Source: Lachnospiraceae bacterium (lineage in GTDB: Bacteria; Bacillota; Clostridia; Lachnospirales; Lachnospiraceae). From it: a DNA stretch of 64,000 bases. The stretch lies in assembly GCA_015056865.1 (NCBI GenBank), contig SVFM01000008.1, positions 1 to 64,000 on the forward strand, written 5' to 3'. The notes beneath the pieces were generated by a model, which saw only the letters and a program-made list of their open reading frames with translations, had not been told where the DNA came from and did no database searches. Numbering within the stretch: position 1 is the stretch's first letter; each line of letters starts with the position of its first letter. The position numbers and the translations under genes were made by a program. This document shows positions 1 to 64,000 of this stretch, one piece after another.

Positions 1-77
1 TGGCATCCCGGATTGGAGTCGAACCAACGGCCTGTCGCTTAGGAGGCGACCGCTCTATCCTACTGAGCTACCGGGAC
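1..77 (-). tRNA. tRNA-Arg (anticodon CCU)
   Basis: Read on the minus strand, the sequence folds into a full cloverleaf: acceptor stem GTCCCGG/CCGGGAT (first pair G-T), D arm GCTC...GAGC, anticodon stem GTCGC/GCGAC around loop CTCCTAA, and T loop TTCGACT. The anticodon is CCT, reading the AGG arginine codon. The 3' CCA is encoded. It lies downstream of a degenerate sister copy, so the pair probably arose by tandem duplication. Confidence 0.95.
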
Positions 78-97
78 ATATACAAAAACTATTCAAT

Positions 98-170
98 TTT
101 CCGCCCCTCCAGGAAACGAACGAGCTACCGCTTAGGAGGCGGTCGCTCTATCCAACTGAGCTACGGAAAC
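98..170 (-). pseudogene. degenerate tRNA-Arg (CCU)-like copy
   Basis: On the minus strand the 5' acceptor half (GTTTCCG), the D arm and a perfect anticodon arm (ACCGC CTCCTAA GCGGT) match a tRNA-Arg(CCU). The T arm is broken: TTCG is followed by TTT instead of ANT, the flanking five-base segments do not pair, and no CCA follows. A CGGAAAA segment could still close most of the acceptor stem. It looks like a decayed duplicate, although an unusual functional RNA cannot be excluded. Confidence 0.65.
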
Positions 171-230
171 AATTGAAACGACTTGTATTATATCATATCC
201 TAACGGAATGCGTCAATTACTTTTACACCT

Positions 231-1115
231 CTATACAACCGGAAAATTTATATGTCCTTGCAGCCAGATAATTCCCTTAAATCGTCTGCCTGCCTGCGGT
301 TCCCCGTATAGATCCTGGGCATTGATACAAAGATCAAAGGTCAGCTCGTTGCAACAAACTGTCATCTGATAAACAGCTTCCCCTGTGAGACGGTTGGTTA
401 CCATATGGTAATCCAAGATCTCGCCCAAGATAGAATACTGGTCACACTCCACGCCGTAAGGCATAAAATAGGTGTCCACCAGACTAAAAATATCTTCCTT
501 TTGTATCTTTCTGGATATGGTAGAATAAATATCCATATCCTCCAGCGTCAGGGTCTCAATGGCCTCTTCATCCCCTCGTCTGGCAGCAGCAACCAGCTTA
601 GATCTGTTATGAGAATCTTTTTTAATCTGCTGTTTCTGATGTTCATCCTTTTTGATAGGCATCATGATCGTGCCCTGCAAAGACAAGGCAGACAACGTCA
701 ACGTGGTACCGCGCACAGGCAGTTGCCCGCATGCCTGCGCCTTTACATAAGGGATCATATTTTGCAGATAAAAAATCAGGGAAACACCCACTTTTACGTC
801 ATCACAGATACCTGCATAGGATTCCTTCGCGGCATGTCGTTCTACAGAAACATCCTCCTCAGATGTCACGCCGGTGCCACGCAGATAAGGATAATAATAT
901 TCATAAACAAATTTCTCCGCCTCGTCAAATTCTCCGCATACCGCGATTCCTATGTTTTCTCCAAAATCCTTACAATACTCTCCAAGCAAAATATCCTCTG
1001 AATTGGTAGTATAAGCACGGGTCGTCGCGTTTAACACGATTTCTGCAAGCAGCTCTCTCAATTTTTTTCGGTCGGAATATTCGCTAAAACCGATAGCCCG
1101 CAAATATTTATGCAT
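231..1115 (-). CDS. DUF3881 family protein
   Basis: This encodes a 294-residue soluble protein that I place in DUF3881, an uncharacterised family I associate with Lachnospiraceae. The N-terminus MHKYLRAIGFS is what I recall as typical. A basic, charged linker (KKDEHQKQQIKKDSHNRSK) splits the protein near residue 170. No signal peptide, membrane segment or catalytic motif is visible. The ORF track starts at a TTG at 1136, which overlaps the end of serS. I prefer the ATG at 1115, which has an AGAAAGGG ribosome binding site seven bases upstream. It sits just downstream of serS on the same strand and is probably co-transcribed. The role is unknown. Confidence 0.75.
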   Translation of the reverse strand: MHKYLRAIGFSEYSDRKKLRELLAEIVLNATTRAYTTNSEDILLGEYCKDFGENIGIAVCGEFDEAEKFVYEYYYPYLRGTGVTSEEDVSVERHAAKESYAGICDDVKVGVSLIFYLQNMIPYVKAQACGQLPVRGTTLTLSALSLQGTIMMPIKKDEHQKQQIKKDSHNRSKLVAAARRGDEEAIETLTLEDMDIYSTISRKIQKEDIFSLVDTYFMPYGVECDQYSILGEILDYHMVTNRLTGEAVYQMTVCCNELTFDLCINAQDLYGEPQAGRRFKGIIWLQGHINFPVV

Positions 1116-1128
1116 GAAAATCCCTTTC

Positions 1129-2406
1129 TTAACCAATCTTTTCCTTACCGCCCATGTAAGGTCTCAGTGCCTGGGGAATGTTGACACTGCCGTCCTCATT
1201 CACATTGTTCTCCAGGAATGCGATCAAACCTCTGGGGGAAGCAATTACAGTATTATTCAATGTATGCACATAGTAAGTACCCTTTTCTCCCTTGGTGCGA
1301 ATACCCAGTCTTCTAGCCTGCGCATCACCAAGAGTAGAACAGGAACCAACCTCAAAGTACTTCTTCTGTCTGGGGCTCCATGCCTCTACATCGCAGGATT
1401 TTACCTTTAGATCTGCCAGATCACCGCTGCAGCACTCCAATGTACGCACCGGAATATCCAGACTGCGGAAAAACTCTACCGTGTAGCTCCACATCTTGTT
1501 GTACCAATCCATGGACTCTTCTGGTTTACATAACACAACCATTTCCTGCTTTTCAAACTGGTGTACACGGTAAACACCTCTCTCCTCGATACCGTGAGAA
1601 CCAACTTCTTTTCTAAAGCAGGGTGAATAAGAAGTCATACTGATAGGCAGGCTGTTCTCTGCAACGATCTGTCCTTTAAACTTACCGATCATAGAATGTT
1701 CAGATGTACCGATCAGATACAAATCTTCACCCTCAATCTTGTACATCATATTCTCCATTTCTGCAAAACTCATAACTCCATTTACCACGCTGCTGCGGAT
1801 CATAAAAGGAGGAATGCAATAAGTAAAGCCCTTCTCGATCATAAAATCTCTTGCATAGCTGATCATTGCAGAATGGATTCTGGCTGCATCACCGATTAAA
1901 TAATAAAATCCATTTCCGCTGGTGCGTCCCGCACTTTCTTTGTCCAAACCACTGATGTGCTCCAAAATATCTGCATGATGAGGAATATCAAACGCAGGAA
2001 CCACCGGTTCACCATATTTCTGAATTTCCACATTCTCACTGTCATCCTTACCGATAGGCACGGAAGGATCAATGATATTTGGAATTGTCATCATGATCTT
2101 TGTGATCTTTTCCTGCAATTCTCCTTCCAGAACTTCCAACTCAGCAAGTCTCTTTGCACCTGCTGCAACCTGAGCCTTTTTCTCTTCTGCTTCTTCTCTT
2201 TTACCCTGGGCCATCAAACCGCCGATTTCCTTGGATATTTTATTACGATTGGCGCGCAGATCGTCCGCTTCCTGCTGCGTTTTACGGCTCTGCAGATCCA
2301 GTTCAATCACTTCATCCACCAGAGGCAACTTCTCATCCTGAAATTTCTTCCTGATATTTTCTTTTACTACCTCGGGATTTTCTCTTAAAAACTTCATGTC
2401 AATCAT
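1129..2406 (-). CDS. serS: seryl-tRNA synthetase
   Basis: This class II synthetase charges tRNA-Ser, and also tRNA-Sec where present, with serine in the cytoplasm. At 425 residues it has normal length. The first 110 residues form the charged coiled-coil arm that grips the tRNA. The catalytic domain follows, with TSEHS near residue 235, motif 2 (CFRKEVGSHG...HQFEKQEM) and a motif 3 arginine in SPRG near residue 390. Motif 3 is divergent: LNNTVIASPRG replaces the common bacterial NGSGLAVGR-like sequence. The ATG at 2406 has AAGGAG eight bases upstream. It lies 21 bases after the DUF4446 gene, so no room exists for a serine T-box leader. Confidence 0.95.
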   Translation of the reverse strand: MIDMKFLRENPEVVKENIRKKFQDEKLPLVDEVIELDLQSRKTQQEADDLRANRNKISKEIGGLMAQGKREEAEEKKAQVAAGAKRLAELEVLEGELQEKITKIMMTIPNIIDPSVPIGKDDSENVEIQKYGEPVVPAFDIPHHADILEHISGLDKESAGRTSGNGFYYLIGDAARIHSAMISYARDFMIEKGFTYCIPPFMIRSSVVNGVMSFAEMENMMYKIEGEDLYLIGTSEHSMIGKFKGQIVAENSLPISMTSYSPCFRKEVGSHGIEERGVYRVHQFEKQEMVVLCKPEESMDWYNKMWSYTVEFFRSLDIPVRTLECCSGDLADLKVKSCDVEAWSPRQKKYFEVGSCSTLGDAQARRLGIRTKGEKGTYYVHTLNNTVIASPRGLIAFLENNVNEDGSVNIPQALRPYMGGKEKIG

Positions 2407-2427
2407 ATCAATTTCTCTCCTTTTGCA

Positions 2428-2940
2428 TTATTGTCCCATTGCCAAATTCAATGCTCTTTGTTCTTCCTCACTCAAAGAAATACTGCTTTCACCATTTCTG
2501 ATCTCTTTTGTATAAGAATAGCATCCTTCTGTACTATGCACAGAATTTATAATAAAACCATTATTCTTTTCATTGAGCAATGCCAATGAAAAACTAAGTT
2601 GTCCGCCCATCTGGCGAAATGCATCATACTTGACAATGCCCATTTTTTGAAAAGTATCTTCTAAGTTTTCAAAGATCTTGTCAATATCCTTTTTGTTCTT
2701 TTCTACGGTGATTTTGAGAAACTTATTATCTTCATAAATTCCAACAATATCTTTCTCTAGGCTTTTGCCGTCTTTACCTAATGTGAACTTGTCCAGCCTC
2801 TTTTGTAATTTGGATGACTGCCGAATCTGAAAGATCAATAAAATGAGTAATATCAATATGGCAACAAACATACCAATAAGAATATATCCGATATCTACAT
2901 TACCCATTCCTATTTTTGTAAGCAGTTTGCTCATTTGCAT
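2428..2940 (-). CDS. DUF4446 family membrane-anchored protein
   Basis: This 170-residue protein has one N-terminal membrane segment (about residues 19-40, IGYILIGMFVAILILLILLI). A basic coiled-coil linker and a C-terminal domain rich in beta-strand-like sequence follow (KYDAFRQMGGQLSFSLALLNEKNNGF). The pattern matches DUF4446, a family of unknown function that recurs beside parB in Clostridia. Its start codon nearly abuts the parB stop, indicating co-translation with the segregation genes. A link to chromosome positioning at the membrane is only an inference from context. Confidence 0.8.
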   Translation of the reverse strand: MQMSKLLTKIGMGNVDIGYILIGMFVAILILLILLIFQIRQSSKLQKRLDKFTLGKDGKSLEKDIVGIYEDNKFLKITVEKNKKDIDKIFENLEDTFQKMGIVKYDAFRQMGGQLSFSLALLNEKNNGFIINSVHSTEGCYSYTKEIRNGESSISLSEEEQRALNLAMGQ

Positions 2941-2941
2941 A

Positions 2942-3847
2942 TTATACTCCTTTTGTATTTTGTAGCAATATATCCATCAATCGTTCCAGATCATCGTTAC
3001 TGTAAAACTCTAACTCTATTTTTCCCGCACCTTCTCCTTTGGATGTTACAGAAACTTTTGTACTATATACCTGTTTTAATCTTTCTGCAAGGTCCTGATA
3101 AATCAGATCCAATGTTTTATCGTCCACTTTTCTGGGCTTTGTAGGTTTTTGTAGGCTTTTTACAAGCTTCTCCACATCTCTTACGCTTAGTTTTTCATCA
3201 AAAACTTTTTGCGCCAAAGTATATTGCTCTTCCGGATCTTCCACGGCCAAAAGCGCACGAGCATGTCCGGTGGTCAACATCTCATTGATCACCATCTGCT
3301 GCACCTGCTCAGAAAGTTTTAAAAGACGCATGGAGTTTGTAACAGCTGTTCTGCTCTTAGAAACTCTCTCCGCTACTTCATCCTGCTTTAAATTAAATTC
3401 TGTCAACAGCCTCTTATACGCCTGAGCTTCTTCAATCGGATTTAAATCTTCTCTTTGAATATTTTCAATCAAAGAAATTTCTAATATCTCCCGCTCCGTG
3501 TAATTCTTGATAATAACAGGAACTTCTTTTAAACCCGCCAGTTTTGCAGCACGCCATCTTCGCTCACCGGCAATAATTTCGTAATAATCTTTCCTATCCT
3601 GCACTAATATAGGCTGGAGTAAACCAAACTGCTTAATGGAATCTGCTAACTCCAACAGGGCATCTTCATCAAAATTCTTACGTGGCTGCTCCCTATTGGG
3701 CTCGATTTTCGTGATTTTTACAATGGTTTCCGGTACCGTACTATCAGTATTTACCTTTGATGGTGCTTCATTTTTTTCCTTAGCTTTTCCCGCTGCAACA
3801 GGCGGAATCAGGGAATCTAATCCTTTACCTAAACCTCTCGCTGCCAT
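2942..3847 (-). CDS. parB: chromosome partitioning protein ParB (Spo0J)
   Basis: ParB is a CTP-dependent DNA clamp that loads at parS and spreads, organising the origin for segregation with ParA and SMC. The 301-residue protein begins with the typical MAARGLGKGLDSLIP. It contains the CTP-binding ParB/sulfiredoxin fold with GERRWRAAKLAG, the ENIQREDLNPIEEA motif, a helix-turn-helix for parS recognition (KQDEVAERVSKSRTAVTNSMRLL) and a C-terminal dimer domain. It lies 17 bases after parA in the same operon. Perfect parS palindromes lie upstream of parA, so the partner site is visible in this window. Confidence 0.97.
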   Translation of the reverse strand: MAARGLGKGLDSLIPPVAAGKAKEKNEAPSKVNTDSTVPETIVKITKIEPNREQPRKNFDEDALLELADSIKQFGLLQPILVQDRKDYYEIIAGERRWRAAKLAGLKEVPVIIKNYTEREILEISLIENIQREDLNPIEEAQAYKRLLTEFNLKQDEVAERVSKSRTAVTNSMRLLKLSEQVQQMVINEMLTTGHARALLAVEDPEEQYTLAQKVFDEKLSVRDVEKLVKSLQKPTKPRKVDDKTLDLIYQDLAERLKQVYSTKVSVTSKGEGAGKIELEFYSNDDLERLMDILLQNTKGV

Positions 3848-3864
3848 ACTGGCCCTCTCTTTCT

Positions 3865-4629
3865 CTATTTATTGTGCTTTATTACTTCTGCTGCTAGTTT
3901 CATGTATGCCTCTGCACCCGTAGATTTTGGATCATATACACTAATTGGCTTTCCATAACTTGGTGCCTCTGCTAACCTGATATTCCTGGGAATCATCGTT
4001 TTATATACATTTTGATTTAAATGATTCTTTACGTTTTCCACTACCTGATTAGATAAGTTTGTTCTGGAATCAAACATGGTAAAGACCACCCCTTCCATCT
4101 CTAATTCAGGATTCAGCCTTTCTTTTACCAGATTCACTGTATGTATTAGCTGACTTAGCCCTTCTAACGCATAATATTCGCACTGAATAGGTACCAATAC
4201 ACTGTCTGCCGTTGTTAAGGCATTGATTGTTAATATATTTAAGGAAGGAGGACAATCAATAATAATGAAATCATATTGATCTTTGATCCAATCTACCTCG
4301 TTTTTAAGAATAAACTCTTTTTTTTCAACACCAATCAGTTCTATTTCTGCCGCAGCTAAATTAACGTTAGATGGAAGAATAGCAACCCTTTTTAGTACAT
4401 CTTTGATAACACAATCATGAATACTACACTCCCCCAATATCAATTCATAAATTGTATTATCTAAACTATTCTTGTCTATACCGAACCCGCTAGTGGTATT
4501 GCCCTGTGGGTCAGCGTCAATAACCAATATTTTTTTTCCTTTTTCTGCTAATGAAGCTGATAAATTGATAGATGTAGTAGTTTTTCCTACTCCACCTTTT
4601 TGATTTGCAATTGCTATAATTTTTCCCAT
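3865..4629 (-). CDS. parA: chromosome partitioning ATPase ParA (Soj)
   Basis: This ParA/MinD-type Walker ATPase binds DNA non-specifically when ATP-bound. It drives origin segregation with ParB, and its B. subtilis homologue also modulates DnaA. The 254-residue protein has the deviant Walker A KGGVGKTT at residues 11-18, a switch motif with DADPQGN and Walker B IIIDCPPSL. It lacks an N-terminal DNA-binding extension, which fits a chromosomal Soj rather than a plasmid ParA. It starts the parA-parB-DUF4446-serS-DUF3881 minus-strand run, and its upstream region carries the parS cluster. Confidence 0.97.
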   Translation of the reverse strand: MGKIIAIANQKGGVGKTTTSINLSASLAEKGKKILVIDADPQGNTTSGFGIDKNSLDNTIYELILGECSIHDCVIKDVLKRVAILPSNVNLAAAEIELIGVEKKEFILKNEVDWIKDQYDFIIIDCPPSLNILTINALTTADSVLVPIQCEYYALEGLSQLIHTVNLVKERLNPELEMEGVVFTMFDSRTNLSNQVVENVKNHLNQNVYKTMIPRNIRLAEAPSYGKPISVYDPKSTGAEAYMKLAAEVIKHNK

Positions 4630-4747
4630 GTGTTCTTCACCTTTCGTTCAGTCACACAAACATTCTCTGTCTTTGCATTATGTCTTTAAATTATATCACT
4701 AAACATTCAAGGAATCCATATAAAATTATTTCCTTTGTAAAAAAATT

Positions 4748-4796
4748 TGTTTCACGTTGATAAAATACAATATTTATAAATGTTTCACGGTTTTAT
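4748..4796. promoter_or_regulatory. two degenerate parS half-sites
   Basis: TGTTTCACGTTGATAA (4748-4763) and TGTTTCACGGTTTTAT (4781-4796) keep the left half of the parS consensus TGTTTCACGTGAAACA but lose the right half. They lie upstream of two perfect parS sites in the parA-rsmG gap. They may be decayed sites or low-affinity ParB contacts. Confidence 0.55.
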
Positions 4797-4818
4797 TACA
4801 CAATATATTGGGTAAAAA

Positions 4819-4834
4819 TGTTTCACGTGAAACA
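4819..4834. promoter_or_regulatory. parS site 1
   Basis: The perfect 16-bp palindrome TGTTTCACGTGAAACA matches the B. subtilis parS consensus exactly. It is the expected loading site for the adjacent ParB. Confidence 0.95.
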
Positions 4835-4868
4835 TTATCTTGTGTCTTTTTATATAGGTAAGATAATA

Positions 4869-4884
4869 TGTTTCACGTGAAACA
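4869..4884. promoter_or_regulatory. parS site 2
   Basis: This second perfect TGTTTCACGTGAAACA palindrome starts 50 bases after the first and ends 8 bases before the rsmG stop codon. The 50-bp periodicity puts the two sites near the same helical face. Confidence 0.95.
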
Positions 4885-4892
4885 TCAAAATA

Positions 4893-5615
4893 TCAATATA
4901 AAGGCTCTTTTGCAGGTAAACCCGCTTTTCGTGGATACTTTTTTGATGTATTCTCAATTTTTTTAATTACAACTAAGTTACGAAATATATCTGTATCGGG
5001 TAAGTAAAACTCCTCTTGCTTCTTAACACTTCCCCCCAGTATGGTAATGGCTTTATTAGCTTTTTCCATTTCTTCAGTAATCTTTTCAGATTTATAAGAA
5101 ATAAATAATCCACTCTTTTTTACAAAAGGAAGGCAATACTCACAAAGGGTGCTCATATTGGCGACTGCTCTGGAGACACAAATATCATATTTTTCTCTAT
5201 GCAGAGGCTGTCTTGCGTAATCCTCCGCTCTGCCATGTACAGCTTCAATATTCTTGAGTCCTAATTTTTCGATTACCTCATTTAAAAAATTAACACGCTT
5301 ATTCAGAGAATCCAGTAGTGTTACGTTTAAATCAGGAAAGGCAATTTTTAAAGGTAAACCAGGAAACCCGGCACCTGTGCCTACATCAATTACATTTCCG
5401 GTAGGTTTACATACCTTTATCAGAGACAAGCTGTCAATAAAATGCTTTTTCATAACCTCGCTATATTCCGTTATAGCAGTCAAGTTCATAAATTCATTCC
5501 ATTCTACTAACAGTTCATAATAACTTAAAAACTGATCTATTTGATTTTCACTCAGCTGTAAATTCAGGGTTTCCAGGTCTTTCCTAAATTGCGTGGTATC
5601 GTATGTCTTTTTCAA
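4893..5615 (-). CDS. rsmG: 16S rRNA (guanine-527-N7)-methyltransferase RsmG
   Basis: RsmG (GidB) uses S-adenosylmethionine to methylate G527 of 16S rRNA; in other species its loss gives low-level streptomycin resistance. The 240-residue protein has the NEFMNLTAI entry motif, a Rossmann SAM-binding loop VIDVGTGAGFPGLPLKI near residue 75, and VSRAVANM near residue 130. The C-terminal tail ends in SKKYPRKAGLPAKEPLY, typical of the family. It sits between mnmG and parA on the minus strand, the conserved origin order mnmE-mnmG-rsmG-parA-parB. Confidence 0.96.
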   Translation of the reverse strand: MKKTYDTTQFRKDLETLNLQLSENQIDQFLSYYELLVEWNEFMNLTAITEYSEVMKKHFIDSLSLIKVCKPTGNVIDVGTGAGFPGLPLKIAFPDLNVTLLDSLNKRVNFLNEVIEKLGLKNIEAVHGRAEDYARQPLHREKYDICVSRAVANMSTLCEYCLPFVKKSGLFISYKSEKITEEMEKANKAITILGGSVKKQEEFYLPDTDIFRNLVVIKKIENTSKKYPRKAGLPAKEPLY

Positions 5616-5643
5616 GCAACTATCCCTTTCCTCTTGAACAATA

Positions 5644-7536
5644 TTAGTGATTCTTTATGTGTTCCAAATAGACTAAAAGAACAGATACATCTGCAGGTGA
5701 AACACCGGATATTCTGGAAGCTTGCCCAACCGACACCGGACGAAACATTTTTAATTTCTGCCTGGCTTCTAATCTGAGAGAAGGTACCTGATCATAGTCC
5801 AGATTCTCCGGTATCGCTTTTCTCTCCATTTTTTTATACTGTTCTACTTGCCGAAGTTGACGAATAATATATCCCTCATATTTAATTTCAATTTCTACCT
5901 GCTCGATCACATCCTTAGGCAAAGGCTGTCTTTCCAAATCCAGTTCTGCTAAAAGCTCGTAAGAGATTTCCGGACGACAGATCAATTCCGCCAAGGAGGC
6001 CGCTGTCCGCAGACCAGAGCTTCCGTGAGCCTCTAAAAATTCCTGTACTTTCTTTGAAGCACCAAGACTTGTATTTTTAAGCCTTTCTATCTCTTGTGCA
6101 ATCTGCACCTTTTTAAACCTTAAGGCCTGAAATTGTTCCTCCGATATCAATCCTACCTGATATCCCTTTTCGCGTAGACGCAGATCCGCATTGTCTTGAC
6201 GAAGCAACAATCTATACTCCGCTCTGGAGGTCATCATGCGATAGGGTTCCCTATTGTCCTTTGTAACTAAATCATCAATAAGTACACCAATATAACTTTC
6301 AGACCTGTCTAAAATCAAGGGTTCTTTTCCCTTGATCATCATGGCTGCATTTACACCTGCAACCAATCCCTGGGCAGCAGCTTCTTCATATCCACTACTA
6401 CCATTTAATTGACCACCACTAAATAATCCCTTAATATTTTTAAACTCCAAACTGGGATTCAGCTGCCTAGCGTTAATACAATCATACTCTATAGCATAAG
6501 CATTTCTTACAATTTTGCAATTCTCCAGTCCCGGCACCGTGCGATACATAGCCAATTGCACATCCTCCGGCAAGGAAGAAGACATGCCGCCTACGTACAT
6601 TTCGTTGGTATGTATTCCTTCCGGTTCCAAGAAGACCTGATGCCTTTCTTTTTCTGCAAATTTTACCACTTTGTCTTCAATAGAAGGACAGTATCTGGGA
6701 CCTGTTCCTTCTATGATACCCGCATAAATTGGGGAGCGATCTAGATTATTTCGTATAATTTCGTGTGTTTTTTCATTTGTATATGTGAGCCAGCAGGACA
6801 CCTGCTCTTTTTGAATAGATTCCGGGTCTGTAGAATAAGAAAAAGGAACTACCTTTTCATCCCCGAATTGTTCTTCCATCTTGGAATAGTCAATGCTTCT
6901 TCCATCCATTCTGGCAGGGGTACCTGTCTTAAATCTAGCAATTTCAATACCCAGGTTTCTCAAACAATTTGTCAGGTGGGTTGCAGCCTGAAGTCCATTG
7001 GGTCCTGTATAAGTGATGGCCTCACCACACAAACACCTGGCATTCAAATATGTACCGGTACATAAAACCACCGCCTGACACTCATAAACAGCACCTGTAA
7101 AAGTTTTTAAGCCGGTCACTTTCTTTCCGCGACTTGTCTCCTCCACCAGAATCTCACAGACCTCAGCCTGTTTGATTGTCAAGTGCTTCTGATTTTCAAG
7201 AACTGTTCTCATAGCCCTCGTGTAATCTGCCTTATCCGCCTGAGCACGTAAGGAATGTACAGCCGGTCCTTTTGAAATATTTAACATTTTGGATTGGATA
7301 AAGGTTTTATCAATATTCTTACCCATTTCACCGCCCAAAGCATCAATTTCTCTGACCAAATGACCTTTGGAGGATCCACCGATGTTTGGATTGCAGGGCA
7401 TCAGAGCAATACTGTCCACACTGACTGTGAATATAACTGTTTTAAGTCCTAGCCTTGCACATGCAAGAGCAGCCTCACAACCTGCGTGTCCTGCACCTAC
7501 GATACAAACATCCACTTTTTCTGTAAAAGAATTCAT
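5644..7536 (-). CDS. mnmG: tRNA uridine-5-carboxymethylaminomethyl modification enzyme MnmG
   Basis: MnmG (GidA) binds FAD and NADH and, with MnmE, builds the cmnm5 group on the wobble uridine of certain tRNAs. The 630-residue protein begins with the Rossmann motif [16 protein letters not shown]. It carries the family signatures [21 protein letters not shown] and [21 protein letters not shown], and ends with the helical MnmE-binding domain. I chose the ATG at 7536, which has AAGGAG seven bases upstream. The longer track start at 7563 would overlap mnmE without a better ribosome site. It is 11 bases after mnmE and co-transcribed with it. Confidence 0.96.
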
Positions 7537-7547
7537 ATTAAGGCTCC

Positions 7548-8957
7548 TTACTTTCCCATACAAAATTTTGAAAATATTTCATTCACCAGATCTTCTCCTA
7601 CTTCTTCACCGATAATCGTTCCCAATGAAGCATAGGCACTCATCAGATCTATAGAATAAAAATCTTCCGGCATCTCATTTATCAGACTATTTTTTACCTG
7701 TATCAAACTTTCATAAGCATCCATCAAAGCTTCCTTATGGCGCAGATTGGTAATACATACCTGATCTCCTGTCCCAATCTCTCCTTTAAAGAACAGGTCT
7801 TTGACCGCTTTCTCAAATTCATTTATTCCAACATTTTCTTTTGTTGAAGTTTTAATAATTCTAATTTCATTTAATGCATGATCCCTGAGACTATCAAAAA
7901 GTATTTTTTCCGTCACAACTTGCTCCAGATCAGTTTTGTTCAAAAGTGCAATACATTTCTTGTCTCCAATAATACGCATAATGGACTTATCATTCTCATC
8001 CAATGGAACAGAGCTATCTGCCACATAAATGATCAAATCAGCATCCTGAGCATATTTTCTTGCCTTTTCTACACCGATTCTTTCAACAACATCCTCTGTT
8101 TCACGGATACCTGCAGTATCGATCACATTCAGGCTGATGCCTTGCATATTGATATTTTCTTCTAAGATATCCCTAGTAGTACCTGCAATCTCTGTTACGA
8201 TAGCTCTTTCCTCGCCTGCAAGAAGATTGAGTAAAGAAGATTTTCCGGCGTTTGGTTTTCCCACTATAACAGTATGAATTCCATCCTTTACCAATCTGCC
8301 GTTATCTACAGAATCGATCAAACTTTTTATTCTATTTAAAATATCTTCATTTTTATCATATAACTTTTGTGTATATCCGTCCAGACTAATATGCTCCGGA
8401 TCATCCAAAGCTGACTCTATAAAAGCAATTTCATATAATATTTCATCTCTCAATCTTCTAACAGCTTCTGAAACGGAACCCTTTAGCTGACGGACAGAAT
8501 TTTTTAAAGCATATTCATTTTTAGAGTGAATAATATCAATGACGGCCTCCGCTTTAGAAAGATCTATTCTTCCGTTCAAAAAAGCTCTTTTTGTAAATTC
8601 TCCCGGCTGAGCCAGTCTGGCACCTGCTTTTAACACAAGTTCAAGAATATGATTGGTCATCAAAGAACCGCCATGACAATTGATCTCCACCGTATCCTCT
8701 GTGGTATAGCTCTTTGGATTTCTAAAAACAGACACCATAACTTCATCTACGATCGACAAATTATTTTCTGTAGAGGGATCTATAATATGCCCGTAATGTA
8801 CTGTATGGCTTGGTACATCCTGCAATTTTTTCTTGCCCTTATTTGCATAAAAAATTTTATCAACTACCTCAATAGCTGCATCCCCGCTTATTCTTATAAT
8901 ACTAATGCCTGAATCTGACATGCCGGTAGCAATCGCCGCAATTGTATCTGTTTTCAT
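7548..8957 (-). CDS. mnmE: tRNA modification GTPase MnmE
   Basis: MnmE (TrmE) is the GTPase partner of MnmG in wobble-uridine modification. The 469-residue protein has an N-terminal folate-binding domain starting [20 protein letters not shown] and a helical domain. A G domain is inserted with G1 GKPNAGKSS near residue 230, the TTRD switch and G4 NKTD. The C-terminus FCMGK matches the catalytic FC(I/M)GK tail. A terminator-like hairpin separates it from jag upstream, so mnmE-mnmG-rsmG may have their own promoter or depend on read-through. Confidence 0.96.
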
Positions 8958-8972
8958 AACAATTTCCTTTTC

Positions 8973-9034
8973 AAAAAAATACCGGGTGACTTGTGTCTCT
9001 TTTAAAGGCTTTCAGCGAAACACATGCCGCCCGG
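8973..9034 (-). terminator. intrinsic terminator after jag
   Basis: On the minus strand an imperfect stem of about 15 bp (CCGGGCGGCATGTGT pairing with ACACAAGTCACCCGG) is followed by ATTTTTTT. It would end transcripts from the rpmH-yidC-jag run before mnmE. Confidence 0.7.
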
Positions 9035-9040
9035 CAATAT

Positions 9041-9664
9041 TTATTTCTTTAAAGTTACAACAACTCTTCTAAAAGGTTCTTCCCCTTCACTGTGAGTTGT
9101 TACATATCTGTCATTTTGCAGAGCAGAATGGATGATTCTTCTCTCATAAGGATTCATGGGCTCAAGCAAAACAGGCCGCTTTGTCCTTTTTACTTTATGA
9201 GAAATATTTTTTGCAAGATTTTCCAGAGTTTCTTTTCTTCTTTCTCTGTAATTTTCTGTATCAACTTTTACTTTAATATAATCTTCTGATTCTTTGTTTA
9301 CAACCAAAGATACAAGATACTGTAAAGAATCCAGAGTTTGTCCTCTCTTTCCTATCAGAACACCCATCTCATCACCGCTTAAATCGATTTCCATGCTTTT
9401 TTCAGCTTCATCATATTTTACATTGATTACCACTGTCATATCCATTGCTTCGAATACGCTGTTTAAAAATTCCTTTGCACTATCCTTTACAGAAGATTTT
9501 ATTTTTGCTTTGATAACAGCCGGTTTAGATCCTATTCCAAGAAAGCCTGTAGAACCTTCTTCAACTACAACATAATCTAATTTATCACTGGTCACAGTAA
9601 AATACTGACATGCTTCTGTGATTGCATCATTTACTGTTTTAGCAGAAAATTCTATATATTCCAT
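9041..9664 (-). CDS. jag: RNA-binding protein Jag/KhpB
   Basis: Jag (SpoIIIJ-associated, also KhpB) is a KH/R3H RNA-binding protein often encoded beside yidC and linked to cell division and envelope control. The 207-residue protein has the Jag N-terminal domain (residues 1-50), a KH domain with GKRGQTLDSLQYLVS, and a C-terminal R3H domain (PYERRIIHSALQNDRYVTTHSEG). The track start at 9679 overlaps the yidC stop. The ATG at 9664 has a strong GGAGGAG six bases upstream, so that start is used. It is translationally coupled to yidC. Confidence 0.93.
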   Translation of the reverse strand: MEYIEFSAKTVNDAITEACQYFTVTSDKLDYVVVEEGSTGFLGIGSKPAVIKAKIKSSVKDSAKEFLNSVFEAMDMTVVINVKYDEAEKSMEIDLSGDEMGVLIGKRGQTLDSLQYLVSLVVNKESEDYIKVKVDTENYRERRKETLENLAKNISHKVKRTKRPVLLEPMNPYERRIIHSALQNDRYVTTHSEGEEPFRRVVVTLKK

Positions 9665-9678
9665 ACTAATCTCCTCCA

Positions 9679-11049
9679 TTACTTTTTGGTATTTCTTTCA
9701 TTATAATCTTTTACCATGTTTGCCCTATCTAAAAGACTTCTAGGCTTTGAGGATGTTGCAACCGTATTTTGTGGCTTACTTTCCTTTGTTTTCTTTTTTA
9801 ATTCAGGTAATGGCTTTCCCGCGTTTTGAGCCTTATATTTTTCCTTCATCTGCTGTTTCTGGGCTTCAAGTCTCTTAGCATTAACAGCAGCATATTGATT
9901 ATACTTTGTCTGACGTTGATTAATTTTTTCTGCCGTCTTTGCAGATTTTACCTTATTTTTTTCTATTATCTCATCCAGATTTAATTTCTTATCCAGGTAT
10001 TTATTGATAACGATCTGTTGGATACTTCTGATCACGGAACCTGCAATCCAGTAAAGGCCCATACCTGCAGGCAATGTAAAGCAAAAAAATGCTGACATGA
10101 TAGGCATGATAGTATTCATCATCTTCATGGAAGAACCCATGGAGGATGTACCGTCTTTATTGTCATTTGCTACAGAAGGCATGAGTTTGGTATTGATCCA
10201 CTGTGTAAGTGCAGACAAAACAGGAATGATAAGTGCTGCAGCTGCCAGAAGCCATGCACCCGCTTCAATCGCTTCATTCATCATAAAGGAAGGAGAATTT
10301 CCTGTATTAATTCCAAGGAAACTATTATAAGTATTGATCAGTCCTGTAGCACCTTCACTGCTTAAAATAAGTTCTCCGTTATATCGAAGATCAGCCAGGC
10401 CATAGTGAGCAGATACGGCATTCATATCTGTAGTAGAAAGCTTATTTAATACATCAATAACACCATTTGTGATATTACCGTCTGCTTTCGTAATCTGTCC
10501 ACCGTACATTTTAACAGTATTTAAAATAGATTCTGCAGTTTTTTCATTTAATCCGGTAGGATTGGTCAAGAAAGCTGCATTATCTGTAGATACGATTTTC
10601 TCTGCAAGAACTCTGAATACATTTCCAACTTTTGTAACATAGGCAGGTATCTTATAAATAACCTGATAAAGTGCAAACAAAATAGGCATCTGGATCAAAA
10701 GCTGTACACAGCTGCCGGAAGGTGAAACGCCGTATTTTGCATAAACCGCACGGGTTTCGTTATTCATCGCCATGACAGAATCATTGTCTTTTTTATTTTT
10801 ATACTTGTCTCGGATCGCATTGATCTCCGGATTCATCCTGGCAGATAACTTTGAAAATTTCTGCTGCTTCATGGTAAGAGGCAACATAAGCATGTTTACA
10901 ACAATTGTAAATAAAATAATAGACAATCCGATATTGGGTATTCTTATAAAATCAAGAACAGTAAAAATACCATCCATGATATATCCCAATATTTCTGCAA
11001 CCCAGCCTATCAAAAATGTATTGCTTTTTGTTAATAAAACTGTGTTCAT
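9679..11049 (-). CDS. yidC: membrane protein insertase YidC
   Basis: YidC (OxaA, SpoIIIJ) inserts and folds proteins in the cytoplasmic membrane, alone or with SecYEG. The 456-residue protein has the conserved first core segment IGLSIILFTIVVNMLMLPLTMKQQKFS and a cytoplasmic hairpin. Further membrane segments include SGSCVQLLIQMPILFALYQVIY and AFFCFTLPAGMGLYWIAGSVIRSIQQ. A long extracellular insert of about 110 residues and a basic C-terminal tail are present. No lipobox is visible, unlike B. subtilis SpoIIIJ. It lies in the rpmH-rnpA-yidD-yidC-jag order typical of the origin. Confidence 0.96.
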   Translation of the reverse strand: MNTVLLTKSNTFLIGWVAEILGYIMDGIFTVLDFIRIPNIGLSIILFTIVVNMLMLPLTMKQQKFSKLSARMNPEINAIRDKYKNKKDNDSVMAMNNETRAVYAKYGVSPSGSCVQLLIQMPILFALYQVIYKIPAYVTKVGNVFRVLAEKIVSTDNAAFLTNPTGLNEKTAESILNTVKMYGGQITKADGNITNGVIDVLNKLSTTDMNAVSAHYGLADLRYNGELILSSEGATGLINTYNSFLGINTGNSPSFMMNEAIEAGAWLLAAAALIIPVLSALTQWINTKLMPSVANDNKDGTSSMGSSMKMMNTIMPIMSAFFCFTLPAGMGLYWIAGSVIRSIQQIVINKYLDKKLNLDEIIEKNKVKSAKTAEKINQRQTKYNQYAAVNAKRLEAQKQQMKEKYKAQNAGKPLPELKKKTKESKPQNTVATSSKPRSLLDRANMVKDYNERNTKK

Positions 11050-11077
11050 TTAAAATCTCCAATCTTTTAATTGCTAA

Positions 11078-11287
11078 TTAAGGAACCGGATCATATCCGC
11101 CTTTCGAAAAAGGATTACATCTCAGAATTCTCCAAAAAGCTAAAAGTCCACCCTTTAAGGCGCCGTATTTTCTTATAGCTTCAAGTCCATATTGGGAACA
11201 GCAGGGAAAATAGGGACACTTTGTACGCTTTAAGGGAGATATATTCTTTTGATAAAATTTTATAATAGCAATCAGTATTTTTTTCAT
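11078..11287 (-). CDS. yidD: membrane protein insertion efficiency factor YidD
   Basis: YidD is a small membrane-associated protein that assists YidC-dependent insertion. The 69-residue sequence shows the family pattern: an amphipathic N-terminal helix ([13 protein letters not shown]), the cysteine motif [19 protein letters not shown], and the end [17 protein letters not shown]. It lies two bases after rnpA and 28 bases before yidC, clearly one operon. Confidence 0.95.
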
Positions 11288-11289
11288 AA

Positions 11290-11622
11290 TTAAACAATTT
11301 CGTGAAGCTTTGCGAGGTGTAAAATGGATTTTTCTATATCAAAAAAATCTGCTGAAGCTGCATTTACCCTCGAAACGATTACGATATCCAAACCACTATT
11401 GAATATATTTTCATGTAATCGGTAACCTTCTCTTACCAGTCTTGTAATATGATGCCTTACAACACTGTTTCCTACTTTTTTACTAACGCTGATTCCGATC
11501 CTGTTTTTATCTGTGCCATTTTCCATAACATACATTACCAGGTACTTATTTGCATAAGACCTTCCATTTTTATAAACAAACCGGAATTGATGATTTTTTT
11601 TCAATGACTCTGAAAATTTCAT
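11290..11622 (-). CDS. rnpA: ribonuclease P protein component
   Basis: RnpA is the protein subunit of RNase P, which trims the 5' leader of precursor tRNAs. The 110-residue basic protein has [18 protein letters not shown] and the RNA-binding RNR-type segment [29 protein letters not shown]. It follows rpmH but is separated from it by a hairpin with a T-run, so expression is probably lower than that of the ribosomal protein. Confidence 0.96.
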
Positions 11623-11645
11623 TTAAATTGCCTCTATCATTCAGA

Positions 11646-11671
11646 GAAAAAAAGGTCACATTTCTGTGACC
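11646..11671 (-). terminator. attenuator/terminator between rpmH and rnpA
   Basis: On the minus strand GGTCACA-GAAA-TGTGACC is followed by seven T residues. The first base of the stem is the last base of the rpmH TAG stop codon. It probably lets most transcripts end after rpmH, with read-through into rnpA. Confidence 0.8.
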
Positions 11672-11805
11672 TATGCGGATAATGTCTTTCTTCCTTTTGC
11701 ACGTCTTGCTGCTAAGACTTTTCTTCCTCCGGGAGTACTCATTCTTGCTCTAAAACCGTGTACTTTGGATCTTGATCTCTTCTTGGGCTGAAATGTCATC
11801 TTCAT
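11671..11805 (-). CDS. rpmH: 50S ribosomal protein L34
   Basis: L34 is a 44-residue, very basic large-subunit ribosomal protein. The translation [20 protein letters not shown]...[11 protein letters not shown] matches the family along its whole length. It is too short for the ORF track. An AAGGAGGTG ribosome binding site precedes the ATG, and a consensus promoter lies about 85 bases upstream. It is the first gene of the minus-strand origin operon. Confidence 0.97.
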
Positions 11806-11889
11806 GGAAAAGCACCTCCTTCTCTTAACCTTAATCTATATAAGGTAACCATATTTTTTTATAGCTGAATTTTGGAAAATAGCATTTTG

Positions 11890-11918
11890 ATTTTACTGGA
11901 TAAAACGGACAATGTCAA
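11890..11918 (-). promoter_or_regulatory. rpmH promoter
   Basis: On the minus strand TTGACA, a 17-base spacer and TAAAAT form a near-consensus housekeeping promoter pointing at rpmH. Confidence 0.8.
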
Positions 11919-11959
11919 GCATTTTGTGTATTGATGAAAATTTATTTTTAAAATTTTTT

Positions 11960-12298
11960 TTTGATATTTGAGTTATCCACAATGTTTTTTATATTTTCCA
12001 ATTTACATAATTCTATCCACATAATGTGAATATGTTGTGGATAACCATAGACGTTACTGTGATTACATTGTGTAAAAATAGCTCAAATACGCTTAAAATC
12101 TACCTTTTTCATTGTGTATTAAAAATTAGACATATCCACAATTATATGATTTACAAAATATAATATGTAAACTTATCACCTTAGTTATCAACATATTGTG
12201 GATAACTCTATGTTTATAAAATCTATTTGAAAAATTTATATATTTATAATAATATATAAGTTGAGATATTTTCTTTAAAATGAAAGAGGTTAAGTACT
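11960..12298. other. oriC part 1 (rpmH-dnaA gap) with DnaA boxes
   Basis: The AT-rich gap carries DnaA boxes on both strands. Perfect TTATCCACA is at 11973-11981, and perfect TGTGGATAA copies are at 12036-12044 and 12197-12205. One-mismatch copies are at 12013-12021, 12132-12140 and 12185-12193. The stretch 12220-12262 is almost pure A/T and could be an unwinding region as well as the dnaA promoter. Confidence 0.9.
12227..12255 (+). promoter_or_regulatory. probable dnaA promoter
   Basis: TTGAAA (12227-12232), a 17-base spacer and TAATAT (12250-12255) lie 44 bases before the dnaA start. They sit just after DnaA boxes, which would allow autoregulation. Confidence 0.6.
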
Positions 12299-13669
12299 AT
12301 GGAAATTAACAAAGAAAAATGGCAAGAAATCAAGGAAACCGTACGGCGAGAATATAATCTTACCGATATTTCCTACAATACCTGGATAGAGCCTTTGGAG
12401 CTTCACAGTGTAAAAGAAAAAATATTCTATATTATCATTCCTACAGATAAGGCCAGTGCCTTCAGTTATATTTCCACTAAGTACAAGGAATTTTTTCACG
12501 TAACTATTTCGGAAATATGCAACGATGATTATGATGTTTCCTTTATATTGGAAAAAGATACAATATCAATGGATGAATCTAACTCAGAAGCTGTACATAA
12601 ACCTGTATACAATATTAATTATGAAAATGCAAATTTGAATCCAAAATACAAATTTGATACATTTGTGGTAGGCAGTAATAATAAATTTGCTCACTCTGCT
12701 TCCCTTGCCGTAGCAGAATCTCCCGGAGAAACATACAATCCTCTTTATTTATATGGCGGAGCCGGACTTGGTAAGACACACCTGATGCATTCCATCGGAC
12801 ACTTTATTTTAGAACAAAACCCTGACAAAAAGGTTCTTTATGTAACATCTGAAGAATTTACAAATGAAGTAATTGAATCTATTCGTTCCGGTAATTCCGC
12901 AGCAATGACCAAATTAAGGGACAAATATAGGACAGTAGATGTACTTATGGTAGATGATATACAATTTATCATAGGAAAAGAGAGTACACAGGAAGAATTT
13001 TTCCACACCTTCAATGTACTTCATGCTGCGGACAAGCAGGTTATTATTTCATCTGATAAACCTCCGAAAGAAATGGAGATATTGGATGAAAGATTTCGAT
13101 CAAGATTTGAATGGGGATTGATTGCAGACATTCAGGCACCTGATTATGAAACCCGAATGGCTATTCTTCGTAAAAATGCAGAAAACTACGAAAAGAAAAT
13201 TGATGAAGAAATTATTAATTATATTGCGACTAATATAAAATCTAATATTAGAGAGCTGGAAGGAGCTTTCAACAAAATTATTGCTTATGTTAAATTAAAT
13301 AAAATAGATACGGAAGATCTTACGATTCAGATTGCTGAAGAAGCCTTAAGGGACATAATCTATCCGGATAAACCAAAGGAAATAACACCTTCTTTGATCA
13401 TCAATGTGGTATGCGAACATTTTGGAGTAAAACATGAAGATATTATTTCTACAAAAAGAAATTCTGAATTTGTTATACCCAGACAAGTGATCATGTATTT
13501 ATGCAGGAATATGACTTCTATTTCTTTACAAGGAATCGGAAAGATCCTTGGTAAAAAAGATCACACTACCGTAATAAACGGAGTAAACAAGATCAAAGAA
13601 GAAATGGATATGAACGAAGAACTGAAAAATAAAATAGACATCATTAAGAAAAAAATAAACCCTACTTAA
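12299..13669 (+). CDS. dnaA: chromosomal replication initiator DnaA
   Basis: DnaA binds DnaA boxes at oriC and, as an ATP-bound filament, melts the origin to start replication. The 456-residue protein has the N-terminal DnaB/SirA-interaction domain, a variable linker (residues 85-115), and an AAA+ domain with Walker A GGAGLGKTH and Walker B VLMVDDIQF. The C-terminal helix-turn-helix carries the signature KDHTTVINGVNKI. DnaA boxes flank the gene on both sides. The ATG at 12299 has AGAGGT upstream. Confidence 0.98.
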   Translation: MEINKEKWQEIKETVRREYNLTDISYNTWIEPLELHSVKEKIFYIIIPTDKASAFSYISTKYKEFFHVTISEICNDDYDVSFILEKDTISMDESNSEAVHKPVYNINYENANLNPKYKFDTFVVGSNNKFAHSASLAVAESPGETYNPLYLYGGAGLGKTHLMHSIGHFILEQNPDKKVLYVTSEEFTNEVIESIRSGNSAAMTKLRDKYRTVDVLMVDDIQFIIGKESTQEEFFHTFNVLHAADKQVIISSDKPPKEMEILDERFRSRFEWGLIADIQAPDYETRMAILRKNAENYEKKIDEEIINYIATNIKSNIRELEGAFNKIIAYVKLNKIDTEDLTIQIAEEALRDIIYPDKPKEITPSLIINVVCEHFGVKHEDIISTKRNSEFVIPRQVIMYLCRNMTSISLQGIGKILGKKDHTTVINGVNKIKEEMDMNEELKNKIDIIKKKINPT

Positions 13670-13692
13670 TCCACATTCCTATGTGAAATGGA

Positions 13693-13915
13693 TGTGTATA
13701 ACTTTTTTATATTGTTTATCCTGAAAAAGGTTATGTGAATAACTTACAAATTAATCACAACTTATTCTGAATTATCAACATAGTTATACTTCCTATTTTT
13801 TGTGATAAATGCTATAATAGAAGAGGTTTTACACATATCCACAATTATTACTACTTATACTTTTAATTTCTTTATAAATTATATAAAACCATCACCACGA
13901 AGGGAGTTATACACA
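13693..13915. other. oriC part 2 (dnaA-dnaN gap) with DnaA boxes
   Basis: This gap holds several DnaA-box-like 9-mers with one mismatch: TGTGTATAA (13693), TGTGAATAA (13734), TTATCAACA (13772), ATATCCACA (13835) and TTATACACA (13907). The last one overlaps the dnaN ribosome-site region. The split of boxes on both sides of dnaA matches the bipartite origins of Bacillus-type chromosomes. Confidence 0.75.
13810..13818 (+). promoter_or_regulatory. dnaN extended -10 promoter
   Basis: TGCTATAAT is an extended -10 element with no good -35. It lies about 100 bases before dnaN, among DnaA-box-like sites. Confidence 0.6.
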
Positions 13916-13917
13916 AT

Positions 13918-15027
13918 ATGAAATTAGTATGTTCAAAAGCAAATCTTTTAAATGGAGTACAGATCGTATCAAAGGCAGTTCCTAACAAAACTACCATGTC
14001 TATCCTGGAATGTATCATGATCGATGCTACAAAAGGTAGTATCAAATTGATTGCCAATGATATGGAACTTGGTATTGAAACTATTATTGATGGAGATATT
14101 GTTGAAAAAGGCAGTATAGCCATAGATGCAAAGATATTTCTTGATATTGTGCGTAAGCTTCCTGACAGTGATATTACTGTAGAAACAGATGATTCTTATA
14201 AAATGACCATTACATGCGAAAAAGCAAAGTTTAATATTATTGGTAAATCAGGAGAAGATTTTTCTTATCTTCCAAGTGTTGAAAAAGAAGATTGTGTAGT
14301 AATATCTCAATTTACTTTAAAAGAAGTGATAAGGCAAACCATATTTTCCATTGCTGATAATGAAAATTATAAGGTGATGACCGGTGAATTGTTTGATATC
14401 AATGGCAGTGAAATGAAGGTGGTTTCCTCTGACGGTCACCGTATTTCTATTAGAAAAATAGAACTGAAGGATCATTATGAGCCGAAAAAAGTAGTAGTTC
14501 CCGGTAAATCTTTGAATGAGATCAGCAAAATTTTGCCCGGAGATGCAGATAAAGATGTAAATATTTATATTACCTCCAGACATATTGTATTTGAATTTGA
14601 TGATACAACTGTTGTTTCCAGATTGGTTGAAGGAGAGTATTTAAAGATCGATAAGATGCTTTCCAGTGATTATGAAACAAAAGTTAAAATTAATAAAAAA
14701 GAATTATTGAATTGTATCGATCGCGCTACTCTTTTATCAAAAGAGGGAGACAAAAAACCTATTATCATAAATATCACGGATTACAATATGGAATTAAAAA
14801 TCAATTCCATTATTGGAAGTATGAATGAAGAAATAGACATTGAAAAAAAAGGAAAGGATCTTATGATAGGCTTTAATCCTAAGTTTATGATTGATGCTCT
14901 CCGAGTGATAGATGATGAAGAAATTGATGTTTATCTGATCAATCCTAAGGCTCCTTGTTTTATAAAAGATGTAGAAGAAAAGTATATTTATATGATTTTA
15001 CCGGTTAATTTTAATGTGGTAAAATAA
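13918..15027 (+). CDS. dnaN: DNA polymerase III sliding clamp (beta subunit)
   Basis: DnaN is the ring-shaped dimeric processivity clamp of the replicase. It also docks MutS, MutL, DnaE and HdaA-like partners. The 369-residue length and the three repeated clamp domains are standard. It begins MKLVCSKANLLNGVQIVSKAVPNKT and ends with the typical YMILPVNFN. The ATG has AAGGGAG upstream. It leads a tight plus-strand run with the S4 gene, recF and gyrBA. Confidence 0.97.
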   Translation: MKLVCSKANLLNGVQIVSKAVPNKTTMSILECIMIDATKGSIKLIANDMELGIETIIDGDIVEKGSIAIDAKIFLDIVRKLPDSDITVETDDSYKMTITCEKAKFNIIGKSGEDFSYLPSVEKEDCVVISQFTLKEVIRQTIFSIADNENYKVMTGELFDINGSEMKVVSSDGHRISIRKIELKDHYEPKKVVVPGKSLNEISKILPGDADKDVNIYITSRHIVFEFDDTTVVSRLVEGEYLKIDKMLSSDYETKVKINKKELLNCIDRATLLSKEGDKKPIIINITDYNMELKINSIIGSMNEEIDIEKKGKDLMIGFNPKFMIDALRVIDDEEIDVYLINPKAPCFIKDVEEKYIYMILPVNFNVVK

Positions 15028-15047
15028 AAAGAATAATAAGGGAAAAT

Positions 15048-15257
15048 ATGGAAACTATAAAAATAAGGGATGATTTTATTAAATTAGGACAAGTGTTGAA
15101 GCTTGCAGGTCTTGTACAAACCGGTGTTGAAGCGAAATTTGTAATTCAGGATGGGCTGGTAAAGGTAAATGGGCAGGTTGAACTTCAGCGCGGAAAAAAA
15201 ATAGTTAACGGAGATATCGTTGAATTTGATGGAAATCAAATCAAGATAGAAGGATAA
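15048..15257 (+). CDS. yaaA: S4-domain RNA-binding protein YaaA
   Basis: This 69-residue S4-fold protein matches YaaA/RlbA, encoded between dnaN and recF in most Firmicutes. The sequence shows the S4 RNA-binding core IKLGQVLKLAGLVQTGVEAKFVIQDGLVKVNGQ and RGKKIVNGDIVEFDG. It lies 20 bases after dnaN and 4 bases before recF. The family is implicated in ribosome assembly, but the exact role in this organism is inferred only. Confidence 0.93.
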   Translation: METIKIRDDFIKLGQVLKLAGLVQTGVEAKFVIQDGLVKVNGQVELQRGKKIVNGDIVEFDGNQIKIEG

Positions 15258-15261
15258 ATCC

Positions 15262-18407
<3,146 letters not shown>

Positions 18408-18433
18408 ATAAAAAGGGATAGAAGCGAGGACGT

Positions 18434-20929
18434 ATGAACGACGACATTTTTGATAAAATTCATGAAGTAGATTTAAAGGAGAGAATGGAGACATTTTATA
18501 TTGATTACGCTATGAGTGTAATTGCTGCCCGTGCTCTTCCTGACGTCAGAGACGGTTTGAAGCCTGTTCAAAGGCGTGTACTTTACTCTATGATAGAGCT
18601 AAACAACGGTCCGGACAAGCCCCATCGTAAAAGCGCCCGTATCGTGGGTGATACCATGGGTAAATATCACCCTCACGGTGACAGTTCTATCTATGGTGCT
18701 TTGGTAAATATGGCCCAGGAATGGAATACCAGATATCCTCTGGTGGATGGTCATGGTAACTTTGGTTCCATGGATGGTGATGGTGCTGCAGCTATGCGTT
18801 ACACAGAAGCCAGACTGTCCAAAATTTCTATGGAGCTTTTGGCTGATATCAATAAGGATACAGTGGATTTCGTACCAAACTTTGATGAAACAGAGAAAGA
18901 ACCTTCTGTTTTACCCAGCCGTTATCCTAATCTGCTTGTAAATGGTACCACCGGTATTGCGGTAGGTATGGCAACTAATATACCCCCTCACAATTTAAAA
19001 GAAGTGGTAAATGCGGTTGTAAAGATCATTGACAATCGTGTAAATGAAAACAGAGAAACTACCATCGAAGAAATTTTGGAAATTGTTAATGCACCGGATT
19101 TCCCTACCGGCGGTTTGATCTTGGGTACCAGAGGCTGTGAAGAAGCATATCGTACCGGCCGAGGTAAGGTCAGAGTCCGTGCAGTGACCAATATTGAGAC
19201 TCTTCCTAACGGTAAAAGTCAGATCATAGCCACAGAACTACCTTATATGGTAAATAAGGCCAATCTGATCATGAAAATTGCTGATTTGGTAAAGCTGAAA
19301 AAGATTGACGGTATCACTGATATTCGAGATGAGTCTAACAGAGAAGGTGTACGTGTTGTTATTGAGCTTCGAAGAGATGCCAATGCAAATGTCATTTTAA
19401 ATCAGCTCTATAAGCACACACAACTTCAGGATACTTTTGGTGTGATCATGCTTGCGCTGGTAAACAATGAACCCAAGGTCATGAATTTGCTGGATATGTT
19501 AAAGTATTATTTGATCCATCAGGAAGATGTAGTGACCAGACGCACCAAGTATGATCTGAACAAAGCAGAAGAAAGAGACCATATTTTACAGGGTCTTCTT
19601 AAGGCGTTAGACTTTATAGATGAAGTAATCTCTATCATCAGAAGCAGCCAGAATACTCAAATTGCTAAAGAAAGATTGATCGAACGTTTTGATCTTTCTG
19701 AAGTGCAGGCACAGGCGATCGTTGATATGCGTCTGCGTGCACTGACCGGTTTGGAGCGTGAAAAGCTTGAAAATGAACATCAGGAGCTTTTGATAAAAAT
19801 AGGTGAATTAAAAGCTATCTTGGCAGATGAAAAGCTTTTGCTGGGTGTGATAAAAGAAGAAATTCTGATTATAGCAGAAAAATTTGGAGATGATAGACGC
19901 AGTAAGATTGGTTTTGATGAATTTGATATTGATATGGAAGATATGATTCCTAATGAAAATACAGTTATCGCTATGACCAGACTTGGTTACATCAAGCGTA
20001 TGACTGTAGATAATTTTAAATCACAAAATCGTGGTGGTAAGGGAATCAAAGGTATGCAGACCATTGAAGAAGATTATATTGAGGATCTGCTGATGACTTC
20101 CACCCATCATTACCTGAATTTCTTTACTAATACAGGAAGAATATATAGACTGAAGGCTTATGAAATTCCAGAAGCGGGAAGAACAGCCAGAGGAACAGCT
20201 ATTGTGAACTTATTACAGCTTTCTCCCGGGGAAAAAATCACAGCCATGATTCCAATCAAGAATTATGATGATGAGAAGAATCTATTTATGGTAACTAAAA
20301 AGGGTATCGTAAAGAAAACTTCTCTCATGGAATATTACAATGTCCGTAAAAATGGATTAATTGCCATTAACTTAAGAGAAGACGATGAACTTATTGAAGT
20401 AAAGACGACTGACAGTGACAGTGAAATCTTTTTGACCACAAAGTATGGTATGTGCATTCGGTTCAAAGAAAAGGATGTAAGAGCTACAGGACGCTCCTCC
20501 ATGGGTGTCATAGGTATGAACCTGAATGATGGAGATGAAATTGTTGGTATGCAGCTGAACACACAAGGAAAAGAACTTCTTTTCGTATCCGAAAATGGCC
20601 TGGGAAAACGGACCGACATGGAAGAATTTAATGTACAAAACCGTGGCGGTAAGGGTGTAAAATGTTATAAAATAACAGAAAAAACCGGCTATTTGGTAGG
20701 TGTGAAAGCTGTCAATGAAGATAATGAGATCATGATCATTACCACAGAAGGTATTATTATTCAAATCCGTGTGGAAGATATCAGTGTTTTAGGCCGTATT
20801 ACTTCCGGTGTAAAACTGATCAATTTAGATTCAGACGTAAAGGTAGCGCAGATTGCCAAAGTAAGGGAAAAAGTATCCAATGGTGAACAGGAATTGGAAG
20901 CTTCCGAAGATGTAGCAAAAGAAGAATAA
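18434..20929 (+). CDS. gyrA: DNA gyrase subunit A
   Basis: GyrA carries the catalytic tyrosine for DNA cleavage and the C-terminal DNA-wrapping domain. In the 831-residue protein the catalytic region reads [12 protein letters not shown] near residue 120, and the quinolone-determining segment is [20 protein letters not shown]. The beta-pinwheel contains a GyrA-box-like QNRGGKG near residue 533 and a second QNRGGKG near residue 735. It follows gyrB by 26 bases and ends before a GC-rich hairpin. Confidence 0.97.
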
Positions 20930-20938
20930 AAGTGGTTT

Positions 20939-20963
20939 GGCCGCGCTCTTAACAAGCGCGGCC
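20939..20963 (+). terminator. hairpin after gyrA
   Basis: GGCCGCGCT and AGCGCGGCC form a perfect 9-bp GC-rich stem just after gyrA. There is no clear T-run, so termination would be moderate. Confidence 0.6.
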
Positions 20964-21017
20964 TGATTATGTATGTAGGGATGTCTTTTTCTTTATAGAA
21001 GGGAATAATATAATATC

Positions 21018-22394
21018 ATGAATGTAGGTGCAATGAATCAGGAAGAAAAAATAAAATATCTTACAACAAAATCTGTGCCGGGCTTGGTGTGTCAGATGGC
21101 AATCCCAACAATAATCAGTATGTTGGTTACATCATTTTACAATATGGCAGATACTTATTTTGTGGGGATGATCGATACCAATGCAACAGCAGCTGTAGGT
21201 GTAGTTTTTTCTGTAATGGCGTTGATACAGGCTTGTGGATTTTTCTTTGGACACGGTTCCGGAAATTATATTTCCAGAAAATTGGGTGCAGGGGAATATG
21301 AGGAAGCCAATTCTATGGCGGCCAATGGATTCTTTTGTGCTTTTTTTACCGGAATTATTGTAGCAATATTGGGACTTGTTTTTTTGGAGCCTTTATCAAT
21401 TCTCTTAGGTGCTACGTCTGATTTTTTGGAATCTACCAAACAATATCTTGGAATTATTTTGATAGGTTCTCCTTTTATGATGTCTCAATTTGTACTTAAC
21501 AATCAACTCCGTTTTCAGGGCAGTGCTTCTTTTGCCATGATTGGTATTGTGACAGGAGCTGTAATCAATATTGTATTGGACCCGATTTTAATGTTTGGAT
21601 TACATATGGGAGTTGCCGGTGCAGCTGCCGCAACAGTGATCAGTCAGATCATCAGTTTTTTTATTCTCTGGTTTATGAGTCGTAAGGGTGGAAATATTAA
21701 AGTACATTTGAAAAATTTTCACCCTACATTTTATTTTTTCCGCGAGATATTCAGAGGTGGGTTTCCTTCTCTTTGCAGGCAGGGGCTTGGCAGTCTTGCA
21801 ACACTGTGTATGAATCGTTCAGCAGGATTGTTTGCAGGTGACTATACCGTGCAGGCTATAGCGGCCATGTCTGTGGTCACTCGTATCAGTATGTTCGCCA
21901 GCTCTGCATTGATAGGATTCGGACAGGGATTTCAGCCTGTTTGTGGCATAAATTATGGTGCAAAAAAATACGATCGCGTGAAGGAAGCATATTGGTTTTG
22001 TGTAAAAGTTGCGTTTATTGCTTTGTTGATTATATCTGCCCTTGGTCTTATTTTTGCAAAACCTTTGGTTACACTTTTTAGAAAAGATGACCTGGATGTG
22101 ATTCATATTGGCACCTCTGCCTTGCGCTTTCAGTGTTTTGTCTTCCCATTAAATGCATGGACCGTGTTATGCACCATGTACCTTCAGTCTATTGGTAAAG
22201 CAATGAAAGCATCTATTGTATCGGCCTCTAGGCAAGGATTATTCTTTCTGCCTTTGATTTGGATATTGCCTTTCTTTTTTGGTCTTACCGGAGTAGAGAT
22301 TACCCAGATGATCGCAGATATTTGTTCTTTTGTTTTGTCAGTTCCTTTGGGAATCAGTGTGTTGAAAGAAATGAAGAAAATGGAACAAATGTAA
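21018..22394 (+). CDS. MATE family efflux transporter
   Basis: This is a 458-residue polytopic membrane protein with about 12 hydrophobic segments, the normal MATE length. MATE proteins export cationic drugs or metabolites using a Na+ or H+ gradient. The N-terminal VPGLVCQMAIPTIISMLVTSFYNMADTYFVG and the internal repeat AAAATVISQIISFFILWF are typical. The start is uncertain: GAAGGG lies 14 bases before the ATG at 21018, and a second ATG occurs five codons in. The substrate cannot be read from sequence. It is a single gene between gyrA and a broken Rpn gene. Confidence 0.9.
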   Translation: MNVGAMNQEEKIKYLTTKSVPGLVCQMAIPTIISMLVTSFYNMADTYFVGMIDTNATAAVGVVFSVMALIQACGFFFGHGSGNYISRKLGAGEYEEANSMAANGFFCAFFTGIIVAILGLVFLEPLSILLGATSDFLESTKQYLGIILIGSPFMMSQFVLNNQLRFQGSASFAMIGIVTGAVINIVLDPILMFGLHMGVAGAAAATVISQIISFFILWFMSRKGGNIKVHLKNFHPTFYFFREIFRGGFPSLCRQGLGSLATLCMNRSAGLFAGDYTVQAIAAMSVVTRISMFASSALIGFGQGFQPVCGINYGAKKYDRVKEAYWFCVKVAFIALLIISALGLIFAKPLVTLFRKDDLDVIHIGTSALRFQCFVFPLNAWTVLCTMYLQSIGKAMKASIVSASRQGLFFLPLIWILPFFFGLTGVEITQMIADICSFVLSVPLGISVLKEMKKMEQM

Positions 22395-22658
22395 AAGTGC
22401 ATAATACAATATTTAGTGTTTATTTTTTAAAAGTGTCTATCTTATATACTAAATATAGAATTTTCTTTTTTTATTATTATTTTATATTATAATATTTTTT
22501 ACTATATTTCGATTAAAAATAACTTGCGCTGAGAATAATGTTTGTGTTATAAAAAGGGTACGGTATCGATATCAAAACCTTTAAATAGACCTATATTTAC
22601 CTGGTTGAACTTTTATCTTTAATCACATCTAAATTCTACATATAAGGAGACTTTTTAT
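22395..22658. other. AT-rich intergenic region with a weak promoter
   Basis: This gap holds no ORF. TTGCGC (22524-22529) followed after 18 bases by TATAAA could be the promoter of the broken Rpn gene. No inverted repeat matching its 3' side was seen, in contrast to the other Rpn loci of this window. Confidence 0.4.
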
Positions 22659-23512
22659 ATGACTTATTCTAATGCTGCCGATAACGGCAGATCTGCTTTG
22701 TCTTTGGAAAGTGCTACAGGAAAAATGCCCTTTCCTCTGAAAAATGATTATATGTTTCGCGCTATGCTGCAGAGTAGCAATCATGCATTAAAAGGCCTAA
22801 TTGCTGCCCTATTGCACATTTTGCCGAATGAAATTACATCCGTGGAGATTACCAACCCAGTAGAACTTGGCCTGAACGGTCTTTGGGGTATTTGTGTCGT
22901 ACTTTTGATCACTTAAATAGCGGACAGGATTATATGGAAACGAAATCTGTGATACAGATTTGCTTTTTGGATTTCACTTTGTTTCGAGAAAATCCGAATT
23001 TTTATACCACTTATATGTTTTGCGATATCAATAGCCACACTGTCTACAGTGATAAGCTAAAGCTTTCTATAGTGGATTTGACGCAAATAGAAAGAGCAAC
23101 AAAAGAGGATATTCGATACGGGATTGATCACTGGGCCAGATTATTTAAGGCGACCACATGGGAGGAATTAAAAATGTTGGCAGAGACAAGCGAATTTTTA
23201 AAAGAAGCATCCGAGGCAGCGTACAAGCTTAGTGCAGAAGAAAAAATACGTCTGAAGTGTGAAGCAAGAGAAGATTATTACCGCCAGCAAAGGTATATCG
23301 AACGTAGAATGCGACAGCTGGAAGAAGCGGAGAAAAAAATATCAGAGAATGAACAAAAGTTAGAGAATCTTAAGCAAAGCCTTGCCGCTACGGAGCAAAG
23401 TCTCGCCAAGACAGAGAAAATCCTTGCGGAGAAGGACAGGCAAATAGAGTTTATGAAAGAGAAATTTAGAGCAGTTAACATCACTTCAAAGAGAATAAAA
23501 GAGTTTTTTTAA
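22659..23512 (+). pseudogene. broken Rpn/PDDEXK-family nuclease gene
   Basis: Two out-of-frame pieces together resemble a PD-(D/E)XK-type Rpn family nuclease (the 'putative transposase' family). Piece 1 (22659-22916) has the start PFPLKNDYMFRAMLQ up to ITNPVELG. Piece 2 (from about 22883) resumes at YLCRTFDHLNSGQDY and continues to a long glutamate/lysine-rich coiled coil (ENEQKLENLKQSLAATEQSL). In intact relatives, about 45-50 residues carrying the catalytic Asp and Glu-x-Gln lie between these points. The deletion therefore removes the active site and shifts the frame. A GGAG ribosome site remains. No catalytic product is expected. Confidence 0.8.
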
Positions 23513-23538
23513 TCTTTATTTTGGATGTAAGCACACAC

Positions 23539-23570
23539 TTAAGGCGCAAACCCTACGATTTGCGCCTTAA
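23539..23570. terminator. bidirectional terminator
   Basis: TTAAGGCGCAAA pairs perfectly with TTTGCGCCTTAA around an 8-base loop, between the convergent Rpn remnant and the ECF-S gene. A/T-rich flanks serve both directions. Confidence 0.8.
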
Positions 23571-23581
23571 ATAAATAACGG

Positions 23582-24178
23582 TTATAATTTAGCTTTATAA
23601 AGAGCGGTACCAACAGCGCCAGTAATGATAGTAGAGGCTATCATTTCAAAAACTGCATTGATGCCTACAAAAGAGCAGATAAAAATAATAATATTTTTAC
23701 CGCCGATCAGGTTTTGCATGTATTCTGTGTTGCCAAACAGTACAACCAAAGCAGTCATAAAAAAAAGTGTGTTTAAAAATGCGGAACAAAATCCTGTAAC
23801 AAAGCAAGAGATATGTGTGTTAGTGACTTTTTTGAAACCCTTAAAAATAAATCCTAACAAAAGTCCGTCCAAAAGTCTGGGGATAAATCTCTGGACAAAA
23901 GCCAGAAAGGGATTGATCTCAAATAAAATTGCACCCATGGTACTGGTACCTCCTACTCCAATACACTGGAGAAAGCTGGTGAGACCAAAAACAGCACCCA
24001 TGGCAGCCCCTCCTACGGGACCCAAAGTGATCGCTGCGATGGCTACAGGAATTACATTGAATGTAATTGCCAATGGACCGATGTTGAGATACCCTAAGGG
24101 CGTATAAGCCATTAAGAGTAGCACAGCAGTTAACAGTCCTAAAAGAACCATTTTCTTTGTGTTGATAGTTTTCTTCAT
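23582..24178 (-). CDS. ECF transporter S component, probably for pantothenate
   Basis: This 198-residue integral membrane protein has about six hydrophobic segments and the ECF-S pattern LNIGPLAITFNVIPVAIAAITLGPVGGAAMGAVFG. Such S components bind one vitamin and share an energising ATPase/T module encoded elsewhere. It is divergent from coaBC, which uses phosphopantothenate. That context and the resemblance to PanT-type S components suggest pantothenate as substrate. Substrate assignment is inference; riboflavin- or folate-type S components cannot be ruled out by eye. A GGAGG site precedes the start. Confidence 0.75.
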   Translation of the reverse strand: MKKTINTKKMVLLGLLTAVLLLMAYTPLGYLNIGPLAITFNVIPVAIAAITLGPVGGAAMGAVFGLTSFLQCIGVGGTSTMGAILFEINPFLAFVQRFIPRLLDGLLLGFIFKGFKKVTNTHISCFVTGFCSAFLNTLFFMTALVVLFGNTEYMQNLIGGKNIIIFICSFVGINAVFEMIASTIITGAVGTALYKAKL

Positions 24179-24284
24179 ATTAAGTTTTCCTCCTTGTTAT
24201 CATTCTCCGATTGGAGATACAATACAATACACCTCACTTATATCATATTTTGTAAATTTTGTATATATCAAATTTTATATCCTG

Positions 24285-24293
24285 TGCTATAAT
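24285..24293 (+). promoter_or_regulatory. coaBC promoter -10 region
   Basis: A TATAAT hexamer (24288-24293) preceded by TG lies 30 bases before the coaBC start. The -35 region is poor. Confidence 0.5.
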
Positions 24294-24322
24294 AGTTACA
24301 GTTTAGAAAGGAGGATGTGACT

Positions 24323-25507
24323 ATGTTAAAGAACAAAAATGTAGTTTTGGCGGTAACCGGTAGTATTGCAGCTTATAAAATTGCTAATTTGGCCAGCATG
24401 TTGAAAAAGTTGCATGCAAATATCACGGTGTTGATGACGCAGAATGCGACGAATTTCATTAATCCTATCACTTTTGAGACACTAACGGGAAATAAATGTC
24501 TGATCGATACCTTTGATCGTAATTTTCAATATAGTGTGGAGCATGTCTCTCTGGCTAAAAGTACAGATGTGGTATTGATTGCACCGGCATCTGCCAATGT
24601 GATCGGGAAGATTGCAAACGGAATCGCTGATGATATGCTTACAACCACTGTTATGGCTTGCACTTGTAAAAAGATTGTAGCTCCCGCCATGAATACTCAT
24701 ATGTATGAAAACCCAATCGTACAGGACAATATAAAAAAATTACAACACTACGGGTATGAAGTGATCACACCTGATACCGGTTATCTTGCCTGTGGAGATA
24801 TAGGTCCCGGAAAAATGCCTTCAGAGCAAGTACTTTTGGAATATATCCTGCGGGAAGTGGCCTATGAAAAGGATATGATAGGAAAAAAGGTGCTGGTGAC
24901 AGCCGGTCCTACCAGAGAGAAACTGGATCCGGTCCGCTACATCACCAATCATTCTACCGGCAAGATGGGATATGCCATTGCAAAACATTGTATGCAAAGA
25001 GGAGCGGAAGTTACTTTAGTTACCGGTAAGACTGATACACCCAAGCCGCCCTTTGTGAAGGTGGTGGAGATTATGTCTGCTCAAGATATGTTTGAGGCGG
25101 TAAAAGAGCGCAGTCAGGAGCAGGATATCATCATCAAGGCAGCCGCTGTTGCGGACTATCGGCCCGCACAAGTGTCGGAGGAAAAGGTAAAGAAGAAAGA
25201 CGGAGATTTGTCTATTCCTTTGGAGCGCACGGTTGATATTCTTCAGTATCTTGGGGATAACCGTAGGGAAGGACAGTATCTTTGTGGATTTTCAATGGAA
25301 ACCGAGAACATGTTGGAAAATTCCAGAGCCAAGCTTGAAAAGAAACATGTTGATATGATTGTAGCCAATAATCTGAAACAGGAAGGGGCCGGATTTGGCA
25401 CAGACACAAATATTGTAACATTGATCACCAAAGATAACATGAAGGAACTTCCTATTATGACTAAGGAAGAGGTGGCAAAACAGATTATTGATGCTATTTT
25501 GGCATAA
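24323..25507 (+). CDS. coaBC: bifunctional phosphopantothenoylcysteine decarboxylase/phosphopantothenate-cysteine ligase
   Basis: CoaBC performs two consecutive steps of coenzyme A synthesis: CTP-dependent coupling of cysteine to phosphopantothenate, then FMN-dependent decarboxylation. The N-terminal flavoprotein half shows VTGSIAAYKIANLAS, APASANVIGKIANGIADD and the PAMNTHMYENP active-site motif. The C-terminal CoaB half starts near residue 187 (KKVLVTAGPTREKLDPVRYITNHSTGKMG). The track uses a GTG at 24317, but AGGAGG lies only two bases before it. The ATG at 24323 has ideal spacing, giving 394 residues. The divergent ECF-S gene probably imports its precursor. Confidence 0.95.
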   Translation: MLKNKNVVLAVTGSIAAYKIANLASMLKKLHANITVLMTQNATNFINPITFETLTGNKCLIDTFDRNFQYSVEHVSLAKSTDVVLIAPASANVIGKIANGIADDMLTTTVMACTCKKIVAPAMNTHMYENPIVQDNIKKLQHYGYEVITPDTGYLACGDIGPGKMPSEQVLLEYILREVAYEKDMIGKKVLVTAGPTREKLDPVRYITNHSTGKMGYAIAKHCMQRGAEVTLVTGKTDTPKPPFVKVVEIMSAQDMFEAVKERSQEQDIIIKAAAVADYRPAQVSEEKVKKKDGDLSIPLERTVDILQYLGDNRREGQYLCGFSMETENMLENSRAKLEKKHVDMIVANNLKQEGAGFGTDTNIVTLITKDNMKELPIMTKEEVAKQIIDAILA

Positions 25508-25513
25508 AAACGG

Positions 25514-25542
25514 TTGACATATCAAAATAAAAAATATACTAT
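25514..25542 (+). promoter_or_regulatory. promoter of amino acid ABC operon
   Basis: TTGACA (25514-25519), a 17-base spacer and TACTAT (25537-25542) form a strong housekeeping promoter. It begins seven bases after the coaBC stop. Confidence 0.8.
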
Positions 25543-25549
25543 GACAATA

Positions 25550-25563
25550 AGTGTTAAAACACT
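25550..25563. promoter_or_regulatory. candidate operator AGTGTTAAAACACT
   Basis: A 14-bp palindrome with six-base arms overlaps the predicted transcription start of the ABC transporter operon. A repressor binding here would block initiation. The regulator is unknown. Confidence 0.45.
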
Positions 25564-25588
25564 GAATAATTATGCAAGGAGAAATATT

Positions 25589-26434
25589 ATGAAAAAATTA
25601 TTAGCAACACTACTTATTTTAGTTATGTCAGTATGTGCACTGGCAGGCTGCGGAGAGGAAAAGTCCAAGAAGGTAAAAGTGATCGACATCAACCTGACCG
25701 AGGAAGAATATGCATTCGGCGTGGATAAAGCTCAGCCGGAACTGTTGGAAAAGACGAATGAATTCATCAAGGAGATCATGGAAAACGGCACCTTTGAAGA
25801 GATTTGCAACAATTATTTCGGCGACGGTACTCCTGTTGCAGTAAAATCTGCAAAACTTGATGAGTCCAAAGATCAGCTGCTGGTAGCTACCAATGCTTCA
25901 TTTGAACCTTTTGAATATACAGAGGGTGACAGCTATTATGGTATTGACATGGAAATGGCAGCAAAGCTGGCAGAGTATCTTGACAAAGAACTGGTAATCC
26001 AGAACATGGATTTCGATGCAGTTTGTCTGTCTGTTGGCCAGCACAAGAGTGATATCGGTATTGCAGGTCTGACTGTGAAAGAAGATCGTAAAGAGCATGT
26101 AAATTTCACAGATTCTTATTATAATGCATCACAGAAGCTGATCGTTATGGAGGATGATACTACTTTTGATAATTGCAAAACAGCAGCAGATGTAGAGGCT
26201 ATTTTGAATAAGCTTGACAAAAAGACTAAAATCGGCGTTCAGAATGGTACAACAGGAAAGTTTTATGTAGAAGGTGATGAAGAATGGGGATTTGCCGGCT
26301 ATGCAGTTACCTGCACAGGTTATAAGAACGGTTCCATGGCTGTTCAGGATATGATCAATGGAAACATTAATTTTGTAATCATTGACTCTGCTCCTGCAGC
26401 AGCTATCGTGGAAGCAATGAACGCAATGCAGTAA
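25589..26434 (+). CDS. polar amino acid ABC transporter substrate-binding lipoprotein, rearranged order
   Basis: This 281-residue lipoprotein has a signal sequence and lipobox (VCALAGCG) and belongs to SBP family 3, which captures polar amino acids for ABC import. After the lipobox comes INLTEEEYAFGVDKAQPELL...FKEI-like sequence, which normally forms the C-terminal end of such proteins. The usual N-terminal lobe (LLVATNASFEPFEYTEG) starts only near residue 94, and the protein ends early at VEAMNAMQ. The order therefore looks circularly permuted or like a remnant of a tandem duplication. The ATG at 25589 has AAGGAG upstream. It is followed by its permease and ATPase genes. Confidence 0.85.
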   Translation: MKKLLATLLILVMSVCALAGCGEEKSKKVKVIDINLTEEEYAFGVDKAQPELLEKTNEFIKEIMENGTFEEICNNYFGDGTPVAVKSAKLDESKDQLLVATNASFEPFEYTEGDSYYGIDMEMAAKLAEYLDKELVIQNMDFDAVCLSVGQHKSDIGIAGLTVKEDRKEHVNFTDSYYNASQKLIVMEDDTTFDNCKTAADVEAILNKLDKKTKIGVQNGTTGKFYVEGDEEWGFAGYAVTCTGYKNGSMAVQDMINGNINFVIIDSAPAAAIVEAMNAMQ

Positions 26435-26455
26435 TTTTGATTTGAGGATAAAGGA

Positions 26456-27166
26456 ATGGGTAACTTTGACCGGAAAATAGAGCGATTTTTAGAAATCTTC
26501 ATAGATCAGAGAGGTTATGTAACAGTTCTGGAAGGCTTGCAGAATACCTTGCTGATCGCTGTGCTGGGCCTGGTGATCGGTATCGTTATAGGTACCTTGA
26601 TCGCTTCTGTACGCGTGATGCCAAAGTATAAGACTTTACCAAGAGTTTTGGATAAAATCTGTAGCTTTTATGTGGCAATGTTTCGTGGCACACCCATAGT
26701 AGTACAGTTATTGGTGTTTTACTATGTCTTGTTACCCCTTCTTGGGATCAGAATAACCGGTGTGCAGGTATCCATCATGGTATTTGGCTTAAACAGCGGT
26801 GCCTATGTATCGGAAATCATGAGAGCGGGTATTTTATCTGTAGATCCCGGGCAAATGGAAGCCGGACGTGCTGTGGGCCTTAGTTTTCTCACTACCATGG
26901 TAAAGATTGTGATACCCCAGGCAGTCAAAAATATTTTGCCTACCTTAGGAAATGAATTTATTGTATTGGTGAAAGAAACATCGGTAGTCAGCTTTGTAGG
27001 CGCCTCTGATCTATATGTGGCATTCAGTTATATCGGAAGTAACAGCTATGAGTTTATGGTGCCCTATCTGGTAATGGCCATTATTTACATAGTCATTGTC
27101 CTGATCATCAGTTTCGGTATCAAAATGATGGAAAGGAGCCTGCGAAAGAGTGATAGACGTAATTAA
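26456..27166 (+). CDS. polar amino acid ABC transporter permease
   Basis: This is a HisM/GlnP-type permease of 236 residues with about five membrane segments. The cytoplasmic EAA motif reads [23 protein letters not shown]. The N-terminal segment [24 protein letters not shown] and [17 protein letters not shown] are typical of the family. It lies 21 bases after the binding protein gene and overlaps the ATPase gene by 17 bases, so the three form one operon. The amino acid carried cannot be read from the sequence. Confidence 0.93.
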
Positions 27167-27938
27167 TCTGAAAAAAAGCTTTGGTCAGTTAGAAGTTCTC
27201 AAAGGAATAGATCTGACAGTAAAAAAGGGAGATATTATTGCAGTCATAGGACCCTCCGGCTCCGGAAAAAGTACCTTTTTAAGGTGCCTGAACTGTATGG
27301 AAGATCCCACAGGGGGACAGATTATTTTCAATGGAGTGGATATCGCGGATATGTCTGTGGATATCAATGTCCACAGGCGGCATATCGGTATGGTATTTCA
27401 GCATTTTAACTTGTTTAACAACAAGACTGTAAAGGAAAATATTATGCTGGCGCCGGTGCATGTGAGATGCCAGGAATTGCGTAAGGCAAAGCGTAAAAAG
27501 GATGCTGAGAAGGCCGGTGTGAATATGACCAAGAAGCAAATCAAGGAGGAAGCAGAGAGACAGGCAATCGATCTGTTGAAGCGTATTGGTTTGGAGGACA
27601 AAGCAGATGTTTATCCGTCTACACTGTCCGGCGGTCAGAAGCAGCGTGTGGCAATTATCAGAGCATTGGCCATGAATCCGGATGTGATCTTGTTCGATGA
27701 ACCCACCAGTGCGCTGGATCCGGAGATGGTAGGAGAAGTTTTGGACCTGATGCGTGCACTTGCAAAGGAAGGAATGACCATGATCGTAGTTACACATGAG
27801 ATGGGGTTTGCCAAAGAAGTGGCAAACAGAATCCTTTTTATGGATGACGGACAGATTGTGGAAAGTGGAGATCCAAAGGAATTTTTCGCAGATCCTAAGA
27901 CGGATCGTGCAAAAGAATTTTTGTCAAAGGTTTTATGA
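27150..27938 (+). CDS. polar amino acid ABC transporter ATPase
   Basis: This GlnQ-type ATPase energises the adjacent permease. It has Walker [10 protein letters not shown] near residue 33, a Q-loop FQHFNLF, signature LSGGQKQR and Walker [14 protein letters not shown], then the H-loop histidine in VVTHEMG. The 262-residue length is about 20 more than usual. The excess is a lysine-rich insertion ([22 protein letters not shown]) in the helical region before the signature. Translation starts at a GTG inside the permease gene. A small hairpin follows the stop. Confidence 0.93.
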
Positions 27939-27950
27939 GTAACAGTAATG

Positions 27951-27973
27951 AGGGCTGTCCATAGGGCAGCCCT
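27951..27973 (+). terminator. hairpin after ABC operon
   Basis: AGGGCTGTCC and GGGCAGCCCT pair around ATA, followed by GTTTAT. It probably ends the transporter transcript, although the T-run is short. Confidence 0.55.
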
Positions 27974-27997
27974 GTTTATAAGAAAGTGGTGGATATC

Positions 27998-28756
27998 ATG
28001 TCTGGGGAAGAGAGAAAGCAAGTAATATTGGAGTTATTAGCCAAAGAAGGAAGTGTAAAAGTTGCAGCATTGAGCCAGCTTTTTGGCATATCCGAGGTTA
28101 CTGTGCGAAACGATCTGGCTGATATGGAGTATAAGGGATTGCTATCCAGGGTTCACGGCGGAGCGGTAAGTTCATATAAGCCCTATTACAGCATGAACTT
28201 AAATCAGCGGCTAACCACCAATCATTCAGAGAAGATCGCTATTGCCAGAAAAATTGCGGACATGGTGAAAAACAATGATACTATTATGTTGAATTCCGGT
28301 ACAACTACGCTCCAAGTGTTTCGCATGTTTCCCCAGAATCTGAACCTGAGTATTGTTACCAATTCTATTGCCATCGCATTGGAAGGTGCAGATAATCCCA
28401 ATTTTAATATTCTGTTGCTGGGCGGTTTTGTAAATTCAAAATATCAATTTACATTCGGAGATGATGTGAATCATCAATTAAAGAACTATCATGCAGACAA
28501 ATTAATTTTGTCTGTGGATGGAATTGATCTAAATAATGGTTTTACTACTTATTATGACAAAGAAGCAGAAATTGACCGTATTATGTTGGCCCAGTCAGAT
28601 GTGAGCATTGTGGCAGCGGATTTTTCCAAATTCAATAGAACCGCCTTTACCAAAATTGCTGACCTGAAGGTGGCGGACTATATTATTACTGATAAGGAAG
28701 TCCCCGCAAAATTGCAGAAGGAAATTCAAAAACAGGGCGTGGCAATCAAATTTTAG
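27998..28756 (+). CDS. DeoR-family transcriptional regulator
   Basis: This 252-residue protein has the DeoR N-terminal winged helix (ERKQVILELLAKEGSVKVAALSQLFGISEVTVRNDLADM...LLSRVHGGA). A C-terminal sugar-phosphate-sensing domain related to phosphosugar isomerases follows, with NSGTTTLQVF and SVDGIDLNNGFTTYY. DeoR regulators usually repress sugar-catabolic genes and release DNA on binding a phosphorylated sugar. The convergent FGGY kinase is a plausible target. The ATG at 27998 has GGTGG at good spacing, and the longer GTG start in the track is less likely. Confidence 0.9.
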   Translation: MSGEERKQVILELLAKEGSVKVAALSQLFGISEVTVRNDLADMEYKGLLSRVHGGAVSSYKPYYSMNLNQRLTTNHSEKIAIARKIADMVKNNDTIMLNSGTTTLQVFRMFPQNLNLSIVTNSIAIALEGADNPNFNILLLGGFVNSKYQFTFGDDVNHQLKNYHADKLILSVDGIDLNNGFTTYYDKEAEIDRIMLAQSDVSIVAADFSKFNRTAFTKIADLKVADYIITDKEVPAKLQKEIQKQGVAIKF

Positions 28757-28778
28757 GGTTCCTTAAAATTGATTGCCA
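28740..28778. terminator. bidirectional terminator between DeoR gene and sugar kinase
   Basis: TGGCAATCAAATTTTA and TTAAAATTGATTGCCA form a nearly complete 16-bp stem. It overlaps the end of the DeoR gene and faces the convergent kinase gene. Confidence 0.7.
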
Positions 28779-28798
28779 CATAATATTAGTCTATATTC

Positions 28799-30199
28799 TT
28801 ATACAGTAGCTTCTTCGTATTTCAGATATCTTTCATAGGCCTGTGTATAGTCTGTTCCACTGGGGTAGTATACTTTGTCTGTGGCAACCAGCTTTTCACA
28901 GCTTGCTTTCACACTTTCGAAAATGCCGGCACCAACGCCTGCAATGATAGCAGAGCCGAGACACGCAGATTCAGCGCTCTTTAATGTAATGATCTTCTTG
29001 CCTGTAACATCCGCCTTAATCTGGCACCAGAGGGGGCTGGCAGCGCCGCCGCCCATGGAGCGGATCTCTTGGCAGGATACATTCAGATAGTCAAGGTTTT
29101 CCTGCAGCATAAAAGCAACAGCTTCCTGTATACTTCTGACCATATGAGCCCGGGTATGTTCCATGGTCAGTCCCAGAAAAGCACCTCTGGCGGCGGGATT
29201 GTATTTAGGGATGATGCTGCCGCAAAGGTAGGGCATGAAGGTTAGACCGTCGCAACCCGGAGCAACTTGTGCAGCAAGCTCATTAAGGTCATCAAAGCTT
29301 TTTCCCTCGCAGAAATTATCCCGGAACCACTTCAGGGCAATGCCCGCCGTGGGGGTCCAGGTCAGCAGACAGTAGTTTCCGTCATAATTGATATGGCAGG
29401 GTACTCGGTTGTCCTCTTTATAGGGAGGGAATACATCCGTAGGAACCACGATAGCCATGGTGGTTCCGGTCATTTCGCTGACAACGGTATTGTCAATGAC
29501 ACCGGCACCGATGGAACCGGCAATCTGATCCATAACACCGGTTACTACTGTGACACCGTCATATGTACCAATTACCTGAGCACTGTCCATAAGTCTGGGC
29601 AGTTGATCCGGTTTAATACCGATAAAGTCTAACATTTCCTGCCACCAGCAACCTGTTCGGATATCCAGATACAAGCTGGAGGATTGCAGTGTTTTTTCGG
29701 TGACAAATTCACCGGTTAATTTATAGAGCAGATAATCTTCCAACAGAAAGATCTTTTCAATTTTTTCAAAAATATCAGGTTCATTCTCCCGCATCCACAG
29801 AAGTTTACAGGCAGGCCATGTGGCGGTAATCTCAGGCTGGCCGGTGATTTCATAAACTTTTTGCACACCAAAAGTGTCATTTATTTTTTCTGCCTGTACA
29901 GTGGCTCTGTTATCCAACCATACGATAGCATTATAGAGCGGATCTCCCTGTCCGTCTGTCATGATCAGGGTCTCGCACTGGGTGTCAATGGAAAGAGCGG
30001 AGATGGAGTATTCGCTGCGGATTTCCTCGTAAGCGCTGTGAAACATTTCCCAATAATGCAAGGGATCCAATTCTACCCGGTCCTCCTTTGAGATCAGGGT
30101 ATAAGACTTTGACACAGTTTTTAATATATTGCCATTCTCATCAAATAAAACCATTTTCAGTGAAGTAGTACCTACGTCAACGCCAAGCAAGTTTGCCAT
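28799..30199 (-). CDS. FGGY-family carbohydrate kinase
   Basis: This 466-residue kinase of the xylulokinase/gluconokinase group phosphorylates a sugar or polyol with ATP. It begins with the phosphate-1 motif LLGVDVGTTSLKMVLFDENG. It contains VTGVMDQIAGSIGAGV, TWTPTAGIALKWF and the C-terminal signature SMGGGAASPLWCQIKADVTGKKI. The exact sugar cannot be assigned. The ATG at 30199 follows a purine-rich AAAGGTAAAGGT; the track start at 30241 adds 14 non-conserved residues. It is convergent with a DeoR regulator. Confidence 0.9.
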   Translation of the reverse strand: MANLLGVDVGTTSLKMVLFDENGNILKTVSKSYTLISKEDRVELDPLHYWEMFHSAYEEIRSEYSISALSIDTQCETLIMTDGQGDPLYNAIVWLDNRATVQAEKINDTFGVQKVYEITGQPEITATWPACKLLWMRENEPDIFEKIEKIFLLEDYLLYKLTGEFVTEKTLQSSSLYLDIRTGCWWQEMLDFIGIKPDQLPRLMDSAQVIGTYDGVTVVTGVMDQIAGSIGAGVIDNTVVSEMTGTTMAIVVPTDVFPPYKEDNRVPCHINYDGNYCLLTWTPTAGIALKWFRDNFCEGKSFDDLNELAAQVAPGCDGLTFMPYLCGSIIPKYNPAARGAFLGLTMEHTRAHMVRSIQEAVAFMLQENLDYLNVSCQEIRSMGGGAASPLWCQIKADVTGKKIITLKSAESACLGSAIIAGVGAGIFESVKASCEKLVATDKVYYPSGTDYTQAYERYLKYEEATV

Positions 30200-30298
30200 A
30201 ATTTTTACCTTTACCTTTCCATAGCTTATGCCAGTTCTCATTCATGATACAACACACAAAATGAAAAGTCAAGACGCGGTCTTAGATGACTATATATA

Positions 30299-30327
30299 TT
30301 GAAATATCTGGGGATTAGATGTATAAT
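30299..30327 (+). promoter_or_regulatory. promoter of EamA transporter gene
   Basis: TTGAAA (30299-30304), a 17-base spacer and TATAAT (30322-30327) lie about 40 bases before the EamA start. Confidence 0.75.
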
Positions 30328-30365
30328 GTCATAAGTTTTATTATGATATCAAAGGAGGTTTTTCT

Positions 30366-31235
30366 ATGAAAAAGGCTTACATAAGTGTTATTATGGCAGC
30401 AGTATTTTGGGGTACCATGGGTCTGTTTGGACGGTACATGAATGCTATGGGTTTAAATCAAATCCAGGTGGCCATGCTGAGAGTATTCGTAGCAGCTGTT
30501 GTTATGGCCTTTGTACTGCTTATAAAAGATAAAAAGCTTTTTAAGGTGCGGCTTAAAGATATCTGGTGCTTTGTGGGTACTGGTATTGTAAGCTTGACAT
30601 TATTTAATTTTTGTTATTTTACAGCTGTAAATTACACAACGTTATCAGTGGTAACAGTGTTAGTATATACGGCGCCGGCGTTTGTCATGTTGTTCAGTGC
30701 TGTATTGTTTAATGAGAAAATTACAGCAACTCGCCTAGGTGCCTTGGGCCTTATGCTTTTGGGGTGTATTCTGGTAACAGGATTCATTGGCAGTGGTTCG
30801 GAGGGAATAACGCCAACGGGTATATTATTTGGACTGGCGGCAGGTGTTACTTATGCACTCTATAGTATCTTCTGTCGTTATGCTTTAAACAAAGGATATC
30901 ATACGTTTACCATTTCTTTTTATACCTTTTTATTTTCTTCGTTAGCAACTTTGCCATTTGCCGATGTGGGAAATATTGTAGTCAGAATGACACCTGATCT
31001 GGGGCTTCTTGCCTTGGGGCTTGGATTTGTTGCCTGCGTTCTTCCCTACATGTGTTATACAAAAGGATTGGAAAAATTGAAAAACGGAACAGCATCTACT
31101 TTGGCTACTTTGGATACAGCAGTGTCCACATTGGTGGGTGTAATTGCCTTCAAGGAACCTTTGGAATGGTATCATGCGGCGGGCATTGCAGTGCTTTTTG
31201 TAGGGATTATGGTTTTGTCAAAGGCAAAAGATTAA
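30366..31235 (+). CDS. EamA/DMT family transporter
   Basis: This 289-residue protein has about ten membrane segments in two EamA repeats, the drug/metabolite transporter fold used to export amino acids, nucleosides or other small molecules. The first repeat starts MKKAYISVIMAAVFWGTMGLFGRY. The second begins near residue 145 (TPTGILFGLAAGVTYALYSIFCRYAL) and includes LATLDTAVSTLVGVIAFKEPL, a typical late motif. An AAGGAGG site precedes the ATG. The next gene starts 13 bases after the stop, so they are likely co-transcribed. The substrate is unknown. Confidence 0.88.
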   Translation: MKKAYISVIMAAVFWGTMGLFGRYMNAMGLNQIQVAMLRVFVAAVVMAFVLLIKDKKLFKVRLKDIWCFVGTGIVSLTLFNFCYFTAVNYTTLSVVTVLVYTAPAFVMLFSAVLFNEKITATRLGALGLMLLGCILVTGFIGSGSEGITPTGILFGLAAGVTYALYSIFCRYALNKGYHTFTISFYTFLFSSLATLPFADVGNIVVRMTPDLGLLALGLGFVACVLPYMCYTKGLEKLKNGTASTLATLDTAVSTLVGVIAFKEPLEWYHAAGIAVLFVGIMVLSKAKD

Positions 31236-31248
31236 AAGGAGATAGGCC

Positions 31249-31908
31249 GTGGAACGAAATGTAGATTTAATGGAAATATCCGATGGCAAAATATATGGTT
31301 TGAATGATATGGTAAAGGCTTGTGCCGGCAACTGTGCCGGTTGCAGTGCTTGTTGTCATGGCCGCGGCGATACCGTAACATTGGATCCCTTGGATGTGCA
31401 TCATCTAAAAAAAGGATTGTGCCTGAGTTTTGAGCAGTTACTGCAGCGAGGAATTAGTTTGAGCGTAGTGGAAGGCGTGATTCGCCCCAGCATTATGATG
31501 ACAGATGAAGAGGATTCAAAATGTGTTTTTTTGAATGAGCAGGGAAGGTGTCGTATTCATTCGTTTCGGCCTGGTCTGTGTCGCTTGTTTCCTTTGGGAA
31601 GAGTTTATCAGGAGAATGGTTTGGGATACATTCTCCTGACAGGGGAATGTGTCCGGGAAAATCGGACAAAGGTTAAGGTGCGAAAGTGGATTGATATGCC
31701 GGATATGCCTGCCTATGAGGATTTTTTATGTAAATGGCATGCCTATTTAAAGGATCTGCAGCAGGTGTTTTTCGAGAGCAATGATGATGCTTTTCTGAAA
31801 AATATGAATATGTATGTGTTGCAGAAATTTTATGTGGAGGATTTTGCTGCAGAGGTCTTTTATGAAAAATTGAAGGAAAAACTTGATGAGGCCAGAAGAC
31901 TCTTCTAA
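31249..31908 (+). CDS. YkgJ-family cysteine cluster protein
   Basis: This 219-residue protein contains the N-terminal cysteine cluster CAGNCAGCSACCHG (residues 24-37). Further cysteines lie in SKCVFLNEQGRCRIHSFRPGLCRLFPLGR. The pattern is the YkgJ zinc- or iron-chelating family. Its biochemical role is not known. Translation starts at GTG, preceded eight bases upstream by AAGGAGA. No signal or membrane segment is visible. It is probably co-transcribed with the EamA gene. Confidence 0.85.
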   Translation: MERNVDLMEISDGKIYGLNDMVKACAGNCAGCSACCHGRGDTVTLDPLDVHHLKKGLCLSFEQLLQRGISLSVVEGVIRPSIMMTDEEDSKCVFLNEQGRCRIHSFRPGLCRLFPLGRVYQENGLGYILLTGECVRENRTKVKVRKWIDMPDMPAYEDFLCKWHAYLKDLQQVFFESNDDAFLKNMNMYVLQKFYVEDFAAEVFYEKLKEKLDEARRLF

Positions 31909-31933
31909 ACTGATTTAATCATCCTGTTTGTTG

Positions 31934-31962
31934 TTGCATTTTTAACGGAAAAATGATATAGT
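31934..31962 (+). promoter_or_regulatory. promoter of Rpn gene at 32.0 kb
   Basis: TTGCAT, a 17-base spacer and TATAGT form the promoter. The predicted start, seven bases on, falls at the first bases of the inverted repeat beginning at 31970. Confidence 0.7.
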
Positions 31963-31969
31963 CATATCA

Positions 31970-31991
31970 GACAGAATATCCTTCCGGAAGA
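31970..31991 (+). repeat. left arm of Rpn 5'/3' inverted repeat (32.0 kb locus)
   Basis: GACAGAATATCCTTCCGGA and the next bases pair imperfectly with 33066-33085. Within the leader, ATATCCTTC can instead pair with GGAGGATAT, hiding the ribosome binding site of the Rpn gene. Confidence 0.65.
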
Positions 31992-32004
31992 GACAGGAGG
32001 ATAT

Positions 32005-32988
32005 ATGAGCAAAAAATTTCAGGAGTTGGATTTGAAGGATGCTTTTCTTTTTTCTGCTGCAGTGCAGGATGAAAAGACATGTGGAATGATATTGGAGGTT
32101 CTTTTGGGGCGGCAGGTACCTAAAGTAACTGTGCGGGCAGAGGCAAGCATGCTATATCATTCAGATTTTAGAAGTGTTCGTTTGGATGTGTATGCAAATG
32201 ATGAGATGCAGGTGGCTTACAACCTGGAAATGCAAAACACGGATAATAACAATTTAGCCAAACGTAGCCGATACCATCAGGCGGAAATGGATTTGACATC
32301 TCTAAAACCAGGAGAAGATTTTCGAGAATTAAAGCCCTGTTATGTGATTTTTATTTGTACATATGACCCTTTTAAAAAAGGAAAATACCGCTACACATTT
32401 GAAAATAGATGTCTGGAAGAAGATTTTCCTTTGGGAGATGAAACAACAAAGGTTTTCTTGAATACGAAAGGTACAAATAAAAATGAGGTTCCTGAGGTAT
32501 TGGTTAATTTTCTACATTATGTAGAAAACAGTACAGATGAATACGTGAGTACCATTGAAGACCATACAATTGAAAAAATACATGAAAATATTGTTCAGCT
32601 AAAGAAAAGCAGATTATGGGAGGGCCGATACATGAAATTTGAGGAAATTCTTCGAGAGGCAGAAGAAAATGGTTTAAAACGAGGTATGATAAAAGGCCTG
32701 GAAGAAGGATATCAACAGGGCATGGAGCAGGGCATGCAGCAGGGCTTAGAACAAGGCATGCAGCAGGGCTTAGAACAAGGCATGCAACAGGGCTTAGAAC
32801 AAGGCATGCAACAGGGCTTAGAACAAGGCATGCAACAGGGCTTAGAGCAGGGCATGCAGCAAGGCCGAGATCTATTAATCAAGCTCATAGATTGCATGGC
32901 AGTAGCAGGAGAAGGAAATCAGATTGCAAAGTTAAGTAATTCGGATTTCTTACAGCATATGTTACAAAAATATAATCTAAAAATCTGA
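32005..32988 (+). CDS. Rpn family recombination-promoting nuclease with repeat tail
   Basis: This 327-residue protein belongs to the Rpn/PDDEXK nuclease family, often labelled putative transposase. Characterised members are DNA endonucleases linked to recombination and phage defence. The PD-(D/E)XK core shows RSVRLDVYAND and YNLEMQNTDNNNLAKRSRYHQAEMD. Next come ELKPCYVIFICTYDPF and the FLNTKGTNKNE segment. Residues about 239-290 are five and a half copies of GMQQGLEQ encoded by a 24-bp DNA repeat, predicted to form a helical tail. AGGAGG precedes the ATG, within a possible hairpin. Confidence 0.9.
   Translation: MSKKFQELDLKDAFLFSAAVQDEKTCGMILEVLLGRQVPKVTVRAEASMLYHSDFRSVRLDVYANDEMQVAYNLEMQNTDNNNLAKRSRYHQAEMDLTSLKPGEDFRELKPCYVIFICTYDPFKKGKYRYTFENRCLEEDFPLGDETTKVFLNTKGTNKNEVPEVLVNFLHYVENSTDEYVSTIEDHTIEKIHENIVQLKKSRLWEGRYMKFEEILREAEENGLKRGMIKGLEEGYQQGMEQGMQQGLEQGMQQGLEQGMQQGLEQGMQQGLEQGMQQGLEQGMQQGRDLLIKLIDCMAVAGEGNQIAKLSNSDFLQHMLQKYNLKI
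32719..32868 (+). repeat. 24-bp minisatellite in the Rpn gene
   Basis: About 5.5 tandem copies of GGCATGCAGCAGGGCTTAGA plus ACAA encode GMQQGLEQ. Units start at 32731, 32755, 32779, 32803 and 32827, with degenerate ends on both sides. The length is a multiple of three, so copy-number changes keep the frame. No spacers are present, so this is not a CRISPR array. Confidence 0.95.
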
Positions 32989-33065
32989 TCATCAAAATAT
33001 CAAATAAATTTTCATTCCGGGAGTTAATCCCGATTCTATTAACTATCAATCTATTAGTAAAAAAA

Positions 33066-33085
33066 TCTTCCGGGAGTATTCTGTC
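33066..33085 (+). repeat. right arm of Rpn 5'/3' inverted repeat (32.0 kb locus)
   Basis: TCTTCCGGGAGTATTCTGTC is nearly the reverse complement of 31970-31991. It lies in the 3' region of the Rpn transcript and ends two bases before the ATG of the next gene. Confidence 0.65.
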
Positions 33086-33087
33086 AA

Positions 33088-33825
33088 ATGTTGCAAGATC
33101 AATTTGAATATGCAAAAGAGAAAGTGGTTGGCACGCAAAGACAGCGTCAGGGTATTGGTACGTTGTCGGAAAAAACTGTGCATGCAGTTTTGAAGAATTA
33201 TTATGCGCCGGATGAGGATATGCATGAATTTTCAATTGAAAATTATGTGGCCGATATTTATACCGGTACAGAAATTATAGAAATTCAGACCAGGCAGTTT
33301 TATAGGATGCGGGATAAATTGGCTGCTTTTTTGCCACTTTATCCGGTTACCATTGTATACCCCATACCCCGGGAGAAATGGCTGAATTTGATAGACGAGG
33401 AGAGCGGTGAAGTTTTCGGGCGAAGGAAATCACCGGTAAAAGGGACAGTTTATCATGTGTTTCCGGAGTTGTATCGGATTAAAATGTTTTTGAAGGACCC
33501 GAATCTGAAAATACGTCTGGTGCTGATGGACATGGAGGAATATCGGCGGGCAAACAACAAGAGTCGTAAAAAAAGGAAAGATTCTGTAAAATTAGATAGA
33601 GTTCCTCTTTGTCTCATAGAAGAGACGGAAATTAAAGGCATGCAGGATTATAGGCAGTTTATACCCAGTCAGCTGACAGGTACTTTTACGGTAAAAGATT
33701 TTGCCAAGGCAGCCCGTATTCGACAGCCGCTTGCACAAGTGACACTGAATCTGCTGTATTATGCAGAAGTTGTGGAACGGGTCGGTAAACAGGGTAATGC
33801 CTGGATTTATCATGTTGTTTTTTAG
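33088..33825 (+). CDS. predicted nuclease-like protein with C-terminal winged helix
   Basis: I do not recognise a named family for this 245-residue protein. Its N-terminal part has a PD-(D/E)XK-like arrangement: GTLSEKTVHAVLKNYY, then VADIYTGTEIIEIQT (candidate Asp and Glu-x-Gln) and KLAAFLPLYPVTIVYPI. The middle is basic (NNKSRKKRKDS). The last 70 residues read like a winged helix (TFTVKDFAKAARIRQPLAQVTLNLLYYAEVVERVGKQ). A DNA-acting function is inferred. It follows the Rpn gene by 99 bases on the same strand and GGGAG lies 11 bases before the ATG. Confidence 0.6.
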   Translation: MLQDQFEYAKEKVVGTQRQRQGIGTLSEKTVHAVLKNYYAPDEDMHEFSIENYVADIYTGTEIIEIQTRQFYRMRDKLAAFLPLYPVTIVYPIPREKWLNLIDEESGEVFGRRKSPVKGTVYHVFPELYRIKMFLKDPNLKIRLVLMDMEEYRRANNKSRKKRKDSVKLDRVPLCLIEETEIKGMQDYRQFIPSQLTGTFTVKDFAKAARIRQPLAQVTLNLLYYAEVVERVGKQGNAWIYHVVF

Positions 33826-33940
33826 ATGAATTTTCGAATAAAGATACTTATTTTGCTAAACGCAGTTGATAAATTTTTGATATTATCCATACGGATGATT
33901 GACGTGATATAATTTAAAGCATCACGGGAAGGGGTACGAT

Positions 33941-34000
33941 ATGGGTATAATTACAAGCGTCTTTATAAAGATGCTGAGTGTAGCGGTTACAGATTTATAA
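33941..34000 (+). CDS. possible 19-residue small ORF
   Basis: MGIITSVFIKMLSVAVTDL is preceded by AAGGGG at seven bases and, further up, by a TATAAT hexamer (33908-33913) without a good -35. It ends before the cobalamin-riboswitch promoter. The peptide is hydrophobic at its start. It could be a chance ORF; confidence is low. Confidence 0.25.
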   Translation: MGIITSVFIKMLSVAVTDL

Positions 34001-34016
34001 CATATACTTAAATAAC

Positions 34017-34045
34017 TTGAAAATTTAAACAATATGTGTTATATT
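34017..34045 (+). promoter_or_regulatory. promoter of the cobalamin-riboswitch operon
   Basis: TTGAAA, a 17-base spacer and TATATT lie just before the riboswitch aptamer. Confidence 0.8.
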
Positions 34046-34071
34046 GTCGAAGTAACATAAGTGAATATTGC

Positions 34072-34288
34072 GATGTCAGGTGTCCGGCGGATATATATCA
34101 GGGCCGGATGAAAAGGGAAGCAGGTGCAAGTCCTGCACGATCTCGTCGCTGTAAGTAGGGAGTGCTCCTCCATTGATGTCACTGGAATTTGTTCTGGGAA
34201 GGCGGAGGTGCGCAGTGATCTATAAGTCAGAAGACCTGCCTGTCATTCGGTACTGAGTAACCACGAGGCATTGGTTGAGTACAGGCAG
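34072..34288 (+). promoter_or_regulatory. cobalamin riboswitch
   Basis: The leader contains the B12-box features: AAAAGGGAAGCAGGTGCAAG, TCCTGCACGATCTCGTCGCTG and GTCAGAAGACCTGCC. After the aptamer, CTGCCTGT can pair with ACAGGCAG (about 34236-34288) as an expression platform. It should repress the downstream DUF4430 and ECF-S genes when adenosylcobalamin or another corrinoid is abundant, so those genes are likely for corrinoid uptake. Confidence 0.93.
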
Positions 34289-34420
34289 TCTGTTTACGAA
34301 AAGCAGGCGCCAACAACTCTTCATGCCCCTTGCAATGATTGCAGGAGGCATTTCGTGTTTTCTGAGGTTCTATTCACAAAACCACAGTGCCCAAGAAGGG
34401 CAAACACAAGGAGGAAAATC

Positions 34421-34846
34421 ATGACAGAAACAAAGAAACCCATCAACAAGAAAACAATCATCGGTGCAATTGCATTGATAGCCGTTGTTGCAGTGCTGGG
34501 CATTGCTTATGCAGTGTTTGGGCCCAAGACAACGGACGGTGAAAAATCTATTACTATTGAAGTCATCGACAATGAGCAGAGGAGTGTAGTTTATGAAGTA
34601 GATACAGAAGCAGAGTTCCTGGAGCAAGCCTTTGCGGATGCAGAAGGCTTGGAAGTTTCCGGTCCCAAGACAGAGTTTGGCCTGACCATTGAAACAGTCA
34701 ACGGCCTGACTGCTGATTTTAACAAAAGTAGTGCATATTGGTCCATCATGGTCAATGGAGAATATGGGCAGGCAGGTGCTTCTACCCAGCCGGTAACAGA
34801 TGGTGATGAGTTCCAGTTGGTATATTCGGTTTTTGTAGCGGAATAA
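34421..34846 (+). CDS. DUF4430 domain protein, membrane-anchored, probable corrinoid binder
   Basis: This 141-residue protein has a basic N-terminus and one membrane segment (IGAIALIAVVAVLGIAYAVFG). An extracytoplasmic DUF4430 domain follows (SITIEVIDNEQRSVVYEVDTEAEFLEQAF...YWSIMVNGEYGQAGASTQPVTDGDEFQLVYS). DUF4430 is related to the beta domain of vertebrate transcobalamin, which contacts B12. Being directly under a cobalamin riboswitch strongly suggests surface capture of corrinoids for the ECF-S partner. The start at 34421 has AAGGAGG; the track ORF starting at 34271 would run from the riboswitch. Confidence 0.85.
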   Translation: MTETKKPINKKTIIGAIALIAVVAVLGIAYAVFGPKTTDGEKSITIEVIDNEQRSVVYEVDTEAEFLEQAFADAEGLEVSGPKTEFGLTIETVNGLTADFNKSSAYWSIMVNGEYGQAGASTQPVTDGDEFQLVYSVFVAE

Positions 34847-34855
34847 AACATTGTT

Positions 34856-35407
34856 ATGAAGGAAGTAAAGAAAAAAAATATCAAAAGAGGAATAGCTATT
34901 GTAGATATTGCCCTGATAGGAATGATGATTGCTATTGTAGAGGTCAGCAAGAGAGCTATGGATTTCTTGCCCAATATAGAGTTGGTAACCTTTTGGATCA
35001 TTATGTTCACGCTCTTCCTGGGAGGAAAAGCAATCTATGGAGTACTGGGTTTTGTCTTAATAGAGGGGATGATCTTTGGATTTCACATTTGGTGGATCAT
35101 GTATCTTTATCTTTGGCCGGCATTGGTATTGGTTACTTGGCTGTTTCGAAAAAATGAATCCATGTTTTTATGGGCAGTTATTTCCGGTATCTTTGGCTTG
35201 CTCTTTGGAGCTGCCGGATCACTACCTTATTTGTTTATCGGTACTGCCAGCGGTGGTCTGGCCAATGGATTTTATACCGCTTTTAGCTGGTGGATCGCCG
35301 GAATCCCTTGGGATTTGACTCATGGCATTGCTAATTTTGTGGTCATGCTTATTCTATATCAGCCCATACGGTATGTGATGAAGAAAGTTAAATATCAGGT
35401 TTATTAA
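34856..35407 (+). CDS. ECF transporter S component, probable cobalamin or corrinoid
   Basis: This 183-residue membrane protein has about five to six hydrophobic segments and ends with the S-component-like motif GIPWDLTHGIANFVVMLILYQPI. ECF S components deliver vitamins to a shared T/ATPase module. It follows the DUF4430 gene by nine bases in the cobalamin-riboswitch operon, so corrinoid is the likely substrate. It differs from the BtuCD-F route usually found under this riboswitch. No clear ribosome site is seen, so translational coupling is likely. Confidence 0.85.
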   Translation: MKEVKKKNIKRGIAIVDIALIGMMIAIVEVSKRAMDFLPNIELVTFWIIMFTLFLGGKAIYGVLGFVLIEGMIFGFHIWWIMYLYLWPALVLVTWLFRKNESMFLWAVISGIFGLLFGAAGSLPYLFIGTASGGLANGFYTAFSWWIAGIPWDLTHGIANFVVMLILYQPIRYVMKKVKYQVY

Positions 35408-35414
35408 AAAAGAA

Positions 35415-35449
35415 GAGGATGGTGCTTTCTATGCAGAAGGACCATCCCC
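35415..35449 (-). terminator. terminator between ECF-S and DUF368 genes
   Basis: GAGGATGGT and ACCATCC form a stem. On the minus strand it is followed by TCTTCTTTTTT, ending the DUF368 transcript; it may also act weakly on the plus strand. Confidence 0.65.
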
Positions 35450-35475
35450 TTGTATGTGTAGATAATATTTAAAAA

Positions 35476-36318
35476 TTATTCCACGGTATATTTTTGGTTA
35501 AATCGGTCTAACAGAAGCGCAGCTACGATACCCAACACCAGACAGACGATATTAATCACGCAACTGCCAATGGAAGCAGTAAAGCTGCCAAAAGGAATAA
35601 TCATGATAGTGGCAGCAATGACGATTCCCACAATGGCATGGAAGGCCACGGAATGATGATGGGTAAACAGAGCGTCAACCGCCTTGGCAAAGAGGATGAC
35701 GGTGGCCAGGGCGCCGATACCGGCGGGGATTAGTATGCCAAAATCAAAGCTACTGATGCCATCCACAAAGGGCTGGTAAAGACCCAGAGGCATGAGTAAA
35801 GTAGAAAAGCTCATACCCGGTGCAATGACGCTTAAGGCCAAACAAAAGCCGCAGAACAAATACCAGACAAAATTGGGTGTGATCTGAATAGAGAACACAT
35901 TCAGACTGATCAGCAGTGCAAAGGTTGCTACCAGAGCAATCCCCAGAGAAATAAAGGATCCCTTGCTTCTGCCCTGTTCACCGGCTTCCCGGAATAAGGA
36001 GGGCAACATGCCTGCTATCAGGCCCACAAAGAGACATACAGAAGGTGCCTCATATCGCTCCAGCAGAAAGGCAAGAAGTTTTGCGATGCCCAAAAAACCG
36101 ATGACACAGCCGATAATCGTGGGGAGAAGCTTGGGTAAATGGGTTTTCAGTTTACGGAAAGGATCTGCTAGGAATTCCATCAGTGTCTTATAGACGCCGA
36201 AAACCACACAGAGAACGCCGCCAGAGATGCCGGGCAACACTGCCCCCAGACCGATCAGGGCACCCTGCAACACTTTCAGGATAAATTTAGAGATAGAAAA
36301 ATTTTTTTCTTGGTTCAT
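35476..36318 (-). CDS. DUF368 family membrane protein, undecaprenyl-phosphate translocase type
   Basis: This 280-residue protein has about eight hydrophobic segments and the DUF368 signatures GALIGLGAVLPGISGGVLCVVFGVY and CLALSVIAPGMSFSTLLMPLGLY. The two repeats are related. Members of DUF368 have been implicated in recycling the cell-wall lipid carrier undecaprenyl phosphate across the membrane. The ATG at 36318 follows AAGAGGTG. The two-component genes upstream on the same strand (the gap is 27 bases) may form one transcript with it, which would fit an envelope-related role. Confidence 0.88.
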   Translation of the reverse strand: MNQEKNFSISKFILKVLQGALIGLGAVLPGISGGVLCVVFGVYKTLMEFLADPFRKLKTHLPKLLPTIIGCVIGFLGIAKLLAFLLERYEAPSVCLFVGLIAGMLPSLFREAGEQGRSKGSFISLGIALVATFALLISLNVFSIQITPNFVWYLFCGFCLALSVIAPGMSFSTLLMPLGLYQPFVDGISSFDFGILIPAGIGALATVILFAKAVDALFTHHHSVAFHAIVGIVIAATIMIIPFGSFTASIGSCVINIVCLVLGIVAALLLDRFNQKYTVE

Positions 36319-36345
36319 AATTGTCACCTCTTATATGAATTTATT

Positions 36346-37776
36346 TTAGTCTTCATCCGTTTCGTTTTTGTCAGATTTGGCCAAGGAAAAGATAAATTCG
36401 GTGCCAACACCCTCTGTACTGATCACATTGATATGTTCATTGTGAGAAAGAATGATCTCCCGGGCAATGGAAAGCCCCAGGCCGGTGCCTTTCTTGTCTT
36501 TGCCTCTTGACAAATCTGATTTGTAAAAACGTTCCCAAACCATTTTTAAATCTTCTTTTGGAATACCGATGCCACTGTCTTTTACGGATACAAAAATCTT
36601 GTTTTTCTTTTCAGTGGTCTCTATCTTGATCACAGAATCGTGATGACTGAATTTAATGGCGTTGTCCAAAAGATTATATAAAACCTGTTGAATCTTATCT
36701 ACGTCCGCGGTTACATACATGACATCTCCGGTCAGTACCAGTTCAATGCCGATAGTCTTTTGTCGACAGGTACCTTCGAAGGAAGCGGCGGTGTTTCGGA
36801 TGACCTGATTAATGTCAAAATCACTTTTATCCAGAAGCATGCCTTTGGTATTTAAGTTGTTTAAGGTCAAGAGACTTCCTGTCAACTTGGTCAGTCGCTC
36901 AGTTTCATTGAGCACTATCTTTAAATATTTTTCGTGCATTTCCGGCGGAATGGTTCCGTCTATCATGGCCTCCAGATATCCGCGGATAGAGGTAAGAGGC
37001 GAACGGAAGTCGTGGGATACATTTGCCACAAATTTCTTTTGATTGTCTTCTGTCCGGGCCATTTCCCCTGCCATACAGGAGATACAAGCGGCCAGATAAC
37101 CAATTTCATCATCACTGTCTATCTGAAATTCATAATGTACATTGCCGGTGGCGTATTGCTCCGCAGCCCGGGTGATCTTGCGCAGCGGAAGATAAACAAT
37201 TTCCGTAAAGAAGATCAGAATGATCAATGACAGCAAAAACAGGATCAGCAGTGTGATCAGCGAGATGTTGACAAGGCTGTTGCTGGAAACCTCCAAAGTC
37301 TCCATGGACATATGGATTACCACATAACCTTTGACAGTGTAGTTTGTGGTGATAGGAGCAAGGACATTTAACATTTCTTCATCAAAGCTGCCAAAAAAGG
37401 TTCCGATATTGTAATAAGAGCCGGCCGTGACGGTGGGATCAAAATTTTCAATAAAGGTTTCCTTTTCCAGGTCGATAGGAGCAGAAGTGTCCAAAATCAT
37501 ACGTCCGGAAGGATTGATAATCCAAATGACAGCATCCATGTAGGAGGAGATAATATCTAATTGCTCTTTTACGGCCTCAAGAGAAGTTTCGTTGGTATAT
37601 AGGCCGCTGGCATAATTCTCGGCAATCACGGTGGCTTCGGTATAAAGAGCACTTGCATTTTGACGGATCAAATGTTGTCTGGTCATATTGGGAACAAAAG
37701 TGTTTACAATAATAAAACCGAAGACGCCGAAGATCACGTAAGCCAATATAAATTTTAAGTATATAGTTTTTTTCAT
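36346..37776 (-). CDS. sensor histidine kinase
   Basis: This 476-residue membrane kinase has an N-terminal membrane segment and an extracytoplasmic sensor of about 130 residues. A second membrane segment follows (VNISLITLLILFLLSLIILIFF), then HAMP. The HisKA phospho-acceptor histidine is in NVSHDFRSPLTSIRG. The ATPase domain has NLLDNAIKFS, DSGIGIP and GTGLGLSIAR. It is the cognate sensor of the response regulator encoded just upstream on the same strand. Its signal is unknown, but the sensor resembles the general PhoR/ResE group. Confidence 0.93.
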   Translation of the reverse strand: MKKTIYLKFILAYVIFGVFGFIIVNTFVPNMTRQHLIRQNASALYTEATVIAENYASGLYTNETSLEAVKEQLDIISSYMDAVIWIINPSGRMILDTSAPIDLEKETFIENFDPTVTAGSYYNIGTFFGSFDEEMLNVLAPITTNYTVKGYVVIHMSMETLEVSSNSLVNISLITLLILFLLSLIILIFFTEIVYLPLRKITRAAEQYATGNVHYEFQIDSDDEIGYLAACISCMAGEMARTEDNQKKFVANVSHDFRSPLTSIRGYLEAMIDGTIPPEMHEKYLKIVLNETERLTKLTGSLLTLNNLNTKGMLLDKSDFDINQVIRNTAASFEGTCRQKTIGIELVLTGDVMYVTADVDKIQQVLYNLLDNAIKFSHHDSVIKIETTEKKNKIFVSVKDSGIGIPKEDLKMVWERFYKSDLSRGKDKKGTGLGLSIAREIILSHNEHINVISTEGVGTEFIFSLAKSDKNETDED

Positions 37777-37803
37777 ATAAACAGCCCTCTTTCAGGCAGA
37801 TCG

Positions 37804-38502
37804 TTATCTTGTCTCAAATTTGTATCCAATCCCCCAGATGGTAGAAAGTTTCCAGGAGCTGTGATCCTTGATCTTTTCCCGCAGACGTTTAATATGCACA
37901 TCCACGGTCCGGGTGTCACCAATGTATTCGTAGCCCCAAATTTGATCCAGCAGCTGTTCTCTGGTAAAAACGTGATTGGGAGAGGAGGCCAGAAAATACA
38001 AAAGTTCCAGTTCCTTGGGTGGCATCTCCACAGGTTTACCCATGTACAGCACAGAGTAGTTAGTCTGATTAATGATCAGATCGGGATATTCCACACATTT
38101 GTCGGAAGAAACTTCCGGTGTAGAAACGGCGGGTTTGTAGCGGCGTAGTACCGCCTTGACCCGAGCAACCAGCTCTTTGGTGTCAAAGGGCTTTTCCATA
38201 TAATCGTCGGCACCCAGTTCCAATCCCAAGACTTTGTCAAAGATCTCGCCTTTGGCGGAAAGCATAATGATAGGGGTCTGGGAAGTGGTCCGTACCTCCC
38301 GGCAAACCTGGTAGCCATCCATACCGGGTAGCATCAGATCCAATAGGATTAGATTGGGGTGGTACACATCACAGGCGGCCAGAGCCGATTCTCCGTCTCC
38401 CACGATCATGGTATCAAAGCATTCCTTATTCAGATAGAGGGAGATCAGCTCCGCAATGTTATTGTCATCATCTACAATTAAAATCCGTTGTTTTGCTACC
38501 AT
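37804..38502 (-). CDS. OmpR-family response regulator
   Basis: This 232-residue regulator has a receiver domain with phospho-acceptor Asp in LILLDLMLPGMDG and lysine in MEKPFDTKELVARV. The C-terminal winged helix reads PPKELELLYFLASSPNHVFTREQLLDQIWGYEYIGDTRTVDVHIKRLREK. It is phosphorylated by the adjacent histidine kinase. AGGAG precedes the ATG. It lies 10 bases after mutS2, so mutS2 and the two-component genes are co-transcribed. Target genes cannot be read here. Confidence 0.95.
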   Translation of the reverse strand: MVAKQRILIVDDDNNIAELISLYLNKECFDTMIVGDGESALAACDVYHPNLILLDLMLPGMDGYQVCREVRTTSQTPIIMLSAKGEIFDKVLGLELGADDYMEKPFDTKELVARVKAVLRRYKPAVSTPEVSSDKCVEYPDLIINQTNYSVLYMGKPVEMPPKELELLYFLASSPNHVFTREQLLDQIWGYEYIGDTRTVDVHIKRLREKIKDHSSWKLSTIWGIGYKFETR

Positions 38503-38512
38503 TTTTCTTCTC

Positions 38513-40885
38513 CTATTTGAATGTCACAATGGTGACGCCGGCATCGCCTTCTCCGTGCTCGCCCAGGCGATATTCTTTTACGTATTTCAAACGCTTTAGG
38601 TGTCCGTGTACGGCGCTTCGAAGAGCGCCGGTTCCTTTACCGTGCACCACCCGCACACTGGAAAGACGGGCCAGATAGGCATCGTCTAAATATTTATCCA
38701 GAGCAGCGATGGCTTCGTCTGTTGTCTTACCCAGAAGATTGATCTCCGGAGAGATGGTCAGAGATTTACTCAGCTTCATCTTACCGGTGCCGCCGCCAAA
38801 GGAAGAGACAGCAGGTATCGTATCTTCCTTTATCAACACCAGGTCGGATACATTGACCTGAGAGCGGATAATGCCGCATTGTACAAACAAATTGCCTTTT
38901 GCATCCGGCAGGGTGCTGACGGTTCCCTTCAGGCCCATGGAAAGGATTTTCACGGTCTCTCCCTTTTTTATTTTTTTAGGATCCAGGGTTTTTTGTGGAG
39001 GCTCGGCCTTTTTCAGGCTGAGCTTTGTATTTTTCTCATCAATCTTACTTCTAAGATTCTGACGTTTCTTCTCCAACTCTCGGATGTCTGTGCCATTTTG
39101 AAGTTTCTGGAAATCTCGAATGGTTTCATCCGCCATATCCTTAGCTTCCTGCAAAATTTTTTTGGCTTGTTCGTTGGCTTCCCGGAGAATACGGTCTCTG
39201 GCAGTATCCAGCTTTTCATTTTTTGCTTTCAGCTGGCCTTCCAGAGTCTTGATACGCTCCTTGTACTGGGCAATCTCCCGGTGTTCTTTTTCAATAGTCA
39301 GTCGGCTGGCTTCCAGGTCTGCAATCACATCCTCAAAGCTTTCATCTTCCTTGCTGATCTGCTCCTTGGCGGCAGCAATGATCTCATCCGACAGCCCCAG
39401 TTTGGAAGAAATGGCAAAGGCGTTGCTCTTGCCGGGAATACCGATAAGCAAACGGTAAGTAGGCCGCAGGGTCTCCACGTTAAATTCGCAGCAGGCATTT
39501 TCCACAAAAGGCGTGGACAGGGCATAGAGCTTCAGCTCACTGTAATGGGTGGTGGCCATGGTCCGAATGCCCCGATCGTGCAAGTAATTTAAAATGGCGA
39601 TGGCCAGAGCGGCGCCTTCGGTAGGGTCGGTACCTGCACCCAGCTCATCAAACAGGCATAAAGAGTTTTCGTTGGCCTTTTCCAGAATATTGACAATGGT
39701 GGTCATGTGGGAGGAAAAGGTACTAAGGCTTTGTTCAATGCTCTGTTCATCCCCGATGTCTGCATAAACTTCTTCAAAAACAGAAAGTTGGGAACGATCC
39801 AGAGCAGGAATGTGAAGACCGGCCTGGCCCAGCAGGGTAAAGAGTCCCACTGTTTTTAAGGAAACGGTCTTACCGCCGGTGTTGGGGCCGGTAACAATGA
39901 GCAGATCAAAATCTCCGCCCAAATGGATATCGATAGGAACCACTTTCTTTTTATCCAACAGGGGATGCCTGCCCCCCCGGATATGGATATAGTGGTCAGT
40001 ATTAAAAATCGGTCTGGTGGCATTTTGCTCCATAGCCAGCTTGGCCTTGGCAAAAGCAAAATCCAGCCGCGTCATCATCTGTTGATTGGTACGAAGTTCC
40101 TCCGCGTGCTCTCCGGTCTGGGCACTTAAAGAGGCCAGGATGATCTCGATTTCTTCCTGTTCCTTCAGTGCCAGCTCCTTTAATTGGTTGTTCAGATTCA
40201 CAATGGCAGCAGGTTCAATAAAGAAGGTAGAGCCGGAAGAAGACTGGTCATGGATCATACCGGACACCTGACTTTTGTATTCGGCTTTTACCGGGATGCA
40301 GTAGCGGTTGTCCCGCATAGTGATCACTGCATCTTGCAAAAAGCTACGGTAAGAGCCAGTTACCATAGAGCTTAGCTGGGAATGGATCTTTTCCCCGGTG
40401 GCTTTGATCTGTCGGCGAATATTTTTTAATGTAGGGCTGGCATCATCCGCTATCTCTTCTTCAGACAAAATACATCTGTGAATTTCATTGGCGATCTGGG
40501 TCAAAGGGGTCAGCGCCTCAAAGCAGGGATCCAGACTATCCTCAGGAGTTTCTTCTTTCTCTTTTTTGCCGTAGGTTTTGATACGGCCTACGTTGTCAAG
40601 AAAAGCAGCAATCCGAAGAAGTTCCGGAGCTGACAGGCTGCTGCCGATCTCCAATGAGCGTATAGCAAAACCAAGCTCTTTGTTATTGCCAAAAGAAGTG
40701 CTTCCGCAACGAAACAGACGGGCCAGTGCGTCTGCCGTCTCTGTTTGCGCTATATTTATCTGATGGATATCCGTGCATGGAACCAACTCCTCGCAGAGTA
40801 TCTTGGCGGGCTGAGAGTCCGCTTTTTCTGCCAGAAGTGCAAGGATCTTATTATATTCTAATGTGCGTAGTACTTTTTCGTTCAT
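38513..40885 (-). CDS. mutS2: endonuclease MutS2
   Basis: MutS2 is a MutS homologue that in Gram-positives suppresses recombination and rescues collided ribosomes. Unlike MutS it lacks the mismatch-recognition domain. The 790-residue protein has the lever and clamp helices, Walker A GPNTGGKTVSLKT near residue 335, and CLFDELGAGTDPTEGAAL. A long coiled coil (EKEHREIAQYKERIKTLEGQLK) precedes a KOW-like segment and a C-terminal Smr nuclease domain (INLLGKTTDEAIAAL...RVVHGKGTGALR). A large palindromic element lies directly upstream. Confidence 0.96.
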   Translation of the reverse strand: MNEKVLRTLEYNKILALLAEKADSQPAKILCEELVPCTDIHQINIAQTETADALARLFRCGSTSFGNNKELGFAIRSLEIGSSLSAPELLRIAAFLDNVGRIKTYGKKEKEETPEDSLDPCFEALTPLTQIANEIHRCILSEEEIADDASPTLKNIRRQIKATGEKIHSQLSSMVTGSYRSFLQDAVITMRDNRYCIPVKAEYKSQVSGMIHDQSSSGSTFFIEPAAIVNLNNQLKELALKEQEEIEIILASLSAQTGEHAEELRTNQQMMTRLDFAFAKAKLAMEQNATRPIFNTDHYIHIRGGRHPLLDKKKVVPIDIHLGGDFDLLIVTGPNTGGKTVSLKTVGLFTLLGQAGLHIPALDRSQLSVFEEVYADIGDEQSIEQSLSTFSSHMTTIVNILEKANENSLCLFDELGAGTDPTEGAALAIAILNYLHDRGIRTMATTHYSELKLYALSTPFVENACCEFNVETLRPTYRLLIGIPGKSNAFAISSKLGLSDEIIAAAKEQISKEDESFEDVIADLEASRLTIEKEHREIAQYKERIKTLEGQLKAKNEKLDTARDRILREANEQAKKILQEAKDMADETIRDFQKLQNGTDIRELEKKRQNLRSKIDEKNTKLSLKKAEPPQKTLDPKKIKKGETVKILSMGLKGTVSTLPDAKGNLFVQCGIIRSQVNVSDLVLIKEDTIPAVSSFGGGTGKMKLSKSLTISPEINLLGKTTDEAIAALDKYLDDAYLARLSSVRVVHGKGTGALRSAVHGHLKRLKYVKEYRLGEHGEGDAGVTIVTFK

Positions 40886-40900
40886 GTGATACCTCAGTAA

Positions 40901-41108
40901 GAAAATAAAGTGGCGGGGAGTTTTTCTTCGGTCGGGGGTGTGTCCGGTAACAGGGCAGGGCTCTCAATGAAGGACCCTTGAAAGACGTCGGAATCGAGTC
41001 TAGTGTCCGCTACGTATTTCACGGAGCGAAAGCGCGTCCAAATGAGAGCCCTGCCCTGTTACCGGACACACCCCCGACCGAAGGAAAATTTCTCGCCGCC
41101 TTATTTTC
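40901..41108. repeat. palindromic element E1 (mutS2-murG gap)
   Basis: The outer arms span 40901-40966 and 41043-41108, of which 41 bp (40926-40966 with 41043-41083) pair perfectly. The 76-base core contains CCCTTGAAAGACG and TACGTATTTCACGGAG, with the hairpin GCGAAAGC (a GNRA loop). The core's GGAC...GTCC helix replaces GGC...GCC of the other two elements. The right arm includes the murG stop codon. It belongs to a family with E2 and E3. No transposase is present. Confidence 0.9.
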
Positions 41109-42171
41109 TTTTTATGGATTCCTCTATCAAAGAAACAATGGTCTCTATGGCGTTCTTCTGCTGGCTCCGGCGCATGTTGTCTACAAAGGACTGCCGGTTG
41201 CAGTAAAGCTCCTGTACCTTTTCTACAAGCAGATTTTCTGTCAGGTAATCTTCATCGATGACAATGGAAAAGCCCTGCGATTCAAAGGATCTGGCATTCA
41301 AAATTTGATCACCCCGGCTACTGGCTGCCGGCAAGGGGATCAGAATATTGGGCTTGTGTAACGCCAAAAGCTCGCAGATAGCGTTGGCCCCTGCCCGGGA
41401 GATCACGATGTCTGCCATTGCAAAGATATCTTTTAACTCTTCCTTCAAATATTCGAATTGCTTGTAACCTTCCACGTTCAACAAAAGATTGTCTATCTTG
41501 TCTTTGCCGCATAAATGAACCACCTGGAAGTCGTCCAGAAGTTTAGGCAGCGCCTGACGGACAGCTTTGTTTATCGCAGCAGCACCAGAGCTTCCGCCCA
41601 CTACCATAATAACGGGTTTATTCGCTGTAAAACCGCATAGATTCAGGGCGCTGATCCGGTTGCCCTGAGTCAGCTCCCCGCGGATAGGGGATCCTGTCAG
41701 AACTGCTTTGTCTGCAGGCAGACAGGACAGGGTCTCAGGGAAGTTGCAACAGACTTTCCGGGCCACAGGAATACAGAGCTTGTTGGCCAAGCCCGGGGTC
41801 ATGTCGGATTCATGAATAATGCAGGGGATTTTTTGAGAAGCGGCAGCCCGTACCACGGGTACACTGACAAAGCCCCCTTTGGAAAAGACAATATCCGGTT
41901 TCAGCTGTTTCAGTATTTTCTTGGCATCACTGTAACCTTTTAGAATTCGAAAAGGGTCCGTGAAATTCTTGGGGTCAAAATATCTGCGCAGCTTGCCGGT
42001 AGAGATTCCGTAATAGGGAATGTTAAAGTCTTCGATCAGACGTTTTTCAATGCCGTCGTAGGATCCGATGTAATGAATCTCGTACCCCAGCTCTTTCAGG
42101 CGGGGCAGCAGTGCTATGTTTGGCGTAACGTGTCCGGCAGTTCCGCCGCCGGTTAAGACAATCTTTTTCAA
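41101..42171 (-). CDS. murG: UDP-GlcNAc:undecaprenyl-pyrophosphoryl-MurNAc-pentapeptide transferase
   Basis: MurG adds GlcNAc to lipid I to make lipid II at the inner face of the membrane. The 356-residue protein has the N-terminal glycine loop VLTGGGTAGHVTPNIAL, the membrane-proximal GTGKLRRY-like region, a second GGSSGA loop (MVVGGSSGAAAINKAV) and the donor-binding ISRAGANAICELLALHKPNILIPLP. Translation begins at TTG, preceded by GGAGG. Its last codons lie inside palindromic element E1. Confidence 0.95.
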   Translation of the reverse strand: MKKIVLTGGGTAGHVTPNIALLPRLKELGYEIHYIGSYDGIEKRLIEDFNIPYYGISTGKLRRYFDPKNFTDPFRILKGYSDAKKILKQLKPDIVFSKGGFVSVPVVRAAASQKIPCIIHESDMTPGLANKLCIPVARKVCCNFPETLSCLPADKAVLTGSPIRGELTQGNRISALNLCGFTANKPVIMVVGGSSGAAAINKAVRQALPKLLDDFQVVHLCGKDKIDNLLLNVEGYKQFEYLKEELKDIFAMADIVISRAGANAICELLALHKPNILIPLPAASSRGDQILNARSFESQGFSIVIDEDYLTENLLVEKVQELYCNRQSFVDNMRRSQQKNAIETIVSLIEESIKRK

Positions 42172-42186
42172 AATTCCGGCCTCCGC

Positions 42187-42426
42187 TTATTTCTTCATAC
42201 TTTCCAATGCCCTTGCCAGCTGGTCCGGGCAAGAAGTGGATTTAAAGCCACACCGGATACCCTTCAGTCGGGAAATGGCATCATCTATTTTCATACCTTT
42301 TACCAGGCTGCTGATGCCTTGGAGATTGCCGTTGCAGCCACCGGTAAATTGGACAGATTTGATCATGTCGCCTTCTACTTCTATGTTAATTAATTGGGAA
42401 CATACGCCCTGGGTTTTATATATCAT
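42187..42426 (-). CDS. TSCPD domain protein (TIGR03905 type)
   Basis: This 79-residue protein matches the TIGR03905 TSCPD family: MIYKTQGVCSQLINIEVEGD, FTGGCNGNLQGISSLVKG and the diagnostic GFKSTSCPDQLARALE. Four conserved cysteines suggest metal binding. The function is unknown; the same motif occurs at the end of some ribonucleotide reductases. The track start at 42543 lies far upstream. The ATG at 42426 with GGAGGTG upstream is preferred. It lies 15 bases before murG. Confidence 0.85.
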   Translation of the reverse strand: MIYKTQGVCSQLINIEVEGDMIKSVQFTGGCNGNLQGISSLVKGMKIDDAISRLKGIRCGFKSTSCPDQLARALESMKK

Positions 42427-42564
42427 GACAAGCACCTCCGTAAGGATTATAGCAGAAAAAGGCATGATATGCCAGTATTTTGCGATGAAAATATATTGAG
42501 AACCAAACTTTTCATCCATATAATGTATGTTATCCGGACACAAAGTTGCAAAAGGAAAGGCGGG

Positions 42565-43227
42565 ATGAATATGTTTCAGGTTTTTGCGAAGGAAGTATGG
42601 GCGTCAGTGGGAATGTTTGCCGCCATGGTGTTAAGTATTCTCAGTAGAATTATTATATGGATAATCTATCAGAATATGATAAAAGAAACAGACAATATGT
42701 CTGCTACAAAAAATAAGGTGCTCAAGCAATGTAAGCTAAAATTTGCAAATTGTTATCAGCTGAATCGGGGTGTGGCCAACGTGCCGGTATTTGTGGATAA
42801 GTTCCTGAATAAACTGTCTCTGGGTCCTATATCTTTGCAGACCATGTATCATCTGTCGGGACAGCTTATGCTGTTGGGGGTCTTTTTTGCGGGCGTGGGA
42901 GTATGTAGAAGTATCATTGCAGGCAGATCTTTTGGGGACCTGCTGCCTTATTATATTGTCAGCTTCTTAGGATTATATGTCTATTTCTCGGTGTCTGCCA
43001 TAACAGATATCAAAGAAAAAAGGCGGGTTTTGAAAACCAGCCTGGTGGATTATTTGGAAAATCATATGGTAAATAAACTGGGCGGCGTGGAACGGGATCT
43101 GGCCATTGTAGCGCCACCCATATCATCGGATGCTGCAAAGGATAGGAGTTTTAGGCAGCAACAGACGTCCTTTGGTAAATCCGAAGAAAAAGAGTTGGAG
43201 GAACTGTTAAAGGAATTTTTAACCTAA
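42565..43227 (+). CDS. membrane protein of unknown function
   Basis: I do not recognise this 220-residue protein. It has one N-terminal membrane segment (VGMFAAMVLSILSRIIIWIIY), a basic stretch, and then two more near residues 95-145 (LMLLGVFFAGVGVC and YYIVSFLGLYVYFSV). The tail is hydrophilic and ends in a glutamate-rich helix. The annotated start is the ATG at 42565 preceded by AAAGGCGGG; the ATG two codons on is also possible. It is convergent with trpA, and the coding ends overlap by nine bases. Confidence 0.6.
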   Translation: MNMFQVFAKEVWASVGMFAAMVLSILSRIIIWIIYQNMIKETDNMSATKNKVLKQCKLKFANCYQLNRGVANVPVFVDKFLNKLSLGPISLQTMYHLSGQLMLLGVFFAGVGVCRSIIAGRSFGDLLPYYIVSFLGLYVYFSVSAITDIKEKRRVLKTSLVDYLENHMVNKLGGVERDLAIVAPPISSDAAKDRSFRQQQTSFGKSEEKELEELLKEFLT

Positions 43228-43989
43228 TAAGGTTTTTATGGTCTGTATATAAGTACCAATATGGTCGGGTGCATCCTCGCCGTATTTTTCCAAAAGCTCT
43301 ACAAAAGCAGAAACCGCAATCACGCCATCGCAACAGGCTGCCATTTCAGCTACCTGTTCAGGAGTGGCGGTATCATAGCTGATAGCGCAGGGAATATTGG
43401 TACTGCGGCGGATGATCTCTGTGATGTGGGCCGGATCCGTCTTGATCTGGCTGTTTGTATCGGGTACAGCCGGGCCGGGGGTCATATAGAGAAAGCCTTC
43501 TGCCGCCTCTGCGATCATGGAGATTCTTTTTTCTGTGGAGGGAGCGATCATGGAGATCAGATCCACACCATATTTGCGGCAGGCGGGAAGAAATTCCTCC
43601 TTTTCCTCAAAGGGCAGGTCAGGCAGGATCAGCCCGTCAATCTCGGCCTCTTTGCAGGCGGCGAGAAACCGTTCTGCTCCGTAGGAAAACACCACGTTGG
43701 AGTAGGTGGTAAACACAAGAGGAATTTGCACAGTGCTGCGCAGTTCCTTTACAAAGTCAAAAATTTTGTCGGTGGTCACACCGCCCTGCAGGGCGCGGAT
43801 GCTTGCCTGTTGGATCACAGGACCTTCTGCGGTGGGATCTGAAAAAGGAATGCCAAGCTGGATCAGGTCAGCGCCGTTTTCGGCAGCAGCCCGAACAGCG
43901 GCAGCAGTGGTCCCAAGGTCAGGGTCGCCGCAGGTAATAAAGGCGATGAAGGCCTTGCCGTCTTCAAATGCAGATAAAATCTTACTCAT
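43219..43989 (-). CDS. trpA: tryptophan synthase alpha subunit
   Basis: TrpA cleaves indole-3-glycerol phosphate to indole and passes it to TrpB. The 256-residue TIM barrel has the catalytic Glu in [22 protein letters not shown], the Asp in [14 protein letters not shown] and the late [13 protein letters not shown] use the ATG at 43989, with GGGGAGG upstream, which overlaps the trpB stop by eight bases. No other trp genes are present, so this is a trpBA-only operon, controlled by the T-box upstream of trpB. Confidence 0.95.
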
Positions 43990-45172
43990 GGATATCCTCC
44001 CCTCTGTATCTGGCAATGGCAGCGCAGTCTTTGTCGCCTCTGCCGGAAACGGTAATTACAATGATTTGATCTTTTTGCATGGTGGGAGCAAGCTTCAGGG
44101 CATGGGCCACAGCATGAGCTGACTCAATGGCCGGAATAATGCCTTCTGTCTTGGCCAGATACTCAAAAGCGCATACGGCTTCCTCGTCGGTCACAGGTAC
44201 ATACTGTGCCCGGCCTATGTCATAGAGATAGGCATGTTCGGGACCCACACCGGGATAGTCCAGGCCGGCGGAAATAGAGTATACCGGTGCAATCTGGCCG
44301 TATTGGTCTTGACAGAAGTAGGATTTCATACCATGGAAGATACCAACTTTGCCGGTGGAAATGGTTGCCGCAGTTTCGAAAGTGTCTATGCCTCTGCCTG
44401 CAGCCTCGCAGCCGATCAGCTGCACATCTTTGTCCTCAATAAAATGATAAAAACTGCCGATGGCGTTGGAACCGCCGCCCACACAGGCCAAAACAGCATC
44501 GGGAAGCCGGCCTTCTTTTTGTAGGATCTGTTCCTTGATCTCTTTGGAAATGACGGCCTGAAAATCTCGTACAATGGTGGGGAAAGGATGAGGGCCCATG
44601 ACAGAACCCAGGCAGTAGTGGGTGTCATGAATACGGGTGCTCCATTCCCGCATAGCTTCTGAAACAGCATCTTTTAAGGTTGCCGTACCGCTTTTCACAG
44701 GGATGACCTGGGCGCCCAAAAGGCGCATGCGGTAAACATTGAGTGCTTGCCTAATGGTATCCTCCTCGCCCATAAAAACCACACATTCCATGCCCATCAA
44801 TGCAGCCGCGGTGGCAGTGGCAACACCATGTTGTCCAGCTCCTGTCTCTGCGATCAGGCGGGTCTTTCCCATTTTTTTGGCAAGCAGAGCCTGCCCCAGT
44901 ACATTGTTGATCTTGTGTGCACCGGTGTGGTTTAAGTCCTCGCGTTTGAGGTAAATTTTGGCGCCACCCAGATCCTTTGACATTTTCTCGGCAAAGTAAA
45001 GGCGGGAAGGCCTTCCTGCGTATTCGTTAAAAAGCTCTGAGAGCTCACGGTTAAACCCGGGATCGTTTTTATAATAGTTGTAGGCTTCCTCCAACTCGAG
45101 GATTGCATTCATGAGAGATTCGGGTATGTATTGTCCGCCGTGAATGCCGAAACGGCCGTTGGGATTGGTCAT
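43982..45172 (-). CDS. trpB: tryptophan synthase beta subunit
   Basis: TrpB condenses indole with serine to form tryptophan, using pyridoxal phosphate. The 396-residue length is exactly typical. The PLP-binding lysine is in [48 protein letters not shown], and the glycine-rich phosphate loop is [10 protein letters not shown]. The start at 45172 is preceded by AAAGGAAA. The track start at 45367 runs back into the T-box leader and is rejected. The gene is first in the trpBA operon. Confidence 0.97.
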
Positions 45173-45235
45173 GACGATTTTTCCTTTCTTTGTGTGATTT
45201 TCCAGCGCCTGTAAAAAGTCTTCTGCCAGAAATAA

Positions 45236-45530
45236 AAATGTCCTTGACAGAAAGATTGTTTCTGTCAAGGACGAATAAATTATCCGCGGTGCCACCTTGA
45301 ATTCATGGGCAAGCCCATGCGCTTTAGCAGGATACTGATATACCCCCGGCAACTGACGTATGCCCACACGTTGCAGAATACTCTGTGATATTTCACATTT
45401 GACTGCACCCTCAGCGGTCCATTTGACAACTTGTTTCTTGTCCGGTTCTCAGCATCCCGGGCTCTCTGTGTAGGCATCATTGCCGTTATCTCCGCGTCAA
45501 CGGTTTGATCTGTTGAATTTTGTTGCATTG
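45236..45530 (-). promoter_or_regulatory. tryptophan T-box leader
   Basis: On the minus strand the conserved T-box sequence GGTGGCACCGCGGA is followed by a terminator hairpin TCCTTGACAGAAA/TTTCTGTCAAGGA and ATTTTTATTT. The specifier candidate TGG (45419-45421) lies in stem I before ACCGCTGAGGGTGCAG. Uncharged tRNA-Trp would stabilise the antiterminator and switch on trpBA. Confidence 0.93.
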
Positions 45531-45579
45531 TAACATTATTTTATGACTGTTGTCAAGAGAATTTTTACCACCCGGCGAC

Positions 45580-45608
45580 TTGATTTTACTACACATCTTT
45601 GTTACACT
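45580..45608 (+). promoter_or_regulatory. candidate pgi promoter upstream of E2
   Basis: TTGATT, a 17-base spacer and TACACT lie just before element E2. If used, the whole palindrome would be in the pgi 5' leader. Confidence 0.5.
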
Positions 45609-45620
45609 TATAAGCGGTTA

Positions 45621-45825
45621 CAGGCGTTTGAAAAATCAGGCTGGCCGGGGTGCAGGGATCTAACAGGGCGTCGATAGGCCCTTGAAAAACACCGGCACTT
45701 GATTTTCTCAAGCAATGTGCGTCGAGAAAATCTTAGTACCGTTGTGTTTTTCGCGGAGTGAAAACGTGCCTGAGACGCCCTGTTAGATCCCTGCACCCCG
45801 GCTAACCTGATTTTTCGAACACCTG
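45621..45825. repeat. palindromic element E2 (before pgi)
   Basis: Arms 45621-45672 and 45774-45825 pair over 52 positions; 29 of these (45644-45672 with 45774-45802) are perfect. The 101-base core has GGCCCTTGAAAAAC...GTTTTTCGCGG, a helix GATTTTCTC/GAGAAAATC and the hairpin GTGAAAAC with a GAAA loop. GT/AC replaces GC/GC of E1 and E3, a compensatory change. The element lies between the divergent trp leader and pgi. Confidence 0.9.
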
Positions 45826-45858
45826 GCAATGGTTTATTTAGTAGAGAGGAGCAAATAT

Positions 45859-47208
45859 ATGAGTGCAAAAGTAACATTTGACTATTCAAAAGCAGGCGCT
45901 TTTATTTCCGCATCTGAAGTGGAGAAGATGAAAAAGATTGCGTTGGACGCGAAGGATGTATTGGTTGGTAGAAGCGGTGACGGCAGTGATTATCTGGGAT
46001 GGATTGATCTGCCCGTAGATTATGATAAAGAGGAATTTGACAGGATCAAAAAGGCAGCACAGAAGATTACCCAGGACAGCGAGGTGCTGGTAGTCATCGG
46101 TATTGGAGGATCCTATCTGGGAGCCAGAGCCACCATTGAATTTTTGGGGCACAGCTTTTACAATGTGCTGGATCCCAGTGTCCGTAAGACACCGGAAATC
46201 TATTATGCGGGAAATTCCATCAGCACGACTTATTTGAAGGACCTGATCCAGGTGATCGGTGACAGAGATTTTTCTGTGAATGTGATTTCTAAGTCCGGTA
46301 CCACAACGGAGCCGGCTATTGCGTTCCGTATCTTTAAGGAGTTGCTTGAAAAGAAGTATGGCAAGGCAGAAGCGGCAAAGCGTATTTATGCCACCACTGA
46401 CAAGGCCCGTGGGGCGCTGAAGAAGCTGGCTGACGAGGAGGGGTATGAGACTTTTGTAGTACCGGATGATGTGGGCGGCAGATACTCTGTGCTCACTGCA
46501 GTAGGATTATTGCCTATTGCAGTCAGCGGTGCAGACATCGATCAGCTGATGGCAGGTGCGACAAGTGCCAGAAAGCGTTGTCTGGAGAGTTCTTTTGAGG
46601 AAAATGATGCCCTGCAGTACGCAGCTTTGCGTAATATACTGATGCGCAAGGGCAAATCTGTGGAGATTCTGGCCAATTATGAGCCTCGTGTACACTACGT
46701 GTCTGAGTGGTGGAAGCAGCTTTACGGGGAGAGCGAGGGCAAAGACCAGAAGGGTATCTTCCCCGCCAGTGTGGATCTGACAACAGATCTGCATTCCATG
46801 GGTCAGTTTATTCAGGATGGCGCCAGGATTTTGTTTGAGACCGTTATTGAGATTGAAAATTGCGATGAAGAGCTAATCATCGGTGAAGAGCCTGTAGATT
46901 TGGATGGTCTGAACTACTTGGCCGGCCAGAACCTGGATTTTGTCAACAAGAGTGCTATGAATGGTACGATTCTGGCACATACCGACGGGCAGGTACCCAA
47001 TTTTATGGTGAAGATTCCCAAGGCCAATGAGTTTTATTTGGGTGAGTTGTTCTACTTCTTTGAGTTTGCATGTGGTGTCAGCGGCTATATCAATGGGGTA
47101 AATCCTTTTGACCAGCCCGGTGTGGAGAGTTACAAGAAGAACATGTTTGCACTCCTTGGCAAGCCCGGCTATGAGGCTCAGAGAGCGGAATTAATGAAAA
47201 GGCTGTAA
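45859..47208 (+). CDS. pgi: glucose-6-phosphate isomerase
   Basis: Pgi interconverts glucose-6-phosphate and fructose-6-phosphate in glycolysis. The 449-residue protein is the short bacterial type. It has [38 protein letters not shown] and the catalytic region [11 protein letters not shown]-like stretch ending [19 protein letters not shown]. The ATG at 45859 has AGAGGAG upstream; the track start at 45829 has no such site. A strong hairpin follows the gene. Element E2 lies immediately upstream. Confidence 0.96.
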
Positions 47209-47225
47209 TAACGGATAAAATGTTT

Positions 47226-47253
47226 CAGGGGCTGGTCTGCGGACCGGCCCCTG
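47226..47253. terminator. terminator between pgi and AraC gene
   Basis: CAGGGGCTGGTC and GACCGGCCCCTG form a 12-bp stem with one wobble, between two convergent genes, and can serve both. Confidence 0.75.
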
Positions 47254-47259
47254 CTTGTT

Positions 47260-48132
47260 CTAATTGGATTTTCGGTATTGGCTGGGAGATTGCTTTTTTA
47301 GTTCTTTAAAGGTTTTGGCAAAGTAGGCGCTGTTGGAAAAACCGGTCTGCAGAGCAATCTCAGTGATGGAAAGATCTGTGGTGCGCAGCAGTTTTTCCGC
47401 CATGCGGATGCGATGATCCATCAAATATTCAAAAGGTGTTCTTTGTATACAGTTCTGAAAGCAACGCAGACACTCCCGCCTGCTGATGAAGGCGGCATCA
47501 GCGATTTGATCCAGAGAGAGTTTTTCAGGATAATGATCATGGATAAAGGCAAGCATCAGCTGGATACGCTCCTGGCTTGCTGGTTTTATGGGTTTGGCGC
47601 TATTATCTAATTCCTGTAGCTCTTTGATCAAAAGCAGCCAGATGTCTGAAAAAATATTTCGGGTGTGAAATTCGCTGTATTCTTTCTCTTGCGCTTCGGC
47701 AGCCCGGCGCAACTGTTGCAGGATATTTTGTTGTGTTTCGTTTTCTCCGCAAAAGGAGACTAGTTCAAATTTTTTGTTTTTCAGAACCGGCGCTAAATAT
47801 TTGCTGTCGAAAATACTTCTGTAGTGACTGCCAAGCAACATGGGATGAAACAAATGAGAGTCCCAAAAGGCTCCTGTCTTGGCATCGGCGGGCTCCATGG
47901 TATGTAAAATGTTGGAATTAATAAAAAAACCCTGGTTTTCTTGAAAAATGTAACTTTGTCCAGGCAAGGTTACACGAAGGTTTCCCCGAAGAACATAGCT
48001 GAACTCCACTTCCTCATGCCAGTGCCAGGGTACGGAGGTTTCTCTTCCGTCCACCTTTCTGTATACATAAGGATATTGGGCGGATATGCCAGCCACCTCT
48101 TCCATGTTGTTGTTTTGAATGTTCAGTTTCAT
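47260..48132 (-). CDS. AraC-family transcriptional regulator
   Basis: This 290-residue regulator has an N-terminal cupin sensor (SVPWHWHEEVEFSYVLRGNLRVTLPGQSYIFQENQGFFINSNILHTM). A C-terminal double helix-turn-helix follows (LSLDQIADAAFISRRECLRCFQNCIQRTPFEYLMDHRIRMAEKLLRTTDLSITEIALQTGFSNSAYFAKTFKE). The HWHEEVE and LHTME-type cupin signatures suggest sugar sensing. I use the ATG at 48132 with GGAGG at seven bases. It is divergent from the small membrane peptide gene; targets are unknown. Confidence 0.92.
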   Translation of the reverse strand: MKLNIQNNNMEEVAGISAQYPYVYRKVDGRETSVPWHWHEEVEFSYVLRGNLRVTLPGQSYIFQENQGFFINSNILHTMEPADAKTGAFWDSHLFHPMLLGSHYRSIFDSKYLAPVLKNKKFELVSFCGENETQQNILQQLRRAAEAQEKEYSEFHTRNIFSDIWLLLIKELQELDNSAKPIKPASQERIQLMLAFIHDHYPEKLSLDQIADAAFISRRECLRCFQNCIQRTPFEYLMDHRIRMAEKLLRTTDLSITEIALQTGFSNSAYFAKTFKELKKQSPSQYRKSN

Positions 48133-48267
48133 TGCGCGGCCTCCATTGCAATATACGGCCATATAATTATAATAGAAGGCATTAAAAGTATATTTTATTG
48201 TTTCTCATTGCGTTATTATTATAGTACAAAGAGAAACAAAAGTAAACACAAAAAGGAGGTAGTTCAT

Positions 48268-48345
48268 ATGTTGATAGTATTTTTAAGTTTGTTTACAGCA
48301 GCACTTTTGGGTCTGGGCCTCTTTGAGGGAAGACTGCAGAACTAA
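48268..48345 (+). CDS. 25-residue membrane peptide
   Basis: The ORF encodes MLIVFLSLFTAALLGLGLFEG plus RLQN, one hydrophobic helix with a short charged C-terminus. It has a strong AAAGGAGGT ribosome site at correct spacing and is followed by its own intrinsic terminator. The ORF track merges it into a longer frame that starts at 47941 inside the divergent AraC gene. I do not recognise the peptide. It could be a small membrane regulator or a toxin-like peptide; no antisense RNA was identified. Confidence 0.6.
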   Translation: MLIVFLSLFTAALLGLGLFEGRLQN

Positions 48346-48363
48346 TAACGACATGGTAAAGAG

Positions 48364-48392
48364 GGCGTCAAAGGTTTATAACCTTTGGCGCC
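48364..48392 (+). terminator. terminator after small membrane peptide
   Basis: GGCGTCAAAGGTT and AACCTTTGGCGCC pair around TAT and are followed by TAAAGTTTTTTAT. Confidence 0.8.
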
Positions 48393-48509
48393 TAAAGTTT
48401 TTTATGGGTCAATGATCCAGCAGAAGTGGAAAAGGCTTTGGGCGTTGACATCTGTAAAAGGGTATGGTTGAATAAGGATATAAATAGTTGCAGCAAGGAG
48501 GACACAAGG

Positions 48510-49472
48510 ATGAAGTTGGTTGTGTTGGAAAGAAACAGTGTGGGATTGGATGTGGATATGTCTTGCTTTGAAGCACTGGGGGAGGTAACCTATTATCCCA
48601 ATACTTTTACTGTGGAACAAGTGGCGGAGCGTGCGAAGGATGCGGACATTATTATTGCAAACAAAGCGCCTATCAATGAGGCTTCCCTGAAAAATATACC
48701 CAATGTAAAACTGGTTTGTGAGTTGGCCACGGGATTTGATAACTGTGATCTGAATTATTGTAAAAGCAGAGGTATCAAGGTGACCAATGTAAAGGACTAT
48801 TCTACCTCTATGGTGGCACAGCTTACCATTACTTTGGCCCTTGCTCTGGTACAAAAGCTGGCACACTATGATCAGTATGTGAAATCCGGAGCCTACAGCG
48901 CCCAGGATCGCTTTTCCTATTTTGATGTTCCCTTCTGGGAGTTGGAGGGGAAGACTTGGGGTATTGTGGGTATGGGCAATATCGGTCGCAGAGTAGCGGG
49001 AATTGTATCCGCTTTTGGAGCCAAAGTGATCTTTCACTCTATCACCGGCAGAAGCAGTGTTACGGAGTATGAGCAGGTGGATAAGGAGACATTGCTTCGG
49101 GAGAGTGATTTTTTGTCCTTGCATTGTCCCTTAAGCGATCTGTCCAGAAACTTTATAGATGCAGCAGCTTTGAAACAAATGAAAAAGACGGCTGTGCTCA
49201 TCAATGTGGCCAGAGGTCCGGTGGTAAATAATACAGATTTGTATCACGCACTGGTGGATGGAGAAATTATGGCAGCAGGCCTGGATGTGTTAGAGAAAGA
49301 ACCCTTGCGTCCCGAAAATCCCTTAAGCAGACTAAAAGACAGCAATCAGATCATTATTACACCGCATCTGGGTTGGGGAAGTGTAGAGGCTCGGACCAGA
49401 TGCGTCAATGAGGTATACAAAAATATTCAGAGTTTTCTGAGCGGAGTGGACAGGAATGTAGTCAATCCATAA
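48510..49472 (+). CDS. D-isomer-specific 2-hydroxyacid dehydrogenase
   Basis: This 320-residue NAD-dependent dehydrogenase has an N-terminal catalytic domain and a central Rossmann domain with WGIVGMGNIGRRVAGIVSAFG. The family active site is visible: Arg in INVARGPVVNN, Glu in DVLEKEPL and His in ITPHLGWGS. Family members reduce keto acids such as hydroxypyruvate or glycerate-type compounds; the substrate is not certain. The ATG at 48510 has AAGGAGG upstream. A decayed partial duplicate lies at 51.4-51.7 kb. Confidence 0.9.
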   Translation: MKLVVLERNSVGLDVDMSCFEALGEVTYYPNTFTVEQVAERAKDADIIIANKAPINEASLKNIPNVKLVCELATGFDNCDLNYCKSRGIKVTNVKDYSTSMVAQLTITLALALVQKLAHYDQYVKSGAYSAQDRFSYFDVPFWELEGKTWGIVGMGNIGRRVAGIVSAFGAKVIFHSITGRSSVTEYEQVDKETLLRESDFLSLHCPLSDLSRNFIDAAALKQMKKTAVLINVARGPVVNNTDLYHALVDGEIMAAGLDVLEKEPLRPENPLSRLKDSNQIIITPHLGWGSVEARTRCVNEVYKNIQSFLSGVDRNVVNP

Positions 49473-49524
49473 ACAATAAAAGGAACCTTTTTACGAAAAG
49501 TAAATATAATAATACTGTTAATAA

Positions 49525-49709
49525 ATCATCGAGAGGTGGGTCTGGGGTTCGGGGGCAAGGGGGCAGAGAAAGGCCCTTGAAAAACGTCAGCACTTGGATT
49601 TTTCAAGCTTTTGCGCAGGGAAATCCTTAGTACCGTTACGTTTTTCACGGAGCGCAAGCGTGCCTAAGCTACCCCCTTGCCCCGAACCCCAGACCACCTC
49701 TCAATGATT
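49525..49709. repeat. palindromic element E3 (before sodC-like gene)
   Basis: Arms 49531-49566 and 49669-49702 pair with two single-base bulges; AATCAT/ATGATT extends them. The core has GGCCCTTGAAAAACG and ACGTTTTTCACGG, a helix GGATTTTTC/GGGAAATCC and the GNRA hairpin GCGCAAGC. A TATAAT (49505-49510) upstream places it in a possible 5' leader. It shares its core, not its arms, with E1 and E2. Confidence 0.9.
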
Positions 49710-49732
49710 CACTATTAAAAGGCGGTATTATT

Positions 49733-50206
49733 ATGTTAGAGCATTTTTACAAGCCTCCCCATGCTGTGGCAACACTCAAGGGAAGCAGAGAATATCCAAA
49801 TATAAATGGGACTGTGGGTTTTTATCAGACCGGGCAGGGTGTGCTGGTGACGGCTGAGGTCACAGGTTTGCCGGCAGCCTCGGACAGATGCGCCAGTCCT
49901 ATTTTTGCATTTCATATCCATGAGGGAGGGCGTTGCACCGGCATTGAGACGGATCCCTTTGCTGATGTAGGCTCACATTATAATCCGGAAGGCTGTCAGC
50001 ATCCTTATCATGCGGGGGACCTTCCACCTTTATTTGGCAACAATGGTTATGCCTTTTTGGCGTTGGTGACAGATCGATTTACAGTCAGTGAAATCCTTGG
50101 AAAGACGGTTATTATTCACAGCCAGCCGGATGATTTTCACACCCAACCGGCAGGAGGGGCCGGTGCTAAGATCGCCTGTGGAGAGATTCGCAGCCGGTGG
50201 ATGTAA
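49733..50206 (+). CDS. sodC: Cu/Zn superoxide dismutase-like protein
   Basis: This 157-residue protein matches the Cu/Zn SOD family, which dismutates superoxide. The metal ligands are present: FHIH, the bridging histidine in SHYNP, HPYHAGDLP with Asp, and IIHSQPDDF. A cysteine pair is in GRCTG and IACGEI. There is no signal peptide, so the protein is probably cytoplasmic, unusual for SodC. AAGGCGG precedes the ATG. Element E3 lies 23 bases upstream. A decayed fragment of a second copy is at 51.7 kb. Confidence 0.88.
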   Translation: MLEHFYKPPHAVATLKGSREYPNINGTVGFYQTGQGVLVTAEVTGLPAASDRCASPIFAFHIHEGGRCTGIETDPFADVGSHYNPEGCQHPYHAGDLPPLFGNNGYAFLALVTDRFTVSEILGKTVIIHSQPDDFHTQPAGGAGAKIACGEIRSRWM

Positions 50207-50219
50207 TTATTTTTTATTG

Positions 50220-50248
50220 TTGATTTATCGTGTGTTTTGTATTATAAT
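50220..50248 (+). promoter_or_regulatory. promoter of Rpn gene at 50.3 kb
   Basis: TTGATT, a 17-base spacer and TATAAT give a near-consensus promoter. The predicted start seven bases later is the first base of the inverted repeat at 50255. Confidence 0.75.
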
Positions 50249-50254
50249 TTCATT

Positions 50255-50268
50255 ATAGAATTCCTCTG
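50255..50268 (+). repeat. left arm of Rpn 5'/3' inverted repeat (50.3 kb)
   Basis: ATAGAATTCCTCTG is perfectly complementary to the repeat at 51239-51252. TTCCTCTG can also pair locally with CGGATGAA in the leader, with one mismatch. Confidence 0.8.
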
Positions 50269-50283
50269 CGGAACGGATGAACT

Positions 50284-51138
50284 ATGAGATACAAAAAATC
50301 ATTAAAAGAACTTACCATCAAGGATAATTTCCTGTTTGGGGCGGTAATGAGTGACGAGGAGAACTGCCGCTGTCTTCTGGAATTGATTCTGGCCACATCC
50401 ATTTCACGGGTAAAAGTGAATAAAGAAAAAAGCATCGTATATCATCCGGGATATAAAGGGATACGGCTGGATGTTTATGCGAGAGATGAGAACAACACCC
50501 GTTATAACGTGGAGATGCAGACCTTGCATAAGCCGGCCCTGGGAAAAAGGGCCCGCTATTACCACAGCCAGATTGATATGGAGCTTTTGCAGGCCGGGGC
50601 AGATTATTCTGAACTGCCGGATACGTATGTGATCTTTATTTGTGACTTTGATCCTTTCGGTGCAGAAAAGTACGTCTACAGTTTTGAGAACAGTTGTCGG
50701 GAGGCGAAGGACGTAAAGCTACGGGAGGGAAGCAAGAGTATCTTTCTAAGCACCTGTGGAACCAATCCCCAAGAGGTATTCCGGCCTATGGTAAAGTTTT
50801 TAAACTATGTGGGTGCGAACCTGAAAAGCAGCACAGAAGATTTTGAAGGTCCCTTTGTGGCCAAGCTGCAAAGAAGTGTGCAGACTGTGAAGGAAAGCAG
50901 AGAACTGGAGGAGCAATACATGCTGTTTGAAGAAATGCTTAGAGATGAAAGAGCAGAAGGAAAGGCGGAAGGAAAGGCGGAAATTCTAATCGACATCTTA
51001 CAGGAACATGGCCCGGTTTCTGCAAGTCTGCAGGAAAGAGTTTTTGCCCAGACAGATCCGGAGATCCTCAGAAGTTGGATTAAAGTAGCAATACATGCAC
51101 AGTCTGTGGAACAATTTGAAAAAGATATCATGTCTTAA
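50284..51138 (+). CDS. Rpn family recombination-promoting nuclease (copy 1)
   Basis: This 284-residue Rpn/PDDEXK-family protein is closely related to the copy at 58.1 kb and more distantly to the one at 32.0 kb. The core has GIRLDVYARDENNTRYNVEMQTLHKP with the candidate Asp and Glu-x-Gln, then GKRARYYHSQIDMELL and DTYVIFICDFDPFG. The C-terminal helical region includes a charged repeat (RAEGKAEGKAE). Rpn proteins are DNA endonucleases associated with recombination and, in E. coli, with phage defence. The gene and its untranslated regions are duplicated together. Confidence 0.9.
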   Translation: MRYKKSLKELTIKDNFLFGAVMSDEENCRCLLELILATSISRVKVNKEKSIVYHPGYKGIRLDVYARDENNTRYNVEMQTLHKPALGKRARYYHSQIDMELLQAGADYSELPDTYVIFICDFDPFGAEKYVYSFENSCREAKDVKLREGSKSIFLSTCGTNPQEVFRPMVKFLNYVGANLKSSTEDFEGPFVAKLQRSVQTVKESRELEEQYMLFEEMLRDERAEGKAEGKAEILIDILQEHGPVSASLQERVFAQTDPEILRSWIKVAIHAQSVEQFEKDIMS

Positions 51139-51238
51139 TTATATGTAAAGATTCTAGATGTTTCCTGCAGGGCGATAAGACCTTGCGGGACATCATCTTC
51201 TTATTCATGCCTGTTCAGGCAATCAATTATCAAAAGAG

Positions 51239-51252
51239 CAGAGGAATTCTAT
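51239..51252 (+). repeat. right arm of Rpn 5'/3' inverted repeat (50.3 kb)
   Basis: CAGAGGAATTCTAT is the exact reverse complement of 50255-50268. It follows a conserved 3' untranslated region with a GATG...CATC hairpin (from 51158) and the palindrome GCCTGTTCAGGC. Confidence 0.8.
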
Positions 51253-51330
51253 TGTTGTATCTCATAGAGTTAAAGAGAATAAAAACATATATGCATGATT
51301 TGTATTTGTAATAGAATATAACTTAAATAA

Positions 51331-51369
51331 CCACGGAAAAAAGTAGTGATATTATAGAATCATCCGTGG
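51331..51369 (+). terminator. terminator of Rpn copy 1 transcript
   Basis: CCACGG pairs with CCGTGG across 27 bases of loop, followed by ATTTGCTTT. A corresponding hairpin ends the copy 2 unit. Confidence 0.5.
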
Positions 51370-51401
51370 ATTTGCTTTGGTTAGCTAAAAGCATACACGA
51401 T

Positions 51402-51680
51402 ACGACGGTTGCCAGAATTGTCTCCGCTTTTGGCGTAAAAGTGATCTTCCATTCTGTCACTGGCAAGAGCAGTGTACAGAGTATGAGCAGGTAGATAAGG
51501 AAACCTTGTTGCGAGAGAGCGATTTCTTGCCCCTGTATTGTTCCTTAAGCAGGCTAAAAGACAGCAATCAGATCATCATTACCCTTCATCTGGGCTGGGG
51601 CAGCGTGGAGGTCCGGACCAGATGCGTCAATAAGGTATACAAAAATATTCAAAGTTTCTTAAATGGAGTGCACCGGTAAT
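51402..51680 (+). pseudogene. decayed fragment of 2-hydroxyacid dehydrogenase gene
   Basis: This segment matches the C-terminal half of the dehydrogenase at 48.5-49.5 kb. It has a frameshift (AGTGTACAG versus AGTGTTACGG). An internal deletion joins the two sides of a short direct repeat, CCCTTAAGC, that occurs twice in the intact gene. No start codon or complete domain remains. It is evidence of an old tandem duplication. Confidence 0.85.
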
Positions 51681-51684
51681 AAAG

Positions 51685-51743
51685 CGGATTCCTTTGCGGG
51701 TGCCAGGATCGCCTGTGGAGAAATCCGTAGCTGCCGGATGTAA
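51685..51743 (+). pseudogene. decayed fragment of sodC-like gene
   Basis: CGGATTCCTTTGC matches an internal sodC segment and is joined to the gene's end (GATCGCCTGTGGAGAAAT...GGATGTAA). Most of the gene is deleted. It keeps the order dehydrogenase-then-sodC of the intact locus. Confidence 0.75.
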
Positions 51744-51814
51744 TATTTGCATAAGGTTGACAAGCCTGTCCAATCATAGTACAGTATAAGAATAGAACAT
51801 AAGGATGGTGTACT

Positions 51815-52243
51815 ATGATTGGGAAAGTGAAAGCTTTGTATCTGAAACATGAAGAGATCGTCAATTATTTGATCGTAGGTGTGCTCAATACCATAGTGTC
51901 CTGGGCAGCCTGGTTTATCTGTGCTTATACTATATTGGATGCTCAGGTGGTGTGGCAGAATGCGGCGCTCAGCGTGATCTCCTGGGTGGTAGGTGTTGTC
52001 TTTGGTTATTTCATGAACCGGATTTTTGTATTTAAGAGCAAGGAGCCCAACATTTTAAAAGAGTTTCTGCAATTTTCCGGTGGCAGAGTGTCCACCTGGT
52101 TATTGGATCTGGTCATGATGGTGTTGATGGTAAATGTACTGCGGATCAACGAAGCCTTTTCCAAGATCTTTGTATCTGTGTTGGTAATGATCGGAAACTA
52201 TGTGATCAGTAAATTGTTTGTATTTAAGAAGAAACCGGAATGA
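51815..52243 (+). CDS. GtrA-family membrane protein
   Basis: This 142-residue protein has four hydrophobic segments and the GtrA pattern EIVNYLIVGVLNTIVSWAAWF, FGYFMNRIFVF and NYVISKLFVFKKKPE. GtrA proteins are linked to transfer of lipid-linked sugars for surface polysaccharide modification. AGGATGGTG precedes the ATG. No partner glycosyltransferase gene is adjacent, so the polymer it serves is unknown. It is flanked by decayed gene fragments upstream. Confidence 0.88.
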   Translation: MIGKVKALYLKHEEIVNYLIVGVLNTIVSWAAWFICAYTILDAQVVWQNAALSVISWVVGVVFGYFMNRIFVFKSKEPNILKEFLQFSGGRVSTWLLDLVMMVLMVNVLRINEAFSKIFVSVLVMIGNYVISKLFVFKKKPE

Positions 52244-52263
52244 AAAGAATAATAATATTGGAA

Positions 52264-52313
52264 AGCCGCCTCCTTCTGTCTAGAAAGTTATCCGTAAAAA
52301 GAAGGAGGCGGCT
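52264..52313. terminator. hairpin between GtrA and lipoprotein genes
   Basis: AGCCGCCTCCTTC and GAAGGAGGCGGCT form a perfect 13-bp stem between convergent genes. T-runs are weak on both sides. Confidence 0.55.
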
Positions 52314-52332
52314 GTATCCATATACAAAACGA

Positions 52333-53958
52333 TTAATTCCGCCAGTTAATGAGAGTTTCTTTGATTACCCCCCTTGATGACTTGAGAGCCGCACCAAGCT
52401 CGACGCTTTCAATATAACCTTTAAAATCTAATATTTTTATTTTTGCCTTTCCATTAGGAGAGGTAACTCGTATTGTATCAGAATCATAACACGTGGTGTC
52501 AAAGGAATATTTATCAATAGCAGTGTCATCATCATACCAGGTAAGATATGTGTGGTACTCATAGTAGTCTTTATTTAAAATATCGTCTATATTTTTTTGG
52601 TGCGCAGCAACATAAGCATCCACATATGTGGGTATATATAATTCAGGCAAAGCATCGGTATTATAATCCTCATATGCCAACCCGGATTCTATTTTAATAT
52701 AAAGTACCGGTGCCTCCGCTAATTCCACCACATCTGCGTCAGATTCGTTTTTTATCTGGACAAATAGCTTTGCGTTACTGTTTTCTTTTTCAAGATTTAA
52801 TTTTATTGTCTCACCGGGTTTCAAAATCTCATCAAGCCTTATATCATCAGTAATGGTGTATCCGTATTCAAACAGTGTATCTAACGTACAAGGGACATAA
52901 ATCAATTGACCATCATAATCGACACATAATTCTTCCCATGTCTGTGGCACTTCTATGGAAGGCTCATGTATGACGATTTCTTTTTTGATCGGATTGCCTC
53001 GTTCCGCAATCAAATTTTTTCGATGTGCGGTCATTTTATCAGAATAATGTGATCTATATTGAGTATCACTTAAATAGAAGTGGATACTTTCGTAATTATT
53101 TGTGAGTACCGCTGCTTGATACTCTAATTCCGCTAATATCTTAAAATCGTCTTCATTAAGAACATCTGAACATATCATTACTTGTATTTCTCTATCGGCT
53201 GATGCGGATATTTGAAACAAAGAGCTAATGTCGGTCAATACACCGGAATCAATGCGTAAAAAGTTCATGTTCGTTAGTTTTGATAAATCGAAACCGATGC
53301 TTTCTAATTTATTCGATTGTATTCTGATTGTTTTTAATGTCGTGAAATTCTGTAAAGCGCAAATATCGTTCAGAACATCGGTCTGTATTTGAAAAATCTC
53401 CAGTTCGGGTAACTCTTGCAACCCATTTAAAGTATCTATACCATAAGAATTTATTCTCAACTCAACCAAATTGGAAGCGCCGGACAATGTGGATAAATCA
53501 TGAAAATGCTCGGAAGTTATGATAAACTTATTTAAGTTATCCATTTCTTTCACAAAGGATGCATCTTCAAAATAATCTGAGTAAATTTCTAACTCTTCTA
53601 TATTGTCAAAGTAAATCAAGTCACTCAAATTATTGTTCTCAAAATCCGTTATACGCAAAGACTTTAACTCTAGTGCGTCCATGGTTGATATTGGTTCATC
53701 GGAATTTTTCCCCAACATACGGGACACTAATTTTTGTAGTTCTTCGTTAACAAATTCAATATTTGTTGATTCAGGAATATCCTCTTTTGTAGGTTCCATT
53801 GTTGATTCCATTATAGATTCCGATGTTTCCTGCTGCGTTGTTTCGGCTTCGCTTGAATCAATAGCAGGTATATATTCCTCAAATCTATTTCCACATCCGC
53901 TTAAACTCAGTACAAATAAAATACAAATAAAGATGGTTATTACCAAATTTCTTTTCAT
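52333..53958 (-). CDS. lipoprotein with leucine-rich-repeat-like region
   Basis: This 541-residue lipoprotein has a signal sequence with lipobox LSLSGCG and a low-complexity Thr/Glu linker (TTQQETSESIMESTMEPTKED). Residues about 95-265 show leucine-rich-repeat-like units (LRITDFENNNLSDLIYFDNIEELEIYSDYF; LVELRINSYGIDTL; LKTIRIQSNKLESI). The C-terminal half is unassigned. It ends a minus-strand run starting with a membrane-anchored sigma factor. The protein is probably exposed outside the membrane. Confidence 0.75.
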   Translation of the reverse strand: MKRNLVITIFICILFVLSLSGCGNRFEEYIPAIDSSEAETTQQETSESIMESTMEPTKEDIPESTNIEFVNEELQKLVSRMLGKNSDEPISTMDALELKSLRITDFENNNLSDLIYFDNIEELEIYSDYFEDASFVKEMDNLNKFIITSEHFHDLSTLSGASNLVELRINSYGIDTLNGLQELPELEIFQIQTDVLNDICALQNFTTLKTIRIQSNKLESIGFDLSKLTNMNFLRIDSGVLTDISSLFQISASADREIQVMICSDVLNEDDFKILAELEYQAAVLTNNYESIHFYLSDTQYRSHYSDKMTAHRKNLIAERGNPIKKEIVIHEPSIEVPQTWEELCVDYDGQLIYVPCTLDTLFEYGYTITDDIRLDEILKPGETIKLNLEKENSNAKLFVQIKNESDADVVELAEAPVLYIKIESGLAYEDYNTDALPELYIPTYVDAYVAAHQKNIDDILNKDYYEYHTYLTWYDDDTAIDKYSFDTTCYDSDTIRVTSPNGKAKIKILDFKGYIESVELGAALKSSRGVIKETLINWRN

Positions 53959-53982
53959 CTTCTTTATCCTTTCGTTAGCCGC

Positions 53983-54840
53983 TTAATAAACTATAAGTCT
54001 TCCAATTCTTTCAAGCTGTTCTGGCGTAAGAGTTGGATCGATAATTGTAAATCCCCCATTTTCATTGCGTTCACAGCTAAACCCAGGAATATCTGCGTTG
54101 GGATCTTCAGCCCAAGCAATCTGTCCATCACAGTTAAATATCAATTCAAGATTTTTCTTATGTTCTTCACTCAAACTTGCATACGTGTCAGCCCCCACCA
54201 ATTCTTCAAGGCTTCTTTTCTCTTCTGCAGGAGCAGCCTCAATGATTATTGTGGTTTCTACAGATTGCTCGACAATCGGTGATTGCACCGGCTTTTCAAA
54301 TGACAATGCATCTGCCGGAATGATACTGCTATATGGATTGAAGCAATTTTCAGGGCGTTTGATACGATAGTATTCTACGTCATCAAATATGCCCTTGCCA
54401 TCTATAAGGACTTCATCGCCTGCTTCAACGCAGCCATCCACTCTTAATACACCTTCTGATGCATTTAAATCCGGATATATTTCGGAGTACGTTATGGCAT
54501 ACATAGTTACAGGCTCCATGTCCTCATATGTAATGAAAATTTCTTCATATTCTTTGGCTTCAGCTGTGTATGACCCAGAATTAATTTCTATTTTGAAGTT
54601 ACGATCTGTTGTTGTTTCGCTTTCTGTTTCAACAATGAGTTCCGTTGCAGCTTCTTTGTCCTCCACTTGCTCTGTTACGGATGTTTCAGGCTCTTTAACA
54701 ATGCTGCTCTCTACAACCTCAAGATTCTCTTTTTCGGACGTATCTAAATCTGCCATGCTACCACAACCGGATAGCAAACCAACTAGGATTAGATTGCCCA
54801 GTGTTACTTTAACGATATTTATTACCTTCTTGTTTCTCAT
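53983..54840 (-). CDS. lipoprotein of unknown function
   Basis: This 285-residue lipoprotein has a signal with lipobox GLLSGCG. A Glu/Thr-rich linker follows, then an SH3-like-looking segment (YAITYSEIYPDLNASEGVLRVDGCVEAGDEVLIDGKGIFDDVEYYRI). A C-terminal domain (ELVGADTYASLSEEHKKNLELIFNCDGQIAWAEDPNADIPGF) is unassigned. It is 24 bases before the larger lipoprotein gene. A candidate ECF-type promoter lies upstream, suggesting control by the neighbouring sigma factor. Confidence 0.7.
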   Translation of the reverse strand: MRNKKVINIVKVTLGNLILVGLLSGCGSMADLDTSEKENLEVVESSIVKEPETSVTEQVEDKEAATELIVETESETTTDRNFKIEINSGSYTAEAKEYEEIFITYEDMEPVTMYAITYSEIYPDLNASEGVLRVDGCVEAGDEVLIDGKGIFDDVEYYRIKRPENCFNPYSSIIPADALSFEKPVQSPIVEQSVETTIIIEAAPAEEKRSLEELVGADTYASLSEEHKKNLELIFNCDGQIAWAEDPNADIPGFSCERNENGGFTIIDPTLTPEQLERIGRLIVY

Positions 54841-54882
54841 AATGCTTACTCTCCTTTTTATAAAAATTACTTAGAACTGTGC

Positions 54883-54930
54883 CTTTGTAATTATATAGAG
54901 TAAGCAAAGTGCAAAAAGGTTGCACCTAAA
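54883..54930 (-). promoter_or_regulatory. candidate ECF-type promoter of lipoprotein genes
   Basis: On the minus strand TGCAACCTTTTTGC (an AAC-type -35) is followed after about 16 bases by CTCTATATAA. It precedes the lipoprotein genes. The sigma factor gene adjacent makes autogenous control of this pair plausible. Confidence 0.45.
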
Positions 54931-54948
54931 TTTAAAAATTTTAAAAAA

Positions 54949-56637
54949 TTATTTAACAGGCATATTATATCCCTGTCTCATTCCATCTCCTACGTCAAAG
55001 TATACCATGCTGACATAAATATTGCTAAACATCGAACCTTGAGGACGATCTCCGATCAGAAATATAGTACGTCCTGTTTTTTCATCCATTATCTTATCAT
55101 CTTCTATGACATTCCGATTTCTATCAATCGTACCCTGATCATTCATGTAAAATACACATTCAGATTCAATAGGCAAACCATCTTGTCTATTGCTGTTATC
55201 GTAATCATACATAGTCCAGCGAACCTGGTCAGTAAATGCGTATCCCTCCCAACGCCTTGGCTGGTCAATATATTCAACTAATGATACAGATCCTTCATAA
55301 CGTTCAAATTTCTGATAATTATAATAGCTGGTGATTTCTACATTGTTTATGATCTTTCCATCCTCTATATACATCTTAGTAACATAATAGATTTTATAGC
55401 AATCTTCATCACCGTCACTTGTTACTGTAATATCCGCTATTAAAAGCGTTGTCAGATCTCCTTGCGCTTTTCCATCTTTAAAGTATCCAAACGCCAATTC
55501 ATTATTATTAATTCCTATACCATAACCGGTATAATTTTTTTGAAAAATGAGATCCTCTCCATTATAGAAGCAATTAGTTAGTATCTCTTGATCTTCACCA
55601 TAAAATTTACGAAACGGCTCCTCTGTTTGATAAAAACGGATATTTTCAGTATCATTATCTGTCCATTGTTTAAACAAAGATTCCCATTCATCATCTAAAT
55701 CGGACAGCTGTTCATAATGACCAGCTTCGCATATATCAAGGGTTTGATCCAGCAGACTTTGAAAGTTCGAGGATATCTTTTCTCCTTCCGGCTCACTTAG
55801 ATTAACCGCAACACCACCAACCACTACTGCCCCTGCAGTCGTTCCAACTACGACCGTTGTTTTAACTGCCGCTGCTGACTTGGACCATAATGATTTTACT
55901 TTTGCAATAGTATTTTTCACGATCCCTGATATACTTCCATTCGTTGTTGATGTTCCGATTTCTATTGCCAATGTTGTGGCCATTGGCTTTAATACACAAG
56001 CCTGTACTTCTTTTCTGAAAAATAATAACATAAATGGTGCCATGCTGTAGAGTCTTGTCCCTTTCTTTTCATCCAATTCCACTACAGCCGCTTTAATTTT
56101 CGCCTTTGCCCTGTTCAGGTGTGATTTTACTGTGTTGACAGGTATTCCAAGTTCCTCTGCTATTTCATCTTGTTTCTGCTCGTTATAATAGAAACCGATC
56201 ACGCATAATCTCTGAATATCTGTTAAACCGTATATGATTTCCTTAACAAGCCTCTGTTTCTCCCTGTTTTGCAGTACTGTCTCAGGAATAAATTCTTCAT
56301 TGTCTGGAATATTGTCGAAAAAATCACCCGTTTCGTCATCTTTGTTGACGTATAATAATATATCTTTCTGTTTTCTCAGATACGCATAGCATTTACGATT
56401 TGCTATTGCGGCTGTCCAATTCAAAAAACCTTCTTTATTTTTTAATTGAACGATGCTTTTACTTACCTCTAAGTAAGTCTCCTGCAATACATCCATTGCC
56501 ATATCCTCATCTTTTACCACATGGATTACACATGTATGGAGGTATTTATACGAAAGGTTATAAATCTGATTAAAACTTTCTTTTTTACCATTAGAAAATG
56601 ATTCTACTGCATTTTGTAATTCAATATTTGTATCCAC
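54949..56637 (-). CDS. ECF-type sigma factor fused to membrane anchor and outer domain
   Basis: This 562-residue protein starts with sigma-70 region 2 (AMDVLQETYLEVSKSIVQLKNKEGFLNWTAAIANRKCYAYLRKQ) and region 4 (LTDIQRLCVIGFYYNEQKQDEIAEELGIPVNTVKSHLNRAKAKIKAA). After residue 190 a basic linker leads to a membrane segment (TTVVVGTTAGAVVVGGVAV, about residues 266-285) and a roughly 275-residue outer domain that I do not recognise. No separate anti-sigma gene is nearby. The start is a GTG preceded by AAAGGAG. It lies 18 bases after mtnN. Confidence 0.85.
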   Translation of the reverse strand: MDTNIELQNAVESFSNGKKESFNQIYNLSYKYLHTCVIHVVKDEDMAMDVLQETYLEVSKSIVQLKNKEGFLNWTAAIANRKCYAYLRKQKDILLYVNKDDETGDFFDNIPDNEEFIPETVLQNREKQRLVKEIIYGLTDIQRLCVIGFYYNEQKQDEIAEELGIPVNTVKSHLNRAKAKIKAAVVELDEKKGTRLYSMAPFMLLFFRKEVQACVLKPMATTLAIEIGTSTTNGSISGIVKNTIAKVKSLWSKSAAAVKTTVVVGTTAGAVVVGGVAVNLSEPEGEKISSNFQSLLDQTLDICEAGHYEQLSDLDDEWESLFKQWTDNDTENIRFYQTEEPFRKFYGEDQEILTNCFYNGEDLIFQKNYTGYGIGINNNELAFGYFKDGKAQGDLTTLLIADITVTSDGDEDCYKIYYVTKMYIEDGKIINNVEITSYYNYQKFERYEGSVSLVEYIDQPRRWEGYAFTDQVRWTMYDYDNSNRQDGLPIESECVFYMNDQGTIDRNRNVIEDDKIMDEKTGRTIFLIGDRPQGSMFSNIYVSMVYFDVGDGMRQGYNMPVK

Positions 56638-56655
56638 AGTACAGCTCCTTTGTAC

Positions 56656-57354
56656 TTATAGTTTGTCTATCATATATGCTACCAGCCTGGCAGAATGTTT
56701 GGCGGCCTCTCTTTCAAATGTGGGGTAATCCATTTCAGCGCTGTCATCTGCCTTGTCGGAAATGGCCCGGATGATCACAAAAGGAATCTGATTCAAATGA
56801 GCAGCGTGTGCGATGGAAGCGCCTTCCATTTCTGCACAATCGGCCCCAAAATGATCAATGATAAACTGTTTGGATTCTTTGCTGGAGATGAACTGGTCTC
56901 CGCTGGCCACCCTGCCTGTGCGGACATGGATGTCGGGGTTTACCTTCAGGCAGCTTTCCAGAGCGATCTTGGCCATATGGGGATCGGCAGGAAACTCCCG
57001 CAGGCCCATCTGAGGCACTTCGCCCAGCTGATACCCGAAAATGGTCACATCCATATCATGATGAACTGCATCTGTGGAGATAAGGATATCTCCAATATCC
57101 AAATCTGCATTCAATGAACCTGCCACCCCTGTATTGATGATGTGGGTCACTTCAAATTTATCAATCAGGATCTGTGCGCAGAGAGCAGCGTTGACTTTGC
57201 CAATGCCACTTTTTACAATAACGACACTCGTGTCATGTAAAGTCCCCTGGTAGAAATCCATAGAGGCGCAGGAGGTAATCGCTGTTACCGTCATTTCCTG
57301 TTTGAGGGCGTCCACTTCCAGTTCCATGGCGCCGATAATACCAATCTTTTTCAT
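56656..57354 (-). CDS. mtnN: 5'-methylthioadenosine/S-adenosylhomocysteine nucleosidase
   Basis: MtnN (Pfs) cleaves adenine from S-adenosylhomocysteine and methylthioadenosine, removing toxic methylation by-products. The 232-residue protein shows MKKIGIIGAMELEVDALKQEM, VIVKSGIGKVNAA and the catalytic region AEMEGASIAHAAHLNQIPFVIIRAISDKAD. Its product S-ribosylhomocysteine is the LuxS substrate, and luxS lies 20 bases upstream in the same operon. The sigma factor gene follows after 18 bases, so it may be co-transcribed. Confidence 0.96.
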   Translation of the reverse strand: MKKIGIIGAMELEVDALKQEMTVTAITSCASMDFYQGTLHDTSVVIVKSGIGKVNAALCAQILIDKFEVTHIINTGVAGSLNADLDIGDILISTDAVHHDMDVTIFGYQLGEVPQMGLREFPADPHMAKIALESCLKVNPDIHVRTGRVASGDQFISSKESKQFIIDHFGADCAEMEGASIAHAAHLNQIPFVIIRAISDKADDSAEMDYPTFEREAAKHSARLVAYMIDKL

Positions 57355-57374
57355 GAAATAATCTCCTTTTTATT

Positions 57375-57854
57375 TTAGTCCGGGTATACCAGCCTGTCCG
57401 GTGTAATGTGATACAGTACCCGGTTCAGGTAATGGTCTGCCAGATAGTTTGCCATGCCCAGATTCATGTCCAAGTAATTACCGCAGTCTTTGGCGCTGGC
57501 ACCGGGTACCTCTCCCTTGTAATCTCTAATAAATTCGTACATTTGGATCATCAGAGGTACAATATCCTGAGAGGTATAGTCTCCCGCCAGCAGCAGGTAA
57601 AAACCGGTTCGACAGCCCATAGGGCCAAAGTAAATGATTTTATCTCCGTAAGCCGGGTGATTGCGCAGAAAAGTGGCACCCAGATGTTCTATGGTGTGCA
57701 CTTCAGCGGTGTTCATGACCGGCTCTTCATTGGGGCTGGTCATGCGCAGATCAAAGGTAGTGATCATGCTATCACCCACAGGATCCTTGCGGGATACATA
57801 GATGCCGGGCTGTAATTTGATATGGTCGATGGTAAAACTTGTTATTTTCTTCAT
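57375..57854 (-). CDS. luxS: S-ribosylhomocysteine lyase LuxS
   Basis: LuxS converts S-ribosylhomocysteine to homocysteine and the precursor of autoinducer-2. The 159-residue protein has the metal ligands His and Glu-His in EVHTIEHLGA, and Cys in AKDCGNYLDMNL. The catalytic cysteine is in MGCRTGFYLL. It forms the activated methyl cycle pair with mtnN. A promoter with TATAAT (minus strand, 57954-57959) and flanking GGCCAAA/TTTGGCC repeats lies upstream. Confidence 0.96.
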   Translation of the reverse strand: MKKITSFTIDHIKLQPGIYVSRKDPVGDSMITTFDLRMTSPNEEPVMNTAEVHTIEHLGATFLRNHPAYGDKIIYFGPMGCRTGFYLLLAGDYTSQDIVPLMIQMYEFIRDYKGEVPGASAKDCGNYLDMNLGMANYLADHYLNRVLYHITPDRLVYPD

Positions 57855-57930
57855 AATAATAGTACCTCATTTACGGTTATATGTGGTTAGCGAAGCGGTG
57901 GAGCTGAAATAGGCTGAGGAAAAAAGAAAA

Positions 57931-57982
57931 GGCCAAACTGCTTCACAGATCCTATTATAACTTGTTTTTGCGAATTTGGCCA
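57931..57982 (-). promoter_or_regulatory. luxS promoter region with flanking inverted repeat
   Basis: On the minus strand TATAAT (57954-57959) with a weak -35 is flanked by GGCCAAA and TTTGGCC. The repeat could be an operator or an RNA hairpin. Confidence 0.45.
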
Positions 57983-57998
57983 TAATTTTTTTACGTTA

Positions 57999-58027
57999 TT
58001 GCGTAACCGTACATTTTGTGTTACAAT
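57999..58027 (+). promoter_or_regulatory. promoter of Rpn copy 2
   Basis: TTGCGT, a 17-base spacer and TACAAT lie upstream. The predicted start seven bases on is the first base of the inverted repeat at 58034. Confidence 0.7.
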
Positions 58028-58033
58028 TTTCTT

Positions 58034-58047
58034 ATAGAATTCCTCTG
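58034..58047 (+). repeat. left arm of Rpn 5'/3' inverted repeat (copy 2)
   Basis: ATAGAATTCCTCTG can pair perfectly with 59043-59056. TTCCTCTG can alternatively pair with CGGAGGAA, hiding the Shine-Dalgarno sequence, with a five-base loop TGGAA. Confidence 0.85.
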
Positions 58048-58062
58048 TGGAACGGAGGAACT

Positions 58063-58941
58063 ATGAGATACAAAAAAACCTTAAAAGAACTTACCATCAA
58101 GGACAATTTCCTGTTTGGGGCGGTAATGAGCGATGAAGAAAATTGTCGCTGTCTTCTGGAATTGATTCTGGGCACATCTCTTTCACGGGTAAAAGTGAAT
58201 AAAGAAAAGAGCATCGTATATCATCCGGGATATAAAGGGATACGACTGGATGTCTACGCCGGGGACGAGAACAACACCCGTTATAACGTGGAGATGCAGA
58301 CCTTGCAAAAGCCGGCGTTGGGAAAACGGGCCCGCTATTACCACAGCCAGATTGATATGGAACTTTTGCAGGCTGGGGCAGATTATTCCGAATTACCGGA
58401 TACGTATGTGATCTTTATTTGTGACTTTGATCCTTTCGGTGCAGGAAAGTACGTCTACAGTTTCGAGAATAGTTGCCGGGAGGCTAAGGATGTAAAACTG
58501 CGGGAGGGAAGCAAGAGTATCTTCCTAAGTACCCGTGGAACCAATTTTCAGGAGGTATCCCAGCCTATGGTAAAGTTTCTGGACTATGTGGGAGCAAACC
58601 TAAAAAGCAGCACGGAAGATTTTGAAGATGCCTTTGTGGCAAGACTTCAGAGAAGCGTGCAGTCTGTCAAGGAAAGCAGAGAACTGGAGGAACGTTACAT
58701 GTTGTTTGAAGAAATGCTGAGAGATGAAAGAGCAGAAGGAAAAGCGGAAGGAAGAGCTAAAGGAAAAGCAGAAGCGGTTCTGGACATTCTGTTAGATATC
58801 CTGCAGGAGCTTGGTCCGGTATCTGCAGATCTGAAGGAAAAGATCTTGGCGCAGTCAGATGCGGAGATTCTTAGAAGCTGGGTCAAGGTAGCAATACGTG
58901 CACAGTCTGTGGAGCAATTCGAAAAAGATATCATGTCTTAA
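58063..58941 (+). CDS. Rpn family recombination-promoting nuclease (copy 2)
   Basis: This 292-residue Rpn/PDDEXK-family protein is a close paralogue of the copy at 50.3 kb. It has LDVYAGDENNTRYNVEMQ with the candidate catalytic Asp and Glu-x-Gln, and YVIFICDFDPFGAGKYVYSFENSCREAKD. The difference near the C-terminus is an extra charged segment (GKAEGRAKGKAEAVLDILLDILQEL). The ATG at 58063 has GGAGGA five bases upstream, which can be hidden in a leader hairpin. The duplicated unit includes promoter, leader, gene and 3' region. Confidence 0.9.
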   Translation: MRYKKTLKELTIKDNFLFGAVMSDEENCRCLLELILGTSLSRVKVNKEKSIVYHPGYKGIRLDVYAGDENNTRYNVEMQTLQKPALGKRARYYHSQIDMELLQAGADYSELPDTYVIFICDFDPFGAGKYVYSFENSCREAKDVKLREGSKSIFLSTRGTNFQEVSQPMVKFLDYVGANLKSSTEDFEDAFVARLQRSVQSVKESRELEERYMLFEEMLRDERAEGKAEGRAKGKAEAVLDILLDILQELGPVSADLKEKILAQSDAEILRSWVKVAIRAQSVEQFEKDIMS

Positions 58942-59042
58942 TATTAAGTAAAGATTCGGATGTTTCCTGCGGGGTGTGCAAGACCTTGCAGGGGCGTCAT
59001 CTTATTATTCATGCCTGTTCAGGCAATCAATTATCAAAAAAG

Positions 59043-59056
59043 CAGAGGAATTCTAT
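59043..59056 (+). repeat. right arm of Rpn 5'/3' inverted repeat (copy 2)
   Basis: CAGAGGAATTCTAT matches the copy 1 arm exactly. Upstream in the 3' region a GATG...CATC stem (from 58966) and GCCTGTTCAGGC are conserved between the two loci. Confidence 0.85.
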
Positions 59057-59167
59057 TATTGTATCTCGGGAGCGGCCGACGAAAATTGTTTTCTTATATC
59101 AAAAAACATATATGCATAGTGTATATTTGTATTGGAAACGCTATAACAGTTGATTTATAATTTAAGT

Positions 59168-59206
59168 AACCATGGTGGAAGCTACAATAAATAGCTCCGT
59201 GGTTTT
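59168..59206 (+). terminator. terminator of Rpn copy 2 transcript
   Basis: AACCATGG and inner GGAAGCTA pair with TAGCTCC and GTGGTT. It is positioned like the copy 1 terminator, before the ceramidase-like array. Confidence 0.55.
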
Positions 59207-59249
59207 GGCTTAATATCATAATTTGCAAGATGAGAAAAGAGGTAAGGCT

Positions 59250-60593
59250 ATGGTAAAGTGTGGATTTTATGAAGCCGACATTACAGGCCCTTTGGGATGT
59301 AACATGATTGGATACAACAAAAAAAGGGTGTCTGACGGTGTGCTGGAAAAGCTGTATGCAAAAGCATTTGCAGTGGATGTGGATGGCGTTTGCGGTATTG
59401 TGATCTCCATCGATGCGGAGTTTACACCCCAGAGTGTACATGACGTGGCGGTAGAAAGAATTACTGCGGCCACAGGGATTCCCTCAGATCGGATTTTGAT
59501 CAATGCAACCCATACGCATACAGGAGGCCCCTTGGGTGTTGGTGGCGGTGTATTCTACACTCCGGATCCGGAGTACAATGATATTTTGTGTCGGATCGTG
59601 GGAGACAGTGGTATTTTGGCTTATCAGCGTATGCAGCCCGCAGGAGCAAAAGTGGCAAGAAAAGATGTGTACGGCATATCCTTTATCCGTAATTACAAGA
59701 TGAAGGATGGCCGAATCTGGATGAATCCGGGCTGGCAGAATCCGGATGTAGTAGAGCCCTTCGGAGAGTTGGATCCGGAGCTTGCAGTCATGTTTATCTG
59801 CGATGAGCAGGATCGTCCCATGGGTGCGCTGGTAAACTATGCCTTGCATCATGACTGTGTTTCCAACAGGTACCATTGTACCAAATACTGTAGTGATTAT
59901 TCCGGTATCATGTCTAAGGAATTGAAAAAGACCTATGGACAGGATTTTGTTACGGTAATGATCAATGGCTGCTGCGGCAATATCAATCATTTTGATATCA
60001 GCAGAACCTTTGATGACTTTTTCGCTGATCCGCCCTACATCCGTATTGGACAGCGTCTGGCAGACGAGGTGCGTAGCCTTTATGAGGAGGCGAAACCTCT
60101 GGCAATCACTGCGGTGGATGGTAAAAAGGAGATTGTAGAGATTGAGAGAAGACAGGTGCCTGATGAGGAAGTGCAGATTTACAAAGATTTGATTAAAAAG
60201 TATCCTACCACAGAAGGTTTGCAGCACAGCTTCCTCGATCCCAATGGGGATGGATGGAGACGTAAACGAGCAGAGGCCATATTGAATTTTGTGCAAAGAC
60301 CCGATAAGTTACCCGTGGTAGCACAGGCTCTGCGGATTGGCGATTGCATGATGTATGCCGTAAGTGGCGAGGTATATTCAGAATTTGGACTTTATATGAA
60401 GAGGAACTCTCCTTGTGACTTCAATATGGTAGCTGAGATGGCTAACGGAGGCGAGTCCTGTTACATACCCACTCCTCAAGCTTTTGGAACAGAACTTTAT
60501 GAAGCCCAGATTCCCACCTCCAAACTGATCCCTCAGGGCGGATACATTATGGCAGACCATGCGTTAGAAATGGCAAGGGAACTGGTGAAATAA
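59250..60593 (+). CDS. neutral-ceramidase-like metallo-amidase, tandem copy 1
   Basis: This 447-residue protein resembles the neutral/alkaline ceramidase N-terminal domain family, zinc amidases acting on N-acyl substrates. It has DITGPLGCNMIGY, NATHTHTGGPLG (candidate zinc His near residue 92), VNYALHHDC (His near 200) and CCGNINHF. SGEVYSEFG (candidate zinc Glu) and MANGGESCYIPTPQAF (candidate Tyr) complete the set. It lacks a signal peptide, so it is probably cytoplasmic. The ATG at 59250 follows AGAGGTAAGG; the track start at 59223 is not conserved in the sister copies. The substrate is unknown. Confidence 0.8.
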   Translation: MVKCGFYEADITGPLGCNMIGYNKKRVSDGVLEKLYAKAFAVDVDGVCGIVISIDAEFTPQSVHDVAVERITAATGIPSDRILINATHTHTGGPLGVGGGVFYTPDPEYNDILCRIVGDSGILAYQRMQPAGAKVARKDVYGISFIRNYKMKDGRIWMNPGWQNPDVVEPFGELDPELAVMFICDEQDRPMGALVNYALHHDCVSNRYHCTKYCSDYSGIMSKELKKTYGQDFVTVMINGCCGNINHFDISRTFDDFFADPPYIRIGQRLADEVRSLYEEAKPLAITAVDGKKEIVEIERRQVPDEEVQIYKDLIKKYPTTEGLQHSFLDPNGDGWRRKRAEAILNFVQRPDKLPVVAQALRIGDCMMYAVSGEVYSEFGLYMKRNSPCDFNMVAEMANGGESCYIPTPQAFGTELYEAQIPTSKLIPQGGYIMADHALEMARELVK

Positions 60594-60608
60594 GAAAGGG
60601 CAGACATC

Positions 60609-61952
60609 ATGGTAAAATGTGGATTTTATGAAGCAGATATTACGCCCCCTTTGGGATGTAATATGAGTGGCTATTTCAAGAGAAGAATTTCGACCGGGGT
60701 GCTGGAAAAACTCTATGCAAAAGCATTTGCAGTAGAAGCAGATGGGATTTGCGACATTGTGATCTCCATTGATTCGGAATTGGTACCCAAATCCATACAT
60801 GATGTAGCAGTGGAAAGAATTGCCCAGGCTACAGGGATTCCTTCCGACAGGGTACTGATCAATGCAACCCATTCCCATACAGGTGGAGCATTGGGTGATA
60901 AAGAAGACATGGTTTATACTCCGGATCCCATTTATAATAATGTTTTGGGTAGAATCGTGGGCGATTGCGGCATTCTGGCCTATCAGCGTCTGCAGCCGGC
61001 AGGGATTAAAGTGGCTAAGAAGGACGTGCACGGGATTTCTTTTATCCGCAATTATGTGATGAATAACGGCCAGGTGTTTATGAATCCCGGCTGGCAGAAT
61101 CCGGAGGTGAAGGAGCCTTTCGGAGAGTTGGATCCGGAGCTTGCAGTCATGTTTATCTGCGATGAGCAGGATCGTCCCATGGGAGCACTGGTAAATTACG
61201 CGCTGCATCATGACTGTGTTTCCAACTGGGAACATTGCACCAAGTATTGCAGTGACTATTCCGGCATCATGTCCAAGGAATTGAAAAAGACCTACGGACA
61301 GGATTTCGTCACAGTAATGGTCAATGGCTGTTGCGGTAACATCAATCACTTTGATATCAGCAGAACCTTTGATGACTTTTTTGCAGATCCGCCTTACATC
61401 CGCATCGGGCGGCGTCTGGCAGATGAAGTGCGTAGTCTTTATGAGGAGGCAAAGCCTCTGGCAATTACTGCAGTGGATGGAAAGAAAGAGATTGTAGAGA
61501 TCGAGAGAAGGCAGGTTCCCGAGGAAGAAGTTCAGATTTACAAAGATTTGATGATAAAGTATCCCACTACAGAAGGTCTGCAGTACAGTTTCCTTGATCC
61601 CAACGGGGACGGCTGGAGGCGCAAGCGTGCGGAATGGATATTGGAATTCGTGGAGGAGCCGGAGAAGTTGCCCATGGTGGTGCAAGCTTTGAAGATCGGT
61701 GATTGTATGATATATGCAGTGAGCGGCGAGGTTTATTCGGAATTTGGTCTTTATATGAAGAAGAATTCGCCTTGCGCCTTTAATATGGTTGCAGAGCTGG
61801 CCAACGGTGGTGATCCCTGTTACGTACCTACACCGCAGGCGTTTGGAACAGATCTTTACGAAGCCCAGATTCCTTCTTCCAAACTGATCCCTCAGGGCGG
61901 ATATATTATGGCAGACCATGCGTTAGAAATGGCAAGGGAACTGGTGAAATAA
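60609..61952 (+). CDS. neutral-ceramidase-like metallo-amidase, tandem copy 2
   Basis: The 447-residue protein is a paralogue of copy 1 and starts 15 bases after it. All candidate metal ligands are kept: THSHTGGALG, LHHDC, SGEVYSEFG and CYVPTPQAF. Several DNA blocks, such as the one around codons 170-190 and the last 65 bases, are nearly identical to copy 1, which suggests recent gene conversion. The four genes run in one direction with short gaps and are likely co-transcribed. Confidence 0.8.
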   Translation: MVKCGFYEADITPPLGCNMSGYFKRRISTGVLEKLYAKAFAVEADGICDIVISIDSELVPKSIHDVAVERIAQATGIPSDRVLINATHSHTGGALGDKEDMVYTPDPIYNNVLGRIVGDCGILAYQRLQPAGIKVAKKDVHGISFIRNYVMNNGQVFMNPGWQNPEVKEPFGELDPELAVMFICDEQDRPMGALVNYALHHDCVSNWEHCTKYCSDYSGIMSKELKKTYGQDFVTVMVNGCCGNINHFDISRTFDDFFADPPYIRIGRRLADEVRSLYEEAKPLAITAVDGKKEIVEIERRQVPEEEVQIYKDLMIKYPTTEGLQYSFLDPNGDGWRRKRAEWILEFVEEPEKLPMVVQALKIGDCMIYAVSGEVYSEFGLYMKKNSPCAFNMVAELANGGDPCYVPTPQAFGTDLYEAQIPSSKLIPQGGYIMADHALEMARELVK

Positions 61953-61968
61953 AAAAGAGGAATACAGT

Positions 61969-63312
61969 ATGGTAAAATGTGGATTTTATGAAGCAGATAT
62001 TACTCCCCCTTTGGGATGTAATATGATTGGTTATTTCAAGAGAAGAATTTCAGACGGCGTGTTGGAAAAACTTTATGCAAAAGCATTTGCTGTGGATGTA
62101 GACGGAGTTTGTGGCATTGTGATTTCTATTGACGCTGAACAGGTGCCTCAGAGTGTGCATGATGTAGCTGTGGAAAGAATTACTGCGGCAACAGGAATTC
62201 CCTCCGACCGGATTTTGATCAATCCAACTCACACCCATACCGGAGGCCCTTTGGGTGATCACGGAAATGTGTATTATACGCCGGACCCCTATTACAATGA
62301 TATTTTGTGCAGGATCGTGGGAGACTGTGGCATTCTGGCTTATCAGCGTCTGCAACCTGCAGATGCCAAGGTGGCCAAGAAAGATGTGTACGGTATTTCC
62401 TTTATCCGCAATTATGTCATGAAAGACGGCAGAGTATTTACGAATCCTGGCTGGCAGAACTCGGAGATCAAGGAGCCCTTCGGGGAGTTGGATCCAGAGT
62501 TGGCGGTAATGTTTATTTGTGATGAGCAGGATCGTCCCATGGGTGCGCTGGTGAATTATGCGCTGCATCATGATTGTGTTTCCGACAGTAAGCACTGCAC
62601 CAAGTACTGTAGCGACTATTCAGGTATCATGTCCAAGGAGTTGAAAAAGACTTACGGACAGGATTTTGTTACAATAATGGTCAATGGATGTTGCGGTAAT
62701 ATCAACCATTTTGATGTGAGCAAAAGTTTTGCAGACTTTTTTGCAGATCCCCCCTATATTCGCATCGGAAAACGGTTGGCGGATGAGGTGCGTAGCCTTT
62801 ATGATGAGGCAAAGCCTCTGGCAATTTCCGTGGTGGATGGCAAAAAGGATATCATAGAAATAGAAAGAAGACAGGTTTCTCCGGAGGAAGTGCAGGAATA
62901 TAAAGACTTAATTAAGAAATATCCTTCTATGGAGGGGCTGTATTACAGTGTTCATGATCCCCACGGAGAGGGCTGGAAACGTAAGCGTGCAGATAATGTA
63001 TTAAAGTTTGTGGAGAAGCCGGATAAGCTGCCTATGGCAGTGCAGGCGTTGCGAATCGGGGATTGTATGCTGTATGCGGTAAGCGGCCAGTTGTATTCCG
63101 AGTTCGGCCTTCATATGAAGAAGAATTCTCCTTCTGCCTTTAATATGGTTGCAATGATGGCCAACGGCGGTGACCCCAATTACATACCTACACTTCAGGC
63201 ATTTGAAATGGACCTTTATGAGGTACAGGTTCCTACCTCCAGCCTGATTCCTCAAGCTGGATATATGATAGCAGATCATGCGTTGGAGTTGGCTAAGGAA
63301 CTGGTAAAATAA
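61969..63312 (+). CDS. neutral-ceramidase-like protein, tandem copy 3 with altered ligand
   Basis: The 447-residue paralogue follows copy 2 by 16 bases. It keeps THTHTGGPLG, LHHDC and YIPTLQAF. The SGE segment of the other copies is SGQLYSEFG, so the candidate zinc-binding glutamate is a glutamine. If that position is catalytic, this copy could have reduced activity or act as a partner. Codon choice and length match its neighbours, so it is not obviously a pseudogene. Confidence 0.78.
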   Translation: MVKCGFYEADITPPLGCNMIGYFKRRISDGVLEKLYAKAFAVDVDGVCGIVISIDAEQVPQSVHDVAVERITAATGIPSDRILINPTHTHTGGPLGDHGNVYYTPDPYYNDILCRIVGDCGILAYQRLQPADAKVAKKDVYGISFIRNYVMKDGRVFTNPGWQNSEIKEPFGELDPELAVMFICDEQDRPMGALVNYALHHDCVSDSKHCTKYCSDYSGIMSKELKKTYGQDFVTIMVNGCCGNINHFDVSKSFADFFADPPYIRIGKRLADEVRSLYDEAKPLAISVVDGKKDIIEIERRQVSPEEVQEYKDLIKKYPSMEGLYYSVHDPHGEGWKRKRADNVLKFVEKPDKLPMAVQALRIGDCMLYAVSGQLYSEFGLHMKKNSPSAFNMVAMMANGGDPNYIPTLQAFEMDLYEVQVPTSSLIPQAGYMIADHALELAKELVK

Positions 63313-63328
63313 GAAAGGTAATAAAATC

Positions 63329-64000
63329 ATGGTAAAGTGTGGATTTTATGAAGCGGATATTACACCTCCTTTGGGTTGTAATATGCGTGGCTACAATCGC
63401 AAAAGAGTGGCGGACGGTGTGTTGGAGAAACTCTATGCCAGAGCCCTGGCAGTGGATGTGGATGGAGTTTGCGGCATTGTAATTTCTATCGATGCGATTG
63501 GAACACCACAAGCAATACATGATGTGGCAGTGGAAAGAATTGCTGCGGCCACAGGGATTTCCTCCGACCGGGTTTTGATCAACGCAACCCATACCCATAC
63601 GGGAGGTCCCTTGGGGGGAAATATTGAACCCAACTATATAGCGGATCCGATTTACAATGATCTTTTGAGCCGCATTGTAGGCGACTGTGGTATTCTGGCG
63701 TATCAGCGCCTGCAGCCCGCAGGAGCCAAGGTGGGCAGAACGGATGTGCATGGTATTTCCTTTATCCGCAATTATGTGATGAAGAATGGCCAGGTTTGGA
63801 TGAACCCCGGCTGGCAAAACCCGGATGTAGTCGAACCTTTCGGAGAGTTGGATCCGGAGCTGGCAGTGATGTTTATCTGCGACGAGCAGGATCATCCCAT
63901 GGGAGCTCTCGTGAATTTTGGCCTACATAACGATTGTATTTCAGATAGAAAGCCTTGCACCAAATATTGTAGTGACTATGTGGGCATTCTGGCAAAAGAA
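63329..64000 (+). CDS. neutral-ceramidase-like metallo-amidase, tandem copy 4 (partial)
   Basis: The 5' half of a fourth paralogue is present up to about residue 224 and runs off the window. It starts MVKCGFYEADITPPLGCNM and has NATHTHTGGPLG. The next region is NFGLHNDC, where the second histidine of the HH pair is asparagine while the first is retained. Its ligand status in the C-terminal half is unknown. Confidence 0.78.
   Translation, partial: MVKCGFYEADITPPLGCNMRGYNRKRVADGVLEKLYARALAVDVDGVCGIVISIDAIGTPQAIHDVAVERIAAATGISSDRVLINATHTHTGGPLGGNIEPNYIADPIYNDLLSRIVGDCGILAYQRLQPAGAKVGRTDVHGISFIRNYVMKNGQVWMNPGWQNPDVVEPFGELDPELAVMFICDEQDHPMGALVNFGLHNDCISDRKPCTKYCSDYVGILAKE

What the first reader, a model, noticed from the sequence alone, without database searches (positions are those of the whole stretch)
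50220..51369. Rpn mRNA switch candidate with perfect 14-bp 5'/3' complementarity (50.3 kb)
ATAGAATTCCTCTG begins at the predicted first transcribed base and CAGAGGAATTCTAT lies in the 3' untranslated region. TTCCTCTG can also pair with the leader's CGGATGAA near the ribosome site. The duplicated homology continues outside the arms on both sides, including the promoter and terminator. That argues against simple transposon ends and for an RNA function.
Basis: partly seen in the sequence, partly recalled or inferred. Interest (0 to 1): 0.75.

Follow-up and report, generated by a model that had tools for sequence, protein, structure and literature searches.

The report
Self-pairing mRNA ends of Rpn toxin
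The messenger RNA of a bacterial DNA-cutting toxin gene has a start and an end that match like two strips of a zipper, and related bacteria keep this match even where the letters have changed, which points to a built-in RNA switch deciding when the toxin's start signal can be read.

Summary
The arms are 15 nt and perfectly complementary (50255-50269 / 51238-51252), flank an Rpn nuclease gene, and the left arm starts 6 nt after a -10 box, i.e. at +1. All four full or partial close copies in the genome carry the pair; no arm occurs elsewhere. Among 195 Rpn genes, almost all from Lachnospiraceae, 94 have a 5'/3' duplex scoring at least 26, against 4 with shuffled 3' regions. Covariation is strong (12 of 15 pairs change on both sides; every slid register far worse). 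Mismatches are G.U rather than A.C (23 vs 6), so pairing acts at the RNA level. No target duplications; homology runs past both arms. The left arm is an anti-Shine-Dalgarno strand closing a leader hairpin, and the 3' arm is a second copy of the sequestered strand. A different set of Rpn genes reaches the same design by locking the start codon. Best reading: the 3'UTR displaces the leader lock, so the toxin start opens only on completed mRNA, after the internal RpnS antitoxin start exists. Pairing: strong. Opening: modelled only. The flagged copy has a mutated SD and is the poorest example; the 58-kb copy is canonical.

The parts
50220..50248 (+). Promoter: -35 TTGATT 50220-50225, -10 TATAAT 50243-50248; puts +1 at 50255
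   Evidence: -10 box 6 nt upstream of the arm in 44 of 70 related loci with a good -10
50255..50269 (+). 5' arm A (ATAGAATTCCTCTGC): first bases of the mRNA; contains anti-Shine-Dalgarno TTCCTC; 5' part AUAGAA is the presumed toehold
50274..50281 (+). Shine-Dalgarno strand of the leader hairpin (CGGATGAA here, mutated; CGGAGGAA in the other copies)
50282..50294 (+). Segment B, start-codon region CTATGAGATACAA, complementary to B'
50284..51138 (+). Rpn (PD-(D/E)XK) nuclease ORF, 284 aa, RpnL
   Evidence: PF12784 E 1.6e-16; TIGR01784 108 bits, cut-off 52.1
50907..50922 (+). Internal SD GGAGGAG and ATG (residue 213): predicted start of the RpnS antitoxin
   Evidence: GAG codon that makes the SD used in 91/91 motif-bearing loci versus 42% GAG overall
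51209..51220 (+). Small 3'UTR hairpin GCCTGTTCAGGC upstream of the 3' arm
   Evidence: GCC(3-7)GGC in 33/71 loci before the 3' arm versus 7% background
51238..51252 (+). 3' arm A' (GCAGAGGAATTCTAT): complement of A and second copy of the SD strand
51255..51267 (+). Segment B' (TTGTATCTCATAG), anti-start codon; kept in four local copies, with 2 compensatory changes in the C34 copy
51331..51369 (+). Terminator-like CCACGGA...TCCGTGG (degenerate here; clearer at 59168-59205)
   Evidence: read from sequence
58034..58047 (+). 5' arm of the paralogue w58 (canonical SD CGGAGGAA 58053-58060, ORF from 58063)
59043..59056 (+). 3' arm of the paralogue w58
31970..31978 (+). Weaker 5' arm (GACAGAATA, continuing TCCTTCCGGAAG) of the third Rpn gene 32005-32988, matched in its 3'UTR with a bulge
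   Evidence: score 26

Best explanation
The arms form a regulatory long-range RNA duplex in the mRNA of an Rpn toxin-type nuclease. In the growing transcript the first ~25 nt fold into a hairpin whose 5' strand (the 5' arm) is an anti-SD that hides the ribosome site of full-length RpnL. The 3'UTR carries a second copy of the hidden strand extended by the complement of the unpaired 5' tail (AUAGAA). Once transcribed it can invade the hairpin through that tail and take over the 5' arm (15 bp instead of 8-9 bp with wobbles), which releases the SD (or, in a second class of genes, the start codon). RpnL translation is thereby delayed until the mRNA is complete, by which time the internal start of its antitoxin RpnS is present and unlocked. 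Shown here: architecture, covariation, strand asymmetry, predicted +1, conserved internal start. Inferred: opening rather than closing, action in cis, and the antitoxin-first purpose.
For: Arms at +1 and in the 3'UTR in about half of 195 Rpn genes (94 versus 4 shuffled). Covariation: 12/15 pairs changed on both sides, 96.7% of cells paired, score 0.558 versus 0.192 shuffled and at most 0.138 in slid registers; own arms beat permuted arms, z 17. Bridged mismatches G.U 23 versus A.C 6, p 0.002: an RNA signature. Leader hairpin: all five SD bases pair with the arm in 69 of 86 isolated leaders (example -12.3 kcal/mol, z -4.1). Second class: leader UUUGUGCCAU pairs with start AUGGCACAAA and the 3' arm again carries AUGGCAC (about 10 loci): same logic, other letters. 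Full-mRNA folding: SD free 0.09 without the 3' arm, 0.12 with it reversed, 0.41 with it (18/20 up versus the reversed arm); start codon free 0.06 to 0.22 in the second class, 11/11 up. Internal RpnS SD under codon selection, 91/91 GAG. Zhong et al. (PMC10327210) show RpnS blocks RpnL and call their differential expression unexplained.
Against: No RNA was measured. The flagged copy itself shows no predicted opening (SD free 0.22 full, 0.18 truncated, 0.34 arm reversed) because its SD is mutated. A neighbouring 3' segment B' pairs with the start codon in the local copies and some others (17/86 versus 2/86 shuffled; weaker with another scoring), which would close rather than open. In second-class genes SD accessibility falls a little (0.85 to 0.68). 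Terminators after the 3' arm are only mildly enriched (29/91 versus 14 shuffled). Energy models of 1-kb loops are crude and ignore ribosomes. The covariation rows were chosen for having arms, and relatedness is not corrected for.
Confidence: 0.6

Rival explanations
1. Lock rather than key (hok/aapA- or icaR-like): the 5'/3' duplex, with B' over the start codon, keeps the full-length mRNA silent or feeds RNase III; 3' trimming or cleavage then activates or destroys it.
For: B:B' covers the start codon in four local copies with two compensatory changes and is enriched overall (17/86 versus 2/86). A 15-bp perfect duplex could be an RNase III substrate, as in icaR (PMC3868564). A nascent SD hairpin plus 5'-3' interaction plus 3' truncation is the aapA3 scheme (PMC6733600).
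Against: In most loci there is no B'; the 3' arm pairs with the anti-SD strand, not with the SD as in icaR; folding predicts opening in 18/20 first-class and 11/11 second-class mRNAs.
Confidence: 0.27
2. Terminal inverted repeats of a mobile element moved by Rpn.
For: Name of the family (putative transposase); multi-copy; inverted repeats around the gene; in several pairs of diverged copies blastn homology ends 3-12 nt after the 3' arm.
Against: No target-site duplication in 86 loci; left homology includes the promoter 18-59 nt outside the arm and local copies share about 100 nt outside the right arm; G.U bias; arm contains anti-SD or anti-start matched to the gene's own start; no solo arms in the genome; Zhong et al. 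find no evidence of autonomous transposition.
Confidence: 0.04
3. The 3' arm belongs to a separate or 3'UTR-derived small RNA acting in trans on leaders of all copies.
For: Several copies per genome share the same arms, so trans pairing is possible; a conserved hairpin precedes the arm.
Against: Promoter-like sites before the 3' arm are no commoner than in shuffles (7 versus 8 of 103; leaders 45); diverged copies keep locus-specific matches, which favours cis.
Confidence: 0.07
4. DNA-level repeat bound by Rpn or a regulator (looping, autoregulation).
For: High sequence conservation of GAATTCCTC across genera.
Against: Sequence changes freely if complementarity is kept; strand asymmetry G.U versus A.C.
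Confidence: 0.02

Closest known systems
Rpn intragenic toxin-antitoxin genes (E. coli rpnA-E; Zhong et al. 2023, PMC10327210)
   Same: Same protein family; internal start for the C-terminal antitoxin RpnS with a conserved SD
   Different: That paper reports no inverted repeats flanking rpn coding regions and, in the text I searched, no UTR or Shine-Dalgarno control; here about half of the sampled rpn genes carry a covarying 5'/3' RNA pairing
Type I toxin mRNAs with 5'-3' long-distance interaction (hok/Sok; aapA1, aapA3/IsoA; PMC6733600)
   Same: Nascent hairpin hiding the SD, and pairing of the extreme 5' end with the 3' region
   Different: Toxin is a 284-aa nuclease rather than a small peptide, the antitoxin is a protein, and the 3' strand is predicted to free the SD instead of hiding it
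icaR mRNA 5'/3'-UTR pairing in Staphylococcus aureus (PMC3868564)
   Same: 3'UTR pairs with the leader of the same mRNA in a Firmicute and controls initiation
   Different: icaR 3'UTR has an anti-SD pairing with the SD (repression, RNase III); here the 3'UTR has an SD-like strand pairing with the leader's anti-SD
timP mRNA pseudoknot (PMC11228461)
   Same: Mutually exclusive structures of a toxin mRNA, the translation-competent one needing a tertiary pairing that competes with RBS sequestration
   Different: timP pairing is between stem-loops SL1 and SL3 and no 5'/3' pairing is described in its abstract; here the competitor is about 1 kb away in the 3'UTR

Membership tests
Rpn / PD-(D/E)XK_2 nuclease family | Profile match above curated cut-off | tested here: met
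   PF12784 61.2 bits (cut-off 27.4); TIGR01784 108 bits (cut-off 52.1)
Rpn intragenic toxin-antitoxin | Internal start with SD for the C-terminal RpnS | tested here: met
   GGAGGAG-N6-ATG at 50907-50922; GAG at the SD codon in 91/91 motif-bearing loci versus 42% overall
Rpn intragenic toxin-antitoxin | RpnL toxic, RpnS neutralises | not testable with these tools
   needs expression
Insertion sequence with terminal inverted repeats | Target-site duplication at the repeats | tested here: not met
   exact repeats of 3-9 nt at the arm edges no commoner than in permutations over 86 loci; 12 versus mean 6.2 (max 13) for 2 nt
Insertion sequence with terminal inverted repeats | Homology between copies ends at the repeats | tested here: not met
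   extends to the promoter on the left and about 100 nt right of the arm in local copies; some diverged pairs end 3-12 nt past the right arm
Type I toxin mRNA with 5'-3' long-distance interaction | Conserved pairing of mRNA 5' and 3' regions | tested here: met
Type I toxin mRNA with 5'-3' long-distance interaction | SD-sequestering hairpin in the nascent leader | tested here: met
   69/86 leaders pair all five SD bases with the arm; predicted, not probed
Type I toxin mRNA with 5'-3' long-distance interaction | Small hydrophobic peptide toxin | tested here: not met
   284-aa nuclease-family protein
Type I toxin mRNA with 5'-3' long-distance interaction | Antisense RNA antitoxin | tested here: inconclusive
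   no excess of same-strand promoters before the 3' arm; opposite strand not examined across loci
icaR-type 3'UTR anti-SD | 3'UTR strand complementary to the SD | tested here: not met
   3' arm is SD-like and complementary to the leader's anti-SD
Any Rfam 15 family | Match at gathering score | tested here: not met
   only a cobalamin riboswitch and a tRNA in the window; nothing credible at the locus

The most novel reading that the evidence does not exclude
A natural, cis-encoded toehold switch: the mRNA's own 3'UTR is the trigger strand that opens the toxin's start site, so a gene-within-gene toxin-antitoxin makes its antitoxin first and its toxin only from finished transcripts. The same circuit has at least two unrelated sequence implementations (SD-locking and start-codon-locking) across Lachnospiraceae.
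Probability: 0.42. Interest if true: 0.87.

Novelty: new variant of a known kind. Interest (0 to 1): 0.78.

Why it matters
Rpn genes are spread over 34 bacterial phyla, often in many copies, and act as intragenic toxin-antitoxin pairs with phage-defence activity (Zhong et al. 2023), but how toxin and antitoxin output are balanced is open. This gives a concrete cis-acting answer for a large group of gut bacteria, testable with ordinary reporters. If the opening direction holds, it is a bacterial 3'UTR working as an activating strand for its own start site, the reverse of the icaR and hok/aapA examples. It also explains inverted repeats around a so-called transposase gene without transposition.

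Tried and rejected
Transposon ends: rejected by flank permutation and homology boundaries, although some diverged pairs stop 3-12 nt after the 3' arm. MITE-like solo arms: none in the genome. Independent sRNA promoter in the 3'UTR: not above shuffles. Known Rfam family: none. Spread beyond Lachnospiraceae: 16 of 30 sampled Bacillota Rpn loci could be evaluated and none stood out; the other 13 gave no usable ORF with my simple picker and one was the window's own copy. Segment B' as a general feature: real in the local copies, clearly not universal. Terminal-mismatch version of the G.U test: ratio explained by base composition, so not used. Direct-repeat control: its top values come from a few loci with long direct repeats and were not used. 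Several literature searches returned nothing useful or were malformed. No structure prediction was run; the family is not in doubt.

Full report
OBSERVATION. The window holds an Rpn nuclease gene (50284-51138; PF12784 and TIGR01784 above cut-off) flanked by a perfect 15-nt inverted repeat, 50255-50269 and 51238-51252. A TTGATT-17-TATAAT promoter ends 6 nt before the left arm, so the arm begins at predicted +1. The whole genome (2.53 Mb) has eight near-exact arm copies, all in four pairs around four Rpn copies: the flagged one (w50), 58034/59043 in the window (w58), contig C19, and a partial copy on C34. The C34 copy has diverged (66% and 49% identity in its two segments) and has lost residues 83-182 in frame, yet keeps one perfect and one 1-mismatch arm.

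COMPARISON. I collected 195 distinct Rpn genes with flanks, almost all from Lachnospiraceae. Best ungapped 5'/3' duplex with symmetric mismatch scoring: 94 reach score 26, versus 4 with dinucleotide-shuffled 3' regions. In 86 genes of the main class a good -10 box lies 2-13 nt upstream of the arm in 70 and exactly 6 nt upstream in 44; the background rate of such boxes is 9%. The arm edge is 27-43 nt from the start codon in 82 of 86.

PAIRING IS SELECTED, AND AT THE RNA LEVEL. In a set of 28 diverse arm pairs, 12 of 15 base pairs change on both sides in at least one sequence, 96.7% of cells are paired and the covariation score is 0.558; 3'-letter shuffles give 0.192 and slid registers at most 0.138. 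Across 86 loci, own arms give 1256 Watson-Crick pairs, permuted arms 1051 plus or minus 12. Caveat: rows were chosen for having arms, and relatedness is not modelled. Complementarity alone could also serve DNA ends, so I used a strand test: a transition mismatch reads G.U or A.C depending on the arm that changed, and without RNA pairing the two should be equal. Bridged mismatches are 23 G.U versus 6 A.C (p 0.002). There is no target-site duplication and homology crosses the arms.

WHAT THE ARMS DO. The 5' arm contains UUCCUC, the complement of the gene's own SD. In 69 of 86 isolated leaders all five SD bases pair with it; the w58 leader folds at -12.3 kcal/mol, z -4.1. The 3' arm GCAGAGGAAUUCUAU is a second SD-like strand extended by the complement of the leader's unpaired first bases, and its 15 pairs (-19.3 kcal/mol in a short model) beat the hairpin. 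Another set of Rpn genes has unrelated arms (GAAAACCATATCC, TACGGGAATCC, ACAGGCGGAATTT and others). There the leader carries UUUGUGCCAU, pairing with the start AUGGCACAAA, and the 3' arm again contains a second copy, AUGGCAC, next to the toehold complement (about 10 loci). The rule shared by both sets is that the 3'UTR holds a duplicate of whichever start-site strand the leader hides. Partition-function folding of whole mRNAs agrees: SD accessibility is 0.09 without the 3' arm, 0.12 with it reversed and 0.41 with it, up in 18 of 20 versus the reversed arm; start-codon accessibility in the second set goes from 0.06 to 0.22, up in 11 of 11.

MECHANISM. Best reading: nascent leader closed; finished 3'UTR invades through the 5' tail; start site opens. 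Rpn is a gene-within-gene toxin-antitoxin: C-terminal RpnS from an internal start blocks full-length RpnL (Zhong et al. 2023, PMC10327210). The internal SD is under codon selection here (GAG in 91 of 91 motif-bearing loci versus 42% overall). A lock released only by the 3'UTR would let RpnS be made before RpnL; that purpose is inference. The main rival is a lock. In the local copies a segment right after the 3' arm (B') pairs with the start codon, with two compensatory changes in C34. It recurs in some relatives (17 of 86 with at least 8 nt versus 2 shuffled; 11 versus about 4 by another score). If B' dominates, full-length mRNA would be closed and 3' trimming would open it, as in hok/aapA. 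A and B cross, so they would form a pseudoknot or exclude each other.

THE FLAGGED COPY. w50 has SD GGATGA instead of GGAGGA; its leader folds at only -4.8 kcal/mol and shows no predicted gain from the 3' arm. It keeps both arms and the longest B:B'. It may be weakened or differently tuned; w58 is the copy to test.

KNOWN OR NEW. Bacterial 5'/3' UTR pairing is known (icaR, PMC3868564; aapA and hok, PMC6733600), but there the 3' strand hides the SD or start. In the open library I found no report of this for rpn, and Zhong et al. state that rpn coding regions lack identifiable inverted terminal repeats. Rfam has no match. I rate it a new variant of a known kind. Subscription literature was not searchable.

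Noticed in passing
G000:C34:62582-63238 (L005): Partial Rpn copy with an in-frame loss of residues 83-182 that keeps the leader, both arms, B/B' with compensatory changes and the RpnS part: possibly an antitoxin-only derivative.
   Followed up: partly
window 50907-50922 and 195 related loci: Internal SD and ATG for RpnS under strong codon selection (GAG in 91/91 motif-bearing loci).
   Followed up: yes
window 51209-51220 and relatives: Conserved GCCnnTTCnGGC hairpin 12-45 nt before the 3' arm in 33 of 71 loci (background 7%); role unknown.
   Followed up: partly
window 51390-51745: Decayed duplicate of the 3' parts of the upstream 2-hydroxyacid dehydrogenase and Cu/Zn SOD genes (48426-50206), so the Rpn unit sits inside a partial tandem duplication.
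   Followed up: no
window 32005-32988: Third Rpn gene with (GMQQGLEQ)n C-terminal repeats, reminiscent of the variable four-residue repeats of Zhong et al., and a weaker bulged 5'/3' arm pair.
   Followed up: partly
window 34061-34257: Cobalamin riboswitch (Rfam RF00174, 119 bits) upstream of the ORFs at 34271-35407.
   Followed up: no
window 59223-63312: Three tandem, closely similar ORFs of 447-456 aa, resembling neutral ceramidases by eye; a local gene expansion.
   Followed up: no
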